Assembly (NCBI RefSeq): GCF_006716095.1
Contig: NZ_VFOK01000001.1
Location: 1,457,375-1,521,374 of the forward strand
DNA from: Barrientosiimonas humi
Lineage (GTDB): Bacteria; Actinomycetota; Actinomycetes; Actinomycetales; Dermatophilaceae
DNA: 64,000 bases
Reading direction: 5' to 3'
How positions within the stretch are numbered: position 1 is the first letter of the stretch; every line of letters starts with the position of its first letter. The translations under genes were made by a program, and so were the position numbers. This document shows, piece by piece, positions 1 through 64,000 of the stretch. Below the pieces are notes generated by a model that was not told the origin of the DNA, made no database searches, and saw only the letters and a program-made list of their open reading frames with translations.

Positions 1-453
<453 letters not shown>

Positions 454-489
454 CTACCCCGCGGTAGTCGTACCTCGTGCCACCAGGCG

Positions 490-495
490 TACCGT
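490..495 (+). promoter_or_regulatory. -10 box of a leaderless promoter (DUF3099 gene)
   Basis: TACCGT followed by exactly six bases and then the ATG. Transcription would start at or next to the start codon, and no ribosome binding site is visible. Confidence 0.6.
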
Positions 496-501
496 TGAGG
501 G

Positions 502-831
502 ATGAGCAGGCGCACTCGCCACGACCAGACCAGCTCGGTGCCGTCGGCCACCAGCTTGCCTGCCAACCCCCGCGACGACCACGACAACCGGGTCCGCAAC
601 TACCTGATCTCCATGGGGATCCGCACGGCGTGCTTCGTCGGGGCGTTCGTCTTCACCGGCGTGCTGCGCTGGGTGTGCGTGGCCCTCGCGGTCGTGCTGC
701 CCTACGTCGCCGTCATCTTCGCCAACGCGGCGCAGCAGCGACGCATCGACGTGCTGGGGTCGGTGCGTCCCGACCGGCGCCAGAAGCGCATCGACGGCCC
801 GGCCGCGCACGGCAGCTCCCGCACCTCGTGA
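502..831 (+). CDS. DUF3099 family small membrane protein
   Basis: A 109-residue protein matching the actinobacterial DUF3099 family. The middle (about residues 38-72) holds two hydrophobic segments, ACFVGAFVFTGVLRW and VALAVVLPYVAVIFANA, separated by a short turn. Both ends are polar and basic. The ending NAAQQRRID after the second helix is typical of the family. The function is unknown; it is probably a two-helix inner-membrane protein. The start is an ATG preceded by a leaderless-type promoter. Its stop overlaps the start of the next gene (GTGA), so the two are probably co-translated. Confidence 0.8.
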   Translation: MSRRTRHDQTSSVPSATSLPANPRDDHDNRVRNYLISMGIRTACFVGAFVFTGVLRWVCVALAVVLPYVAVIFANAAQQRRIDVLGSVRPDRRQKRIDGPAAHGSSRTS

Positions 832-1043
832 GCGGCGACGACCTGGTCTGCAGCGCCAAGGGCTGCCGGGCCGAGGCGGTGTGGGCGGTGCGCTGGAACA
901 ACCCGACCCTGCACACACCCGAGCGCCGCAAGGTCTGGCTCGCCTGCGACCCCCACCGCGAGACGCTGTGGGAGTTCCTGTCGCTGCGCGGGTTCGCGCG
1001 CGACGTCGTGCCGGTCGACCGGCTCGAGCCCACCGACGGCTGA
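828..1043 (+). CDS. small conserved actinobacterial protein with a zinc-ribbon-like Cys/His pattern
   Basis: A 71-residue protein that starts with a GTG overlapping the stop of the DUF3099 gene by four bases. Cys8, Cys13, Cys40 and His43 (CSAKGC and LACDPH) could bind one metal ion. The remainder is rich in aromatic and charged residues (ETLWEFLSLRGF), with no membrane segment or signal peptide. I do not recognise a characterised family. The tight coupling to the DUF3099 gene suggests a shared role, which is unproven. Confidence 0.65.
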   Translation: MSGDDLVCSAKGCRAEAVWAVRWNNPTLHTPERRKVWLACDPHRETLWEFLSLRGFARDVVPVDRLEPTDG

Positions 1044-1053
1044 GCACCACGCC

Positions 1054-1127
1054 CACGCTGATCGAACACGCCGGCACCCCCACGCTGATCGAGTAGGCCG
1101 GAGCGCTAGCGGTGGCCGTATCGAGAT
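1054..1127. repeat. 27-bp partial tandem repeat and hairpin-prone element in a convergent gap
   Basis: CACGCTGATCGA occurs at 1054-1065 and again at 1081-1092, a period of 27 bp. The second copy continues into GATCGAGTAGGCC and later GGCCGTATCGAGATC, which can fold back on itself. It lies between the ends of two convergent genes, so it may act as a terminator or be a dispersed intergenic repeat. Confidence 0.5.
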
Positions 1128-1133
1128 CCCCCC

Positions 1134-2165
1134 TCAGCCGCCGATCGCCGACATCGGCCGGTCGGGCTGCACGAACGACTCGTCGTCGATGCCGTGGCCG
1201 GCGCGCTTGCGCGCCATCTCGCCGGTGATCGCCGCGGCGATCGTCTCGTCGTCGGCCCCGCCGCGCAGCAGCGCGCGCAGGTCGCCCTCGCCGCGGGCGA
1301 ACAGGCAGTTGCGCACCTGCCCGTCGGCGGTCAGCCGGACGCGGTCGCACGCGCCGCAGAACGGCCGCGTCACGCTGGCAATGATCCCGACCGTCGCGGG
1401 CCCGCCGTCGACGAGGAACCGCTCGGCCGGCGCGCTCCCGCGGGAGGCGTCGGGCAGCGGAGTGAGGGTGAACCGCTCCGCGAGCCGCTCGTGCAGCTCG
1501 TCGACGGTGATCATCTCGTCGCGGGTCCACGCGTGCTGCGCGTCGAGCGGCATCTGCTCGATGAACCGCAGCTCGTAGCCGCGGTCGAGGCACCACTGCA
1601 GCAGCTCGGCGACCCGGTGCTCGTTGACGCCGCGCATCGCGACGGAGTTGACCTTGACCGGCGTGAGGCCGGCGTCGGCCGCGGCCTTCAGACCTGCCTC
1701 GACGTCGGCGAGGCGGTCGCGCAGGGTCAGCTGCTTGAACGTGTCGCGGTCGACGGTGTCGAGCGAGACGTTGACCCGGTCCAGCCCCGCCTCGGCGAGG
1801 GGCGCGGCCAGCCGGTCCAGGCCGATGCCGTTGCTGGTGAGCGCCATCTGGGGGCGCGGCTCGAGCGCCGCCACCCGGCGTACGACATCGGTCAGCGACC
1901 GGCGCAGCAGCGGCTCACCGCCGGTGAAGCGCACCTGGCGCACGCCGAGGTCGACGAAGATGCCGATGAGGCGCACCAGCTCGTCGTCGGTGAGCATCTC
2001 GGGCTTGGCCAGCCAGGGCAGACCCTCGGCGGGCATGCAGTACGTGCAGCGCAGGTTGCAGCGGTCGGTCACCGAGACGCGCAGGTCACGGCCGACGCGC
2101 CCGTAGCGGTCGACCAGGCGCGCATCGGCACGCGGGCGCGGCATCGGGAGGCTGGTCCGGCTCAT
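1134..2165 (-). CDS. moaA: GTP 3',8-cyclase MoaA (molybdopterin biosynthesis)
   Basis: Radical-SAM enzyme that, with MoaC, converts GTP to cyclic pyranopterin monophosphate, the first step of molybdenum cofactor synthesis in the cytoplasm. The N-terminal cluster motif is CNLRCTYC (Cys36, Cys40, Cys43). A C-terminal second cluster is shown by FCGACDRVRLT and a later Cys in RNCLF. The protein ends in the GG tail needed by MoaA. Its 343 residues are close to the usual length. The ATG start follows a TANNNT box by six bases, so the mRNA is probably leaderless. It is divergent from the SURF1 gene. No other moa gene lies in the window. Confidence 0.95.
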   Translation of the reverse strand: MSRTSLPMPRPRADARLVDRYGRVGRDLRVSVTDRCNLRCTYCMPAEGLPWLAKPEMLTDDELVRLIGIFVDLGVRQVRFTGGEPLLRRSLTDVVRRVAALEPRPQMALTSNGIGLDRLAAPLAEAGLDRVNVSLDTVDRDTFKQLTLRDRLADVEAGLKAAADAGLTPVKVNSVAMRGVNEHRVAELLQWCLDRGYELRFIEQMPLDAQHAWTRDEMITVDELHERLAERFTLTPLPDASRGSAPAERFLVDGGPATVGIIASVTRPFCGACDRVRLTADGQVRNCLFARGEGDLRALLRGGADDETIAAAITGEMARKRAGHGIDDESFVQPDRPMSAIGG

Positions 2166-2171
2166 TCCCCC

Positions 2172-2177
2172 AATCTA
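2172..2177 (-). promoter_or_regulatory. -10 box of a leaderless promoter (moaA)
   Basis: On the minus strand TAGATT is followed by six bases and the moaA ATG. It lies eight bases from the SURF1 -10 box, so the two divergent promoters share one short region. Confidence 0.65.
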
Positions 2178-2185
2178 CGTCGAGG

Positions 2186-2191
2186 TACCGT
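2186..2191 (+). promoter_or_regulatory. -10 box of a leaderless promoter (SURF1 gene)
   Basis: TACCGT is followed by six bases and the GTG start of the SURF1 gene. There is no Shine-Dalgarno sequence. Confidence 0.65.
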
Positions 2192-2197
2192 CACGGG

Positions 2198-2983
2198 GTG
2201 CTCCGAGTGCTCGCCACCCGCCGCTGGATCGCGTGGTTGCTGGTCGCGCTCGTCGCCGCGGTGGCCTGTCTGTTCCTCGGACGGTGGCAGTGGAGCCGCT
2301 GGGAGTCGCGCAACCTGACGCAGACCACCATCAAGAACAACTACGACGCCACCCCCGTCCCGCTCGGCGAGGTCCTGCCGACCCCGACCAGCGAGCTCGC
2401 GCCGCAGGACCAGTGGCGGCAGGTGCGCCTGGTCGGCAGCTACGACACCGGCGCGCAGACCCTCGTGCGCAACCGGCCGCTGTCGGGCACGTACGGCTAC
2501 GAGGTGGTGCTGCCGTTCCGCGCCGACGACGGCCGCACCGTGCTGGTCGACCGCGGCTGGGTGCCCAACGGCCCCACCGCCGAGACCCCGCCGGAGGTGC
2601 CGCCCGCGCCGTCCGGCCAGGTGACCGTCGTGGGGTGGATGCGGCCCGCCGAGCCGGACCTCAAGCGCGACGCCGTGCCGGGTCAGGTGTCCTCGATCAA
2701 CCCGCCGCTCGTGGAGCAGCAGACCGGCGTCGCGATGGACCGGAGCGCGTACGTCCGGATGGGCTCCGAGCAGCCGTCGCCGGCCGAGCGGCCGGCCCAG
2801 CTCGGCCGGCCCGACCTGGGGTCCGCTGCGGGCATCAACCTCAGCTACGCCCTGCAGTGGTGGCTCGCGATGATCGCGTTCCCGGTGCTGGTGCTGCTGG
2901 CGGCCCGCCGGGAGCTGCCGGGGCGCGCCGAGCGGGCACCGAGGCCGAAGAAGCAGCGCATCTGGGACGAAGAGGACGCCTGA
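2198..2983 (+). CDS. SURF1 family cytochrome oxidase assembly protein
   Basis: SURF1-type protein of 261 residues that helps assemble heme-copper terminal oxidases at the membrane. It has the family layout: one N-terminal membrane helix (about residues 10-27), then the LGRWQWSR motif, an extracytoplasmic domain with VLVDRGWVPNG, and a second helix near residues 220-240 (ALQWWLAMIAFPVLVLLAA). A short charged tail ends the protein. The GTG start is supported by a leaderless-type -10 box. Heme a and heme o synthases occur 15 kb away in the same window. The gene ends 16 bp from the convergent ABC exporter gene. Confidence 0.9.
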   Translation: MLRVLATRRWIAWLLVALVAAVACLFLGRWQWSRWESRNLTQTTIKNNYDATPVPLGEVLPTPTSELAPQDQWRQVRLVGSYDTGAQTLVRNRPLSGTYGYEVVLPFRADDGRTVLVDRGWVPNGPTAETPPEVPPAPSGQVTVVGWMRPAEPDLKRDAVPGQVSSINPPLVEQQTGVAMDRSAYVRMGSEQPSPAERPAQLGRPDLGSAAGINLSYALQWWLAMIAFPVLVLLAARRELPGRAERAPRPKKQRIWDEEDA

Positions 2984-2999
2984 GGCAGGCGCCGCACCG

Positions 3000-4871
3000 T
3001 CAGGCGCTGGCCTGCTCGCGGAACTGGGTGCGGTAGAGGTCGGCGTAGAGCCCGCCGCGGGCCAGCAGGCTGCGGTGGTCGCCGCGCTCGACGATCCGGC
3101 CGCCGTCGACGACCAGGATCTGGTCGGCGTCACGGACGGTGGACAGCCGGTGGGCGATGACCAGCGACGTGCGCCCCTCCAGCGCGGTGTCCAGCGCCCG
3201 CTGCACGGCGGCCTCGGACTCGCTGTCGAGGTGGGCCGTGGCCTCGTCGAGAACGACGACGGAGGGGCCCTTGAGCAGCAGCCGCGCGATGGCCAGCCGC
3301 TGCTTCTCGCCGCCGGACAGCCGGTGGCCGCGGTCCCCCACGACCGTGTCGAGGCCGTTCGGCAGCGACTCCACGAGGTGCCAGACCTGGGCGTCGCGCA
3401 GGGCGCGCTCCAGCTCGGTTTCGGTCGCGTCCGGGCGGGCGTACAGCAGGTTCGCGCGGATCGTGTCGTGGAAGAGGTGGGCCTCCTGCGAGACCACCCC
3501 GAGGCGGCTGCGCAGGTCCTCGCCCGCCACCTCGCGCAGGTCGACGTCGCCGACGGTCACCGCGCCCGAGGTGGGGTCGTACAGCCGCGCGACGAGGCTG
3601 GTCAGGGTGCTCTTGCCGGCGCCGCTCGGGCCGACGAGCGCGACCATCTCGCCGGGGCGCACCCGCAGGTCGATGTCGTGCAGCACGAGCGCCCCCGCGT
3701 CGCGGTCGCCCGCGCCGACGGTCTCCAGCGACGGCAGCGACACCTGGTCGGCGCCGGGGTAGGCGAAGTCGACGTGCCGCAGCCGCACCTCGAGCGGCCC
3801 GTCGGGCAGGCGGGTCGGGCGCTCGGGCTCGGCCACCAGCGGCCGCAGGTCGAGGATCTCGAAGACCCGCTCGAACGACACCAGCGCCGTCATCACGTCG
3901 ATGCGCACGTTGGACAGGGTGGTGAGCGGGGCGTACATCCGGCCGAGGAGGGCAGCCATGGCCAGCAGGGTGCCGATCGTGAGGCTGCCCTGGACGGCCA
4001 GCACTCCCCCGGCGCCGTAGACGATCGCCGTCGCGAGAGCGGCCATGAGCAGCAGCGCGTTCATGAAGATGCCGCGGTTGACCGCGATGGCGACGCCCGC
4101 GTCGCGCACCTGGGCGGCGCTGGCGGCGTACTCCCGGTCCTCCTGCTCGGGGCGGCCGTAGAGCTTGACGAGCATCGCTCCGGCCACGTTGAACCGCTCC
4201 GACGTGCGCGCGCCGAGGTCGCCGTTGTGCTGCATCTGGGTGCGGCTGAGGCCGGCGAGCCGGCGGCCCATCCGCCGGGTCGGGATCAGCACGAGCGGCA
4301 CGAGCAGGAGCGCCATGAGCGTCAGCTGCCACGACAGCAGGAGCATCGTCACGAGCACGATGGCCAGCCCGAGCACGTTGCTCACGACGTTGGACAGCAC
4401 CGAGGTGAACGCCTGCTGCGCGCCGACCACGTCGGAGTTGAGCCGGGTCACGAGCGAGCCGGTCTGGGTGCGGGTGAAGAACGCGACGGGCTGGCGCAGC
4501 ACGTGCGCGAACACCTGCCGGCGCAGGTCGAAGATCAGCCCCTCGCCGATGCGGGCGGACATCCAGCGCAGCAGGATCGACAGGCCGGCGTCGAAGACCG
4601 CGATGAGTGCCACGAGCAGCGACAGTCGGATGACCAGGCCCGAGTCCTGTTGTGTCACACCGCGATCCACGATCTCCTTGAGCAGGAGCGGCGTGGCGAC
4701 GATGAGCAGTGCGTCGAGCACCGTCAGCACCAGGAACACGACGATCTGCTGGCGGTACGGCCCGGCGTAGGTCAGCACGCGCCGCCCGGTGCCCGGGCGC
4801 AGGCGCACGTCGCCCACGTCGTCACGCGACATCGAGTGCAGCGCCGACCACGCCGTGCCACCCATGCTCAT
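3000..4871 (-). CDS. ABC exporter, fused permease and ATPase (multidrug/lipid type)
   Basis: A 623-residue half-transporter that would act as a dimer in the membrane. Residues of about 30-320 form six helices. The ATPase domain has Walker A GPSGAGKST (about 413-421), the signature LSGGEKQR (about 517-524), and Walker B VVVLDEATAHLD (about 537-548). It resembles MsbA/LmrA-like type IV exporters, but the substrate cannot be told. I used the first ATG; a second lies two codons later. The upstream region has a TTGACC/CAGGGT pair spaced 19 bp apart, as in MerR-controlled drug-response promoters. Confidence 0.9.
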   Translation of the reverse strand: MSMGGTAWSALHSMSRDDVGDVRLRPGTGRRVLTYAGPYRQQIVVFLVLTVLDALLIVATPLLLKEIVDRGVTQQDSGLVIRLSLLVALIAVFDAGLSILLRWMSARIGEGLIFDLRRQVFAHVLRQPVAFFTRTQTGSLVTRLNSDVVGAQQAFTSVLSNVVSNVLGLAIVLVTMLLLSWQLTLMALLLVPLVLIPTRRMGRRLAGLSRTQMQHNGDLGARTSERFNVAGAMLVKLYGRPEQEDREYAASAAQVRDAGVAIAVNRGIFMNALLLMAALATAIVYGAGGVLAVQGSLTIGTLLAMAALLGRMYAPLTTLSNVRIDVMTALVSFERVFEILDLRPLVAEPERPTRLPDGPLEVRLRHVDFAYPGADQVSLPSLETVGAGDRDAGALVLHDIDLRVRPGEMVALVGPSGAGKSTLTSLVARLYDPTSGAVTVGDVDLREVAGEDLRSRLGVVSQEAHLFHDTIRANLLYARPDATETELERALRDAQVWHLVESLPNGLDTVVGDRGHRLSGGEKQRLAIARLLLKGPSVVVLDEATAHLDSESEAAVQRALDTALEGRTSLVIAHRLSTVRDADQILVVDGGRIVERGDHRSLLARGGLYADLYRTQFREQASA

Positions 4872-4897
4872 GCGGTCATCCTCTTCCTCATGCGTTC

Positions 4898-4928
4898 ACC
4901 CTGAAGGTTCAAGCGCACGTGAGGTCAA
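4898..4928 (-). promoter_or_regulatory. candidate promoter with 19-bp spacer (MerR-type geometry)
   Basis: On the minus strand TTGACC (4923-4928) and CAGGGT (4898-4903) are separated by 19 bp. The spacer carries CCTCACG and CTTGAACC, a loose inverted repeat. The over-long spacer is the hallmark of MerR-family activator targets, but the half-sites match poorly and no merR gene is nearby. Confidence 0.35.
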
Positions 4929-4970
4929 GTCATTCCGGGTCGCGATCTCGCGGGCGGGTGCGCCGGGGGC

Positions 4971-5753
4971 TCACCGGCGGTCCGCCATCGCGGCGAGCAA
5001 CCGGGCCTGCGTCGTGCGCTCGGCGTACTGCTGCTGCTCGGGCGTGGAGCTCTCGGCCGCCCGCAGCAGCCGCTTCAGCTCCAGGACCGCCGCGGGCGGG
5101 TTGGCCAGCACGGCGTCGGCGAGGTCGCGGGTGGCCTCGTCCAGCTCGGCGAGCGGGACGCTCAGCGAGGCGAGCCCGCAGTCGACGGCCTCCCGGGCGC
5201 CGACGGCCCGCCCGGTCAGGCAGATCTCCAGCGCGCGGGAGTAGCCCACCAGCCGCACCAGCGGGTGCGTGCCGGCGAGGTCGGGCACCAGACCGAGCGA
5301 CGTCTCGCGCATCGCGAGCTGCACGTCGTCGGCCACGATGCGCAGGTCGCAGGCCAGCGCGAGCTGGAACCCGGCGCCGATCGCGTGTCCGTGCACGGCC
5401 GCGACGGTGATCGCCGGACACTCCCGCCAGACGCTGAATCCCTTCTGGTACGAACCGATCTCGTCGACAAGCTGCTGCTCGCCTCCGCTGGCCTGCAGGT
5501 GCAGGTCGCGCTCCCCCGGAACCCCGCCGGGGGTCAGCAGGGCGCGGTCCAGACCCGACGAGAAGCTGGCGCCGGACCCGCGAAGCACCACCACGCGTAC
5601 GTCGGTGGGCAGGTCGGCTCCGAGCCGCGCCAGCGCGGTCCACATGCTCGGCACCATCGCGTTGTGCCGCTCGGGACGGTCGAGCGTGACGGTCAGCAAC
5701 GGGCCGTCGCGGTCGACGACGATCCGCTCGTGCACCCGGGTCGTAGAGCTCAC
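4971..5753 (-). CDS. enoyl-CoA hydratase/isomerase family protein
   Basis: Crotonase-fold enzyme of 260 residues that would hydrate or isomerise an acyl-CoA thioester. The oxyanion-hole regions are visible as RPERHNAMV with LRGSGASFSSGLD (about residues 59-71) and as IGAGFQLALACDLRI. The catalytic Glu pair of a classical hydratase is not evident around PDLAGTHPLVRLVG, so the reaction could differ. The GTG start follows TAGCCT by six bases, a leaderless promoter. It lies between two transport ATPase genes, and the context gives no pathway. Confidence 0.85.
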   Translation of the reverse strand: MSSTTRVHERIVVDRDGPLLTVTLDRPERHNAMVPSMWTALARLGADLPTDVRVVVLRGSGASFSSGLDRALLTPGGVPGERDLHLQASGGEQQLVDEIGSYQKGFSVWRECPAITVAAVHGHAIGAGFQLALACDLRIVADDVQLAMRETSLGLVPDLAGTHPLVRLVGYSRALEICLTGRAVGAREAVDCGLASLSVPLAELDEATRDLADAVLANPPAAVLELKRLLRAAESSTPEQQQYAERTTQARLLAAMADRR

Positions 5754-5759
5754 CCGGCC

Positions 5760-5765
5760 AGGCTA
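5760..5765 (-). promoter_or_regulatory. -10 box of a leaderless promoter (enoyl-CoA hydratase gene)
   Basis: TAGCCT on the minus strand, then six bases, then the GTG start codon. Confidence 0.6.
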
Positions 5766-5783
5766 GTGCGCCGCGGGCAGGGC

Positions 5784-7382
5784 TCAGGCCAGCTCGACGA
5801 GCTCGGAGTAGTCGGGTCCCCACAGGTCCTCGACCCCGTCGGGCAGCAGCAGCACCCGCTCCGGCTCGAGGGCGGCCACCGCGCCCTCGTCGTGCGTGAC
5901 GAGCACGACCGCGCCCTCGTACGTCCGCAGCGCACCGAGGATCTCCTCGCGCGAGGCGGGGTCGAGGTTGTTGGTGGGCTCGTCCAGCAGCAGCACGTTG
6001 GCCGACGACACCACGAGCAGCGCCAGCGACAGCCGGGTCTTCTCGCCACCGGACAGCACCCCGGCGGGCTTGTCGACGTCGTCGCCGGTGAACAGGAACG
6101 AGCCGAGCACCTTGCGCACCTCGGTCTCGCCCAGGTCGGGTGCGGCGCTCTTCATGTTCTGCAGCACCGACCGGGAGGTGTCGAGGTTCTCGTGCTCCTG
6201 GGCGTAGTAGCCGAGCTTGAGCCCGTGCCCCTCCTGCACCGCCCCGGTGTCCGGCTCGTCGACGCCGGAGAGGATGCGCAGCAGCGTGGTCTTGCCCGCG
6301 CCGTTGAGGCCGAGCACGACGACGCGCGAACCCCGGTCGATCGCCAGGTCGACGTCGGTGAACACCTCCTGCGAGCCGTACGACCGCGACAGCCCCTCGG
6401 CGGTGAGCGGCGTGCGCCCGCACGGCGCCGGCTGCGGGAAGCGCAGCCGCGCGACCCGGTCCTGCTGCCGACCGCCCTCGGCGCCGGCGAGGAGCCGCTC
6501 GGCCCGCCGGGCCATGTTCTGCGCGGCGGTCGCCTTGGTGGCCTTGGCTCGCATCTTGTCGGCCTGGGCCAGCAGCGCACCGGCCTTCTTCTCGGCGTTG
6601 GCGCGCTCGCGCTTGCGGCGGCGCTCGTCGGTCTCGCGCTGCTGCAGGTATGCCTTCCAGCCGACGTTGTACAGGTCCAGCTCGCCGCGGTTGGCGTCGA
6701 GGTGGAACACCCGGGTCACGACGGTCTCGAGCAGCTCGACGTCGTGGCTGATGATGATGAGCCCGCCCTGGTAGGCCTTGAGGTAGTCGCGCAGCCAGAC
6801 GATCGAGTCGGCGTCGAGGTGGTTGGTCGGCTCGTCCAGCAGCAGCGTCTCGGCCCCGGAGAACAGGATCCGGGTGAGCTCCACGCGGCGGCGCTGACCG
6901 CCCGACAGGGTGCGCAGCGGCTGGCCGAGCACCCGCTCGGGCAGGCCCAGGCTGGAGGCGATGGAGGCCGCCTCGGACTCGGCCGCATAGCCCCCGCGCG
7001 AGGTGAACTCGGCGTCGAGGCGGGCGTACTTCTTCATGGCGCGCTCGCGCCGCTCGTCGTCCTCGTCGGCCATCGCGGTCTCGGCGGCGCGCAGCTGCTC
7101 GGTGACGACGTCCAGGCCGCGTGCGGACAGGATGCGCGCCTGCGCGGTGACCTCGAGGTCGCCGGTGCGCGGGTCCTGCGGCAGGTAGCCGACCTCGCCC
7201 GAGCTGGTCACCGTGCCGGCGCTGGGCTGGCCCTCGCCCGCGAGCACCTTGGTCAGGGTGGTCTTGCCGGCGCCGTTGCGCCCGACCAGCCCGACCCGGT
7301 CCCCCGCAGCCACCCGGAAGGAGGCTCCGGACAGCAGGAGACGCGCGCCCACACGCAGCTCGACGTCGGTCGCGGTGATCAC
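5784..7382 (-). CDS. ABC-F family ATPase (ribosome-associated)
   Basis: Soluble protein of 532 residues with two ATPase domains and no membrane helix, as in ABC-F translation or antibiotic-protection factors. Domain 1 has Walker A GRNGAGKTT (about residues 33-41) and signature LSGGQRRR. A Lys/Arg-rich interdomain linker (RRRKRERANAEKK) follows at about residues 245-290. Domain 2 has Walker A GLNGAGKTT (about 356) and LSGGEKTR. I chose the GTG start because GGAGGAGACC sits just upstream and the family begins with ITATDVELRVG. The reading frame continues upstream without a stop through a Cys-rich stretch over a strong hairpin. Whether it is a housekeeping or resistance factor is unclear. Confidence 0.9.
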   Translation of the reverse strand: MITATDVELRVGARLLLSGASFRVAAGDRVGLVGRNGAGKTTLTKVLAGEGQPSAGTVTSSGEVGYLPQDPRTGDLEVTAQARILSARGLDVVTEQLRAAETAMADEDDERRERAMKKYARLDAEFTSRGGYAAESEAASIASSLGLPERVLGQPLRTLSGGQRRRVELTRILFSGAETLLLDEPTNHLDADSIVWLRDYLKAYQGGLIIISHDVELLETVVTRVFHLDANRGELDLYNVGWKAYLQQRETDERRRKRERANAEKKAGALLAQADKMRAKATKATAAQNMARRAERLLAGAEGGRQQDRVARLRFPQPAPCGRTPLTAEGLSRSYGSQEVFTDVDLAIDRGSRVVVLGLNGAGKTTLLRILSGVDEPDTGAVQEGHGLKLGYYAQEHENLDTSRSVLQNMKSAAPDLGETEVRKVLGSFLFTGDDVDKPAGVLSGGEKTRLSLALLVVSSANVLLLDEPTNNLDPASREEILGALRTYEGAVVLVTHDEGAVAALEPERVLLLPDGVEDLWGPDYSELVELA

Positions 7383-7416
7383 GGCGGGGTCTCCTCCAGG
7401 GTCCGGGCAGCAACAA

Positions 7417-7449
7417 GGACGCCGGTCCGCGTTCGCGGTCCAGGCGTCC
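7417..7449 (-). promoter_or_regulatory. strong leader hairpin before the ABC-F gene (candidate attenuator)
   Basis: GGACGCC (7417-7423) pairs with GGCGTCC (7443-7449), and CCGCG (7427-7431) pairs with CGCGG (7434-7438). The whole forms a nearly continuous stem with a 2-base loop, about 35 bases before the ABC-F start. On the minus strand it is followed by TTGTTGCTG, a weak T-run. An open frame across it reads RRPCCCPD, with three Cys codons in a row. It could be a transcription attenuator controlled by translation of the leader. Confidence 0.5.
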
Positions 7450-7486
7450 TGGCCTTTCACCGGTAGTGTACGGCCGAGTACCAGGC

Positions 7487-7509
7487 GCGCCCGAACGAGT
7501 TTCGGGCGC
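7487..7509. promoter_or_regulatory. perfect 9-bp inverted repeat between divergent genes
   Basis: GCGCCCGAA (7487-7495) and TTCGGGCGC (7501-7509) are separated by five bases, just upstream of the zinc peptidase start. It could be an operator or a 5' UTR hairpin. TAGTGT (7464-7469, plus) and TACACT (7465-7470, minus) nearby could be overlapping divergent -10 boxes. Confidence 0.4.
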
Positions 7510-7529
7510 CGGTCCACGAAAGGCCCATC

Positions 7530-8492
7530 GTGACGTTCAACGACAACGCACAGCTGGACACCTCACAGGTCGAGTCCGGCGGCAGCGGCGGCGGAGGCTT
7601 CGGCGGCGGAGGCGGCGGCGCCCTGCCCGGCGGGGTCGGCGTCGGCGGCATCGGCGGGCTGATCCTGCTGCTGATCATGATGTTCTTCGGCGGCAACCTG
7701 ACCGGTGACCCCTCCACCCCGAGCGGCCAGCCCGGCGGGATGAGCATGAGCTCCAACGAGGTGTCGGCGGCCGGGGCGGGCGGCGACACGGTGAGCCAGC
7801 GGATCTCCCAGTGCAAGACCGGCGCCGACGCCAACCGTGACGACACCTGCCGGGTGATCGGCACCGTCAACAGCGTGCAGAACTTCTGGTCGCAGGCGCT
7901 GCCGCAGTACGGCCAGGAGTACACCCCGGCCAAGACCGTGCTCTACTCCGGCGCCACGCAGACCGCGTGCGGCACCGGCTCCTCGGCGATGGGCCCGTTC
8001 TACTGCCCGCTGGACCAGAAGATCTACATCGACGTGTCGTTCTTCAACGAGCTGAGCACCAAGTACGGCTCGGACGGCGGCAACCTCGCCCAGATGTACG
8101 TCGTCGCGCACGAGTACGGCCACCACGTCCAGAACATCTTCGGGGTGCTCGGTCGCGCCCAGCAGGACCCGCAGGGCCCCACCTCGGCCGCGGTGCGCAC
8201 CGAGCTGCAGGCCGACTGCTACGCCGGCATCTGGACCCGCAACGCCTCGACCACCACCGACCAGGGCGGCGAGCAGCTGATCGAACCGGTGACGCAGCAG
8301 GACATCCAGTCGGCGCTCTCGGCGGCCTCCGCCGTGGGTGACGACCGCATCCAGGAGAAGGCGCAGGGCCGGGTGACGCCGGAGAACTGGACGCACGGCT
8401 CGGCGGTGCAGCGTCAGAAGTGGTTCGTCCAGGGCTACAACACCGGCGACGTCAACGCCTGCGACACCTTCCGCGCGCAGGACCTCGGCTGA
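7530..8492 (+). CDS. YpfJ-type neutral zinc metallopeptidase
   Basis: Membrane-anchored peptidase of the YpfJ/KPN_02809 family, 320 residues. A Gly-rich cytoplasmic head (about residues 15-40) leads to one helix (IGGLILLLIMMFFGGN, about 45-60). The outer domain carries HEYGHH at residues 194-199, the zincin motif with the catalytic Glu. A further conserved stretch, ELQADCYAGIW, supplies the third ligand. The GTG start has AAAGG a few bases upstream. The gene is divergent from the ABC-F gene and is followed one base later by the DUF402 gene. Physiological substrates are unknown. Confidence 0.9.
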   Translation: MTFNDNAQLDTSQVESGGSGGGGFGGGGGGALPGGVGVGGIGGLILLLIMMFFGGNLTGDPSTPSGQPGGMSMSSNEVSAAGAGGDTVSQRISQCKTGADANRDDTCRVIGTVNSVQNFWSQALPQYGQEYTPAKTVLYSGATQTACGTGSSAMGPFYCPLDQKIYIDVSFFNELSTKYGSDGGNLAQMYVVAHEYGHHVQNIFGVLGRAQQDPQGPTSAAVRTELQADCYAGIWTRNASTTTDQGGEQLIEPVTQQDIQSALSAASAVGDDRIQEKAQGRVTPENWTHGSAVQRQKWFVQGYNTGDVNACDTFRAQDLG

Positions 8493-8493
8493 C

Positions 8494-9051
8494 GTGCCGC
8501 CCGCCCACGGCGCGCAGGTGCTCTCGCGCATGCGCAAGTGGGACGGCACCCAGCACTGGACGGCCGAGCTGCGCTACCTCGGCGCCGACGCGTTCGGCCA
8601 CTGGCTCGGCGCGGGTCCGGGCGGTCGCGTGCGCCGACCGGGCTTCGAGTTCGAGACCCGCAACTTCCATGTGCGGTGGGTACCGGTCGACGCCTGGTTC
8701 GTCGCCGGCTTCAACGGGAAGCCGGCGCTGCGGCTCTACCTGGACCTGACGACGCCGGCCGAGCTGGTCGAGACCGGCACCGGCTGGGAGCTGCGCGCGG
8801 TCGACCTCGACCTGGACATCGTCGTCGGCCGGGACGACCCGTGGTCGGCCGCGCAGCTGGTGGACGAGGACGAGTTCGCCGAGCACCAGGTGCTCTACGC
8901 CTACCCCGCCGACGTCGTACGCGCCGTCGAGCAGACCGCCCAGGACCTGCTCGCGCGCATCCGGTGCAGCGAGGAGCCCTACCTCAGCGTCGCGGGCACC
9001 TGGCACGCCCGCCTGCACGAGCTGCTCGCCGCCGACCCCACCCCGCGCTGA
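8494..9051 (+). CDS. DUF402 domain protein
   Basis: A 185-residue soluble protein. The second half matches DUF402: LRLYLDLTTPAEL, then VDLDLDIVVGRD, then LVDEDEFAEHQVLYAYP, with the Asp/Glu cluster that binds metal in this fold. Some DUF402 relatives are nucleoside di/triphosphatases or are fused to RNA-processing domains, so a phosphatase role is possible but not shown here. The GTG start is one base after the peptidase stop, so the two genes form an operon. Confidence 0.8.
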   Translation: MPPAHGAQVLSRMRKWDGTQHWTAELRYLGADAFGHWLGAGPGGRVRRPGFEFETRNFHVRWVPVDAWFVAGFNGKPALRLYLDLTTPAELVETGTGWELRAVDLDLDIVVGRDDPWSAAQLVDEDEFAEHQVLYAYPADVVRAVEQTAQDLLARIRCSEEPYLSVAGTWHARLHELLAADPTPR

Positions 9052-9070
9052 CCCCACGCCCCTGCCTCAT

Positions 9071-9156
9071 ATCGTTCACCGGTGCACGAAATGAGGGAGG
9101 CAACCCCGGGAATCCCGCGGGTTGCCTCCCCCAGATCGTTCACTGGCGCACGAAAT
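9071..9156. repeat. two copies of the ATCGTNC...GCACGAAATG repeat (family R1)
   Basis: ATCGTTCACCGGTGCACGAA starts at 9071 and ATCGTTCACTGGCGCACGAA at 9135, 64 bp apart. The first contains the palindrome CACCGGTG inside TCGT...ACGA. These are diverged relatives of the 62-bp tandem repeats at 18631 and 56472. All three arrays fill gaps between convergent genes. Confidence 0.7.
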
Positions 9157-9199
9157 GCAGCCGCCGGGCGACGGAACCTGGTCAGGCCCGGACGCCGCC

Positions 9200-9270
9200 G
9201 ATTCGGCGACGATGCCGAGGAGACCGGAGCCTGCGACGGGCTCTCGGCGGAGGAGCCGAATCCAAAGGAA
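9200..9270. repeat. stop-adjacent intergenic element (family R2, copy 1)
   Basis: The element is bounded by GATTCGGC (9200-9207) and GCCGAATC (9255-9262), which pair perfectly. Inside are GACGATGCCG, CCGGAGC and TGCGACGGG. It ends in CCAAAGGAA directly against the stop codon of the minus-strand gene. A second copy abuts the whiA stop at 32661-32751. It is probably a mobile or 3'-processing element of unknown role. Confidence 0.65.
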
Positions 9271-9597
9271 CTAGATATTGAAACCCAAGGCGCGCAGCTG
9301 CTCGCGGCCGTCGTCGGTGATCTTGTCCGGGCCCCACGGCGGCATCCACACCCAGTTGATCCGGGAGGAGGACACCAGCCCGTCGAGCGCGGCGGTGGTC
9401 TGGTCCTCGATGACGTCGGTGAGCGGACAAGCCGCCGAGGTCAGGGTCATGTCGAGCACGGCATGGCCCTCGGGGTCGACGGTGATGCCGTAGACGAGTC
9501 CGAGGTCGACGACGTTGATGCCGAGCTCGGGGTCGACCACGTCGCGCATGGCCTCCTCGACGTCGGCGACGTTGGCCGGGGTCTGGGTGTCGCTCAT
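9271..9597 (-). CDS. SufT-like MIP18/DUF59 family iron-sulfur assembly factor
   Basis: A 108-residue MIP18 (DUF59) domain protein, last gene of the suf operon. It has the family signature DVVDPELGINVVDLGLVYG and a conserved Cys in TSAACPLTDVIEDQ. Relatives (SufT) help load or transfer iron-sulfur clusters to client enzymes. The ATG overlaps the sufU stop by four bases (ATGA), which predicts translational coupling. An R2 repeat follows its stop directly. Confidence 0.9.
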   Translation of the reverse strand: MSDTQTPANVADVEEAMRDVVDPELGINVVDLGLVYGITVDPEGHAVLDMTLTSAACPLTDVIEDQTTAALDGLVSSSRINWVWMPPWGPDKITDDGREQLRALGFNI

Positions 9598-10054
9598 GCG
9601 GTCCTCCCGCTGGTCGGTTCGGGGCTGATGTCTGCGCCGGTGCGTGCGAGTGCGTCGGTGAGCGCTGCCCAGGGCAGCAGGGCGCACTTCACGCGGGCGG
9701 GGTACTTGGCGACGCCGGCGAGGGCGACGCCGTCGCCGATGGTCTCCTCGTCGCCGGGGTCGGCTCCCTTGCTGGTGAGCATGCCGCGCATCGCGGCATA
9801 GGTCTCGCGGACCTCCTCGAGGCTGTGCCCGATGCTCTCCTCGGCCAGGATCGAGGCCGAGGCGACGGAGATGGAGCAGCCGAGCGCGTCGTACGACACG
9901 TCCACCACGGTGTCGCCGTCGCGGTGCACGCGCAAGGTCACCTCGTCGCCGCAGGTGGTGTTGACGTGGTAGGCCTCGCCCTCGAACGGCTCACGCAGCC
10001 CGGCGTGCTGCGGCCGCTTGGAGTGCTCGAGGATGAGCTCCTGATAGAGGTCCA

Positions 10055-10055
<1 letters not shown>
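9594..10055 (-). CDS. sufU: SufU, sulfur-relay protein of the Suf system
   Basis: IscU/NifU-like protein of 153 residues. In Gram-positive bacteria SufU is a zinc-bound sulfur acceptor that activates the desulfurase SufS rather than a cluster scaffold. Visible ligands are Cys in TTCGDE (about residue 40), Cys in ALGCSISVAS, and Cys in VKCALLPW. The insertion between the first two Cys regions is the usual one for SufU. The start ATG overlaps the sufS stop (TGATG). Confidence 0.95.
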
Positions 10056-12147
<2,092 letters not shown>

Positions 12148-12165
12148 CTGTGTTCTCGTCCTTTG

Positions 12166-12513
12166 TCAGCTGATGGGGTTCTGGGGCGTCAGGGAGACGA
12201 AGACCTCGTCGTCCTCGACGCGCACGGGATAGACGGCGATGGGCTGGGTGGCCGGGAGACCGGTGGGCTCACCGGTGCGCAGGTCGAAGCGCGAGCCGTG
12301 CAGCCAGCACTCGATGGTGCAGCCGTCGACCTCGCCCTCCGCGAGCGAGACGTTCTGGTGGCTGCAGGTGTCGTCGACCGCGTGCACGACGCCGTCGTCG
12401 GTGCGCACGATCGCGACCCGGTGGCCGTCGATCTCGGCGACCGCCGCCTCGTCGTCGGGCAGCTCGTCGACCCGGCACACCCGGACGAACTGGTCGGTGG
12501 TGGGGTCGCTCAT
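12166..12513 (-). CDS. Rieske-type [2Fe-2S] ferredoxin in the suf operon
   Basis: A 115-residue non-heme oxygenase-type Rieske ferredoxin. The cluster motif is split as CSHQNVSL and CWLHGSRFD (C-x-H and C-x2-H). There is no signal peptide, so the protein is cytoplasmic. It lies between sufD and sufC, with its ATG overlapping the sufD stop. It may give electrons to cluster assembly, or simply be a client kept in the operon. This arrangement is common in actinobacteria. Confidence 0.92.
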   Translation of the reverse strand: MSDPTTDQFVRVCRVDELPDDEAAVAEIDGHRVAIVRTDDGVVHAVDDTCSHQNVSLAEGEVDGCTIECWLHGSRFDLRTGEPTGLPATQPIAVYPVRVEDDEVFVSLTPQNPIS

Positions 12514-13709
12514 CACTCCCCCGCCTGGGCCAGCTCGTGCTCGATGGCCTCCATCAGGGTCTCGACGACCTCGGGCACGCCGATCTTGCCGATGATGTCG
12601 GCGAAGAAGCCGCGCACGACCAGGCGGCGCGCCTCCTGCTCGGGGATGCCGCGGGCCATCAGGTAGAACAGCTGCTCGTCGTCGAAACGGCCGGTCGAGG
12701 AGGCGTGCCCCGCCCCGGCGATCTCGCCGGTCTCGATCTCCAGGTTGGGGACCGAGTCGGCGCGCGCCCCGTCGGTGAGCAGCAGGTTGCGGTTGAGCTC
12801 GTAGGTCTCGATGCCCTCGGCCTCGGCGCGGATCAGCACGTCGCCGACCCACACCGTGTGCGCCGTGTCGCCCTGCAGCGCGCCCTTGTAGGTGACCAGC
12901 GAGGTCCCGCGCGGGGCGTTGTGGTCGACGAACGAGCGGTGCTCCAGGTGCTGGCCCGCGTCGGCGAAGTAGACGCCGAGCAGGGTCGCGTCGCCGCCGG
13001 CACCGGCGTAGCGGACGTTGCTGTTCAGCCGCACGATCCCGCCGCCGAGGCTCACCGCGATGTGCTTATACGTCGCGTCGCGCCCGACCAGCGCGTCGTG
13101 CTGGCCGAGGTGGTTGGCGTCGTCCTCCCAGCGCTGCAGCGACACCACGGTCAGCTGGGCGCCGTCACCGGTGACGACCTCGAGGTTGCCCGTGAGGTCG
13201 GCGCTGCCGGTGTGGTCGATGATCACCAGCGCCTGGCTGTTGACGCCCGCCTCGAGCACGACGTGGGAGTTGCTGCGCCGGCCGACGCCGTTGCCGTGCA
13301 CGTTGATGCGCAGCGGCTCCGCGGCGACGTGGTTGGCCGGGATCTGCACGTGCAGCGCCTCCGGCGTGTTGGCCGAGGCCACCACGGCCGCCCGGTCGGC
13401 CGGGGTCAGCACGGTGCCGCGCGGCGCCTGCCCGGGAGCCAGCGGCGTCTGCACCAGCTGCTCGATCGCCGACACGTCGACCGACACCGCCGGGTCGCCC
13501 TCGCGGTCGTCGGCGGGCTCGTCGGCGAACAGCCCGCCGAGCCGGTCGACGGGGGTGAAGCGCCACTCCTCCTCGCGCCCGTTGGGCACGGGGAAGTCGG
13601 CGACCTCGAAGGAGGTCGCGCGCTCGGCGCGGGACTGTTCGGGCACCGAGCCGGACGCGAGGGCGGCCGGGTCGACGTGGGACTTGCTCTCCGGGGTGAG
13701 CAGGGACAT
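12513..13709 (-). CDS. sufD: SufD, SufBCD scaffold subunit
   Basis: Protein of 398 residues with the right-handed beta-helix core of SufB/SufD. The C-terminal part contains DEQLFYLMARGIPEQEARRLVVRGFF, the conserved SufD ending. With SufB and SufC it builds [4Fe-4S] clusters. The middle GAGHASSTGRFDDEQ holds the conserved His near the SufB-SufD interface. The gene starts 50 bases after sufB. Confidence 0.95.
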   Translation of the reverse strand: MSLLTPESKSHVDPAALASGSVPEQSRAERATSFEVADFPVPNGREEEWRFTPVDRLGGLFADEPADDREGDPAVSVDVSAIEQLVQTPLAPGQAPRGTVLTPADRAAVVASANTPEALHVQIPANHVAAEPLRINVHGNGVGRRSNSHVVLEAGVNSQALVIIDHTGSADLTGNLEVVTGDGAQLTVVSLQRWEDDANHLGQHDALVGRDATYKHIAVSLGGGIVRLNSNVRYAGAGGDATLLGVYFADAGQHLEHRSFVDHNAPRGTSLVTYKGALQGDTAHTVWVGDVLIRAEAEGIETYELNRNLLLTDGARADSVPNLEIETGEIAGAGHASSTGRFDDEQLFYLMARGIPEQEARRLVVRGFFADIIGKIGVPEVVETLMEAIEHELAQAGE

Positions 13710-13759
13710 CTACAGGTTTTCCTTCCGGGCAGTGGTGGGGACGCGGGGCGGCACGGGAA

Positions 13760-15178
13760 TCAGCCGACCGCGCCCTCCATCTGCAGCTCGATGAGCCGGT
13801 TGAGCTCCAGGGCGTACTCCATCGGCAGCTCGCGCGCGATCGGCTCGACGAAGCCGCGCACGATCATCGCCATGGCCTCCTCCTCGGAGAGCCCGCGGCT
13901 GCGCAGGTAGAACAGCTGGTCCTCACTCACCTTGGAGACGGTCGCCTCGTGCCCCATCTGCACGTCGTCCTCGCGGACGTCGACGTAGGGGTAGGTGTCG
14001 GACCGGCTGATCTGGTCGACCAGCAGCGCGTCGCAGACCACGGACGACTTGCTGTGCTCGGCGCCCTCCAGCACCTGCACGAGCCCGCGGTAGGACGCGC
14101 GGCCGCCGCCGCGCGCGACCGACTTCGACACGATCGTCGAGGAGGTGTGGGGGGCGGCGTGCACCATCTTGGCGCCGGCGTCCTGGTGCTGGCCCTCGCC
14201 CGCGAACGCGACCGACAGGGTCTCGCCCTTGGCGTGCTCGCCGAGCAGGAAGACGGCGGGGTACTTCATCGTCACCTTGGAGCCGATGTTGCCGTCGATC
14301 CACTCCATCGTCGCGCCCTCCTCGCAGGTGGCGCGCTTGGTGACGAGGTTGTAGACGTTGTTCGACCAGTTCTGGATGGTCGTGTAACGCACCCGGGCGT
14401 TCTTCTTCACGACGATCTCGACGACCGCCGAGTGCAGCGAGTCGCTCTGGTAGATCGGCGCCGTGCAGCCCTCGACGTAGTGCACGTACGAGCCCTCGTC
14501 GGCGATGATCAGCGTCCGCTCGAACTGGCCCATGTTCTCGGTGTTGATGCGGAAGTACGCCTGCAGCGGGATGTCCACGTGCACGCCCTTGGGGACGTAG
14601 ATGAACGACCCGCCCGACCACACGGCCGTGTTGAGCGCGGCGAACTTGTTGTCACCGCTCGGGATGACCGAGCCGAAGTACTCCTTGAAGAGCTCCTCGT
14701 GCTCGCGCAGGCCGGTGTCGGTGTCGACGAAGACGACGCCCTTCTCCTCCAGGTCCTCGCGGATCTGGTGGTAGACGACCTCCGACTCGTACTGCGCCGC
14801 GACGCCGGCGATCAGCCGCTGCTTCTCGGCCTCGGGGATGCCGAGCTTGTCGTAGGTGTTCTTGATGTCCTCGGGCAGCTCGTCCCAGGTGGTCGCCTGC
14901 TTCTCGGTGGAGCGGACGAAGTACTTGATGTTGTCGAAGTCGATGCCGGACAGGTCGCTGCCCCACGTGGGCATCGGCTTCTTGTCGAACAGGCGCAGCG
15001 CCTTGAGCCGGTTCTTCAGCATCCACTCCGGCTCGTTCTTCAGCCGGGAGATGTCGGCGGCGACCTCGTCGGAGAGACCGCGGCGGGCGGAGGCTCCGGC
15101 GACGTCGGTGTCGGCCCAGCCGTACTCGTAACGGCCGAGGTCCTTCAGACCGGGGTTGAGCTCTTCGATGGTGCTCAT
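13760..15178 (-). CDS. sufB: SufB, SufBCD scaffold subunit
   Basis: Protein of 472 residues, the main cluster scaffold of the Suf system. Conserved blocks include [32 protein letters not shown], and the C-terminal [20 protein letters not shown]. There is no intein, unlike in some mycobacterial SufB. The ATG is preceded by an AAAGGGA ribosome site and overlaps the sufR end by four bases, so sufR and sufB are one transcript. Confidence 0.96.
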
Positions 15179-15981
15179 CTGGCGTCCCTTTCTGTCGCGG
15201 GGGAGTTCGCTCGAACGGCGCGGTCAGTGGGTGCGTCGTCGCGGGCTTGGGGGGTCAGCGGAACGAAGGTGGTGCAGACGTGGTCGCCCTGCGCCTGCGT
15301 GGCAAGTCTCTGCACGTGAACGCCGAGCAGCGCGGAGAACATTTCCGCCTCGGCGTCACAGATCTGGGGGAACTCGGCGGCGACGTCGCGCACCGGGCAG
15401 TGTCCCTGGCACAGCTGCACGCCGGCGAGCGGGGTGTCGTCGCCGACGGGGCGGGCCGAGGCGGCGTAGCCCTCGCGGCGCAGCCCGGCGGCCAGCGCCT
15501 CGGTGCGCTCGGCGAGCGGGCGGTCGTGGTCCTGCACGTGGCGACCGAGCCGGGTCGCGAGATCGGCCGCGCGGCGCTGCGCGAACGCGGCGACGGCAGC
15601 CTCTCCCCCCTGCTCGGCGAGGAAGTGCAGCACCTCGGCGGCGAGGTCGCGGTAGTCGCCGCGCAGGTCGGCGTGCCCGGCCTCGGACAGGACGTACGAC
15701 CGTGCGGGCCGGCCCCGGCGGCGCACCTGGGCGCCGGCCTTCTCGTGCTCCTCGACCAGCCCCGCCTCAGCCAGGCTCTCCAGGTGGCGGCGCACCGCGG
15801 CGGGCGTGAGCCCCAGGCGCTGCGCGAGCTCGCCGGCGGTGACCGGGCCGTGCTCGGAGATGGTCTGCTTCACTCGCTCGCGGGTGCTGTCGGGCGCCGC
15901 GGCCAGGTCCTCGCGCGAGCCAGCACGCCCGCCCGGCACCGGCGGTGCCGAGGGCGCGGTGGCGTCCAGCGCAAAAATCAC
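15175..15981 (-). CDS. sufR: SufR-type iron-sulfur transcriptional repressor
   Basis: DeoR/ArsR-like winged-helix regulator of 268 residues, first gene of the suf operon. The helix-turn-helix is at about residues 45-75 ([20 protein letters not shown]). The C-terminal half has the cluster-binding cysteines in [11 protein letters not shown] and [12 protein letters not shown]. Family members hold a [4Fe-4S] cluster and repress suf when clusters are plentiful. The GTG start lies inside an ACACT-N5-TGTGA palindrome, the likely autoregulatory site. It is divergent from the ABC ATPase gene. Confidence 0.93.
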
Positions 15982-15992
15982 AACATCAGTGT
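15978..15992 (-). promoter_or_regulatory. SufR-type operator overlapping the sufR start codon
   Basis: The minus strand reads ACACT, five bases, TGTGA, with the GTG start inside the second half. As I recall, the same spaced palindrome was reported as the SufR site in mycobacteria. Its place at the 5' end of the suf operon supports autorepression. Confidence 0.7.
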
Positions 15993-16150
15993 GACCTAAT
16001 TGTCCGGGGCTCGCATAGTCAGGTGATCCTTACCCGCGAGCGTGCCGCAGCCGCGAGCGAGGTCGTGCCGGTGCCCGCCGCCCCGAGCCCGAGACCCGAG
16101 ACCCGAGACCGCGGCCGGAGGCCACCCGCTGGGAAGGTCGCGGCGCGGCC

Positions 16151-16156
16151 TAGAAT
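16151..16156 (+). promoter_or_regulatory. -10 box before the ABC ATPase gene
   Basis: TAGAAT lies eight bases before the GTG start, with no ribosome site between. A leaderless or nearly leaderless transcript is likely. Confidence 0.5.
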
Positions 16157-16164
16157 CCTCGGTC

Positions 16165-16868
<704 letters not shown>

Positions 16869-16872
<4 letters not shown>

Positions 16873-17627
16873 GCCACGTCGCGGCCGCCCCTGCGGCACC
16901 GCTGCAGCGCATCCGCGCCCAGGCGGTGTTCGAGACCCGCACGCTGCTGTCCAACGGCGAGCAGCTGCTCGTGTCGCTGGTGCTGCCGGCGCTGGCGCTG
17001 GTCGGGCTGGTGCGCGCCTCCTTCCCCGACCTCGGGCCCGAGCCGCGCGTCGACGTGGCGACCCCCGGCGTGCTCGCGCTGGCGGTCGTCTCGACCGCGT
17101 TCACCGGGCAGGCCATCGCCACCGCGTTCGACCGGCGCTACGGCCTGCTCCGCCTGCTCGGCGTCACCCCGCTGGGGCCGCGCGGGCTGCTCGCCGGCAA
17201 GGCGGCCGCGGTCGGCGCCGTGCTGCTCGTGCAGCTGGCGGTGCTCGGCGCCCTCGGCCTCGCGCTCGGCTGGCGCCCGGCCTGGTCCGGGCTGCCCGGC
17301 GCGCTGCTGCTGGTCGCGCTCGGGGCGTACGCCTTCGTCTGCCTCGCGCTGACCCTCGCCGGCGCGGTGCGCGCCGAGGGGGTGCTCGCGCTCGCGAACC
17401 TGGTGTGGGTGCTGCTGCTCGTCGGCGGCGGCCTGCTGCTGCCGAGCCGGCTGCTGCCCGCCCCGCTGGAGCAGGTCACCCCGTGGCTGCCCTCCGGCGC
17501 GCTCGGCGACGGACTCCGCTCGGCCCTGATGCACGGCGGCCTGCCGGTCGCGGCCACCCTGGTGCTCGCGGCCTGGAGCGTCCTCGGCACGGCGCTCGTG
17601 GCGCGGCTGTTCCGCTGGAGCGACTGA
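16869..17627 (+). CDS. ABC transporter permease
   Basis: A 252-residue membrane protein with about six helices, including LLVSLVLPALALVGLV, AVGAVLLVQLAVLGALGLALG, ALLLVALGAYAFVCLALTLA and LALANLVWVLLLVGGGLLL. The loop FDRRYGLLRLLGVTPLGPRGLLAGK resembles the coupling helix region of ABC-2 type permeases. It starts inside the end of the ATPase gene. The exported substrate is unknown. Confidence 0.87.
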
Positions 17628-17682
17628 CCCGGCCGCTGCGCGAACGACCGACCCGGTCGCCGGGTCGCCCGAGGTCGCGACC

Positions 17683-17688
17683 TACCCT
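17683..17688 (+). promoter_or_regulatory. -10 box of a leaderless promoter (ctaA)
   Basis: TACCCT, six bases, then the ctaA GTG. This gives ctaA its own promoter although the permease gene is only about 70 bases upstream. Confidence 0.6.
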
Positions 17689-17694
17689 CGTCGG

Positions 17695-18594
17695 GTGCCC
17701 GACTCCCCCGCCAACCCGTGGCTGCGCCGACTGCTGATCGTCAACCTCGTCGCCGAGGTCGGCATCGTGGTCACCGGCGGCCTGGTGCGCCTCACCGGCT
17801 CGGGCCTGGGCTGCCCGACCTGGCCGCGCTGCACCGCGGACTCCTTCGTCCCGGTGGCCGGGCAGGAGGAGGGCTTCCGCAAGTTCATCGAGTTCGGCAA
17901 CCGCACCCTCACCGGCGTCGTGTCGATCGCGGCGCTGCTGGTGATCGTCGCGATCTGGAAGCTGGCGCCCGAGCGAGCAGCGTTGAAGCGCTTGGCCTTC
18001 CTGCCGCTGATCGGGGTGGGGCTGCAGGCCGTCGTCGGCGGCATCACCGTGCTCACCGGGCTCAGCCCGACCACCGTCGCGCTGCACTTCCTGGCCTCGA
18101 TGGTGCTGATCTGGTTGTCGACCTACCTGCTCTACCGGGTGACGCAGGAGGGTGACGAGCCGCCGACCAGCGACGTGCACCCCGCGATCCGCTCCGTCGC
18201 CTACGCCGTGAGCGCGGTGCTGGCGGTCGTGCTCGCGCTCGGCACGGTGGTCACCGGCAGCGGCCCGCACTCCGGCGACGCCGACACCCCACGCTTCGGG
18301 TTCGACCCGCGCAGCGTGTCCTGGCTGCACGCCGACGCGGTGATGCTGTTCGTCGGCCTGGTCGTCGCGGTGCTCGTGGCGACGCATGCCACCGGGGCCA
18401 GCGAGCGAGTACGCCGGGCCTGGCTGGTGGTCCTCGGCCTCACCCTGTTCCAGGGCGGGCTCGGCTACCTGCAGTACTTCACCGGCATCCCGTGGCTGCT
18501 CGTGCTGGTGCACATGCTCGCCGCGTCGCTGCTGGTCGTCGCGGTCACCTGGGCGGTCCTCACGCTGCGCAGCCGGGACCTCGTCACGGCCTGA
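17695..18594 (+). CDS. ctaA: heme a synthase CtaA (COX15 family)
   Basis: Integral membrane enzyme of 299 residues with eight predicted helices that oxidises the methyl group of heme o to give heme a for cytochrome c oxidase. The N-terminal GGLVRLTGSGLGCPTWPRC has the conserved Arg and Cys pair. Heme-ligand histidines are seen in VALHFLAS, SWLHADAV and LVLVHMLAA. CtaB, the heme o synthase that supplies the substrate, is encoded convergently 226 bases away. Confidence 0.95.
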   Translation: MPDSPANPWLRRLLIVNLVAEVGIVVTGGLVRLTGSGLGCPTWPRCTADSFVPVAGQEEGFRKFIEFGNRTLTGVVSIAALLVIVAIWKLAPERAALKRLAFLPLIGVGLQAVVGGITVLTGLSPTTVALHFLASMVLIWLSTYLLYRVTQEGDEPPTSDVHPAIRSVAYAVSAVLAVVLALGTVVTGSGPHSGDADTPRFGFDPRSVSWLHADAVMLFVGLVVAVLVATHATGASERVRRAWLVVLGLTLFQGGLGYLQYFTGIPWLLVLVHMLAASLLVVAVTWAVLTLRSRDLVTA

Positions 18595-18630
18595 CCCGGC
18601 CGGCCCCGCACCCGGGCGGCGCTCGCCGCA

Positions 18631-18776
18631 GATCGTGCGTTGACGTACGGGATGCCGAGCCCGCCCGCGGAATCCTGGGCCTCGCCCGCTCAGATCGTGC
18701 GTTGACGCACGAAATGCCGAGCCCGCCCGCGGAATCCCGGGCCTCCCCCGCTCAGATCGTGCGTTGACGTACGAAG
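18631..18776. repeat. 62-bp tandem repeat array, three cores (family R1)
   Basis: GATCGTGCGTTGACGTACG starts at 18631, and its copies start at 18693 and 18755, exactly 62 bp apart each time. The intervening text (GCCGAGCCCGCCCGCGGAAT and following) is also conserved, so it is a true tandem repeat and not a CRISPR. In the 18693 copy TCGTGCG and CGCACGA form a perfect 7-bp stem. It fills the gap between convergent ctaA and ctaB. Confidence 0.85.
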
Positions 18777-18820
18777 TGTGGCCGTGAGTTTGGACCGTGC
18801 CGGAGCCGCGCGGGGCTGGG

Positions 18821-19801
18821 TCAGCCGAGCGGCAGGTGCCACAGCGGGTCGATCGCGACCCCGAGGAAGACCAGCGTCAGGTAGCTGATCGAGAAGTGGA
18901 ACAGGCGCATGGGGCGCATGCCCGCGCCCTCGGGGTGCCCGGCGGCGCGCTGCAGCCGGTGCGACTCGAGCAGGAAGACGCCGCCGCTCACGACCGCGAC
19001 GACGGTGTAGACCCAGCCCATCCCGCCGACCGGGATCAGGGCGAGCGAGGTGAGCACGGTGGCCCAGGCGTACAGCACGACCTGGCGGGCGACCTGCTGC
19101 CGCTCGGCGACGACGGGCAGCATCGGGACGCCGGCGGCGGCGTAGTCGTCGCGGAAGCGCATCGACAGCGGCCAGTAGTGCGGCGGGGTCCAGAAGAAGA
19201 CCACGAGGAACAGCACGACCGCCGCCCAGCTGAGCGAGTTCGTGACCGCGGACCAGCCGATCAGCACCGGCATGCAGCCGGCGACCCCGCCCCAGACGAT
19301 GTTCTGGGACGTGCGGCGCTTGAGCAGCATCGTGTAGAAGCCGACGTACAGCGCGATGGCACCGAGCGAGAGCATCGCCGAGAGCCAGTTGACCAGCAGC
19401 CCGAGCCACAGCACCGACGCGACGCCGAGCACCAGCCCGAAGGTCAGCGCGGCCCGGGGGGTGATCGCGCCGGTGACCAGCGGTCGCCCCTCGGTGCGGT
19501 GCATGAGCCGGTCGATGTCGCGGTCGAGGTAGCAGTTGAGCGTGTTGGCCGACCCGGCCGACAGGCTGCCGCCGATGAGCGTGGCGAGGATCAGCCACAG
19601 GCTCGGCACCCCGCGCTCGGCGAGGAACATCACCGGGAAGGTGGTGACGAGCAGCAGCTCGATGATGCGGGGCTTGGTGAGCGAGACGTAGTCGGCAACC
19701 ACCTGGCGCGCACTGCGCTGCGGGGCTCCCGGCGACGCGTGCGACGTCCCCGCGGCAGGGATCGGGCGCGGCTCGGTGGCGGTCACGGCATCCTTCGTCA
19801 C
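18821..19801 (-). CDS. ctaB: heme o synthase CtaB (protoheme IX farnesyltransferase)
   Basis: UbiA-type prenyltransferase of 326 residues that adds a farnesyl chain to protoheme. The Asp-rich motif is NCYLDRDID in helix 2 and the second loop motif is [19 protein letters not shown]. About eight to nine helices are visible, starting at [16 protein letters not shown] used the GTG at 19801; a GTG at 19786, preceded by GAAGGA, is also possible. The open frame upstream has no family similarity and is antisense to tkt. Confidence 0.93.
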
Positions 19802-19859
19802 GGCTCGTGTGTGGTGGGACACCCCCGGGAACACCGTCCGGTGGTCGGGTGGTTGTCCC

Positions 19860-19865
19860 AGTCTA
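19860..19865 (-). promoter_or_regulatory. candidate -10 box for ctaB
   Basis: TAGACT on the minus strand, about 60 bases before the start codon, in the divergent ctaB-tkt gap. It would give a short untranslated leader. Confidence 0.35.
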
Positions 19866-19930
19866 GCCGGGGGCGAACGCCATTCAGCCGCCCCCGGTCC
19901 CGGGCCTCGTGCGGCGTGGACCCACGCGAC

Positions 19931-19936
19931 TAGGCT
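19931..19936 (+). promoter_or_regulatory. -10 box of the tkt operon promoter
   Basis: TAGGCT, embedded in ACTAGGCTCGGGA. The same 13 bases surround the -10 box of gap on the other strand at 32490. The start codon is 42 bases downstream, with AAGGAG before it. Confidence 0.55.
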
Positions 19937-19978
19937 CGGGACCGAATCAATGGCCGACCCTTGAAGGAGCCAGCACTC

Positions 19979-22138
19979 GTGACCAACGACCAGTCTTCCG
20001 CCGGCCGCCGCGACAGCAGCCTCGCCGACCCCATCGTGTCTCGCACCGGTTGGACCGACCTGGACGTCCGCGCGGTCGACACCGTCCGCGTCCTCGCCGC
20101 CGACGCCGTGCAGAAGGCCGGCAACGGCCACCCGGGCACCGCGATGAGCCTGGCGCCGTTGGCGTACCTGCTCTACCACAACGTGATGGAGTACGACCCG
20201 AACGACCTGGAGTGGTTCGGTCGCGACCGGTTCGTGCTCTCGGCGGGGCACAGCAGCCTGACGCAGTACATCCAGCTCTACCTGTCCGGCATGGACATGG
20301 AGCTGTCCGACCTGCAGGCGCTGCGCACGTTCAAGTCCAAGACACCGGGTCACCCCGAGGTCCACCACACCGCGGGCATCGACATCACCACCGGGCCGCT
20401 CGGCTCGGGCCTGGCCTCCGCGGTCGGCATGGCCATGGCGCAGCGTCGCCAGCGCGGCATGCTCGACCCCGACGCCGCGCCCGGCGAGAGCCCGTTCGAC
20501 CACCACGTCTACGTCATCGCCTCCGACGGCGACATCATGGAGGGCGTCTCCTCCGAGGCCAGCTCGCTCGCCGGCCACCAGGAGCTCGGCAACCTCACGC
20601 TGATCTACGACGAGAACTACATCTCGATCGAGGACGACACCGACGTGTCGTTCAGCGAGGACGTCGCCAAGCGGTACGAGGCCTACGGCTGGGACGTGCG
20701 GATCGTCGACTGGCGCGCCTCCGCCGACGAGAACGGCGGCGGCTACGTCGAGGACGTCGACGCGCTGCTGCAGGCGATCGAGGAGGGCAACAAGGTCCTC
20801 GACAAGCCGAGCCTGATCGTGCTGCGCACGATCATCGCCTGGCCCGCCCCCAACAAGATGGACACCGGGAAGGCGCACGGCTCGGCCCTCGGCGACGAGG
20901 AGGTCGCCGCGACCAAGAAGATCCTCGGTTTCGACACCGACAAGACCTTCGAGGTAAGCCAGGAGGTCATCGACCACACCCGCTCCACCCGCGGCGAGCG
21001 CGGCAAGAAGGTGCACGCCGAGTGGCAGCGCAAGTACGACGCGTGGCGCCAGGCCAACCCCGAGGGCGCCAAGCTGCTCGACCGGCTGCTCGCCCGCGAG
21101 CTGCCCGAGGGCTTCGCCGAGGCCTTCCCGACCTTCCCGGCCGACGAGAAGGGCATCGCCACCCGCGCGGCGTCCGGCAAGGTGCTCACCGCCCTCGCCC
21201 CGGTCATGCCCGAGCTGTGGGGCGGCTCCGCGGACCTCGCCGAGTCGAACAACACCACCATGGAGGGCGAGCCCAGCTTCGTCCCCAAGGACAAGCAGAC
21301 CGACATGTGGCAGGGCGGGCCGTACGGCCGCACGCTGCACTTCGGCATCCGCGAGAACGCCATGGGCATGGCGATGAACGGCATCGCGCTGGAGGGCCTC
21401 ACCAAGGTCTACGGCGGCACCTTCCTGGTGTTCTCCGACTACATGCGCCCGGCCGTGCGCCTCGCCGCGCTGCAGGAGCTGCCGGTCACCTACGTCTGGA
21501 CCCACGACTCGATCGGCCTGGGCGAGGACGGCCCCACCCACCAGCCGATCGAGCACCTGGCCGCGCTGCGCGCGATCCCGGGCCTGGACGTCGTACGTCC
21601 GGCCGACGCCAACGAGACGGCGGTCGCCTGGAAGACGATCCTGCAGTCGGTCGACCACCCGGCGGCGCTCGCGCTGACCCGCCAGGCGGTGCCGACGCTG
21701 GACCGCGACGAGTACGCCTCGGCCGACGGCGTCGCGAAGGGCGCCTACGTCCTCGCCGACGCCGAGGGCGAGACCCCCGACGTGATCCTGGTCGCCACCG
21801 GGTCCGAGGTGCAGCTCGCCGTCGAGGCGCGGAAGTTGTTGAAGGCCAAGGGCGTTGACGCTCGTGTGGTGTCCATGCCGTGCCGTGAGTGGTTCGTCAT
21901 GCAGCCCGACGACTACCAGGAGTCCGTGCTGCCGAAGGCCGTGCGCGCTCGGGTCAGCGTCGAGGCGGCGACCGACTTCGGCTGGAGCGACATCATCGGT
22001 GACGCCGGCCGCAGCGTCGCGATCGACCACTTCGGCGCCAGCGCCGATGCGGCCACCCTGTTCCAGGAGTTCGGCTTCACCCCCGAGGCGGTCGTGTCGG
22101 CCGCCGAGGAGTCCATCGCAGCAGCAGGAGGGAACTGA
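19979..22138 (+). CDS. tkt: transketolase
   Basis: Thiamine diphosphate enzyme of 719 residues that transfers two-carbon units in the pentose-phosphate pathway. The N-terminal [15 protein letters not shown] has the catalytic His. The cofactor motif [14 protein letters not shown] lies near residue 180. The pyrimidine domain has the Glu region [10 protein letters not shown] and later [18 protein letters not shown] was chosen because AAGGAG sits nine bases upstream. It heads a run of six genes, tkt-tal-pgi-zwf-opcA-pgl, of which the last five overlap end to start. Confidence 0.97.
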
Positions 22139-22140
22139 AC

Positions 22141-23286
22141 ATGGCCACGACCAACCCCCGCATCAAGGCGCTCTCCGACGTCGGGGTCTCCATCTGGCTC
22201 GACGACCTGAACCGGCCGATGATCACCAGCGGTGACCTGCAGCGGCTCATCGACGAGCAGGACGTCGTCGGCGTGACGACCAACCCGACGATCTTCGCCA
22301 CCGCGCTGTCCGACGGGACGGCCTACAACGAGCAGGTCGCCGACCTGGCCGCGAACGGCGCCGATGTCGAGCTGGCCGTCTTCGAGCTCACCACCGACGA
22401 CGTGCGCAACGCGTGCGACGTCATGCGTCCGGTCTACGACGCGACCGACGGCCAGGACGGCCGGGTGTCGATCGAGGTCGACCCGCGGATGGCCAAGGAC
22501 ACCGACGGCACGATCGAGATGGCCCGCCGCCTGTGGCAGCAGGTCGACCGGCCGAACGTGATGATCAAGATCCCCGCGACCGAGGAGGGGCTGCCCGCCA
22601 TCACCGCGGCGCTGTCCGAGGGCATCAGCGTCAACGTCACGCTGATCTTCAGCCTCGACCGCTACCGCGGCGTGATGAACGCCTTCCTCACCGGTCTGGA
22701 GCAGGCCCGCGAGAAGGGCATCGACCTGTCGACCATCCGGTCGGTGGCGTCGTTCTTCGTCTCCCGCGTCGACACCGAGATCGACAAGCGGCTAGACGAG
22801 ATCGGCACCGACGAGGCCAAGGCCCTCAAGGGCAAGGCCGGCGTGGCGAACGCGCGCCTGGCGTACCAGGCCTTCCAGGAGGTCTTCGCGACCTCGCGCT
22901 GGCAGACGCTCGCCGACGACGGCGCTGCTGTGCAGCGTCCGCTGTGGGCCTCGACCGGGGTCAAGAACCCGGACTACTCCGACACGATGTACGTCGTCGA
23001 CCTGGCCGTCGACGACACGGTCAACACCATGCCGCCGAAGACGCTGCAGGCGCTGGCCGACCACGGCGAGGTCAAGGGCGACCAGGTCACCGACCACTAC
23101 GACGAGGCCCGCGAGGTGCTCAACGAGCTGGAGCGGGTCGGCGTCAGCTACCGCGACGTGGTCGACCTGCTCGAGGTCGAGGGGCTGCAGAAGTTCGAGG
23201 ACTCCTGGGGCGAGCTGCTCGGCTCCGTCGAGAGCGAGCTGACCAAGGCCGGCGGTGCGCCGGAGAAGCAGGAGGCGGCGCGGTGA
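22141..23286 (+). CDS. tal: transaldolase
   Basis: Transaldolase of 381 residues, the longer actinobacterial type. The Schiff-base lysine is in [12 protein letters not shown] and the N-terminal [12 protein letters not shown] is the family signature. It moves a dihydroxyacetone unit between sugar phosphates. It starts two bases after the tkt stop, with AGGAGG upstream, and its own stop overlaps the pgi start. Confidence 0.96.
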
Positions 23287-24962
23287 CCGAGCCCGACACG
23301 ATCGGCATCACGGTCACCGCCTCGGGGGCGGCCGCGGACGCGATCGACCGGCACCTGCCCGGCCTGGTCGAGGCCGGCTTCGCCGGCAAGCTGTTCGACC
23401 AGGACCCGACGCTGTGGGGCGAGGCCGCCCAGGAGGAGGCCGCCAAGCGGCTGTCCTGGGTGGGCCTGGCCCGCTCGTCGCGCCCGCTGGTCGGTGAGAT
23501 CTCGGCGCTGCGCGAGGACCTGCGCGGCAAGGGCGTCGACCACGTGGTGCTGTGCGGCATGGGCGGTTCGTCGCTCGCGCCCGAGGTCATCTGCGCGACC
23601 GCCGGGGTGCCGCTCACCGTGCTCGACTCCTCCCAGCCCGACATGGTGCGCGCGGCGCTGCGCGACCGGCTCGACTCGACCGTGGTGGTCGTCTCGTCCA
23701 AGTCGGGCTCGACGGTCGAGACCGACAGCCAGCGACGGGCGTACGAGCAGGCCTTCCGCGACGCCGGGATCGACCCGGCCGAGCGGATCGTCGTCGTCAC
23801 CGACCCTGGCAGCCCGCTCGACGGCGAGGCGCGCGAGGCGGGGTACCGGGTGATCAACGCCGACCCCGACGTGGGCGGGCGCTACTCCGCGCTCACCGCG
23901 TTCGGTCTGGTCCCGAGCGGGCTCGCGGGCGCCGACATCGAGCGGCTGCTCGACGAGGCCGAGGCGATCACCGACCTGCTCGCCGACGACGACACCAGCA
24001 ACCCCGGGCTCCGGCTCGGGGCGGCGCTGGGCGGCACCGAGCCGCTGCGCGACAAGATCGTGCTGATCGACGCCGGCACCCAGATCACCGGCTTCGGCGA
24101 CTGGGCCGAGCAGCTCATCGCCGAGAGCACCGGCAAGGACGGCACGGGTCTGCTGCCCGTCGTCGTGGGTTCGGCGGCCGACGGCCCGCAGACCGACGAC
24201 GAGACCTGGGTGCTGCTGATGCCCTCGGACGACGACGAGTCCGAAGACAACGCCACGTCCGCCTCGAGCGACGGCACCGGCGGCGAGTCGACCGTCGGGG
24301 TCTCCGGCGCGCTCGGCGCCCAGCTGCTGCTGTGGGAGGTCGCGACCGCGGTCGCCGGCCGCCTGCTCGGCATCAACCCGTTCGACCAGCCCGACGTCGA
24401 GAGCGCCAAGCAGGCCGCTCGCGACCTGCTGGGCGGCGGGTCCGGCGCGGCCGACGAGCCGGCGTTCGTCGACGGCGACATCCAGGTGCGCGCCGCGGGC
24501 GGCGACTGGCTGGGCGACGCGAGCACGGTGTCCGACGCGCTGCGCCGGCTCATCGACCAGCTCGGCCCGACCGGTTACCTCGCGGTCATGGCCTACCTGG
24601 ACCGGATCGCCGACAGCGCCCTCGCCGACACCCGGGTGCCGCTGGCCACGTCGCTCGGCCGCCCGGTGACGTTCGGCTGGGGACCGCGCTTCCTGCACTC
24701 CACCGGGCAGTACCACAAGGGTGGCCGCCCGGAGGGGGTCTACCTGCAGATCACCACCGAGCCACGGGAGGACCTTGCGGTGCCAGGCCGCGACTTCACC
24801 TTCGGCGAGTTCGTCTCCGCCCAGGCGGGCGGCGACGCCAAGGTGCTCGCCGACCACGGTCGCCCGGTGCTGCGCCTCCACCTCACCGCGCACGACGCCG
24901 GGCTCGCGCAGCTGACCCGCGCGATCTCCGAGGTCAGCGGGAACGGCGCGGGGGCGCGGTGA
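23283..24962 (+). CDS. pgi: glucose-6-phosphate isomerase, with an acidic insertion
   Basis: A 559-residue isomerase of glucose 6-phosphate and fructose 6-phosphate, of the diverged actinobacterial type found in this operon. The SIS domain shows [13 protein letters not shown] and [12 protein letters not shown], which bind the phosphate. The C-terminal half has [15 protein letters not shown]. At about residues 315-340 there is a low-complexity acidic and serine-rich insertion ([19 protein letters not shown]). GTG overlaps the tal stop (GTGA), and the end overlaps zwf in the same way. Confidence 0.9.
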
Positions 24963-26503
24963 GCCCGGCACGCGTCGCCAAGGGGATCAACCCGCTCCGG
25001 GACGTCGAGGACAAGCGCCTCCCCCGCATCGCGGGGCCGTGCGCCATGGTGCTCTTCGGGGTCACCGGTGACCTGGCGAAGAAGAAGCTCATGCCGGCGA
25101 TCTACGACCTGTCCAACCGCGGGCTGCTGCCGCCGGGCTTCTCGCTCGTCGGCTTCGCCCGCCGCGACTGGGCCGACCAGGACTTCGGCAAGATCGTCTA
25201 CGAGGCCGTGCGCGAGCACGCCCGCACGCCGTTCCGCGAGGACGTGTGGCGCAACCTGGCCGAAGGCTTCCGGTTCGTGCCCGGCACGTTCGACGACCCG
25301 GCCGCGTTCGACCTGCTCGCCGAGACCGTCAACGAGCTCGGCGAGACGCGCGGCACCGGCGGCAACATCGCGTTCTACCTGTCGATCCCGCCCGGGTTCT
25401 TCTCGGTCGTGAGCGAGCAGCTGGAGCGCAGCGGGCTGTCGACGCCCTCGCGCGGCAGCTGGCGGCGGGTGGTCATCGAGAAGCCGTTCGGGCACGACCT
25501 GAAGAGCGCCCGCGAGCTGAACGCCATCGTCGAGAAGGTCTTCCCGGCCGACTCGGTGTTCCGGATCGACCACTACCTCGGCAAGGAGACGGTCCAGAAC
25601 ATCCTGGCGCTGCGCTTCGCCAACCAGATGTTCGAGCCGGTGTGGAACTCCCACTACGTCGACCACGTGCAGATCACGATGGCCGAGGACATCGGCATCG
25701 CGGGGCGCGCCGGCTACTACGACGGCATCGGCGCCGCGCGTGACGTGATCCAGAACCACCTGCTGCAGCTGCTCGCGCTCACCGCCATGGAGCAGCCCAA
25801 CTCCTTCGACGCCACCGACCTGCGGATGGAGAAGGAGAAGGTGCTCGCGGCCGTGCGCACGCCCCGCGACTTCGGCAAGGCCACCGCCCGCGGGCAGTAC
25901 GCCGCCGGCTGGCAGGGCAGCGAACCGGTCATCGGCTACCTGCAGGAGGAGGGCATCAGCCCCACCTCGCGCACCGAGACCTACGCCGCGCTGAAGCTCG
26001 AGGTGGCGACGCGTCGCTGGGCGGGGGTGCCGTTCTACCTGCGCACCGGCAAGCGGCTCGGCAAGCGGGTCACCGAGATCGCGGTGATCTTCAAGCGGGC
26101 GCCGCAGATGCCGTTCACCGACACCGCCACCGAGGAGCTCGGCCAGAACGCCATCGTCATCCGGGTGCAGCCCGACGAGGGCATCACCATGCGCTTCGGC
26201 TCGAAGGTGCCCGGCGCGGGCGCCATGGAGGTGCGCGACGTCACGATGGACTTCGGCTACGGCTCCTCCTTCACCGAGACCAGCCCGGAGGCGTACGAGC
26301 GGCTCATCCTCGACGTGCTGCTCGGCGACCCGCCGCTGTTCCCGCGGCACGAGGAGGTCGAGCTGTCCTGGAAGATCCTCGACCCGGTCGAGCGGTTCTG
26401 GGCGCGCACCGGGCGGCCGCAGGCCTATCCCGCGGGCACCTGGGGTCCGAAGAGTGCTGACGAGATGATGCGCCGCGACGGCCGCGTCTGGAGGATGCCG
26501 TGA
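24959..26503 (+). CDS. zwf: glucose-6-phosphate 1-dehydrogenase
   Basis: A 514-residue enzyme that oxidises glucose 6-phosphate with NADP+, opening the pentose-phosphate pathway. The nucleotide fold starts at FGVTGDLAKKKLMPA, and the substrate and catalytic motif is RIDHYLGKETVQN. The GTG start overlaps the pgi stop by four bases. It is followed directly by opcA, whose product activates or assembles this enzyme in actinobacteria. Confidence 0.97.
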   Translation: MSPARVAKGINPLRDVEDKRLPRIAGPCAMVLFGVTGDLAKKKLMPAIYDLSNRGLLPPGFSLVGFARRDWADQDFGKIVYEAVREHARTPFREDVWRNLAEGFRFVPGTFDDPAAFDLLAETVNELGETRGTGGNIAFYLSIPPGFFSVVSEQLERSGLSTPSRGSWRRVVIEKPFGHDLKSARELNAIVEKVFPADSVFRIDHYLGKETVQNILALRFANQMFEPVWNSHYVDHVQITMAEDIGIAGRAGYYDGIGAARDVIQNHLLQLLALTAMEQPNSFDATDLRMEKEKVLAAVRTPRDFGKATARGQYAAGWQGSEPVIGYLQEEGISPTSRTETYAALKLEVATRRWAGVPFYLRTGKRLGKRVTEIAVIFKRAPQMPFTDTATEELGQNAIVIRVQPDEGITMRFGSKVPGAGAMEVRDVTMDFGYGSSFTETSPEAYERLILDVLLGDPPLFPRHEEVELSWKILDPVERFWARTGRPQAYPAGTWGPKSADEMMRRDGRVWRMP

Positions 26504-27801
26504 TCGTCGACCTGCCCAACACCAGCACGCGCGAGGTCGCCAAGCGGCTCGTCACGCTGCGCCACGACATGGGGGCCGTGGCCCTCGGTCGGGTGATGAC
26601 CCTGGTCGTCGACGTCGAGGAGACCGGGGCCGACGAGGCCATCGAGGCCGCGACCGAGTCGACGCGCCAGTCGCCCAGCCGGATCATCGTGCTGGTGCAC
26701 GGCACCCGGCGCGGGGTGAACCGGCTCGACGCGCAGATCCGGCTCGGCGGCGACGCGGGGGCGAGCGAGATCGTCGTGCTGCGCATGCACGGCAAGCTCA
26801 CCGACCACGGCCGGGCCGTGGTCACCCCGCTGGTGCTCGCCGACTCCCCCATCGTCGTGTGGTGGCCCGGTGCGGCCCCCAAGGACGTCGGCGAGTCGCC
26901 GCTCGGCGAGCTGTCGCAGCGCCGGATCACCGACGTCCAGACCGCTCGCAACCCGCGCGCGGCCCTGACCCGGATGGCCAAGGCGTACGTCCCCGGTGAC
27001 ACCGACCTGTCGTGGGCGCGGATCACCCGGTGGCGGGCCCTGCTCGCGGCGGCGCTCGACCAGGCGCCGTACGAGTCGGTCACCGACGTCACGGTCAGCG
27101 GCGCCAGCGACTCGGTGAGCAGCGACCTGCTCGCCGGCTGGCTCGCAGTGCGGCTGCGCTGCCCGGTGAAGCGGGCCCGCACGGCGGCCGGCTCCGACAT
27201 CGTGAGCGTGCGGATGGAGCGGGAGTCGGGCCCGATCGACGTGGTGCGCACCTCCCCCACGCTGGCGACGATGAGCCAGCCCGGGCAGCCGGTGCGCCGG
27301 GTCAGCCTGCTGCAGCCGACCACGTCGCAGGCGATGGCCGAGGAGCTGCGCCGGCTCGACCGCGACGACTCCTACGAGGAGGCGCTGATCAAGGGCCTGA
27401 AGCTGGTGTCGACCACCACGCTGAGCGGCTCCGACGCGGTGCGCACCGACGAGGCGCCCGACGTCGAGGAGGCGCGGCGCGCGGGCGAGAGCGCCCGCCG
27501 GGCCGGGGCCCAGCTCACCGGCAGCGCGATGGTCGAGGCCAAGCCCGACGACGCCGCCTCCGAGGAGCAGGTCAAGGAGGCCGCCGCCCGCAAGCTCGAC
27601 GCCAAGAAGGCCGAGCGCAGCGAGGACCGGCTGCGTGCCCCGCGCACGACGGCCAAGAAGTCCGGTGCCAAGGCGGCCGCGAAGCAGTCGACCGGCAAGA
27701 AGGCCGCGGCGAAGCGATCGGCGGCCAAGAAGTCGGCCAGCAAGCGGTCGACGGCGAAGAAGTCGGCCACGCAGAAGACCGCGAAGAAGGCCTCGTCGTG
27801 A
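26500..27801 (+). CDS. opcA: OpcA, glucose-6-phosphate dehydrogenase assembly protein, with a histone-like tail
   Basis: Protein of 433 residues; the first ~310 match OpcA, needed for full glucose-6-phosphate dehydrogenase activity in actinobacteria. The start VIVDLPNTSTREVAKRL is typical. The last ~70 residues are unusual: Lys/Ala/Ser repeats of the AAKKSA type (TGKKAAAKRSAAKKSASKRS), like histone H1 or the HupB tail. Such a tail should bind nucleic acid or polyphosphate, or act as an unstructured anchor. The GTG overlaps zwf and the stop overlaps pgl. The tail is in frame to the stop, with no sign of a frameshift. Confidence 0.9.
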   Translation: MIVDLPNTSTREVAKRLVTLRHDMGAVALGRVMTLVVDVEETGADEAIEAATESTRQSPSRIIVLVHGTRRGVNRLDAQIRLGGDAGASEIVVLRMHGKLTDHGRAVVTPLVLADSPIVVWWPGAAPKDVGESPLGELSQRRITDVQTARNPRAALTRMAKAYVPGDTDLSWARITRWRALLAAALDQAPYESVTDVTVSGASDSVSSDLLAGWLAVRLRCPVKRARTAAGSDIVSVRMERESGPIDVVRTSPTLATMSQPGQPVRRVSLLQPTTSQAMAEELRRLDRDDSYEEALIKGLKLVSTTTLSGSDAVRTDEAPDVEEARRAGESARRAGAQLTGSAMVEAKPDDAASEEQVKEAAARKLDAKKAERSEDRLRAPRTTAKKSGAKAAAKQSTGKKAAAKRSAAKKSASKRSTAKKSATQKTAKKASS

Positions 27802-28535
27802 GCGCCGAGCCGCAGGTGCGCCGCCACCCCGACAAGCAGGCCGCGGCCGGGGCGGCTGCGGCGGCCCTGGTCGAGGCGCTGGCCGCCGCCCAGGCCGAGG
27901 GCCGCGAGCCGCAGGTCGCCCTGACCGGTGGCTCGATGGGCTCGGCGATCGTCCAGGCGGTGCTCGACGGGCCGCACGACCAGGTCGACTGGTCGACGGT
28001 CACGGTGTGGTGGGGCGACGAGCGCTACCTGCCGGCCGGCGACCCCGACCGCAACGACGTGCAGAACGACGAGGCCGGACTCGACCGCCTCGGGCTCCGG
28101 CCCGAGCGGGTGCACCGGGTCGCGGGGCCCGATGCGTCGGCGTCGCTCGAGGAGTCCGCGACGGCGTACGGCCACGAGATGCGGGCCGACGGGTCGGGCG
28201 AGTTCGACGTCGTGCTGCTCGGCGTCGGGCCGGACGGGCACGTCGCGTCGCTGTTCCCGCAGCACCCGGCGCAGCGCGTCGGCGACGCGGTCGCGATCCC
28301 GGTCACCGACTCCCCCAAGCCGCCGCCCGAGCGGGTGTCGCTGACGTTCGAGGCGCTGAACCGCGCGCGTCAGGTGTGGTTCCTGGTGGCCGGCGACGAC
28401 AAGGCCGAGGCGGTCGCCGCCGCGCTGCGGCCGGGCGCCGATCGGTGGGACGTGCCCGCCGCGGGCGTGCGCGGCCGGCTCGCCACGACCTGGTGGCTCG
28501 ACGAGCCTGCGGCGTCCGGCCTCCCGCAGGACTGA
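27798..28535 (+). CDS. pgl: 6-phosphogluconolactonase
   Basis: A 245-residue lactonase that hydrolyses the product of Zwf. Family blocks are VALTGGSMG, VTVWWGDERYLP and LLGVGPDGHVASLFP, the last with the catalytic His region. GTG overlaps the opcA stop. It ends the pentose-phosphate operon and is followed by a strong terminator hairpin shared with convergent rbpA. Confidence 0.95.
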   Translation: MSAEPQVRRHPDKQAAAGAAAAALVEALAAAQAEGREPQVALTGGSMGSAIVQAVLDGPHDQVDWSTVTVWWGDERYLPAGDPDRNDVQNDEAGLDRLGLRPERVHRVAGPDASASLEESATAYGHEMRADGSGEFDVVLLGVGPDGHVASLFPQHPAQRVGDAVAIPVTDSPKPPPERVSLTFEALNRARQVWFLVAGDDKAEAVAAALRPGADRWDVPAAGVRGRLATTWWLDEPAASGLPQD

Positions 28536-28548
28536 CCGGCGCACGAGA

Positions 28549-28594
28549 ACGCCCCGGGCACGAAGCCGCAGAACGCGGTTCGTGCCCGGGGCGT
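28549..28594. terminator. bidirectional terminator between pgl and rbpA
   Basis: ACGCCCCGGGCACGAA (28549-28564) and its exact reverse complement (28579-28594) form a 16-bp stem with a 14-base loop, in the gap between convergent operons. Confidence 0.85.
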
Positions 28595-28632
28595 GCTCGA
28601 TCTGCGTCGAGCGGCTGTGCTCGAGGCGCGGG

Positions 28633-28983
28633 CTACTTGATCAGGCCGCGCTCGCGCAGGGAGGAGAGCGCCTCGTCGAGGATGACGGCGCCCTCCTCGT
28701 CGCTGCGCCGCTCCTTCACGTAGGCCAGGTGGGTCTTGTAGGGCTCGACGCGCGGCGGCGCCGGCGGGTTCTCCTTGTCCTGGCCCGCGGGGAAGCCGCA
28801 GCGCGGGCAGTCCCACTGCTCCGGCAGGGCCAGACCCGGCTCCTCGGCGAAGCTGGGGCGGGTCTCGTGCCCGTTGGAGCACCAGTACGACACGACGACT
28901 CGGGGTGCGGCCTCGCCGCGCTCCGCCTCGCCCATCGGCCCGGCGCCGACACGGCTACCTCGGATGGCGTTCCCTCCGGCCAT
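28633..28983 (-). CDS. rbpA: RNA polymerase-binding protein RbpA
   Basis: Actinobacterial factor of 116 residues that binds the group I/II sigma subunit and stabilises open promoter complexes. The core has YWCSNGHETRPSF and WDCPRCGFPAG, a zinc-ribbon-like fold. The sigma-interaction end reads PYKTHLAYVKERRSDEE. AAGGAG stands before the ATG. It follows secG in the same direction, the usual order in this phylum. Confidence 0.96.
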   Translation of the reverse strand: MAGGNAIRGSRVGAGPMGEAERGEAAPRVVVSYWCSNGHETRPSFAEEPGLALPEQWDCPRCGFPAGQDKENPPAPPRVEPYKTHLAYVKERRSDEEGAVILDEALSSLRERGLIK

Positions 28984-29042
28984 GCTGGGTTTCGCTCCTT
29001 CGATCAGTCACGGTGCCGGACGTGCGGGTCCGGCGTGCGGGC

Positions 29043-29291
29043 TCAGGACAGGGCCAGTCGGTCCAGCAGACCGAGCCCCACGATCGTCGCGGCCCACAGC
29101 AGGCCGACGACGACGGTGATGCGGTTGAGGTTGCGCTCGGCCATCGACGAGCCGCCCAGGTTGCTGGACACCCCGCCGCCGAACATGTCGGACAGGCCCC
29201 CGCCCTTGCCCTTGTGCATGAGGATGAGCAGGACCAGGAACAGGCCGCTGATGACCAACAGGGTCTGCAGGGCGATACGAACTGCGTCCAC
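29043..29291 (-). CDS. secG: SecG, protein translocase subunit
   Basis: Small two-helix subunit of SecYEG (82 residues with this start). Helix 1 is ALQTLLVISGLFLVLLILM, then the conserved HKGKGGGLSDMFGGG loop, and helix 2 is VVVGLLWAATIVGLGLL. I preferred the GTG at 29291 (VDAVRIALQ) because GAGGTGG stands about 8-10 bases upstream and it matches relatives. A GTG four codons earlier (29303) is possible. Confidence 0.92.
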   Translation of the reverse strand: MDAVRIALQTLLVISGLFLVLLILMHKGKGGGLSDMFGGGVSSNLGGSSMAERNLNRITVVVGLLWAATIVGLGLLDRLALS

Positions 29292-29403
29292 GGGGGGCGC
29301 CACCTCACGAGTGCTGAACGGACAGGTTCCGGGGTCACCACCCTTCCGGACGGCAACCGCTACAGGCTACACGCCACGGGCCCCGATCCCGTGGCCGCCG
29401 CGC

Positions 29404-30222
29404 TCAGGCGTCGGCGCCGTGGTGACTGCGGTAGCGGCAGATCGACGCGAACTCGTTCGGGTCGATCGAGGCGCCGCCGACGAGCGCGCCGTCGACGTCG
29501 GTCTGGGCCATGATCGCGGCGACGTTCGCGGCCTTGACGCTGCCGCCGTACAGCACGCGCACGCCGTCGGCCAGCTGCTGGTCGTAGCGCTCCGCGAGCC
29601 GCGCCCGGATCGCCGCGCAGACCTCCTGCGCGTCCTCGGGCGTCGCGACCTCGCCGGTGCCGATCGCCCAGACCGGCTCGTAGGCGATGACGATCGACCC
29701 GGCCTGCTCGGGGGTCAGCCCCTCGATCGCGGCGTCGAGCTGGCCGAGCACGTGCGGCACCTGCTCGCCACTCTGCCGGACCTCCAGCGGCTCCCCCACG
29801 CACAGGATCGGCGTCAGGTCGTGCCGGTAGGCCGCCTGCACCTTGTCGCGCACGACCTCGTCGGTCTCGCCGTAGAGCTCACGCCGCTCGCTGTGGCCGA
29901 CGACGACGTACGTGCAGCCCAGGCGGGCCAGGAACCCGCCGGAGATCTCCCCGGTGTAGGCGCCGGAGTCGTGCTGCGACAGGTCCTGGGCGCCCAGCTT
30001 CAGCTGCAGCTTGTCGCCGTCGATCAGCGTCTGCACGGTGCGCAGGTCGGTGAACGGCGGGAGCACGGCCACCTCGACGGCCGAGAAGTCGTGGCGTCCG
30101 TCGCGCAGCGTCCAGTCCAGCTTCTGCACCAGGTGCGCGGCCTGGAGGTGGTCCAGGTTCATCTTCCAGTTGCCCGCCATGAGCGGGGTGCGCCCGGAGG
30201 TCTTGCTCGCGCTGTCGGCCAT
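29404..30222 (-). CDS. tpiA: triose-phosphate isomerase
   Basis: Glycolytic enzyme of 272 residues. The N-terminal GNWKMNLD has the catalytic Lys, [11 protein letters not shown] has the catalytic His, and [11 protein letters not shown] has the catalytic Glu. I used the ATG at 30222, since GGAG lies eight bases before it; a GTG two codons earlier overlaps the pgk stop. It is the third gene of gap-pgk-tpiA, followed about 110 bases later by secG. Confidence 0.96.
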
Positions 30223-30224
30223 CG

Positions 30225-32431
<2,207 letters not shown>

Positions 32432-32489
32432 TCAGGGTCCTTCCGAAAGTGGGAGGCCACGCGATCGGGCGCGGCCGGAGCCGTTCCCG

Positions 32490-32495
32490 AGCCTA
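32490..32495 (-). promoter_or_regulatory. -10 box of the gap operon promoter
   Basis: TAGGCT on the minus strand, inside ACTAGGCTCGGGA, the same 13 bases as at tkt (19929-19941). It predicts a leader of roughly 55 bases. Confidence 0.55.
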
Positions 32496-32564
32496 GTAGA
32501 GCCCCGGCACCGCCCGGCATCCGGCTCAACAGCCGGTAAGCGAGCGTTCACCCCCGCCCCAGCG

Positions 32565-32636
32565 CGCATGAAACCCGGTTACGTGGCTTTGACCTCAATG
32601 CATCGGGGTCAAAGCCACGTAACCCGGTTTCATGCG
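32565..32636. repeat. long palindrome, 30-bp arms (family P, copy A)
   Basis: Arms 32565-32594 and 32607-32636 are reverse complements with one mismatch and a 12-base loop. The ends CATGAAAC...GTTTCATG and the block ACGTAACCCGG match the palindrome at 59311. Inner bases differ between copies, but both arms change together (GTGGC with GCCAC here). It lies in the 323-base gap between gap and the whiA end. Confidence 0.85.
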
Positions 32637-32660
32637 TTCGGACCCGACAGGCCGGAGCAC

Positions 32661-32751
32661 GGCTCGGCGACGATGCCGGCAGGCCGGAGCGTGCGACGGG
32701 CGGCCGGAGCGTGCGACGGGCGGCCGGAGGAGGAGCCGAGGCAGAAAGGAA
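32661..32751. repeat. stop-adjacent intergenic element (family R2, copy 2) with a 20-bp duplication
   Basis: GGCTCGGCGACGATGCCGG through GGAGCCGAGGCAGAAAGGA matches the element at 9200-9270. It ends right against the whiA stop. Inside, GGCCGGAGCGTGCGACGGG is repeated with a 20-bp period (32682 and 32702). With the palindrome it fills the space between gap and whiA; I see no gene there. Confidence 0.65.
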
Positions 32752-33729
32752 TCAGTCCAGCATCTCGGGGGTGAGGTTGGCGTTGGTGCCGGGGACGCCC
32801 TGCTCCTCGGCGCGCTTGTCGGCCATGGCGAGGAGGCGGCGGATGCGTCCGGCGACGGCGTCCTTGGTCATCGGCGGGTCGGCGAGCTGGCCGAGCTCTT
32901 CGAGGCTGGCCTGCTTGTGCTCGGTGCGCAGCCGCCCGGCCTCGGCGAGGTGGTCGGGGACCTCGTCGCCGAGGATCTCCAGCGCGCGCTCGACCCGGGA
33001 GCCGGCGGCGACGGCGGCGCGGGCGGAGCGGCGCAGGTTGGCGTCGTCGAAGTTCGCGAGCCGGTTGGCGGTGGCGCGCACCTCGCGGCGCATGCGGCGC
33101 TCCTCCCACTCCAGCACGGCCTCGTGCGAACCGAGCCGGGTGAGGATCGCACTGATGGCGTCGCCGTCGCGGATCACGACGCGGTCGACCCCGCGCACCT
33201 CGCGGGCCTTGGCCTGCACGCCGAGCCGGCGCGCCGCGCCGACGAGGGCGAGGGCGACCTCGGGTCCGGGGCTGGTGACCTCGAGCGAGCTGGACCGGCC
33301 CGGCTCGGTGAGCGAACCGTGCGCCAGGAACGCGCCGCGCCAGGCGGCCTCGGCGTCGCAGGCCGCGCCCCGCACGACCTTGGCAGGGAGGCCGCGCACC
33401 GGACGTCCGCTGCCGTCGACGAGACCGGTCTGCCGGGCGAGGGTCTCACCCTCGCCGGCGACGCGGACGACGTAGCGGGTGCTCTTGCGGATGCCCGCGC
33501 CGGACAGCACCATCAGCTCGCTCTCGTGGCCGTAGACCTCGGCGATGTGGTGACGCAGCCGACGCGCGGCGCTCGCGGTGTCGAGCTCGGCCTCGACGAC
33601 GATGCGCCCGCCGACGATGTGCAGGCCCCCGGCGAACCGGAGCATGGCGGCGATCTCGGCTTTGCGGCAGCAGGTCTTGGTGATCGGGAACCTGCTCAGC
33701 TCGTCCTTGACCTTCGCCGTCATGGCCAT
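32752..33729 (-). CDS. whiA: WhiA, sporulation/cell-division regulator
   Basis: A 325-residue DNA-binding protein with an N-terminal LAGLIDADG-like fold ([23 protein letters not shown] onwards in the family) and a C-terminal helix-turn-helix ([19 protein letters not shown]). In Streptomyces it works with WhiB in sporulation septation; non-sporulating actinobacteria keep it too. I took the ATG at 33729 because GAGAGG is well spaced; an ATG three codons earlier exists. It ends the uvrC-rapZ-yvcK-whiA unit. Confidence 0.95.
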
Positions 33730-33813
33730 GCGGCTCATCCTCTCACTGCGGTGTGGTGGAAGTGCGTCGGCCGGACGACGCGACGAGGCAGCGTAACGCC
33801 GTCTCCTGGAAGG

Positions 33814-34758
33814 TCATTCCATGATGTCGCGGTAGGCCGCGGCGAGCCGGAGGGTGTCGTGCGTGCCGGGGTGGTCGGGGTCGGCGACGGCCGAGAGCGA
33901 GACCTCCGCGCCCATCTCCTGGGCCCGGGCGCGCAAACCGTCGAGACCGTCGCCGACGGCGCTCGGGTCGGCGAGGACGACGTCCAGGTGCAGGTCGGCG
34001 GCGTGCTCGGTGAGCACCTGCAGGTGGTCGGCGGGCGTGAAGCCTCGGCTCTCGCCGCTGTCGAGCACCATGTTGAGGGTGAGCAGCCGGCGGGCGCGGG
34101 TGTGCACGAGCGCCTCGCGCAGCTCGGGCACCAGCAGGTGCGGCATGACCGAGGTGAACCAGGAGCCCGGTCCGAGGATGACCCAGTCGGCGTCGTAGAT
34201 CGCCTGCACGGCCTCGGCGCACGCGGCCGGCGGGTCGGGGTCGAGGTGGACGCCCAGCACCTGCCCGGGGCTGGTCGCGAGCCGCACCTGGCCGACCACC
34301 TGCTCGACCTCGTCGGGGCGCTCGGGGTCGTCGCCGCGCACGGTGCCGCCGATGCGCACCGGCTCGATGGCCATGGGCAGCACCCGGCCCCGCGCCCCCA
34401 GCAGCCGCCCGACCAGGTCGAGCCCGGCCACGGGGTCGCCGAGCAGGTCCCACAGCGAGGCGATGATCAGGTTGCCCAGCGCGTGACCGCCGAGCGGCCC
34501 GTCGCCCGGGAAGCGGTGCTGCAGGGCGTCGCGCCACTGCAGCCCCCAGTCGGTCGTGCTGCACAGCGCGGCCAGCGCCATGCGCAGGTCGCCCGGCGGG
34601 AGGATGTCGAACTCCTCGCGCAGCCGGCCGCTGGAGCCGCCGTCGTCGGCGACGGTCACGACCGCGGTGATGCCGTCGGTGACGTGCTGGAGCGCCTGGA
34701 GAGAGGCGTACAGACCGTGGCCGCCGCCGAGCGCGGCCACCTGGAGCCGGCGGGTCAT
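33814..34758 (-). CDS. YvcK/CofD-like gluconeogenesis factor
   Basis: A 314-residue protein of the YvcK family. The N-terminal ALGGGHGLYASLQAL and VVTVADDGGSSGRLR form the nucleotide-sugar pocket. Relatives bind UDP-GlcNAc and are needed for growth on gluconeogenic carbon and for cell-wall homeostasis. The ATG overlaps the rapZ stop by four bases. Confidence 0.93.
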   Translation of the reverse strand: MTRRLQVAALGGGHGLYASLQALQHVTDGITAVVTVADDGGSSGRLREEFDILPPGDLRMALAALCSTTDWGLQWRDALQHRFPGDGPLGGHALGNLIIASLWDLLGDPVAGLDLVGRLLGARGRVLPMAIEPVRIGGTVRGDDPERPDEVEQVVGQVRLATSPGQVLGVHLDPDPPAACAEAVQAIYDADWVILGPGSWFTSVMPHLLVPELREALVHTRARRLLTLNMVLDSGESRGFTPADHLQVLTEHAADLHLDVVLADPSAVGDGLDGLRARAQEMGAEVSLSAVADPDHPGTHDTLRLAAAYRDIME

Positions 34759-35648
34759 TCGCGCCCCAGATCGCGGTGGACGACCACCGTGCCGATGTCG
34801 GGACTCTGGATGCGCCGGCCGAGCTCCTCGGCCATCGCCACCGAGCGGTGCTTGCCGCCGGTGCAGCCGACGGCGAGCGTGACGTAGCTGCGGCCCTCGC
34901 GCAGGTAGCCGGCGGTGACCGGCTCGAGCAGGTCCAGGACCCGGTCGACGAACTCCTGGGCGCCCGGCTGCGCGAGCACGAAGTCGGCGACCACGGCGTC
35001 CTTGCCGGTGAACGGGCGCAGCGCGGGGTCCCAGTACGGGTTGGGCAGGAACCGCATGTCGAAGACCATGTCGGCGTCGAGGGGCAGGCCGTACTTGAAG
35101 CCGAACGACATCACGGCGATGCGCAGCGGCACCCGGTCGTCGCCGCCGACCAGCTGCTGGATCTTGGCGGTGAGCTGGTGCACGTTGAGACCGCTGGTGT
35201 CGATCAGCAGGTCGGCGTTGGCGCGCAGGTCGCGCAGCATCTCGCGCTCGCGGATGATGCCGTCGAGCATCCGGCCGTCGTCCTGCAGCGGGTGCGGCCG
35301 GCGCACCGACTCGAAGCGGCGCACGAGCGACTCGTCGGTGGCGTCGACGAAGACCAGGGTCGGCAGGTAGCCGTGGTCGCGCAGCCGGTCGAGGCCGTCG
35401 CGGAAGTCGGTGAAGAACGCGCGGCTGCGCACGTCGACCACCGCGGCCAGCCGCAGGCCGTCCTCGCCGACGTCGTCGCGCTCGAGCAGCTCGGCCATGG
35501 GCACGAGCATCTGCGGGGGGAGGTTGTCGATGACGTACCAGCCGCTGTCCTCGAGCACGTTGGCCACGGTCGAGCGGCCGGCACCGCTCATCCCGGTGAC
35601 GATGAGCAGCTCGCGGGTGCGCGCCTCGGGCGGCTCGGTCTCGTCCAT
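34755..35648 (-). CDS. rapZ: RapZ-like nucleotide-binding protein
   Basis: A 297-residue P-loop protein (family YvcJ/RapZ). Walker A is TGMSGAGRST, with Arg for the usual Lys as often seen in actinobacteria. The C-terminal domain has SFGFKYGLPLDADMVFDMRFLPNP and VGCTGGKHRSVAM. In E. coli RapZ directs RNase E to small RNAs; the actinobacterial role is unclear. It lies between uvrC and yvcK. Confidence 0.93.
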   Translation of the reverse strand: MDETEPPEARTRELLIVTGMSGAGRSTVANVLEDSGWYVIDNLPPQMLVPMAELLERDDVGEDGLRLAAVVDVRSRAFFTDFRDGLDRLRDHGYLPTLVFVDATDESLVRRFESVRRPHPLQDDGRMLDGIIREREMLRDLRANADLLIDTSGLNVHQLTAKIQQLVGGDDRVPLRIAVMSFGFKYGLPLDADMVFDMRFLPNPYWDPALRPFTGKDAVVADFVLAQPGAQEFVDRVLDLLEPVTAGYLREGRSYVTLAVGCTGGKHRSVAMAEELGRRIQSPDIGTVVVHRDLGRE

Positions 35649-35670
35649 GTGCGGTGCTCTCCCGGCTGGT

Positions 35671-37680
35671 TCAGTCGACGATCTCGCCGGTGGTCAGGTT
35701 GACCGCCGGGGTGGACTCGGCGTCGCCGTCGTGCAGTGCGGCGTGGATGCTCGCGGCCAGCGTAGGGCCCACGCCGCGCACCTGCGTGATGTCCTCGACG
35801 CTCGCGGCCCGCAGCTTCTTGACCGAGCCGAAGTGCTTGAGCAGCGCGGCCTGGCGCGCCTCCCCCAACCCCGGTATGCCGTCGAGGGCCGAGCGGGTCA
35901 TCGCGCTGGAGCGACGCTGCCGGTGGAAGGTGATCGCGAACCGGTGCGCCTCGTCGCGCACCCGCTGCAGCAGGTAGAGGCCCTCGCTGGTGCGCGGCAG
36001 CAGCACCGGGAACTCGTCGTCGGGCAGCCAGACCTCCTCGAGGCGCTTCGCCAGGCCGACCACGGCGACGTCGTCGATGCCGACGGAGTCCAGCACCCGC
36101 CGGGCCGCCTGGACCTGGGGGCGACCGCCGTCGACGACGACCAGCTGCGGTGGGTAGGCGAAGCGCCGGGGCCGCCCGGTCGTCTCGTCGATGGGTCCGC
36201 TGCGGGTGACCTCGTCGTCGCCCTCGGCGCCGACACCCTCGACGTCGCCCGCCTGGTCGCGGTCGTCGAGGTAGCGACGGAAGCGGCGGCCGAGCACCTC
36301 GGCCATCGCCGCGGTGTCGTCGCGCCGGACCGAGCCGTCGGCCTGCACCTCGCCCTGCACGATGAACCGGCGGTACTCCCCCTTGCGGGGCAGGCCGTCC
36401 TCGAAGACCACCATCGAGGCCACCACGTTGGTGCCCTGCACGTGGCTGACGTCGAAGCACTCGATGCGCAGCGGCGCCTGGTCCAGGTCGAGGGCCTGCT
36501 GCAGCTCCTCGAGCGCCTGGCTGCGCGCGGTGAGGTCGCCCGCCCGCGCCACCTTGTGCCGGGCCAGTGCCTGCTGCGCGTTGCGCTCGACGGTGGCCAT
36601 CAGGGTGCGCTTGTCGCCGCGCTGCGGCACCCGCAGGTCGACCCGCGCGCCGCGCAGCGCGCCGAGCCAGGCGGCGACGGACTCGGAGTCGGGCGGCAGC
36701 ACCGGCACGAGCACCTCGCGCGGCACGCCCTCGGGCGACTCGCCGCCGTAGACCTGCTGCAGCAGGTGCTCGATGACCTCGGGCTGCCCGACGTCGCCCT
36801 CGGACTGGGTCTCGGCCACCCAGCCGCGCTGGCCGCGCACGCGTCCCCCGCGGACGTGGAACACCTGCACGGCGGCCTCGAGCTCGTCGGAGCTGACGCC
36901 GAACACGTCGGCGTCGGTCGCGTCGCCGAGCACCACCGCCGAGCGCTCGAGCGCCTTGTCGAGCGCCTGCAGGTCGTCGCGGCGCCGGGCCGCGGTCTCG
37001 AAGTCGAGGTCGGCGCTGGCGGCGCGCATCTGCCGCTCCAGCCGCTTGACGAACTTGGCGGTGGAACCGGCCATGAAGTCGCAGAAGTCCTCGGCGATCT
37101 CGCGATGCTCCTGCGGCGTCACCCGCCCGACGCAGGGCGCGGAGCACTTGTCGATGTAGCCGAGCAGGCACGGGCGGCCGACCTGCTCGGCCCGCTTGAA
37201 CACACCGTTGCTGCAGGTGCGCACCGGGAAGACGCGCAGCAGCTGGTCGAGCGTCTCGCGGATGGCCCAGGCGTGGGCGTACGGCCCGAAGTAGCGGGTG
37301 CCCTTGCGCTTGCGACCGCGCATGACCTGGGCCCGCGGGAACTCCTCGCCCATCGTGACGGCGAGGTAGGGATAGGACTTGTCGTCGCGGTACTTGACGT
37401 TGAACCGCGGGTCGAACTCCTTGATCCAGGAGTACTCCAGCTGCAGGGCCTCGACCTCGTTGCGCACCACGGTCCACTCGACGCTCGCGCCGGTGAGCAC
37501 CATCGTGCGGGTGCGCGGGTGCAGGGCCGCCAGGTCCTGGAAGTACGACGACAGCCGGCTGCGCAGGGACTTCGCCTTGCCGACGTAGATGACCCGGCCG
37601 TCCTTGTCGCGGAACCGGTAGACGCCGGGATCGACCGGGATCTCCCCCGGCTTCGGGCGGTATGTCGACGGGTCGGCCAC
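35671..37680 (-). CDS. uvrC: UvrC, excision nuclease subunit
   Basis: A 669-residue nuclease that makes both cuts in nucleotide excision repair. The N-terminal GIY-YIG domain starts [19 protein letters not shown]. The UVR motif ([20 protein letters not shown]) lies near residues 205-225. The RNase H-like domain has VDGGRPQVQ, and the C-terminal HhH pair is at [19 protein letters not shown]. The GTG start has a leaderless-type promoter. uvrA lies upstream and uvrB 12 kb away. Confidence 0.96.
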
Positions 37681-37686
37681 GCCCCC

Positions 37687-37692
37687 ACCCTA
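37687..37692 (-). promoter_or_regulatory. -10 box of a leaderless promoter (uvrC)
   Basis: TAGGGT on the minus strand, six bases, then the GTG of uvrC. Confidence 0.65.
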
Positions 37693-37727
37693 CGAACCGG
37701 GTGCGACAGCCGCGCGGCCGCCGGGGA

Positions 37728-38243
37728 TCAGCCGATGCGCAGCGTGGACCCCTCGACGGTCACCTGCTTGGCCGCGAGCGGAGCCTCGGCCGGCCCCTTC
37801 TCGACCGCACCCGTCTCGGCGTTGAACACGCTTCCGTGACAAGGGCATTCGATCTTTCCGGCCGCGACCTGGTCGACGAGGCACTGCTCGTGGGTGCAGA
37901 CCGCGGTGAACGCCTTGAACTGTCCCTGCGTGGGCTGGGTGACGACCACCTTGGCACCCTCGTCGACATAGCCGCCGCCGACCGGGACCTGCGAGGTCTG
38001 CACGGTCGCACCGCCACCGCCACCGCTGCCCGAGCCGCCGGCCGCGGGAGCGCTGGAGCCCCCGGCCGGCGCGCTGGAGGTCGCGCCGGACCCACCGTCG
38101 GAGCCGCCGCAGGCGGCCAGGCCGGTCGCCGCCGCCAGGGTCGCCCCGCCGGTGAGGACGCGCCGGCGGCTGTGCCCGCCCGCCCCCGGCTGCTGCTCGA
38201 TGCGCTCGTCGCGTGCTGCGGGAGTCGTGGGCTGCTGGTCCAT
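37728..38243 (-). CDS. Tat-exported Rieske [2Fe-2S] lipoprotein
   Basis: A 171-residue exported protein. The signal has the twin-arginine motif SRRRVLTGG followed by a hydrophobic run and the lipobox LAAC, so Cys after LAA should be lipidated. A Ser/Gly/Ala-rich linker follows (about residues 50-85). The Rieske motifs are CTHEQC and CPCHGS, with the last Gly/Ser loop complete. GGAGGAG precedes the ATG. It is not part of a bc1 operon, so its redox partner is unknown. Confidence 0.92.
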   Translation of the reverse strand: MDQQPTTPAARDERIEQQPGAGGHSRRRVLTGGATLAAATGLAACGGSDGGSGATSSAPAGGSSAPAAGGSGSGGGGGATVQTSQVPVGGGYVDEGAKVVVTQPTQGQFKAFTAVCTHEQCLVDQVAAGKIECPCHGSVFNAETGAVEKGPAEAPLAAKQVTVEGSTLRIG

Positions 38244-38354
38244 GGTGCGCTCCTCCGCCGGGGTGCGGTCGGGACGTTCCCGACCCGGTTGTTGAACCAT
38301 CCAGCGTCCGGGCACACCGCAGGAGTTCCGGGAGCGGCCGATCCCGCGACCTCG

Positions 38355-41300
38355 TCAGGCCGACCGACGCGTCGACCTGCGGGCCGCCGGCTGCTTGCGG
38401 CCGCCGCTGGAGGACCTGCCGCCACTCGCCGACTTCTTCGTCGCGGACGCCTTCGCCCCGCTCTTCGCCGCGCCGCCCGAGGACTTTCCGGAGGAGGCGC
38501 GCTGCTGGCTGGGACGGACCCCGCCCGCCCCCTTGGCGAGCACCGGGCCGAGGAACCGGCCGGTGTGGCTCTCGGCCACCTGGGCGACCTGCTCGGGCGT
38601 GCCCTCGGCCACGACCGTGCCGCCGCCGTTGCCGCCCTCGGGGCCCATGTCGACGATCCAGTCGGCGCTCTTGATCACGTCGAGGTTGTGCTCGATGACG
38701 ATGACCGTGTTGCCCTTGTCGACCAGCCCCTGCAGCACGCCGAGCAGCTTGCGGATGTCCTCGAAGTGCAGGCCGGTGGTCGGCTCGTCCAGGACATAGA
38801 CCGTGCGGCCGGTCGACCGCTTCTGCAGCTCGGCCGCGAGCTTGACCCGCTGCGCCTCACCGCCGGACAGCGTGGGCGCCGGCTGCCCCAGCCGGACGTA
38901 GCCGAGGCCGACGTCGACCAGCGTCTTCATGTGCCGGCTGATCGCCGGGACCGCCGCGAAGAACTCGGCGGCCTCCTCGATCGGCATGTCGAGCACGTCG
39001 GAGATCGTCTTGCCCTTGAAGTGGACCTCGAGCGTCTCGCGGTTGTAGCGGGCGCCGTGGCACACCTCGCACGGGACGTAGACGTCGGGCAGGAAGTTCA
39101 TCTCGATCTTGATGGTCCCGTCGCCGCTGCACGCCTCGCAGCGACCGCCCTTGACGTTGAAGGAGAACCGGCCCGGCTGGTAGCCGCGCACCTTGGCCTC
39201 GGTGGTCTCGGCGAACAGCCGGCGCACGTGGTCGAAGACCCCGGTGTAGGTCGCCGGGTTGCTGCGCGGCGTGCGGCCGATCGGGCTCTGGTCGACGTGC
39301 ACCACCTTGTCGAGCTCGTCCAGCCCCTCGACGGTGCGGTGCCGGCCCGGCACGTGCCGGGCGCCGTTGAGCTGGTTGGCGAGCACGCGGTAGAGGACGT
39401 CGTTGACCAGCGTCGACTTGCCCGAGCCGGAGACCCCGGTGACGGCGACGAAGCTGCCGAGCGGGAAGCGTACGTCGATGTCGCGCAGGTTGTGCTCGCG
39501 CGCTCCGCGCACGGTCACCACGCGGCCGTCCTGCGGACGCCGCACGGTCGGGGTCGGGATCTCCTCGCGCCCGGCGAGGTAGGCGCCGGTGAGCGAGTCG
39601 GGCTGCTCGAGCAGGCCCGCGACGGGCCCGGAGTGCACCACCCGGCCACCGTGCTCGCCGGCGCCCGGGCCGATGTCGACGACCCAGTCGGCCGTCGCGA
39701 TGGTGTCTTCGTCGTGCTCGACCACGATCAGCGTGTTGCCGAGGTCGCGCAGCCGGGTCAGGGTCTCGATCAGCCGGTGGTTGTCTCGCTGGTGCAGCCC
39801 GATCGACGGCTCGTCGAGGACGTAGAGCACCCCGACGAGGCCGGAGCCGATCTGCGTGGCGAGCCGGATGCGCTGCGCCTCGCCGCCGGACAGGGTGCCG
39901 GCGGGGCGGTCGAGCGAGAGGTAGTCGAGGCCGACGTCGAGCAGGAAGCCCAGCCGCGCGTCGATCTCCTTGATCACCCGCTCGGCGATCTGCTGCTCGC
40001 GCGCGGTGAAGTCGACGGTGTCGAGGAAGCCGGCCGCCTCGGCGATCGGCAGCGCGCTCACCTCGGCGATCGACTTGCCGCCGACGGTGACGGCGAGCAC
40101 CTCGGGCTTGAGCCGCGCGCCGTGGCACACCGGGCACGGGACCTCGCGCATGTAGCCCTCGTAGCGCTCGCGGCTCCAGTCGCTCTCGGTCTCCTCGTGC
40201 CGGCGCTTGACGAAGGTGATCACGCCCTCGAAGCCCGTGGAGTAGCTGCGCTCGCGGCCGTAGCGGCTGCGGTAGCGGACGTGGACCTTGTGGTTCTTGC
40301 CGTGCAGCAACGCCTCGACGGCCCGGTCGGGCAGCGAGGACCAGGGCTGGTCGAGCGAGAACTTCAGGTCCTCGGCGAGCGCGCCGATGACCCGCTCGTA
40401 GTAGTCGTTGAGCCCCTGGCCCTGCGCCCACGGCAGGATCGCGCCCTCGCGGATCGACTTGTCCTGGTCGGGCACGACCAGGTCGGGGTCGACCTCGAGC
40501 TCGGTGCCGATGCCGGTGCACGCCGGGCAGGCGCCGAACGGACTGTTGAACGAGAACGAGCGCGGCTCGACGTCGTCGAGGGCGAGCGGGTGCCCGTTGG
40601 GGCAGGCGAGCTTCTCGGAGAAGCGTCGCTCCTGCGGACGGTCGGGGTCGTCGGCGGCGGCGTCGACGAACTCGATGACCACGACGCCGGAGGCGAGCCC
40701 CAGCGCCGTCTCGACCGAGTCGGTGAGCCGCTGCTTGCCGCTGGCGTCGTCGGGCCCGCGCGCGACGAGCCGGTCGACGACCACGTCGATCGAGTGCTTC
40801 TTCTGCTTGGCCAGCTTCGGCGGGTCGGTCAGGGTGACGGTCTCGCCGTCGACCCGGGCGCGGGAGTATCCCTTGCTCTGCAGCTCGGCGAACAGGTCGA
40901 CGAACTCGCCCTTGCGCTCGCGCACCACGGGCGCGAGCACCTGGAAGCGGGTGCGGTCGGGCAGCTCGAGCAGCTGGTCGACGATCTGCTGCGGGGTCTG
41001 CCGGGTGACCGGCTGGCCGCACACCGGGCAGTGCGGGCGGCCCGCGCGCGCGAACAGCAGCCGGAGGTAGTCGTAGACCTCCGTGATGGTGCCGACGGTC
41101 GAGCGCGGGTTGCGGTTGGTCGACTTCTGGTCGATCGACACCGCCGGCGACAGGCCCTCGATGAAGTCGACGTCGGGCTTGTCCATCTGCCCGAGGAACT
41201 GCCGGGCGTACGCCGACAGGGACTCGACATAACGACGCTGGCCCTCGGCGAAGATCGTGTCGAACGCCAGCGAGGACTTGCCCGAGCCGGACAGGCCGGT

Positions 41301-41423
41301 GAACACCACGAGGCTGTCGCGGGGCAGGTCGACCGAGATGTTCTTGAGGTTGTGCTCGCGGGCGCCGCGGACCCGCAGGTGGTCGCGCGCGGAGGGGGTC
41401 GGTGCAGGGGTGGCAGATGGCAC
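38355..41423 (-). CDS. uvrA: UvrA, excision repair damage sensor, with a basic tail
   Basis: A 1022-residue ATPase that finds DNA lesions with UvrB. It has two ABC modules: Walker [10 protein letters not shown] (first) and GVSGSGKST (second), each with a zinc motif, for example CPACTGIGT and CEACSGDGT. The last ~55 residues are Lys/Arg/Ser/Ala-rich ([15 protein letters not shown]), an extra basic tail beyond the family end. I placed the start at the GTG 41423, seven bases after a TAGCAT box; an in-frame ATG at 41432 overlaps that box. Confidence 0.95.
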
Positions 41424-41430
41424 GACGACC

Positions 41431-41436
41431 ATGCTA
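41431..41436 (-). promoter_or_regulatory. -10 box of a leaderless promoter (uvrA)
   Basis: TAGCAT on the minus strand, seven bases before the GTG at 41423. No LexA-type box was recognised nearby. Confidence 0.5.
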
Positions 41437-41554
41437 GGTCCGCCCACCGACAGCCCCTGCCGCCGACCGAGCCACCCCCTCCCTGCGGAGGGGATCGCGC
41501 GGCGTGCGCGAGGTCACCGGCCGCGCCTGTTACGCACCTGGCCACCGGCGCGCC

Positions 41555-41560
41555 TACCCT
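41555..41560 (+). promoter_or_regulatory. -10 box of a leaderless promoter (GH15 gene)
   Basis: TACCCT, six bases, then the GTG start. The frame upstream of the GTG shows no family match. Confidence 0.65.
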
Positions 41561-41566
41561 TTCGGG

Positions 41567-43402
41567 GTGATTGATCAGACCAATCGGACGCCGATCGAGG
41601 ACTACGCCGTCATCGGCGACACCGAGACCGCAGCCCTGGTGAGCAAGGACGGCTCGCTGGACTGGCTGTGCATCCCCCGGTTCGACTCCCCCGCCTGCTT
41701 CTCCGCCCTGCTCGGCACCCCCGAGAACGGCCGCTGGTTCCTCGGCCCCTGCGAGCCCGCCGCCACCACCACCCGCACCTACCGCGGGAACTCCTCGGTG
41801 CTGGAGACCACGCACACGACCGACACCGGTGTCGTGAAGGTCACCGACCTGATGCCGCTCGGCGACAACCGCGCCGACATCGTGCGCGTCGTGGAGTGCC
41901 TCGAGGGCGAGGTGCGCATGTGCCACGAGTGGGTCGTGCGCTTCGGCTACGGCAAGGTCCGCCCGTGGGTGCAGCACCACCAGGGCCACGAGCGCGACCA
42001 GGAGGTCATCGTCGCGATCGCCGGGCCCGACATGCTCCTCTTCCGCGGCACCCGCCTGCCGCACGCCGAGGACGGCCACCACCGCGACGAGTGGACGATC
42101 AAGGCCGGGGAGCGCGAGCAGTTCAGCCTCACCTGGTTCGCGTCGTGGAAGCCGATCCCGCCGCCGCTGAACATCCCCGGCCGCATCGAGGACACCGTCA
42201 GCCAGTCGGAGGAGTGGGCCTCGCACTGCCACTACCGCGGGCCGTACGAGGCGCAGGTCGTGCGCTCGCTGCTGGTGCTGCGGCTGCTCACCGACACCCG
42301 TCGCGGCGGCATCGTCGCCGCCCCCACCACGAGCCTCCCCGAGGACTTCGGCGGCGAGCGCAACTGGGACTACCGCTACTGCTGGCTGCGCGACGCCTCG
42401 CTCACGCTGGAGGCGCTGCTGGCCACCGGCTACACCACCGAGACCAAGCTGTGGCGCGACTGGCTGGTGCGCGCGCTCGCCGGCGACCCGCAGGACATGC
42501 AGATCATGTACGCCGTCGACGGCGGCCGCGAGCTGCCCGAGCGGGAGCTGGACCACCTGCCGGGCTACGCCGACTCCCGCCCGGTGCGCGTGGGCAACGG
42601 CGCGGTCAACCAGAAGCAGACCGACGTGCTCGGCGAGGTGATGATCGCTCTCGAGATGGCCCGGCAGCGCGGCCTGCCCGAGACCGAGCAGTCCTGGGCG
42701 GTGCAGCGCGCGCTGGTCGACTCGCTCGTGTCGCACTGGGACCAGCCCGACAACGGCCTGTGGGAGATCCGCGGCCCGCTGCGCCACTTCACCCACTCCC
42801 GGGTCATGGTCTGGGCGGCGTTCGACCGGGCGATCAAGGCGGTCGAGGACCACGGCTACGAGGGCGACGTCGACACCTGGCGCGACATGCGCGACAAGGT
42901 GCACGCCGAGGTGCTCGACCGCGGCTTCGACCCCGAGCGGGGCAGCTTCCGGCAGCACTACGACACCTCCGAGGTCGACGCCTCGCTGCTCACCATCCCG
43001 ATCGTGGGCTTCCTGCCCGGCGACGACCCGCGCGTGCTCGGCACCATCGCCGCGATCGAGGAGGACCTGATGCGCGACGGGCTGCTGCTGCGCTACCGCA
43101 CGCAGACCGGCGTCGACGGCCTCTCCGGCGACGAGCACCCGTTCCTCGCCTGCTCCTTCTGGCTGGTGTCGGCGTACGCCCTCGCCGGCGAGGTCGACAA
43201 GGCCACCGCGCTGATGGACCGGCTCATCGGGCTGTGCAACGAGGTGGGCCTGCTGTCGGAGGAGTACGACACCCACCAGGACCGGATGGCCGGCAACTAC
43301 CCCCAGGCGTTCAGCCACCTCACCCTCGTCACCGCGGCCGTGCACCTCGCCGAGGCCGAGGGCTTCGCGGCCCCCGTGCCGCTGGAAGGAGTCCACCGAT
43401 GA
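41567..43402 (+). CDS. GH15 glycoside hydrolase (glucoamylase/trehalase-like)
   Basis: A 611-residue cytoplasmic protein of glycoside hydrolase family 15. The N-terminal super-sandwich domain begins [20 protein letters not shown]. The (alpha/alpha)6 barrel has [13 protein letters not shown]. The probable catalytic acid is Glu in NGLWEIRG and the base is Glu in [13 protein letters not shown]. Actinobacterial members of this shape include trehalases and glucan hydrolases; the substrate is not clear. No signal peptide is present. It heads a run of four genes on the plus strand. Confidence 0.9.
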
Positions 43403-44064
43403 GCTACGACGGCAAGGTCACCCCGGGCGGTCCAGCCCAGGTGCGCGAGCTGGACGGGCTGACGCTGCGCAAGCTCGCCGTGTCCGACATGAGCAACAAC
43501 GCCTACCTGCTGACCTGCACCGCCACCGGCGCCCAGCTGCTGGTCGACGCGGCCGACGACGCTGCCCGTCTCGAGCAGCTCGTGGCCGAGGGCAGCGGCC
43601 GGCTCGACGCGATCGCGACGACGCACCGGCACTTCGACCACACCCGGGCGCTCGCCGAGCTGGCCGGGTCGACGGGCGCGAGGACGTACGCCGGGCGGGC
43701 CGACGCCGACGACCTGCCGCACCCGACCGACCAGCCGCTCGACCACGGCGACCAGATCTCGTTCGGCGACGTCACGCTCGAGGTCGTCGAGCTGCGCGGC
43801 CACACGCCCGGCGGCATCGCCCTGGCCTACCGCGAGCCGTCCGGCGCCGTGCACCTGCTCACCGGCGACAGCCTGTTCCCGGGCGGCGTCGGAGCGACGA
43901 ATCACTATGACTACCAGTCGTTCCCGCAGCTCATCGACGACGTCGAGGAGCGACTGTTCGGGGCGTACGACGACGACACCTGGGTCTATCCCGGCCACGG
44001 CGACGACACGACCCTCGGCGCCGAGCGGCCGCAGCTGGGCGAGTGGCGGGAGCGGGGCTGGTGA
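43399..44064 (+). CDS. metallo-beta-lactamase fold hydrolase (glyoxalase II-like)
   Basis: A 221-residue hydrolase. The metal motif is THRHFDHTRAL (an HxHxDH variant with Arg then His). Other ligands are in RGHTPGG, LTGDSLFPGG and PGHGDDT. This layout is close to hydroxyacylglutathione hydrolases, but mycothiol-using actinobacteria may use another thioester. The ATG overlaps the end of the GH15 gene, and the end overlaps the next gene. Confidence 0.88.
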   Translation: MSYDGKVTPGGPAQVRELDGLTLRKLAVSDMSNNAYLLTCTATGAQLLVDAADDAARLEQLVAEGSGRLDAIATTHRHFDHTRALAELAGSTGARTYAGRADADDLPHPTDQPLDHGDQISFGDVTLEVVELRGHTPGGIALAYREPSGAVHLLTGDSLFPGGVGATNHYDYQSFPQLIDDVEERLFGAYDDDTWVYPGHGDDTTLGAERPQLGEWRERGW

Positions 44065-44813
44065 ACGTCGCGCACGTCGGCGTGCCGGTGTCGGTGCTGT
44101 GGCGCGGCCCCGACGTGGCCCGCGCCGTCGACGCGCCCGTGCTGCGCGACGAGCCCGACCACGCCGCGTGGCTCGCGGCGATGGACGCCGACGGCGTCGC
44201 CGAGGCCGACAGCCGGTTCGGGCTCGACGGCCGCATCGACTCCCAGGTGCTCGCCGACGAGCCGGTCGTGGTGCTCGCGCAGTCCGACGGCTGGTCGCAG
44301 GTGATCGCCCCCTGGCAGCCGAGCCGGCACGACCCGCGCGGCTACCCCGGCTTCGTGCGCACCAGCCACCTCGAGCCCGCTGACCCCGGCGCGGGGTTCG
44401 AGCGCACCGTCCCGGCCGCCGAGCAGCGCCCCGACCCGCTCGCCTTCGTCGAGGGCGCCCGGGCCTACCTCGGGCTGCCCTACCTGTGGGGCGGGGTCAG
44501 CCCCACCGCGCTGGACTGCTCGGGGCTGGTGCACCTGGTCGCGCGCGAGCTCGGGCTCACCGTGCCCCGTGACGCCGACGACCAGCAGGTCGCGTGCGTC
44601 CCGGTCGAGCTGGGCGCCGAGCAGCCGGGCGACCTCTACTTCTTCGCCCACCCCGGCAGGACGATCCACCACGTCGGCATCGCCGTCGGTGCCGGGCGCA
44701 TGCTGCACGCCCCCGGCACCGGCACCCGCGTCGTCGAGGAGGAGATGTCGCAGGACCGCAAGGACACCCTCGTCGGCGCGGGCCGGCTTCCCGGGCTGCA
44801 CGCCGGCGCATGA
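44061..44813 (+). CDS. NlpC/P60 peptidase with SH3-like N-domain, no signal peptide
   Basis: A 250-residue protein. Residues from about 120 on are an NlpC/P60 domain: LPYLWGGVSPTALDCSGLVHL with the catalytic Cys, and TIHHVGIAVGAGRMLHAP with the catalytic His. The N-terminal part has SH3-like features (PVVVLAQSDGWSQVIAPW). It resembles YkfC-type gamma-D-glutamyl-L-diamino acid peptidases of wall recycling, which fits the absence of an export signal. It overlaps both neighbours. Confidence 0.87.
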   Translation: MNVAHVGVPVSVLWRGPDVARAVDAPVLRDEPDHAAWLAAMDADGVAEADSRFGLDGRIDSQVLADEPVVVLAQSDGWSQVIAPWQPSRHDPRGYPGFVRTSHLEPADPGAGFERTVPAAEQRPDPLAFVEGARAYLGLPYLWGGVSPTALDCSGLVHLVARELGLTVPRDADDQQVACVPVELGAEQPGDLYFFAHPGRTIHHVGIAVGAGRMLHAPGTGTRVVEEEMSQDRKDTLVGAGRLPGLHAGA

Positions 44814-45688
44814 CCGAGCCCGCGACGGGCGACCAGCGCCGGGCGCTGCTGCTGGTCCTGGTCGCGGTCGGGTCGGTCCAGCTCGGCGGCGCGCTCGCCG
44901 CCACCCTCATCCCCGAGGTCGGGGTCGTCGGCTCGGTGGCGCTGCGCATCGCGATCGGCGCGGCGATCCTGCTCGCGTGGGCCCGGCCCCGGCTGCGCGG
45001 GCGCAGCCGCTCCGACTGGGTGTCCGTCGCGACGTACGCCGGCGTCCTGACCCTGATGAACCTCACCTTCTACGCCTCGCTCGAGCGGCTGCCCATCGGC
45101 GTCGCGGTGACGATCGAGTTCATCGGGCCGCTCACCCTCGCGCTGGTGCTCTCCCGCCGCGCGGCCGACCTGGTCGGGGTGGCCGCGGCCGCGGCCGGCG
45201 TGGTGCTCGTGAGCGGCGCGGTCGACACCTCCTGGTCCGAGCTGGACCTGCTCGGCATCGCCCTGGCACTCACCGCCGGCGCCTGCTGGGCCGGCTACAT
45301 CCTGGCCAGCCGCCGGGTCGGGGTGCGCTTCGAGCAGATCGACGGCCTGGCGCTCGGGCTCGCGCTGTCGACGCTGGTCATGGTCCCGCTGGGCGCGATC
45401 ACCGCCGGCGGCAGCCTGCTGCAGGGCGACGTGCTGCTCAAGGGGCTCGGCATCGCGATCCTGTCCTCGGCCCTGCCCTACTCCCTGGAGCTGGTGGCGC
45501 TGCGCACGCTGCGCCCCAACGTCTTCGGGATCCTGCTCAGCCTCGAGCCGGCCGCGGCCGCGCTCGCCGGCCTCCTCGTGCTCGGCCAGACCCTGTCGGC
45601 CGTGCGCATCGCCGGGATGCTGCTGGTCGTGGCGGCCAGCGCGGTGGTGCTGGGCCGGCGCCCGGCCCCGCCCGCCGCCGAGAGCTGA
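44810..45688 (+). CDS. EamA/RhtA-type metabolite exporter
   Basis: A 292-residue protein with ten predicted helices in two EamA repeats. The sequences VGVVGSVALRIAIGAAILLAWARPR, LPIGVAVTIEFIGPLTLALVLS and LPYSLELVALRTLRPNVFGIL match RhtA-like threonine/homoserine exporters. The cargo is uncertain; next to a peptidoglycan-type peptidase it might be an amino acid or peptide. It starts inside the previous stop codon (ATGA). Confidence 0.87.
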   Translation: MTEPATGDQRRALLLVLVAVGSVQLGGALAATLIPEVGVVGSVALRIAIGAAILLAWARPRLRGRSRSDWVSVATYAGVLTLMNLTFYASLERLPIGVAVTIEFIGPLTLALVLSRRAADLVGVAAAAAGVVLVSGAVDTSWSELDLLGIALALTAGACWAGYILASRRVGVRFEQIDGLALGLALSTLVMVPLGAITAGGSLLQGDVLLKGLGIAILSSALPYSLELVALRTLRPNVFGILLSLEPAAAALAGLLVLGQTLSAVRIAGMLLVVAASAVVLGRRPAPPAAES

Positions 45689-45778
45689 CCGGCCGGGGCG
45701 AGCCCGGCGTACGGGCTGCTCCTGCCCCGCGAGCCCCGCGCAGCAGCACGGCTCTGCGCAACCCAGCCCGTACGTACG

Positions 45779-45817
45779 CCGCGGGGCGGGCAGGCTCCTC
45801 GCCTGCCCGCCCCGCGG
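45779..45817. terminator. bidirectional terminator hairpin
   Basis: A 16-bp perfect stem (CCGCGGGGCGGGCAGG and its complement) with a 7-base loop, between the convergent EamA and TerC genes. Confidence 0.85.
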
Positions 45818-45839
45818 GTGTCACGTCGTGCGCGCCGGG

Positions 45840-46853
45840 TCAGCCAGCGGCGTTGATCCGCTCGTCGCGCCGCGTCTTGATCAGGCTCGCGACCGCGGTG
45901 ATGGCCAGGATGCCGATGATGACCGTCAGCGACAGCCAGATCGGGACCTCCGGGACGGGCAGGCCCTCGCCACCGTTGATGAACGGCAGGTTGTTCTCGT
46001 GCAGGGCGTGCAGGATCAGCTTCACGCCGATGAAGGCGAGCAGCACCGACAGGCCCAGGCTCAGGTAGACCAGCTTCTTCAGCAGACCGCCGATGAGGAA
46101 GTACAGCTGACGCAGACCCATCAGGGCGAAGATGTTGGCCATCAGCACCAGGAACGGGTCCTGGGTCAGACCGAAGATCGCCGGGATCGAGTCGAGCGCG
46201 AACAGCAGGTCGGTGGTGCCGAGCGCCAGGATCACCAGGAACATCGGGGTGTAGACCTTGGCGCCCTTGCTGTCGAGGGTGCGGATCTTGGTGCCGGCGT
46301 CCCAGCTGTCGGTGAACGGCAGCCGCTTCTTGGCGAACTTGACGACCGCGTTGTCGCCTTCGTCGTGCTCCTCCTCGTGGGCGGCGTACTCCTTGGCGAG
46401 CTTGATCGCCGTGTAGATGAGGAACGCGCCGAAGATGTAGAAGATCCACGCGGCGGCGTTGATCGCCTGGGCACCGATGAGGATGAAGATCGCGCGCAGG
46501 ATCAGCGCGATGACGATGCCGACGAGCAGGGCGTACTGCTGGTACTGCCGCGGCACGTTGAACTTCGCCATGATGATGAGGAAGACGAAGAGGTTGTCGA
46601 TCGACAACGAGTACTCCGTCAGCCAGCCGGCGAGGTACTCACCGCCGAGCGTGGCGCCGCCGGCGACCCAGACATAGACACCGAACAGCAGCGCGAGGCT
46701 GATGTAGATGCCGAGCGCGAGCCCGGTCTCCCGGTTGCTGGGGACGTGCGGCCGGCGACCCAGCACCACCACGTCGAAGATCAGGATGAGGATCGTCGCC
46801 GCGACGACGAGGCCGATGACCCACATCGGCGCGAAGGAATTGGCAAACGCCAC
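45840..46853 (-). CDS. TerC family membrane protein (Mn2+ export type)
   Basis: A 337-residue protein with about eight to nine helices. The acidic motifs that define TerC/Alx are present: YSLSIDNLFVFLIIM and LLFALDSIPAIFGLTQDPF. TerC proteins export manganese or help metalate exported enzymes. I took the GTG at 46853 because GAAAGG lies nine bases upstream; a GTG at 46862 is the longer choice. A probable Mn2+ riboswitch lies in the leader. Confidence 0.9.
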   Translation of the reverse strand: MAFANSFAPMWVIGLVVAATILILIFDVVVLGRRPHVPSNRETGLALGIYISLALLFGVYVWVAGGATLGGEYLAGWLTEYSLSIDNLFVFLIIMAKFNVPRQYQQYALLVGIVIALILRAIFILIGAQAINAAAWIFYIFGAFLIYTAIKLAKEYAAHEEEHDEGDNAVVKFAKKRLPFTDSWDAGTKIRTLDSKGAKVYTPMFLVILALGTTDLLFALDSIPAIFGLTQDPFLVLMANIFALMGLRQLYFLIGGLLKKLVYLSLGLSVLLAFIGVKLILHALHENNLPFINGGEGLPVPEVPIWLSLTVIIGILAITAVASLIKTRRDERINAAG

Positions 46854-46887
46854 GAATGGCACCTTTCGTCTGGAAGGAAGGACACTG

Positions 46888-46941
46888 CCAGCCGTTCTCG
46901 CATCGTACGGCGAGAGCGCGTGCGCATGAGGGAACGGCTGG
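46888..46941 (-). terminator. riboswitch expression platform hairpin before terC
   Basis: CCAGCCGTTC (46888-46897) and GAACGGCTGG (46932-46941) are perfect complements with inner pairing CTCGCATCGT and CATGAG. In the RNA it is followed by a pyrimidine run with several Us. Its 5' arm overlaps the last bases of the aptamer P1 stem, so the two are mutually exclusive. Confidence 0.65.
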
Positions 46942-47033
46942 AGGTCTCTCCCGACCCTTGAGTCACAGGGGTCCGCCCAGCCCGGGCCGAAGCCGTGATG
47001 ACGAGCTGGGTGCGAGCGGGGATACTCCCCTCC
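46940..47033 (-). ncRNA. probable yybP-ykoY (Mn2+) riboswitch aptamer upstream of terC
   Basis: The RNA runs from GGAGGGGAGUA (47033-47023) to GAGACCUCC (46948-46940). GGAGG and CCUCC close the P1 stem. GGGGAGUA next to P1 and the internal CGUCAUCACG (47003-46994) are hallmarks of the family. TerC genes are a known target class. Mn2+ binding would stabilise P1 and block the following hairpin, turning terC on. The aptamer begins seven bases after the DUF3817 stop. Confidence 0.72.
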
Positions 47034-47039
47034 GGCGGC

Positions 47040-47414
47040 TCAGTCTGCCAGAGAAGCGGGCTCGCGCTGAACTCGGTCCGCGTCGCGAGCCGCGGGGGCG
47101 CCGACCAGGCCGCGGCGGTCGGCCCACATCTCGAAGATCGCGGTCGCGAACGGCGGGATCGAGCTGGCCAGGGCCACGAGCAGCACCGTGGCGGACCAGC
47201 CGAGGGTGCGGAACACCGCCAGGCAGACCAGGACGTAGGCGACGAAGATCACACCGTGGATCGGGCCGAAGATCTGCACGCCGAGCTCGCCGCTGTCGGT
47301 GACGTACTTGAAGAACATGCCGATCAGCAGGCCGAGCCAGCTCAGCGCCTCGGCGAAGGCGACCACGCGGAAGAGGGTCCGGGCACGGGCGGTGGTGAGA
47401 CTGCTCGGCGACAT
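47040..47414 (-). CDS. DUF3817 family membrane protein
   Basis: A 124-residue protein with three helices: VVAFAEALSWLGLLIGMFFKY, the block GPIHGVIFVAYVLVCLAVF, and SATVLLVALASSIPPFATAIFE. The FGPIHGVIF motif identifies DUF3817. The function is unknown; relatives are often near membrane or metal genes. It has a leaderless promoter, and its transcript probably runs into the terC riboswitch. Confidence 0.85.
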   Translation of the reverse strand: MSPSSLTTARARTLFRVVAFAEALSWLGLLIGMFFKYVTDSGELGVQIFGPIHGVIFVAYVLVCLAVFRTLGWSATVLLVALASSIPPFATAIFEMWADRRGLVGAPAARDADRVQREPASLAD

Positions 47415-47420
47415 GCGTCC

Positions 47421-47426
47421 AGCGTA
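47421..47426 (-). promoter_or_regulatory. -10 box of a leaderless promoter (DUF3817 gene)
   Basis: TACGCT on the minus strand, six bases, then the ATG. Confidence 0.6.
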
Positions 47427-47488
47427 CGACGTCTACGACACAGCGTCGTAGCCGGCCCCACCCGTCGGGCGGGGCGGGGGCCGGCGGC

Positions 47489-49594
47489 TCAGCGGGTGGC
47501 CTCCTCCATCTGGCGCAGCTCCTTCTTGAGGTCGCCGAGCTCGTCGCGCAGTCGCGCGGCCAGCTCGAAGTGCAGGTCGGCCGCGGCCTGGTGCATCTGC
47601 TGGGTGAGCTCCTGGATGAGGTTGGCCAGGTCGCTCGCGGGCAGCCCCTCGGTGCGGCCCTGCGCGACGCTGGCGTCGGCCTGCACCAGGCCCGCTCCCC
47701 CGCGCCGGCCCTTGCCGCGGGACTGGCTGCGGCCGGAGCCGAGCAGCGAGTCGGTGTCGGCCTCCTCGCGCTGCAGCATGTCGGTGATGTCGGCGATCTT
47801 CTTGCGCAGCGGCTGCGGGTCGATGCCGTTGTCGGCGTTGAACTTCAGCTGCTTCTCGCGGCGCCGGTTGGTCTCGTCGATCGCCTCCTGCATCGAGGGG
47901 GTGACCGAGTCGGCATACATGTGCACCTGGCCCGACACGTTGCGGGCCGCGCGGCCGATGGTCTGGATGAGCGAGCGCGCCGAGCGCAGGAAGCCCTCCT
48001 TGTCGGCGTCGAGGATCGACACCAGCGACACCTCGGGCAGGTCGAGGCCCTCGCGCAGCAGGTTGATGCCGACGAGCACGTCGAACTCGCCCAGCCGCAG
48101 CTCGCGCAGCAGCTCCACGCGGCGCAGCGTGTCGACCTCGGAGTGCAGGTAGCGGACGCGGATGTCCTTCTCGAGCAGGTAGTCGGTGAGGTCCTCGGCC
48201 ATCTTCTTGGTCAGCGTCGTGACCAGCACCCGCTCGTCGCGCTCGGCCCGCTCGCGGATCTCGTGCAGCAGGTCGTCGATCTGCCCCTTGGTGGGCTTCA
48301 GCACGACCTCGGGGTCGACCAGGCCGGTGGGGCGGATGACCTGCTCGACGTGGCCGTCGGACTTGGCCAGCTCGTAGTCGCCCGGCGTCGCCGACAGGTA
48401 GACGGTCTGGCCGATGCGCTCGAGGAACTCCTCCCACTTCAGCGGCCGGTTGTCCATCGCCGAGGGGAGCCGGAAGCCGTGGTCGACCAGGGTGCGCTTG
48501 CGCGACATGTCGCCCTCGTACATCGCGCCGATCTGCGGGACGGTCTGGTGCGACTCGTCGATGACGAGCAGGAAGTCCTCGGGGAAGTAGTCGAGCAGGG
48601 TGTTGGGCGCGGTGCCCGGGCCGCGGCCGTCGATGTGGCGGCTGTAGTTCTCGATGCCGGAGCAGGAGCCGATCTGGCGCATCATCTCGATGTCGTAGGT
48701 GGTGCGCATCCGCAGCCGCTGGGCCTCGAGCATCTTGCCCTGCTTCTCGAAGGTCGCCAGCTGCTCGTCCAGCTCGCGCTCGATCCCTCCGATGGCCCGC
48801 TCCATGCGCTCGGGGCCGGCGACGTAATGGGAGGCGGGGAAGACGTACATCTCCTGCTCCTCGCGCACCACCTCCCCGCTCAGCGGGTGCAGCGTGTAGA
48901 GCCGCTCGATCTCGTCGCCGAAGAACTCGATGCGCACCGCGAGCTCCTCGTAGACCGGGATGATCTCGACGGTGTCGCCGCGCACCCGGAACGTCCCGCG
49001 GGTGAAGGCCAGGTCGTTGCGGGTGTACTGCATCTGGACGAACCTGCGCAGCAGCTCGTCGCGGTCGATCTGGTCGCCGACGCGCAGCGGGACCATGCGG
49101 TCGACGTACTCCTGCGGGGTGCCGAGGCCGTAGATGCACGACACCGACGCGACCACGACGACGTCGCGCCGGGTCAGCAGCGAGTTGGTCGCGCTGTGCC
49201 GCAGCCGCTCGACCTCGTCGTTGATCGAGGAGTCCTTCTCGATGTAGGTGTCGGTCTGCGGGACGTAGGCCTCGGGCTGGTAGTAGTCGTAGTAGGAGAC
49301 GAAGTACTCGACCGCGTTGTTCGGCAGCAGCTCGCGGAACTCGTTGGCCAGCTGCGCCGCCAGGGTCTTGTTGGGCGCCATGACCAGCGTCGGGCGCTGC
49401 ACCTGCTCGATCAGCCACGCCGTGGTGGCCGACTTGCCGGTGCCGGTGGCGCCGAGCAGCACGACGTCCTGCTCGCCGGCGTTGACCCGGCGGGTCAGCT
49501 CGGCGATCGCGGTGGGCTGGTCACCGCTCGGCTCGAACTCGGAGACGACCTCGAACGGCGCGACGCTGCGCTGCAGGTCGGTGGTGGGACGCAT
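47489..49594 (-). CDS. uvrB: UvrB, excision repair helicase subunit
   Basis: A 701-residue DNA helicase that verifies lesions after UvrA and recruits UvrC. Walker A is [14 protein letters not shown] (about residue 45), the DEAD-like box is [10 protein letters not shown], and helicase motif VI is QTIGRAARN. The C-terminal UVR domain ([15 protein letters not shown]) binds UvrC. A Gly/Arg-rich stretch ([14 protein letters not shown]) precedes it. The ATG follows a TAGCGT box by six bases. Confidence 0.97.
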
Positions 49595-49600
49595 GGCTCC

Positions 49601-49606
49601 ACGCTA
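49601..49606 (-). promoter_or_regulatory. -10 box of a leaderless promoter (uvrB)
   Basis: TAGCGT on the minus strand, six bases, then the ATG of uvrB. Confidence 0.65.
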
Positions 49607-49653
49607 GACGCAGGCACCGACAACGGTCTCCTCAGCGACAGTCGCCGGGGGGA

Positions 49654-50163
49654 TCACCACTTGGACCAGGGGGCATGCATGCCCGTGCGGTCCTCCGCCT
49701 CGGGCGGCCGCGGGGTCGGCTCCGGCCAGATGCGGATCCAGTGCTCCTGGGGCGGGACGCTGTTGTCGTGGGCTTGCTGCTCTCCGCCCTCCCCGCGCAC
49801 GAGGAGCCGCACCCGAGACCGGCCAGGCCCCTGACCCACCGGGCCGCTCCATCGCTCGTTGATGTCGTCCCGGACAAGGATCGGCCCGGCGAACTCCGCC
49901 GAGATCTCCGCCCCGGCGTCCCATCCCGCGTCGAGGTCGCCCGACAGGCGGGTCGCCGGTCGCCTGTCCAGCAGCTGGATGTCGAGATCGACGCGGGCAA
50001 ACTTCGCGTCCGCCGAGACCGCCACGCCCGTGTCGTCCTCGGTCTGCGCCAACCGTGTCGGTTGCCCGTACGGCTGCCCGCGGTGGGTCAGGTACGTCAG
50101 GTCGCCGCCGTCGCCGTGCACGTAGTAGCGAAAGTCGCTGGCCCGCTGGTCCGGTATCCGCAT
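49654..50163 (-). CDS. uncharacterised protein, not recognised
   Basis: A 169-residue soluble protein with no signal peptide or helix bundle. Sequence features are an N-terminal FRYYVHGDGGDLTYLTHRG, a beta-rich middle (FARVDLDIQLLDRRP), and a Trp-rich ending (HWIRIWPEP, HAPWSKW). I know no family for it. Codon use is looser than in its neighbours (TTT, TTG, AGG occur), which may mean recent gain. A TAACTT box stands seven bases before the ATG. It lies between uvrB and a divergent GntR gene. It could be accessory, for example a toxin-immunity type protein, but nothing shows this. Confidence 0.6.
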   Translation of the reverse strand: MRIPDQRASDFRYYVHGDGGDLTYLTHRGQPYGQPTRLAQTEDDTGVAVSADAKFARVDLDIQLLDRRPATRLSGDLDAGWDAGAEISAEFAGPILVRDDINERWSGPVGQGPGRSRVRLLVRGEGGEQQAHDNSVPPQEHWIRIWPEPTPRPPEAEDRTGMHAPWSKW

Positions 50164-50170
50164 GCCGGCC

Positions 50171-50176
50171 AAGTTA
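50171..50176 (-). promoter_or_regulatory. -10 box before the orphan gene
   Basis: TAACTT on the minus strand, seven bases before the ATG, consistent with a leaderless transcript. Confidence 0.4.
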
Positions 50177-50263
50177 CGTCGCCCGCCACACCCCATCCCG
50201 ACGTACGGCATCATCGGCCTGGTCGAGAACGGCACGTCCGGGACGGGCAGGAAGGTGGTGCGG

Positions 50264-50959
50264 GTGGAGGCGACCGAACCGACGACGTCGATCGTCGAGC
50301 AGCTGCGCCCGCCCGAGGGGCAGGTCGGCGGGCCGAGCATCGTCACCGAGCTGCGTCGCGCGCTCGTGTCGGGCGCGGTGCGCCCGGGCAGCCCGATCCC
50401 GGTCGACGAGGTCGCGAAGGTGTTCGGGGTCAGTCGCATCCCGGTGCGCGAGGCGCTGAAGAACCTTCAGGGAGAAGGGCTTCTGGAGCACCGGCCGCGG
50501 ATGGGATACACCGTCACCAGCCTCACCAGCGACGAGCTGGCCGAGCTCTACCTCGTGCGCGGGGCGCTGGAGGGTGCGGCGCTGTCGGCGGCCGCGACCC
50601 GCGCCACCGAGGCCGACCGCGAGCGGGCCCGGGCCGCGCTGCACGGCCAGGGCTCCGACGCCGACCCGGCCACCGAGACCTTCCAGCGCAGCTCGCGGCA
50701 CTTCCACGAGGCGCTGCTGGCCCCGTGCCGGATGCCGCGCCTGCTGCACATGGTCGACATCGCCTGGAACCTCACCGAGCCGGTGCAGACCATGATGCGG
50801 GTCACCGACGGCGAGCGGGCGGCTCTCGAGCACGACCACGTCGAGCTGCTCGAGGCGTTCCTCGACCGCGACGTCGACCGGTTGCAGCGCCTCGCGACCG
50901 AGCACCACCAGCGGCTGACGCAGGCGATCTCGCGCATCCCCATCGACGACCCCGAGTGA
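50264..50959 (+). CDS. GntR/FadR-type transcriptional regulator
   Basis: A 231-residue regulator with an N-terminal winged helix (PVDEVAKVFGVSRIPVREALKNLQGEGLLEHRP region) and a C-terminal all-helical FCD ligand domain (residues ~100-220, with RSSRHFHEALL and EHDHVELLEAF holding Asp/His metal or ligand residues). I used the GTG at 50264, eight bases after AGGAAGG. It precedes the transporter and racemase genes, so it probably senses their substrate. Confidence 0.87.
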   Translation: MEATEPTTSIVEQLRPPEGQVGGPSIVTELRRALVSGAVRPGSPIPVDEVAKVFGVSRIPVREALKNLQGEGLLEHRPRMGYTVTSLTSDELAELYLVRGALEGAALSAAATRATEADRERARAALHGQGSDADPATETFQRSSRHFHEALLAPCRMPRLLHMVDIAWNLTEPVQTMMRVTDGERAALEHDHVELLEAFLDRDVDRLQRLATEHHQRLTQAISRIPIDDPE

Positions 50960-51026
50960 GCCCCGGGCGCTGGGCCGGCGCCCGCAGCAGACCCCGTCCT
51001 CGCCGTCTCTCGGAGCCCGCCCGCGT

Positions 51027-51062
51027 ATACCCGGATATACCCAGAAATACCTGAGAACACTG
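51027..51062 (+). promoter_or_regulatory. four 10-bp-phased repeats upstream of the NCS1 gene (candidate operator)
   Basis: ATACCC at 51027 and 51037, ATACCT at 51047 and ACACTG at 51057 recur every ten bases, on one helix face. They lie upstream of a likely -10 box TACCTT (51086-51091), at about -70 to -36. An activator or multimeric regulator could bind cooperatively. Confidence 0.55.
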
Positions 51063-51085
51063 GGGATTCGCGCCCCGAGCGGCCC

Positions 51086-51116
51086 TACCTTTGGGCGATC
51101 CGCACCGCGCGGATCG
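51086..51116 (+). promoter_or_regulatory. candidate -10 box and leader hairpin of the NCS1 operon
   Basis: TACCTT (51086-51091) is the best -10 box. CGATCCGC (51096-51103) and GCGGATCG (51109-51116) form an 8-bp stem with a 5-base loop right at the expected start of the RNA. AGGAGG (51148-51153) then precedes the ATG. Confidence 0.45.
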
Positions 51117-51158
51117 ACGCCGCTCTCGCGCAGCGCCGTGGTGGCTAGGAGGAACGAG

Positions 51159-52703
51159 ATGGCCACTGACTCCCCCTTCCGCAGCGACGAGGAGGCGGCC
51201 GCGGCCGGCTTCGCGGTGACCCAGGGCGACGGCGGCGCCGGCGCCGGGGTGCTGAAACCGTCGTACGACCCGCGCCTGGCGAACGAGGACCTGGCGCCGC
51301 TAGAGAAGCAGGACTGGTCCTGGTACAACATCTTCGCGTTCTGGATGTCCGACGTGCACAGCGTCGGCGGCTACGTCACCGCCGGCTCGCTGTTCGCCCT
51401 CGGCCTCACCAGCTGGCAGGTCTTCGTCTGCCTCATCGTCGGTATCACCATCGTGCTGTTCTTCTGCAACCTGGTCGCCAAGCCCAGCCAGCGCACGGGC
51501 GTGCCCTACCCCGTCATCTGCCGCACCACCTTCGGCGTGCTCGGCGCCAACATCCCCGCGATCATCCGCGGCCTCATCGCGGTCGCCTGGTACGGCATCC
51601 AGACCTACCTCGCGTCGGCCTCCCTGGACATCCTGATCGTGCGCATGTGGCCCGGCCTCGCGCCGTACGCCGACGTCACCCAGCACGGGTTCCTCGGCCT
51701 GTCGACGCTCGGCTGGGTCACGTTCGCGCTGCTGTGGGTCGCCCAGGCGTGCGTGTTCTGGACCGGCATGAAGACCATCCGCCGGTTCATCGACTTCGCC
51801 GGCCCCGCGGTCTACGTCGTGATGACGGTCCTGTGCGTCTACCTGCTCGCCAAGGCCGACTGGTCGGTGAACCTGTCGCTGTCCGACGCCGAGCTGAGCG
51901 GCGGCAAGACCGTGACCACGATGCTGGCCGCGACCGCGCTGGTCGTGAGCTACTTCTCCGGCCCGATGCTCAACTTCGGCGACTTCTCGCGCTACGGCCG
52001 CACGTTCGCCGACGTGCGCAAGGGCAACTTCTGGGGTCTGCCGGTGAACTTCCTGTTCTTCTCGCTGCTGACCGTGCTGACCGCCGCCGCGACGCTGCCG
52101 GTCTATGGGCGGCTGATCACCGACCCGGTCGAGACCGTCGGCCAGATCGACAACATCTACGCCCTGGTGCTCGCCGCGGTCACCTTCACCACCGCCACGA
52201 TCGGCATCAACATCGTCGCGAACTTCGTCTCCCCGGCGTTCGACTTCTCCAACGTGGCGCCGCAGAAGATCACCTGGCGGACCGGTGGCATGATCGCCGC
52301 CGTGGGCTCGGTGCTGCTGACGCCGTGGAACCTCTACAAGTCGCCGGAGACGATCCACTACACGCTCGACACCCTCGGTGCCTTCATCGGACCGCTGTTC
52401 GGCGTGCTCATCGCCCACTACTACGTCGTCCACCAGCAGCAGGTCTGCGTCGACGACCTCTACACGCTCGACGAGCAGGGCGCCTACCACTACAAGCGCG
52501 GCTACAACCCGCCGGCGATCTGGGCGACCGGCATCGCGGCCGCGTGCGCGCTGGCGGTGGTCTTCGTGCCCGGCCTGACCCGGTTCGACGACTACAGCTG
52601 GTTCGTCGGCTGCGGCATCGGCTTCGTGGCGTACGCCTTCCTCGCCCCGCGCGCCGGCGTGTCCGTCGAGGCGCAGCTCACCGACAAGGAGGTCCGGGTA
52701 TGA
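51159..52703 (+). CDS. NCS1 nucleobase/allantoin/hydantoin permease
   Basis: A 514-residue transporter with about twelve helices. The N-terminus LAPLEKQDWSWYNIFAFWMSDVHS is typical of NCS1 symporters, as are YGIQTYLASASLDIL and the loop NFGDFSRYGRT. It would carry a hydantoin, allantoin or pyrimidine with Na+ or H+. The next gene encodes a hydantoin racemase-like protein and overlaps it (ATGA), which favours a hydantoin or allantoin-type substrate. Confidence 0.9.
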   Translation: MATDSPFRSDEEAAAAGFAVTQGDGGAGAGVLKPSYDPRLANEDLAPLEKQDWSWYNIFAFWMSDVHSVGGYVTAGSLFALGLTSWQVFVCLIVGITIVLFFCNLVAKPSQRTGVPYPVICRTTFGVLGANIPAIIRGLIAVAWYGIQTYLASASLDILIVRMWPGLAPYADVTQHGFLGLSTLGWVTFALLWVAQACVFWTGMKTIRRFIDFAGPAVYVVMTVLCVYLLAKADWSVNLSLSDAELSGGKTVTTMLAATALVVSYFSGPMLNFGDFSRYGRTFADVRKGNFWGLPVNFLFFSLLTVLTAAATLPVYGRLITDPVETVGQIDNIYALVLAAVTFTTATIGINIVANFVSPAFDFSNVAPQKITWRTGGMIAAVGSVLLTPWNLYKSPETIHYTLDTLGAFIGPLFGVLIAHYYVVHQQQVCVDDLYTLDEQGAYHYKRGYNPPAIWATGIAAACALAVVFVPGLTRFDDYSWFVGCGIGFVAYAFLAPRAGVSVEAQLTDKEVRV

Positions 52704-53488
52704 GTCGCAGCGCACCGCGCGTGGTGCTGGTCAACCCCAACACCACCGCTTCCATGACCGAGATCGCGCTGCGGGCCGCGCAGGAGGTGGCCGCTCCCGG
52801 CACCGTGCTGGTCGGGCGCACCTCCCCGACCGGACCCGCCTCGATCGAGAGCCACGTCGACGAGTCGCTGTGCGTGCCTGGCCTGCTGCAGGCCGTCGCC
52901 GAGGAGACCGACGCCGACGCGTTCGTCGTGGCCTGCTTCGGCGACCCGGGGGTCGAGGCGGTGCGCGAGCTCACCGGGGTGCCGGTCGTCGGCATCGCCG
53001 AGGCGGCGATGAAGAGCGCCACCCTGCTCGGTCGCACGTTCAGCGTCGTCACCACCCTGGAGCGCACCATCGGCCGGGCGCGTGACCTGGTGACCCGGCA
53101 CGGGCTCACCGCCCAGTGCGCCGGGCTGCACGCGTGCGACATCCCGGTGCTGGAGCTGGAGACCGACCCCGACGGCACCTACGACCGGTTGCTCAAGGTG
53201 TCGGCGGAGGTGCTGCGGCACGACGACTGCGACGTCCTGGTGCTCGGCTGCGCCGGCATGGCCGACCTGCCCGGGCGGCTGGCCGCCGAGCTCGGCGTGC
53301 CCGTGGTCGACGGCGTCGCTGCGGCGACGACGATGGCCGAGGGCCTGGTGCGGCAGGGGTTGGTGCCCCGTCGCGAGGGCGAGCTGGCGCCGCCGGTGCC
53401 GAAGGCGTACACCGGGGTGATGGGTCAGGTCGTGCCGGCCGCGGTGCGGCTCAGCACTCCTGGTGACCCTCCCGCCAGTACCCCATGA
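52700..53488 (+). CDS. hydantoin racemase-like protein (Asp/Glu racemase superfamily)
   Basis: A 262-residue enzyme of the HyuE/Asp-Glu racemase group. The two catalytic Cys are in VVACFGDPG and VLGCAGM. The N-terminal VVLVNPNTTASMTEIAL is the family signature. It would interconvert D- and L-5-substituted hydantoins or allantoin isomers. No hydantoinase or carbamoylase gene lies in the window. Its 3' end overlaps the convergent siderophore gene by 38 bases. Confidence 0.9.
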   Translation: MSRSAPRVVLVNPNTTASMTEIALRAAQEVAAPGTVLVGRTSPTGPASIESHVDESLCVPGLLQAVAEETDADAFVVACFGDPGVEAVRELTGVPVVGIAEAAMKSATLLGRTFSVVTTLERTIGRARDLVTRHGLTAQCAGLHACDIPVLELETDPDGTYDRLLKVSAEVLRHDDCDVLVLGCAGMADLPGRLAAELGVPVVDGVAAATTMAEGLVRQGLVPRREGELAPPVPKAYTGVMGQVVPAAVRLSTPGDPPASTP

Positions 53489-54359
53489 AGGCCACGGCCG
53501 AGCGCGGGACGTCGTAGTCCCCCACCAGGATCCGACGCAGCGTGCGCACCGCTGAGGACTCCCCCGCGATCCACGCGGACAGCGGCGGTACGCCTGCCCC
53601 GCGCTCGGTCGTCACCTCCCAGTAGGCGCCCTCGTCGCCGTCGACGAGCACCGTGCTCTCGCCGGCGGTGGTGCCGACGGACGGGTGCCCGTCGAGCCAC
53701 TCGCGGACCACCTGCTGCTGGGCTGCTCCTCGCTCCCCCTGCCGGACGACCCACTGCACGCGCACGCCGGCGGGGGCCGTGATCTGCTGGATCGACTCGG
53801 CGTGCTCGACCTCGAGACACACCAGGCCGCAGGCGTTCTCGGGGAGTCGCTCCACGATCGAGCAGATCGCGGGGGCCGCCGTGTCGTCGCCGACGATGAG
53901 CTGGTCGCACTGGTCGGCCAGGTCGTAGCGGAACTCCAGGCCGCCCTCGTTGTCGGGGTGACCGGCGAGCGGGCCGTGGACGAGGATGCGGTCGCCGGGC
54001 GTGCCGGAGCGGGCGAACCGCGAGGCCGGCCCGAGGTCGCCGTGGTCGACCAGCTCGACGTCGATCTCGGCCAGCTCGTTGCGGATCGCGCGCACGGTGT
54101 ACGTCCGGATCGCCGGCCGCGTCTCCTGCGGCATGGCGCGCCAGGCGAGGAACCACTTCTCGCCGCGCGGCATGGTGTCGAGGGTGCCGCCGTCGGTCGG
54201 CAGGATCAGCTTGATGCGCTGGTCGTAGCCGTTCGGCGCGAACTCGCGCAGGTCCTCGCCGGTGAAGGTCATCCGCACCAGGTGCGGGGTGACGCGGACC
54301 GACTCGGTCACCTCCACGTCGAAGAAGCCGAACGGTCGCTGGGCGGGCTGCGCGGTCAT
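53451..54359 (-). CDS. siderophore-interacting protein (ferric-siderophore reductase, SIP family)
   Basis: A 302-residue flavoprotein of the SIP/ViuB family. The FAD-binding N-terminal domain has IRTYTVRAI, and the C-terminal part has LIVGDDTAAPAI and WIAGESSAVRTLRR. These enzymes reduce imported ferric siderophores to release iron. The ATG follows a TAGGGT box by six bases, and a DtxR/IdeR-like palindrome covers that promoter. Confidence 0.93.
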   Translation of the reverse strand: MTAQPAQRPFGFFDVEVTESVRVTPHLVRMTFTGEDLREFAPNGYDQRIKLILPTDGGTLDTMPRGEKWFLAWRAMPQETRPAIRTYTVRAIRNELAEIDVELVDHGDLGPASRFARSGTPGDRILVHGPLAGHPDNEGGLEFRYDLADQCDQLIVGDDTAAPAICSIVERLPENACGLVCLEVEHAESIQQITAPAGVRVQWVVRQGERGAAQQQVVREWLDGHPSVGTTAGESTVLVDGDEGAYWEVTTERGAGVPPLSAWIAGESSAVRTLRRILVGDYDVPRSAVAFMGYWREGHQEC

Positions 54360-54365
54360 AAGGGA

Positions 54366-54371
54366 ACCCTA
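54366..54371 (-). promoter_or_regulatory. -10 box of a leaderless promoter (SIP gene)
   Basis: TAGGGT on the minus strand, six bases, then the ATG. It overlaps the iron box. Confidence 0.6.
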
Positions 54372-54387
54372 ACTGAGGCTTACCTTG
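54369..54387. promoter_or_regulatory. DtxR/IdeR-type iron box
   Basis: The 19 bases CTAACTGAGGCTTACCTTG match 12 of 19 positions of the consensus TTAGGTTAGGCTAACCTAA, with the AGGCT and ACCT cores intact. It covers the -10 region, so iron-loaded DtxR/IdeR would repress. Confidence 0.65.
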
Positions 54388-54420
54388 CCTGCGCAACCCG
54401 CTGGGCGTGTCGCGCGCGGC

Positions 54421-55644
54421 TCAGCGATCGCGGTCGCGCTGTCGGCTCCACTCCAGCGCCTGCGGCAGGTGCTCGGCGAACCACGGCTCCTTGGCCGCGG
54501 TGTAGTCGGCGCGAGTGCGCTCGTCGCCGCCCGGGTGGTCCGCGACCGCCTGCTGCTTCAGCGCGGCGTACGCCTCGCGCGCCTGCGGCTCGGCACGCAG
54601 CCAGTCGCGGAAGGCGACCGCGACCTCGGCTCCGGGAGAGCCTGCGCGGCGCACGTGCAGGTGCAGGACCCGGCCAGGGTCGGCGTTGCCGTAGAGCACC
54701 TTGCGCCACTCGCTCTCGTCGGGAGCCCACGTGTGGACCGTGTCGAGCCGTTCGCGCGGTTGCACGAATCCCGCTGCCAGCACAGCGGACTCGAAGGCGT
54801 CCGTCGTCGCGAGGGTCAGGTCGTCGAGCGTCAGCTGCAGGTCGATGACGTCCTTGGCCGCGAGCCCCGGCACCGCGGTGGAGCCGATGTGCTCCAGCCC
54901 GTGCACCCGGTCGCGCAGGGACGCGCGCTGCAGCGCCCGGTCGAGGCGGCCGAGCAGGCGTCGCGCGGTGGGCGCCCACCCGGGGTCGGGCTCGGCCAGC
55001 GCGGCGGTCGCGGGGCGGCGCACGGCGGTGCGGGTGCGCAGGTTGTGCTCGAACGGCACCAGCCGCTGCGTCCACAACCGCTCGACGTGGTCGGCGAGAT
55101 CCGCCTGCGTGGAACCGTTCTCGAGCCACACGTCGGCCGCGGCGCGGCGCTGCTCGTCGGTGGCCTGGGCGTCCATCCGGGCCCGGGCGTCGGCCTCGCT
55201 CATGCCGCGCGTGCGGACCAGCCGCTCCAGACGTACGTCGGGGTCGGCGGCGACGATCACCGTCAGCTGGTAGTCGACCTCACGGCCGAGCTCGACCAGC
55301 AGCGGGATGTCCTGCACGACGATCGCGTCGTCGGGGGCCTCCTGCACCTGCCGGATCGCCTCCTGGGCGACCAGCGGGTGGACGATCGCGTTGAGGTCGG
55401 CGCGAGCCGCGTCGTCGCCGAAAACCGTTGCGGCCAGGGCGGGTCGGTCGAGCGCGCCGTCGTCACCGACGACCCCGTCACCGAACCGCTCGCGCACCAG
55501 GGCAAGCCCCTGCGTCCCGGGCGCGACCACCTCGCGGGCGATCACGTCGGAGTCGACGAGCACCGCCCCACGCTCGACCAGCAGCTTCGAGACGGTCGAC
55601 TTGCCCGACCCGATCCCGCCCGACAGACCCACGTGCAGTGCCAC
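54421..55644 (-). CDS. coaE: dephospho-CoA kinase fused to a GrpB (UPF0157) domain
   Basis: A 407-residue fusion. Residues 1-200 are CoaE: Walker A GLSGGIGSGKST, lid and AMP-like region VVQDIPLLVELG. It makes the last step of coenzyme A synthesis. Residues of about 205-405 are a GrpB-type nucleotidyltransferase-like domain with HIGSTAVPGLAAKDVIDLQL and VHTWAPDESEWRKVLYG. The same fusion exists in mycobacteria. The GTG start has a leaderless promoter. The role of the GrpB domain is not settled. Confidence 0.95.
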   Translation of the reverse strand: MALHVGLSGGIGSGKSTVSKLLVERGAVLVDSDVIAREVVAPGTQGLALVRERFGDGVVGDDGALDRPALAATVFGDDAARADLNAIVHPLVAQEAIRQVQEAPDDAIVVQDIPLLVELGREVDYQLTVIVAADPDVRLERLVRTRGMSEADARARMDAQATDEQRRAAADVWLENGSTQADLADHVERLWTQRLVPFEHNLRTRTAVRRPATAALAEPDPGWAPTARRLLGRLDRALQRASLRDRVHGLEHIGSTAVPGLAAKDVIDLQLTLDDLTLATTDAFESAVLAAGFVQPRERLDTVHTWAPDESEWRKVLYGNADPGRVLHLHVRRAGSPGAEVAVAFRDWLRAEPQAREAYAALKQQAVADHPGGDERTRADYTAAKEPWFAEHLPQALEWSRQRDRDR

Positions 55645-55650
55645 ACCGCG

Positions 55651-55656
55651 ACCCTA
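55651..55656 (-). promoter_or_regulatory. -10 box of a leaderless promoter (coaE)
   Basis: TAGGGT on the minus strand, six bases, then the coaE GTG. Confidence 0.65.
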
Positions 55657-55680
55657 GCCGCGGCAGGAGAGGATGGAGCC

Positions 55681-56430
55681 ATGACTCGACGCATCGTCAT
55701 CACCGGCGGCGGCACCGGCATCGGCCGGGCCATCGCGACCCGCCTGCTCGCCGAGGAGCCCGAGCTGGTGCTGGTGGGCCGCCGCGAGAGCGTGCTGCAG
55801 GAGGCCGCCGACGAGCTGCGCGGCCTCGACGAGACCGCGCAGGTCAGCACGCTCGCGTGCGACCTCGCCGACCCCGACCAGGTGCAGCAGCTCAGCGACA
55901 CGCTGCACGACGGCCCGCAGATCGACGTGTTCGTGGCCAACGCCGGCGGCAACTACGGCCTCGGCGCCGGCAGCCTGGCGGAGGTGGCCGAGGCGTGGCG
56001 GCGCGACTTCGACGGCAACGTGCTGTCGGCGGTGCTGCCCGTGCACGCCCTGCTCGACCACGTCGCCCGCCCCGGCGGCCGGATCGTCGCGATGTCCTCG
56101 ATCGCCGCGCTGCGCGGCTCGGGCGCGTACGGCGCGGCCAAGGCCGCCGTCAACGCGTGGGTGCTCAGCCTCGCCAGCGAGGTCGCCGCCGACGGGATCA
56201 CCGTCAACGCGGTCGCCCCCGGCTTCGTGCCCGACACCGACTTCTGGCGGCAGCGCATCGAGGCCGACCCGGGCATCGTCGAGAACCGCACCGCCCCGAT
56301 CCCGATGGGCCGCCCCGGCACCCCCGACGAGATCGCCGAGGCCGTCGCCTACCTCGCCTCCCCCGACGCCGGCTGGACCACCGGCCAGATCCTGCAGGTC
56401 AACGGCGGCACCCTGCTCGGCCGCGGCTGA
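55681..56430 (+). CDS. short-chain dehydrogenase/reductase
   Basis: A 249-residue SDR. Cofactor loop TGGGTGIGRA (residues 8-17), NAG motif VFVANAGGN, catalytic Ser in AMSSIAALRG, and Tyr/Lys in GAYGAAKAAV. The ending LASPDAGWTTGQILQVNGG is the classical SDR pattern of FabG-like enzymes. GGAG precedes the ATG. It is divergent from coaE; the substrate is not identifiable. Confidence 0.88.
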   Translation: MTRRIVITGGGTGIGRAIATRLLAEEPELVLVGRRESVLQEAADELRGLDETAQVSTLACDLADPDQVQQLSDTLHDGPQIDVFVANAGGNYGLGAGSLAEVAEAWRRDFDGNVLSAVLPVHALLDHVARPGGRIVAMSSIAALRGSGAYGAAKAAVNAWVLSLASEVAADGITVNAVAPGFVPDTDFWRQRIEADPGIVENRTAPIPMGRPGTPDEIAEAVAYLASPDAGWTTGQILQVNGGTLLGRG

Positions 56431-56471
56431 CACGGCACGCGCCGCGCCGACGTCCGGGCGAGCCCTGCAGC

Positions 56472-56700
56472 TCGTACGACAACGCACGATCTGCGCCGCG
56501 CTCCCCCGAGATCCCGGGCCCCCTCCCGCACTTCGTACGACAACGCACGATCTGCGCTGCGCTCGCCCGAGATCCCGGGCCCACCTCCCGCACTTCGTAC
56601 GACAACGCACGATCTGCGCTGCGCTCGCCCGAGATCCCGGGCCCACCTCCCGCACTTCGTACGACAACGCACGATCTGCGCTGCGCTCGCCCGGTCCTGG
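56472..56700. repeat. 62-bp tandem repeat array, four cores (family R1, inverted)
   Basis: TCGTACGACAACGCACGATC recurs at 56472, 56533, 56595 and 56657 (spacing 61, 62, 62). The intervening text with CGAGATCCCGGGCC is also conserved. It is the reverse complement of the family at 18631. It fills most of the 350-base gap between the SDR gene and convergent rpsA. Confidence 0.85.
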
Positions 56701-56708
56701 GCAGACGA

Positions 56709-56742
56709 AAGGCCCCGGTCACCTCGCGGTGACCGGGGCCTT
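56709..56742. terminator. bidirectional terminator before the rpsA end
   Basis: AAGGCCCCGGTCACC (56709-56723) and its exact complement (56728-56742) form a 15-bp stem with the loop TCGC. It ends in TT on the plus strand and in TTTC on the minus strand, and sits between convergent genes. Confidence 0.88.
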
Positions 56743-56780
56743 CGTGACGCGCCCGTCGCGTCAGTACTCTCGGCTGCCGC

Positions 56781-58286
56781 TCAGTTGCCCGTGAGCTTCT
56801 CGCGCAGCGCCGCCAGCGCCTCGTCGGAGGCCAGGGTGCCCTCCGCGGGAGCCGGGCCGCTGGACGCCGGGGAGGCGTCGGACGAGGAGGAGGACGACGA
56901 CGAGCGGTCGCCGCCGGAGCTGTAGGACGTCGGGGCGGACGTCTCGCCGGAGGCCGCGGCCTCGGCGTCGTCCTTGCGCGCCTGCTCGATCTGCGCCTGG
57001 TGCGCCTCGTAGCGGGCGTGCGCCTCGGCGTACTGCTTCTCCCACTTCTCCCGCTGAGCCTCGTAGCCCTCGAGCCACTCGTTGGTCTCGGGGTCGAAGC
57101 CCTCGGGGTACTTGTAGTTGCCCTGCTCGTCGTACTCAGCGGCCATGCCGTAGAGCGTCGGGTCGAACTCGGCAGCACCCGCGGCGTCGTCGTTGGCCTG
57201 CTTGAGCGACAGCGAGATGCGGCGACGCTCCAGGTCGATGTCGATGACCTTGACGAACAGCTCACGGCCGACCGTGACGACCTGCTCGGGCAGCTCCACG
57301 TGGCGCTCGGCCAGCTCGGAGATGTGCACCAGGCCCTCGATGCCGTCGTCGACGCGCACGAACGCACCGAACGGCACCAGCTTGGTGACCTTGCCCGGCA
57401 CGACCTGGCCGATGGCGTGGGTGCGGGCGAAGTGCTGCCACGGGTCCTCCTGGGTCGCCTTCAGCGACAGGGAGACACGCTCGCGGTCCATGTCGACGTC
57501 GAGCACCTCGACGGTGACCTCCTGGCCCACCTCGACGACCTCGGACGGGTGGTCGATGTGCTTCCAGGACAGCTCGGAGACGTGCACCAGACCGTCGACT
57601 CCACCGAGGTCGACGAACGCACCGAAGTTGACGATGCTGCTGACCACACCGGAGCGGACCTGGCCCTTCTGCAGCTCCTTGAGGAAGGTCGTGCGCACCT
57701 CGGACTGGGTCTGCTCGAGCCACGCGCGGCGCGAGAGCACCACGTTGTTGCGGTTCTTGTCGAGCTCGATGATCTTGGCCTCGATCTCCTTGCCGACGTA
57801 CGGCTGGAGGTCGCGGACGCGACGCATCTCGACCAGCGACGCGGGCAGGAAGCCGCGCAGGCCGATGTCGAGGATGAGGCCGCCCTTGACGACCTCGATG
57901 ACGGTGCCGGTGACGACGCCGTCGTCCTCCTTGATCTGCTCGATGGTGCCCCAGGCGCGCTCGTACTGCGCACGCTTCTTGGACAGGATCAGGCGGCCTT
58001 CCTTGTCCTCCTTCTGGAGGACCAGGGCCTCGACGTCGTCGCCGACGGAGACGACCTCGTTGGGGTCGACGTCGTGCTTGATCGACAGCTCGCGCGAGGG
58101 GATGACGCCCTCGGTCTTGTAGCCGATGTCGAGCAGGACCTCGTCCCGGTCGACCTTGACGATGACACCCTCGACGATGTCGCCGTCATTGAAGTGCTTG
58201 ATCGTCGCGTCGATCGCGGCGAGCAGCTCCTCCTCCGAACCGATGTCGTTGACAGCGATCGGGGAAGGGGTGGTGGTGGCAGTCAT
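56781..58286 (-). CDS. rpsA: 30S ribosomal protein S1
   Basis: A 501-residue protein with four S1 domains (starting near residues 35, 115, 205 and 290). Repeated blocks such as GFLPASLVEMRR, NFGAFVDLGGVDGLVHVSELSW and PFGAFVRVDDGIEGLVHISELAE are clear. It binds mRNA on the small subunit and helps initiation on structured messages. The C-terminal tail is acidic and then Ser-rich (GGDRSSSSSSSSDASP) before LASDEALAALREKL. A leader of a few dozen bases with GAAAG precedes the ATG. Confidence 0.96.
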   Translation of the reverse strand: MTATTTPSPIAVNDIGSEEELLAAIDATIKHFNDGDIVEGVIVKVDRDEVLLDIGYKTEGVIPSRELSIKHDVDPNEVVSVGDDVEALVLQKEDKEGRLILSKKRAQYERAWGTIEQIKEDDGVVTGTVIEVVKGGLILDIGLRGFLPASLVEMRRVRDLQPYVGKEIEAKIIELDKNRNNVVLSRRAWLEQTQSEVRTTFLKELQKGQVRSGVVSSIVNFGAFVDLGGVDGLVHVSELSWKHIDHPSEVVEVGQEVTVEVLDVDMDRERVSLSLKATQEDPWQHFARTHAIGQVVPGKVTKLVPFGAFVRVDDGIEGLVHISELAERHVELPEQVVTVGRELFVKVIDIDLERRRISLSLKQANDDAAGAAEFDPTLYGMAAEYDEQGNYKYPEGFDPETNEWLEGYEAQREKWEKQYAEAHARYEAHQAQIEQARKDDAEAAASGETSAPTSYSSGGDRSSSSSSSSDASPASSGPAPAEGTLASDEALAALREKLTGN

Positions 58287-58489
58287 GTAGTGGATAACTT
58301 TCGGTGGACAGTGAGTTGTTCGGACCGAACGCTGAGGTCAGGGCCGTCGCCAGCGGTGACGGCGACCCAGTCAGCACCCGAGGCCGAGGTGGACAGGATG
58401 GGACACGCGGCACACGTCCGCGCTCGAACACCCTACCGAGCCGTCCACAGTCCGGTCAAAGCCCGGTCCGGCGGGGCCGGGCGAGCCCG

Positions 58490-59305
58490 ATGAGCGAGGA
58501 CCCGCAGTGGTACGGCATCGCCCGCCGAGCGGTGGAGCAGCCCGAGTCGATCCTCGCGAACCGCCGGTGGTGGGACGCCGAGGCCTCGGCCTACTACCTC
58601 GAACACGGTGACTTCCTCGGGGATTCCGAGCTGGTCTGGGGACCCGAGGGGATCACCGAGCGCGAGCTGCGGCTGCTCGGCGACGTCGCCGGTCGCGACG
58701 TGCTGGAGATCGGCGCCGGCGCGGCCCAGGGCAGCCGCTACCTGAGCACGCAGGGCGCGCGCGTCGTCGCCAGCGACCTGTCCGCCGGCATGCTCGGCCA
58801 GGCGCGCACCGTCGACCGCGACCGGCGCCTGACCCCGCTCCCCCTCGTGCAGTGCGACGGGGCCGCGCTCCCCTTCGCCGACGCCGCGTTCGACGTCGTC
58901 TTCACGGCGTACGGCGTGTTCCCGTTCGTCGCCGACTCGGCGGGTGCGCTGCGCGAGTGCGCGCGGGTGCTGCGCCCGGGCGGGCTGCTGGCGTTCTCGA
59001 CCACCCACCCGATCCGCTGGGCCTTCCCCGACGACCCCGGCGAGCCGGGACTGCAGGTGCGCTCGTCGTACTTCGACACCCGCCCGTACGTCGAGGAGGA
59101 CGACGCGGGCCGGGTCACCTACGTCGAGCACCACCGCACGCTGGGCGAGCGGGTGCGCGAGATCGTCGCCGCCGGGCTGCACCTGGTCGACGTCGTGGAG
59201 CCGGAGTGGCCCGAGCGCAACGCGGAGGTGTGGGGCGGCTGGAGCCCGACGCGCGGGCGGCTGATCCCGGGCACCGCGATCTTCCTGGCCCGGCGCCCCC
59301 GCTGA
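58490..59305 (+). CDS. class I SAM-dependent methyltransferase
   Basis: A 271-residue methyltransferase. The SAM site is VLEIGAGAAQGSRYL (about residues 70-84), then VVASDLSAGML, and motif DVVFTAYGVFPFV. The end VWGGWSPTRGRLIPGTAIFL is conserved in actinobacterial relatives of unknown substrate. The ATG lies 203 bases from divergent rpsA. A palindrome follows the stop. Confidence 0.87.
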   Translation: MSEDPQWYGIARRAVEQPESILANRRWWDAEASAYYLEHGDFLGDSELVWGPEGITERELRLLGDVAGRDVLEIGAGAAQGSRYLSTQGARVVASDLSAGMLGQARTVDRDRRLTPLPLVQCDGAALPFADAAFDVVFTAYGVFPFVADSAGALRECARVLRPGGLLAFSTTHPIRWAFPDDPGEPGLQVRSSYFDTRPYVEEDDAGRVTYVEHHRTLGERVREIVAAGLHLVDVVEPEWPERNAEVWGGWSPTRGRLIPGTAIFLARRPR

Positions 59306-59310
59306 CCCCG

Positions 59311-59378
59311 CATGAAACCGGGTTACGTGCGTTTGACCCGACTCGATTGGGGTCAAACGCACGTAACCCGGTTTCATG
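59311..59378. repeat. long perfect palindrome, 29-bp arms (family P, copy B)
   Basis: Arms 59311-59339 and 59350-59378 are exact reverse complements with a 10-base loop. It shares its ends and the ACGTAACCCGG block with the copy at 32565, but the inner stem reads GTGCG with CGCAC. It lies between convergent genes and may also end transcription. Confidence 0.9.
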
Positions 59379-59429
59379 CCCGGAAGGGGGGGCGGGTGGG
59401 CCCGGACGTTGCGGGAGCGGGCGGGGGGG

Positions 59430-60416
59430 TCAGCCGTTGAGGATGCGCTCGGTGGCGGCGGCGCTCAGCGGCGGCGCGCCGTTGGCCTGGTCGCGGAACC
59501 AGCCGACGGTCCACTTCAGCGCGTCCTCGATGCCGACCCGCGGGGACCAGCCGAGCACCCGCTGCGCGAGCAGCGTGTCGGGCTGGCGCACCGTCGGGTC
59601 GTCGACCGGGCGCTCGATGAAGGTGATCGGCGAGTCGGACTCGGCGATCCGCACGATCCACTCGGCCAGCTCGCGCATCGACAGCTCGTAGGGGTTGCCG
59701 ATGTTGATCGGGCCGGGGTGGCTGGCGTCGAGCATGCGCAGCACGCCCTCGACCAGGTCGTCGACGTAGCAGATCGAGCGGGTCTGCGACCCGTCGCCGC
59801 TCACCGTGACCGGCTCGCCGGCCAGCGCCTGCCGCACGAAGTTGGGGATCGCGCGGCCGTCGTCGGGCCGCATGCGCGGACCGAAGGTGTTGAAGATCCG
59901 CACGATGCCGGTGTCGACGCCGTGCGCCTGGCGGTAGGCCAGGGTCAGCGCCTCGGCGTAGCGCTTGGCCTCGTCGTAGACCCCGCGCGGGCCGACCGGG
60001 TTGACGTTGCCCCAGTAGGTCTCCGGCTGCGGGTGCACCTCGGGGTCGCCGTAGACCTCGGAGGTCGAGGCGAGCACCAGCCGCGCACCCTTCTCGCGGG
60101 CCAGCTCCAGCGCGTGCAGCGTGCCGTGCGAGCCCACGGTGAGGGTCTCGATCGGCATCCGCAGGTAGTCGACGGGCGACGCGGGGCTGGCGAAGTGCAG
60201 CACCGCGTCGACCGGCCCGTCGACGGTGAACGGCAGCGAGACGTCGGCCTCGCGCAGCTCGAACGACGGGTCGTGGCGCAGGTGCTCGACGTTGCCCGCC
60301 GAACCGGTGCAGAAGTTGTCGAGCGCGACCACCGCGTCACCGCGGCGGAGCAGCTCCTCGCACAGGTGCGAGCCGAGGAAGCCCGCGCCACCCGTGACGA
60401 CGACCCGGCGGGTCAC
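59430..60416 (-). CDS. UDP-glucuronate decarboxylase-like sugar nucleotide SDR
   Basis: A 328-residue extended SDR. NAD site VTGGAGFLGSHLCEEL, catalytic YDEAKRYAEAL (YxxxK), and Thr/Ser in LASTSEVYGDP. The blocks LHFASPASPVDY and GDGSQTRSICYVDDLVEG are typical of UXS enzymes, which make UDP-xylose from UDP-glucuronate. Other sugar epimerases are possible. The GTG overlaps the end of the DUF3068 gene. Confidence 0.87.
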   Translation of the reverse strand: MTRRVVVTGGAGFLGSHLCEELLRRGDAVVALDNFCTGSAGNVEHLRHDPSFELREADVSLPFTVDGPVDAVLHFASPASPVDYLRMPIETLTVGSHGTLHALELAREKGARLVLASTSEVYGDPEVHPQPETYWGNVNPVGPRGVYDEAKRYAEALTLAYRQAHGVDTGIVRIFNTFGPRMRPDDGRAIPNFVRQALAGEPVTVSGDGSQTRSICYVDDLVEGVLRMLDASHPGPINIGNPYELSMRELAEWIVRIAESDSPITFIERPVDDPTVRQPDTLLAQRVLGWSPRVGIEDALKWTVGWFRDQANGAPPLSAAATERILNG

Positions 60417-61489
60417 AGCGCCCCGTCCCCCTGACGACGCTCCACGCGGCCCCCGGCCACCGGCGCGTCCTCGCGGTCGCGGAAGAGTCCGTCGGCCGTG
60501 CGGTCCTGGTCGTCGTCGTAGACGGTCGTGTCGTCGTAGTCGTCCTCGTCGTCCCGGCGGTTGCCGCGGGCCTTCAGCGACAGCGCCAGGCCAGCCAGCA
60601 GCAGGCCGATGCCGATGATGCCGAGCAGCAGCGGCGCCCAGAAGCGCAGGATCTTCAGCAGCATCGCCTTCGTGGCGTACTCGTCGACGTTGGCCTGCAC
60701 CGTGTCGTCGGTCATGACCGAGTCGGTGGTGAGCGCGTTGACCGTGCGGGCGCCCGGCTCGTTCCAGCGCAGCTCCTGGCGCTGGTTCTCGACGACCTTG
60801 ATCATCACGCCGGTCTCGGGCTCGACCCAGATGGTGCGGTCGTTGGCGTAGAGCCGGTCGGCGTCGACGCCGCCGGTGTCCTCGAGGCCGAAGATGCCGC
60901 GCGGCACGTCCTGCGTGCGGAACTTGGTCATCGGCACGGTGCCCTGGAACTTGTACGTGTTGAGGCCCTTGACGGTCTCCTCGCCGACGTACTTCATCTG
61001 CATCGGCTTGCCGATGGTGCCGTCGTAGTAGTTGTAGGTCTGCTTCTGGGTCTGGAAGGGGAACTTGATCATCAGCCCCTTCTGGAAGTCCTTGGCCTGA
61101 CCGTTCTGGCTGTTGCCCTCCCACGGGACGGCCTCGCCGGTGGTGCGGTCGATCGCGAACGTCTGGCGGCTGGCGTCCATGGGCGGCGCCTCGCCGTTGT
61201 TGTCCGACACCTGACCCTTGCTCATCACCGCGACGTTGCGCCCGGTCTGCTCGGAGGCGCGCTCGCTCTCGTCCGGGTCGCCGATCACCGTGACGGTGGT
61301 GGTGAGCTTCCCCGAGCCCGGACGCACGTTGTCGGCGTCGAAGAACGTGGCGCTGTCGTCGACGACGAGCTGGCGGGTGTTCTGGTCGTACGGGACCACG
61401 GCCAGCTTGTCGTAGGCGTAGAACTTCAGCAGCAGCGCCATCGTGACGCAGAACGCGCCGATGCCAATGAGAATGGCGGCTTTACGCAC
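60413..61489 (-). CDS. DUF3068 (PorA-like) membrane-anchored protein
   Basis: A 358-residue protein. An N-terminal helix (AAILIGIGAFCVTMALLLKFYA) is followed by a large outer domain with repeated Thr/Asp-rich strands and KTYNYYDGTIGK-like text. A second helix near residues 283-305 (FWAPLLLGIIGIGLLLAGLALSL) leads to an acidic tail (RDDEDDYDDTTVYDDD). It matches DUF3068, called PorA family in some databases; function unknown. Next to sugar genes it may serve envelope glycans. Confidence 0.85.
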   Translation of the reverse strand: MRKAAILIGIGAFCVTMALLLKFYAYDKLAVVPYDQNTRQLVVDDSATFFDADNVRPGSGKLTTTVTVIGDPDESERASEQTGRNVAVMSKGQVSDNNGEAPPMDASRQTFAIDRTTGEAVPWEGNSQNGQAKDFQKGLMIKFPFQTQKQTYNYYDGTIGKPMQMKYVGEETVKGLNTYKFQGTVPMTKFRTQDVPRGIFGLEDTGGVDADRLYANDRTIWVEPETGVMIKVVENQRQELRWNEPGARTVNALTTDSVMTDDTVQANVDEYATKAMLLKILRFWAPLLLGIIGIGLLLAGLALSLKARGNRRDDEDDYDDTTVYDDDQDRTADGLFRDREDAPVAGGRVERRQGDGAL

Positions 61490-61584
61490 GGGAACCTCCA
61501 GGGGAAGATCAATACCTACTGGACCGTAGCATCGGTGTGCCGGTTGTGCGCAAGATCACTAGGGCGCGTCTCGAAACGTGTGCA

Positions 61585-62148
61585 TCAGCCCAGCAGCCGA
61601 GCCACTGAAGCACTCAACGAGCGGCCCCGGCCCACCCCGACGTAGGGGATCCCGGCGGCGGCTGCGGCCTGCTCGTCGCTCGGCTGGTCGCCGATCATCA
61701 CGGTGCGCTCGGGGCGCGCCCACGGGGCCGCGCGCAGCGCCGCCAGCAGCAGGCCCGGCTGCGGCTTGCGGCAGTCGCAGGACGCCTCGGCGTGCGGGCA
61801 GACGAAGATGCCGTCGAGGTCGCCGCCGGCCCGGCGCAGCCGCCGCAGCAGCGCGCCGTGCACGGCGACCAGCTCCTCGCGGGTGAGCCGGCCCGTGGCC
61901 AGGCCGCGCTGGTTGGTCACCAGCACCACGCGTACGCCGGCGGCCCGCAGGTCACGCACGGCGCCGGCCGCGCCGGGCAGCATCCGTAGGTCGGCCGCGC
62001 CGGTGACGTAGCGCCCCGGTCGCCGCACGTTGACCGTGCCGTCGCGGTCGAGCAGGACCAGGTCGAGCGGGCGCCCGGCGGGGCCGGGCTCCAGCGGCGG
62101 GTGCTCCTCGCCGAGGAGGAACCCGGCGGACGGCTCGCCCGCCCTCAC
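61585..62148 (-). CDS. GmhB-like HAD phosphatase (heptose 1,7-bisphosphate type)
   Basis: A 187-residue HAD phosphatase. Motif I is LLDRDGTVN, motif II VTNQRG, and motif IV GDQPSDEQAA. The Zn loop CPHAEASCDCRKP (C-x-H...C-x-C) is the GmhB signature. It would remove the 7-phosphate from heptose 1,7-bisphosphate. The GTG overlaps gmhA, and hddA is just upstream, completing the first three steps of activated heptose. Confidence 0.9.
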   Translation of the reverse strand: MRAGEPSAGFLLGEEHPPLEPGPAGRPLDLVLLDRDGTVNVRRPGRYVTGAADLRMLPGAAGAVRDLRAAGVRVVLVTNQRGLATGRLTREELVAVHGALLRRLRRAGGDLDGIFVCPHAEASCDCRKPQPGLLLAALRAAPWARPERTVMIGDQPSDEQAAAAAGIPYVGVGRGRSLSASVARLLG

Positions 62149-62792
62149 GCGCCGGGCTGGCTGAGGGCGTCGATGCTCTCGCACCAGGCGTGCGCCCACA
62201 GCAGGTGGACCTCCTGGATGCGGGCGGTGTGACCGCTCGGGACGACCAGCAGGTGGTCGGTGCGGTCGGCGAGGTCGGCGCCCCGCTCCCCCGTCATCAG
62301 CACCGTGGTGATGCCGAGGTCCTTGGCGAGGTCGAGCGCGGCCAGCACGTTGGGGCTGTGCCCGCTGGTGCTCATCGCGAGCAGCACGTCGCCGCGCCGG
62401 CCCAGCGCGCCGAGGGCCCGCACGAAGACCTGGTCGAAGCCGTAGTCGTTGCCGACGGCGGTCAGCGAGGAGATCGACTCGGCCAGGGACAGCGCCGGGA
62501 GCGGCGGCCGGTCCTGGATGCACTTGCCGACGAACTCGGCGGCGACGTGGCTGGCCATCGCGGCGCTGCCGCCGTTGCCGCACACCAGCAGCGTCGAGCC
62601 GCCGGCGAGGGCCTGCACCACGGCGCGGCCCGCCGCCTCGACGTCGGCGGACAGCCCGGGGTCGCTCAGCGCGGCCGCGAGGTCGCGCCAGGCCGCCACC
62701 CCGGCGCCCAGGTCGGACCCGACCCGGCTCGTGACCGACTCCTCTCCCGCGTCGGACAACGGGTGCTGCGGGTCTAGCCCCTGGCTCGCCAC
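62145..62792 (-). CDS. gmhA: sedoheptulose 7-phosphate isomerase GmhA
   Basis: A 215-residue SIS-domain isomerase making D-glycero-D-manno-heptose 7-phosphate. The phosphate-binding CGNGGSAAMASHVAAEF has the catalytic Glu. The metal/His region is ARIQEVHLLWAHAWCE. It overlaps hddA by 19 bases and gmhB-like by 4. Sedoheptulose 7-phosphate comes from the transketolase step encoded in this window. Confidence 0.92.
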   Translation of the reverse strand: MASQGLDPQHPLSDAGEESVTSRVGSDLGAGVAAWRDLAAALSDPGLSADVEAAGRAVVQALAGGSTLLVCGNGGSAAMASHVAAEFVGKCIQDRPPLPALSLAESISSLTAVGNDYGFDQVFVRALGALGRRGDVLLAMSTSGHSPNVLAALDLAKDLGITTVLMTGERGADLADRTDHLLVVPSGHTARIQEVHLLWAHAWCESIDALSQPGA

Positions 62793-63871
62793 GTGACGAC
62801 CCCTTCCTTGCTGAACGTCACTTCCGAGACCGTCAGGCCCAGGTCGATGAGGGTGTTGGCGACCAGGTGCCGCCGCTCGAACTCGCAGATGAAGACCAGG
62901 TGCCCGCCGCCGCCGGCGCCGGTCACCTTGCCGCCGAGGGCCCCGGTCGACAGCGCCGCGTCGATCGCGCGGTCGATCTGCGGGGTGGTGATCCGGTCGG
63001 ACATCTTGCGCTTGTTGGCCCAGGCGTCGCCGAGCAGTCGCCCGAGCGTGTCGACGTCGCCGCGCACCAGCGCCAGCTTCATCTGCTCAGCGAGCTCCTT
63101 CTGGGCGCGCAGCCCCGCGAGCGCGTCGGTGTTCCCGGTCTCGTAGTTGCTGACCTGGTCCTCGATGATGTGGTCGCTCACCCGGGTCTGGCCGGTGAAG
63201 GCCAGCAGCATGTTGTGCTCCAGCTCGTGCACGGTGCTCGGCCGGATGCGCAGCGGGTTGACCACGACCTGGTCGCCGAGGAACTCGATGAAGTTGAAGC
63301 CGCCGAACGCCGCGGCGTACTGGTCCTGGGAGCCGCCGGGGATGCCGAGGTCCTCCCGCTCGAGGCGCAGCGCCAGCTCGGCGATGTCGTACGGCGTGAG
63401 GTCGAGCCCGCAGTGCTGGGCGACCAGCCCGATGACCGAGACCATGACCGCGCTGGAGGAGCCCAGGCCCGAGCCGGGCGGGGCGTTGGTGTGGATGAAC
63501 AGGTCGAAGCCGTCGGAGGGCAGCGCCCCCTCGACCCCGCGCACCCGGTCGATCGCCGCGCGCGGCAGCGCCAGCTGGCCCTCGAGCTCGACCTCGTCGT
63601 CGACGTGGAAACCGACGGCCGTGCCGTAGTCGAGCGACTGCACGGTGATCTGGCCGTCGAGGCGGGGCCGCAGGGTGGTGAAGCAGTACTGCGACATCGT
63701 GGCCGACAGCACCGCCCCGCCCTCGCGCTGCGGGAACGGCGCCACGTCGGTGCCGCCCCCCGCGAAGCTGATGCGCAGCGGGGCGCGGGCGCGCAGCACG
63801 GGCCGGCGCGGGTCCTGCAGCTGCGGCTCGGCAGGGGCCGCTGTCGCCGAGGCGACCGATGATTCGCTCAT
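62774..63871 (-). CDS. hddA: D-glycero-alpha-D-manno-heptose 7-phosphate kinase HddA
   Basis: A 365-residue GHMP kinase. The ATP loop is APPGSGLGSSSAVMV, the N-terminal block APLRISFAGGGTDV is the HddA/FkpA-type signature, and the C-terminal loop is VTGAGGGGHLVF. It adds phosphate at C1 in alpha form, the branch that leads to GDP-heptose rather than ADP-heptose. The guanylyltransferase HddC is not in the window. GGAGG precedes the ATG. Confidence 0.92.
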   Translation of the reverse strand: MSESSVASATAAPAEPQLQDPRRPVLRARAPLRISFAGGGTDVAPFPQREGGAVLSATMSQYCFTTLRPRLDGQITVQSLDYGTAVGFHVDDEVELEGQLALPRAAIDRVRGVEGALPSDGFDLFIHTNAPPGSGLGSSSAVMVSVIGLVAQHCGLDLTPYDIAELALRLEREDLGIPGGSQDQYAAAFGGFNFIEFLGDQVVVNPLRIRPSTVHELEHNMLLAFTGQTRVSDHIIEDQVSNYETGNTDALAGLRAQKELAEQMKLALVRGDVDTLGRLLGDAWANKRKMSDRITTPQIDRAIDAALSTGALGGKVTGAGGGGHLVFICEFERRHLVANTLIDLGLTVSEVTFSKEGVVTWRARG

Positions 63872-63937
63872 GCCGCACTAGCCTCCAGGTCGAGAACCGC
63901 GACGAAACTTACCCCAGAGTAGTCAAGCCTGGAGCCC

Positions 63938-64000
63938 ATGCCACGGATACGCCAGATCGACCTGCTGCGCTGCGTCGCGGCGGGGCTGGTGCTGCTGTCG
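63938..64000 (+). CDS. acyltransferase-3 type membrane protein, cut by window end
   Basis: Only 21 codons are visible. IDLLRCVAAGLVLL after the ATG, with an Arg in the first helix, is typical of the OafA/acyltransferase-3 family that O-acetylates glycans. It is divergent from hddA, and GGAG precedes the ATG. The call rests on this short stretch and the sugar-locus context. Confidence 0.55.
   Translation, partial: MPRIRQIDLLRCVAAGLVLLS

Follow-up and report, generated by a model that had tools for sequence, protein, structure and literature searches.

REP/BIME-like palindromic repeats in the gaps of Barrientosiimonas humi: a family private to this genome among those sampled

The GC-rich genome of Barrientosiimonas humi (3.65 Mb, two contigs) contains a family of short palindromic repeats that is dispersed over unlinked loci and placed mostly between convergent genes, and that is private to this genome among those sampled; since the genus is sampled by this genome alone, 'private' here means to the species or genus, as sampled. 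We consider it somewhat more probable than the other accounts taken together that this is a REP/BIME-like, non-autonomous, non-coding repeat that spread recently in one actinobacterial lineage. The dispersal, the absence of the repeat from six orthologous gaps of the nearest sampled genus and the likeness of units within arrays fit spreading followed by tandem growth.

The window arrays and the anatomy of the unit

The stretch analysed, here called the window, is the 64 kb at C1:1457375-1521374 (GC 72%). Nine copies in three arrays had been predicted there, and all nine cores were found again, with starts differing by 1-2 bases from the earlier coordinates and with agreeing intervals: 62/62 in the main array, 61/62/62 in the third array and 64 in the diverged pair (Table 1). 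Tandem Repeats Finder, run on the window, returned the two main arrays with a period of 62 and with 92% and 98% matches. When one mismatch was allowed, a loose form of the core pattern matched 18 times in the window, i.e., the nine cores on both strands, against a mean of 5.0 and a maximum of 15 in shuffled sequence (0 of 100 shuffles reached 18). All three gaps holding these arrays are convergent, as had been claimed, the left gene of the third (ending at 56430) having been placed by hand from the sequence. The main array lies between genes that we take, from the appearance of their proteins, to be ctaA and ctaB. Rfam gave nothing at the gathering threshold in the window.

Table 1. Repeat copies of the three window arrays and the genes flanking the main array (window positions; cores are the 18-bp centres of P1)
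Feature	Positions	Strand	Basis
P1 copy, diverged pair, type B, TCGTTCACCGGTGCACGA, core 9072-9089	9065..9096	+	sequence
P2 in linker of diverged pair; entire linker is a hairpin, 12-bp arms here	9104..9117	+	sequence
P1 copy, diverged pair, type B, core 9136-9153	9129..9160	+	sequence
ctaA (COX15-like), left neighbour of main array	17695..18594	+	ORF, translation, homologues
P1 copy 1, main (ctaA/ctaB-gap) array, type A, core 18633-18650	18626..18657	+	sequence, Tandem Repeats Finder
P2, linker 1 (18655-18690) of main array	18666..18679	+	sequence
P1 copy 2, main array, core 18695-18712	18688..18719	+	sequence, Tandem Repeats Finder
P2, linker 2 (18717-18752) of main array	18728..18741	+	sequence
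P1 copy 3, main array, core 18757-18774	18750..18781	+	sequence, Tandem Repeats Finder
ctaB (protohaem IX farnesyltransferase-like), right neighbour of main array	18821..19786	-	translation, homologues
P1, third array, core 56472-56489, last in the array's own direction	56465..56496	-	sequence, Tandem Repeats Finder
P2, third array	56505..56518	-	sequence
P1, third array, core 56533-56550	56526..56557	-	sequence
P2, third array	56566..56579	-	sequence
P1, third array, core 56595-56612	56588..56619	-	sequence
P2, third array	56628..56641	-	sequence
P1, third array, core 56657-56674, first in the array's own direction	56650..56681	-	sequence

The window has other repeats and hairpins of its own. 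Between the third array and the gene to its right is a strong, separate hairpin at 56709-56742 (AAGGCCCCGGTCACC...GGTGACCGGGGCCTT); within the convergent gap 59305-59430, a long inverted repeat at 59310-59380, GCATGAAACCGGGTTACGTGCGTTTGACCC with its complement, makes a hairpin of unusual length; and a perfect 20-bp tandem repeat of 2.4 copies occurs at 32682-32729, near the start of the ORF listed as 32632-34887.

Two parts of the repeat unit are conserved, as is their spacing, and the intervening text drifts. The first, P1, is an imperfect palindrome of 32 bp with consensus CCnCAGATCGTGCGnnGACGTACGAAATGCGG, and its two principal subfamilies are A (TCGTGCGNNNNCGTACGA) and B (TCGTTCACNNGTGMACGA with its near variants); P2, in the linker, is a GC-rich palindrome around CCCCGGAATCCCGGG. 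Genome-wide, all 49 P1-P1 intervals fall within 61-64 bp (62 in 32 cases, 64 in seven, 63 in six and 61 in four), and in 44 of the 49 linkers the centre of P2 follows that of the P1 before it by 31 or 32 bp, the same distance separating it from the following P1 centre in 46 of 49. Linkers of equal length are 91% identical within arrays (15 pairs) vs. 61% between arrays (523 pairs), a difference that argues for tandem growth of the arrays. The linkers thus differ from the unrelated spacers of CRISPR, having P2 in common besides this likeness within arrays, and the distinction from CRISPR made by the original prediction stands.

Imperfect pairing within P1 is itself conserved. In an alignment (A2) of 70 distinct sequences from the 80 cores found in co-oriented arrays (it omits both cores of the inverted locus L055 and three single P1s), none of the 70 is a perfect palindrome across the 12-bp stem, and each has 1-5 non-Watson-Crick pairs, mostly at 6/27, 7/26 and 12/21. 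The hairpin arms had been said to vary together, and stem pairs altered on both sides do occur, chiefly at 14/19, 15/18 and 12/21 (pair 14/19 is GC in 37 and AT in 22 of the 70 distinct P1s; pair 15/18 is CG in 28 and TA in 24). Cells changed on both sides numbered 56 vs. 27.7 in shuffled alignments and the covariation score was 0.137 vs. 0.087 (0 of 500 shuffles as high for either), the share of paired cells was above all 500 shuffles, and these three measures also exceeded slid controls; the remaining two of the five measures were not above shuffles (both-side-changed pairs, 4 vs. 3.9; further pair types, 8 vs. 10.0). The changes largely follow the A/B split and so represent few independent events, and related sequences may beat such shuffles even without structure. 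A preceding alignment, A1, mostly of type A (36 of 38 rows, without L055 and the forward reading of L038), scored below its shuffles (0.057 vs. 0.068), with its second and third helices out of register; its helix-1 rows alone are meaningful, and it was replaced by A2. The linker arms outside P2 gave no covariation in 27 of the 38 rows (the 36-nt linkers, with L055, the L038 forward reading and one identical row removed), and linker hairpins were rejected on this ground.

Extent in the genome and placement among genes

When the whole genome was searched with the unit we obtained 35 loci holding 85 P1 copies, three of which loci the original prediction had covered. Co-oriented P1s form 31 arrays (17 with two, 10 with three and 4 with four; 80 cores and 49 linkers), and the other four loci are L055, with two inverted P1s, and the single P1s L042, L056 and the weaker L120. 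The profile used (R1) was made from 36 two-core units and gave 131 matches at E <= 1 in its own genome, reaching 88.9 bits; many of these matches overlap or represent both strands of one copy, and the loci were then read individually. Genome-wide, TCGTNCRNNGRCGNACGA had 29 matches vs. none for its reversed control. The right foot of P1, ACGAAATGCRG, occurs 65 times in the genome, 64 of them within the 35 loci and the remaining one intragenic, so that the list of loci is probably near complete; the same genome-wide search yielded no longer or autonomous element with a P1 half. Candidates dropped along the way were L121 and C1:3157116 (E 0.59 in the profile search), as chance matches, and C1:881948 (L058), where no P1 was seen on reading.

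The loci are dispersed across both contigs and the two subfamilies are common to them. Multi-copy loci read head to tail in 31 of 32 cases, L055 being the inverted one; for type B copies, which are nearly symmetric, the direction read depends on slight asymmetries (e.g., at L038, L116 and L117). Just past the last P1 of L039, by a few bases (G000:C1 about 211940-211975), stand at least 30 consecutive C, a possible hypermutable tract or assembly artefact, and at L048 (about 2573-2612) an extra P2-like stretch follows the last P1 without a further P1, perhaps a decayed unit.

All 35 loci are intergenic; one core shares 14 bp with the end of a gene. Copies at random within genes had been named as the observation that would speak against a role at gene ends, and the copies are not so distributed. 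The claim that copies lie between convergent genes extends to 25 of the 35 loci, with 6 co-directional and 4 divergent; the raw tally, from a gene caller that had 31 long window ORFs as its training set, was 24, 6 and 5. Gene calls were corrected in three places: besides the hand-placed gene of the third window array, the left neighbour of L056 was recognised as tRNA-Ser, so that this locus is convergent, and the 19-aa ORF called to the right of L117 as spurious, so that this one is co-directional. Counting by the automatic labels, after filtering on score, gave 23 convergent gaps among 32 with arrays and 14 among 155 others from those stretches (binomial P = 1.2e-17 when gaps are counted and 9.4e-14 when intergenic bases are). 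In the 24 gaps automatically called convergent, the nearer stop codon is a median of about 24 bp from the P1 end, distances for L110-L119 being a few bases short as the ends there are profile-match ends. Among the divergent loci, L045 adjoins what we take by eye to be a tyrosine integrase gene, and L053 adjoins a region that scores weakly as coding and includes an HTH-like ORF; at both, islands may have landed beside arrays.

The same convergent excess (23 of 32 vs. 14 of 155) would be expected were the arrays bidirectional RNA 3'-end signals, whether through factor-dependent or U-tract-less termination or as exonuclease barriers, selected at convergent genes. Of 10 stretches folded as RNA, nine have z from -3.1 to -6.9 (0 or 1 of 200 shuffles as good) and the tenth has z -2.25 (4 of 200), so that the arrays may act at RNA 3' ends, but a palindrome in a direct repeat folds well by construction, and folding energies are therefore weak evidence here. 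By a hairpin threshold that we set ourselves, 10 of the 23 convergent array gaps have no other strong hairpin, and 13 have one. A terminator array was among the interpretations first offered; in its classical intrinsic form it gained no support from the three window gaps scanned, where the combination of a GC hairpin and a T-run was not found. With 4 of the 35 loci divergent, no covariation in the linker arms, and three orthologous gaps of 9-13 bp in which the relative G019 (below) manages without arrays, we judge selection as RNA 3'-end signals to be unlikely as the explanation of the family.

Other genomes, orthologous gaps and recent gain

Searches beyond this genome returned no array. Among 185 other genomes of the same family, R1 gave weak matches in 10 (18-20.5 bits, E 0.002-0.01), at 11 loci, none with an array; at up to seven mismatches 4 of the 11 show isolated P1-like sites (the best with five mismatches) and no close pair. 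R1 had no match at E <= 1e-4 in other genomes of the order (395 searched) or of the phylum (also 395), in sets that overlap each other and the family set and in large searches that filter more strictly, losing weak matches. The exact pattern, scanned over 84,980 species (a scan that may omit records of the own genome), had three lone matches, in MAGs of a planctomycete, an Oscillospiraceae bacterium and Henriciella, with no second P1 near any of them. The exact pattern had no match in IMG/VR, nor did the main array by blastn against plasmid and phage collections. Relatives were thus searched with the unit as the original prediction had envisaged, at one genome per species, and no copies appeared in any other sampled species; this argues against a long-conserved role at gene ends, though not against a recent one.

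Several apparent resemblances in relatives were set aside. In 32 of 116 relatives a loose core pattern of 13 bases had 1-5 matches each, taken as chance, vs. 48 here, and TCGTGCGTGCCCGAACGA in G064 proved to be four copies of one longer identical stretch, unrelated to the family. The ctaA/ctaB gaps of G038 and G049 contain tandem repeats of their own; in exact-pattern searches of eight genomes these were confined to that gap plus one match in G019, and we therefore gave up the notion of a separate dispersed family of this kind in every genus.

Privacy bears on the protein-binding array, another of the interpretations first offered, here taken to mean that a dimeric chromosome-organising protein or gyrase would recognise P1 and P2 in duplex DNA. 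A spacing of 31 bp, about three helical turns, would set the sites on one face of the helix, in keeping with the near-fixed intervals (49 of 49 at 61-64 bp, P1 to P2 mostly 31 or 32 bp, with the text between drifting) and with the likeness of the P1 halves, and passages of PMC2817692 describe binding of BIMEs and REPs by gyrase, IHF and DNA polymerase I. However, a repeat missing from sampled relatives would call for a protein, or a specificity of that protein, that is private as well, the copies are at 3' ends and not at promoters, and the conserved mispairs render the P1 halves unlike. We place duplex binding below a spreading repeat because the family is private, and regard it as quite improbable.

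The nearest genome by CtaA among 58 other family members searched is G019 (78% identity), which we compared over 2.0 Mb of about 3.6 Mb. Six convergent pairs with arrays here are kept in G019, with gaps (here/G019) of 108/9, 226/13, 148/11, 231/66, 194/81 and 183/1228 bp; five of the six are longer here (108-231 bp vs. 9-81 bp), and in the reverse case the longer G019 gap starts with repeats of its own. For the G019 gaps we prolonged tblastn matches as far as the stop codon and took distances from these, as the gene caller suits this lower-GC genome poorly. No P1 within four mismatches was found in the 2.0 Mb, and R1 at E <= 0.01 had no match in the entire G019 genome. The array being absent from G019 and five of six gaps shorter there, the family was probably gained recently, as far as can be read from sequence comparison. 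At ctaA/ctaB itself we compared 30 loci: our own, 22 convergent ones and 7 with no ctaB found in the stretch covered. Among the 22, 8 gaps measure 9-84 bp, 11 measure 179-1325 bp and have other content, some of it gene-like, two pairs overlap and one gap is N-filled; with 11 of 22 relatives having a long gap, the ancestral gap length is not fixed by that locus alone.

Of the interpretations first offered, then, a self-spreading element gains support from the 35 dispersed loci, the lack of copies in sampled relatives and the shorter G019 gaps at five of six pairs. These data also bear on an origin with no mobility at all, whereby old scattered palindromes were enlarged by local replication slippage and homogenised by gene conversion. 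It accounts for units being more alike within than between arrays, but not for two subfamilies common to 35 loci on both contigs, nor for orthologous G019 gaps of 9-13 bp that hold no seed sequence, and we think it very improbable.

G019 and the own genome have other repeat words, separate from P1. CTGATCGAGTAG, GTATCGAGACC and GGTCTCGATACG are common to both, occurring here at window positions 1043-1134 and beside arrays L112 and L118; counts for GGTCTCGATACG are 7 over 227 kb of the own genome and 40 over the 2.0 Mb of G019, against none for its reversed control. G019 has dense words of its own, ACGCCGGTCGAG (176 times in 2.0 Mb) and CTTGTCGAGACC (61 times; reversed control 0), which lie on its contig C4 (L158-L177 and L184-L263), including the gap orthologous to the L111 array.

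Known repeat families and a model for the spread

REPs offer the closest comparison. According to passages of PMC3733652, most are found between convergent or co-directional genes, and in two genomes they are often at most 20 bp from both 3' ends; some families are species-specific; and the CGTC REPs are without a known dedicated transposase. Passages of PMC2817692 treat BIMEs as REP clusters linked to RAYTs, describe IS200/IS605-type transposases as recognising imperfect palindromes that fold as stem-loops, and give REP copies as usually more than 100. A term search of the main texts of PMC3733652 and PMC2817692 found no mention of Actinobacteria, and in open-licence literature we found no published description of such repeats in that phylum. 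The family shares with REPs and BIMEs an imperfect palindrome of 20-40 bp (P1 has 32 bp) that is extragenic, dispersed, often clustered and mostly near 3' ends, between convergent or co-directional genes, and in some cases species-specific. It differs in having no GTAG or CGTC tag at either P1 end in the 70 rows of A2 (the right end is mostly CRG, the left CNG, CT or similar), in its 85 copies vs. the usual number given in PMC2817692, and in orientation, neighbours in BIMEs being inverted (HH/TT) where ours are head to tail in nearly all multi-copy loci. A search for PF01797 (Y1/RAYT transposase) was positive in 5 of 14 control genomes and found no match to this enzyme family in the own genome. 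Since form and placement are shared but tag, enzyme and orientation are not, we describe the family as REP/BIME-like in its working and not as a member.

Under the spreading-repeat reading, the unit that moves would be a P1-P2-P1 composite, mobilised in trans by an enzyme that reads the P1 hairpin in single-stranded DNA; the conserved mispairs cause its two strands to fold differently. Arrays would then enlarge by head-to-tail tandem duplication, to give the alternation of P1 and P2 mostly every 31 bp. Copies may persist mainly in 3'-3' gaps because insertion there would disrupt neither gene nor promoter, and the hairpins, once in a gap, may shape RNA 3' ends. The 31 arrays gave no sign of target-site duplication above shuffled pairing (mean 2.19 bases vs. 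2.24, with 308 of 500 shuffles as high), a difference from MITEs; neither this nor the PF01797 search points to a mobiliser, which may have been lost. A narrower form of the model, in which a REP-like mobile repeat born in one actinobacterial lineage is moved by an enzyme other than Y1/RAYT that reads the mispaired single-stranded hairpin and inserts with strong preference between convergent stop codons, we offer as a tentative and rather doubtful proposal. The CGTC REPs described in PMC3733652 pose the same puzzle of spread without a transposase. A REP-like family in a genome where no RAYT was found, and whose gain can be compared with orthologous gaps, makes the mechanism of spread testable, and likewise the question of 3'-end placement, i.e., selection against other sites vs. 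a role in ending transcripts.

Other repeat families resemble this one in part. As set out in passages of PMC3898611, neisserial dRS3 is a 20-bp repeat with almost 700 occurrences, alternating with RS spacer families of 30-160 bp and serving as a target of phage integration; it shares with our family a short inverted-repeat element with a variable centre that alternates with spacers in intergenic arrays. Here the copies are far fewer, the spacer has near-fixed length and a conserved central palindrome, and no phage link was seen. The ATTCCC(N8)GGGAAT palindrome and diverse RS spacers of NIME/dRS3 are not matched by the P1 consensus. By description, the arrays may also be likened to STAR and MIRU-type repeats, which are intergenic arrays of direct repeats of some tens of bases.
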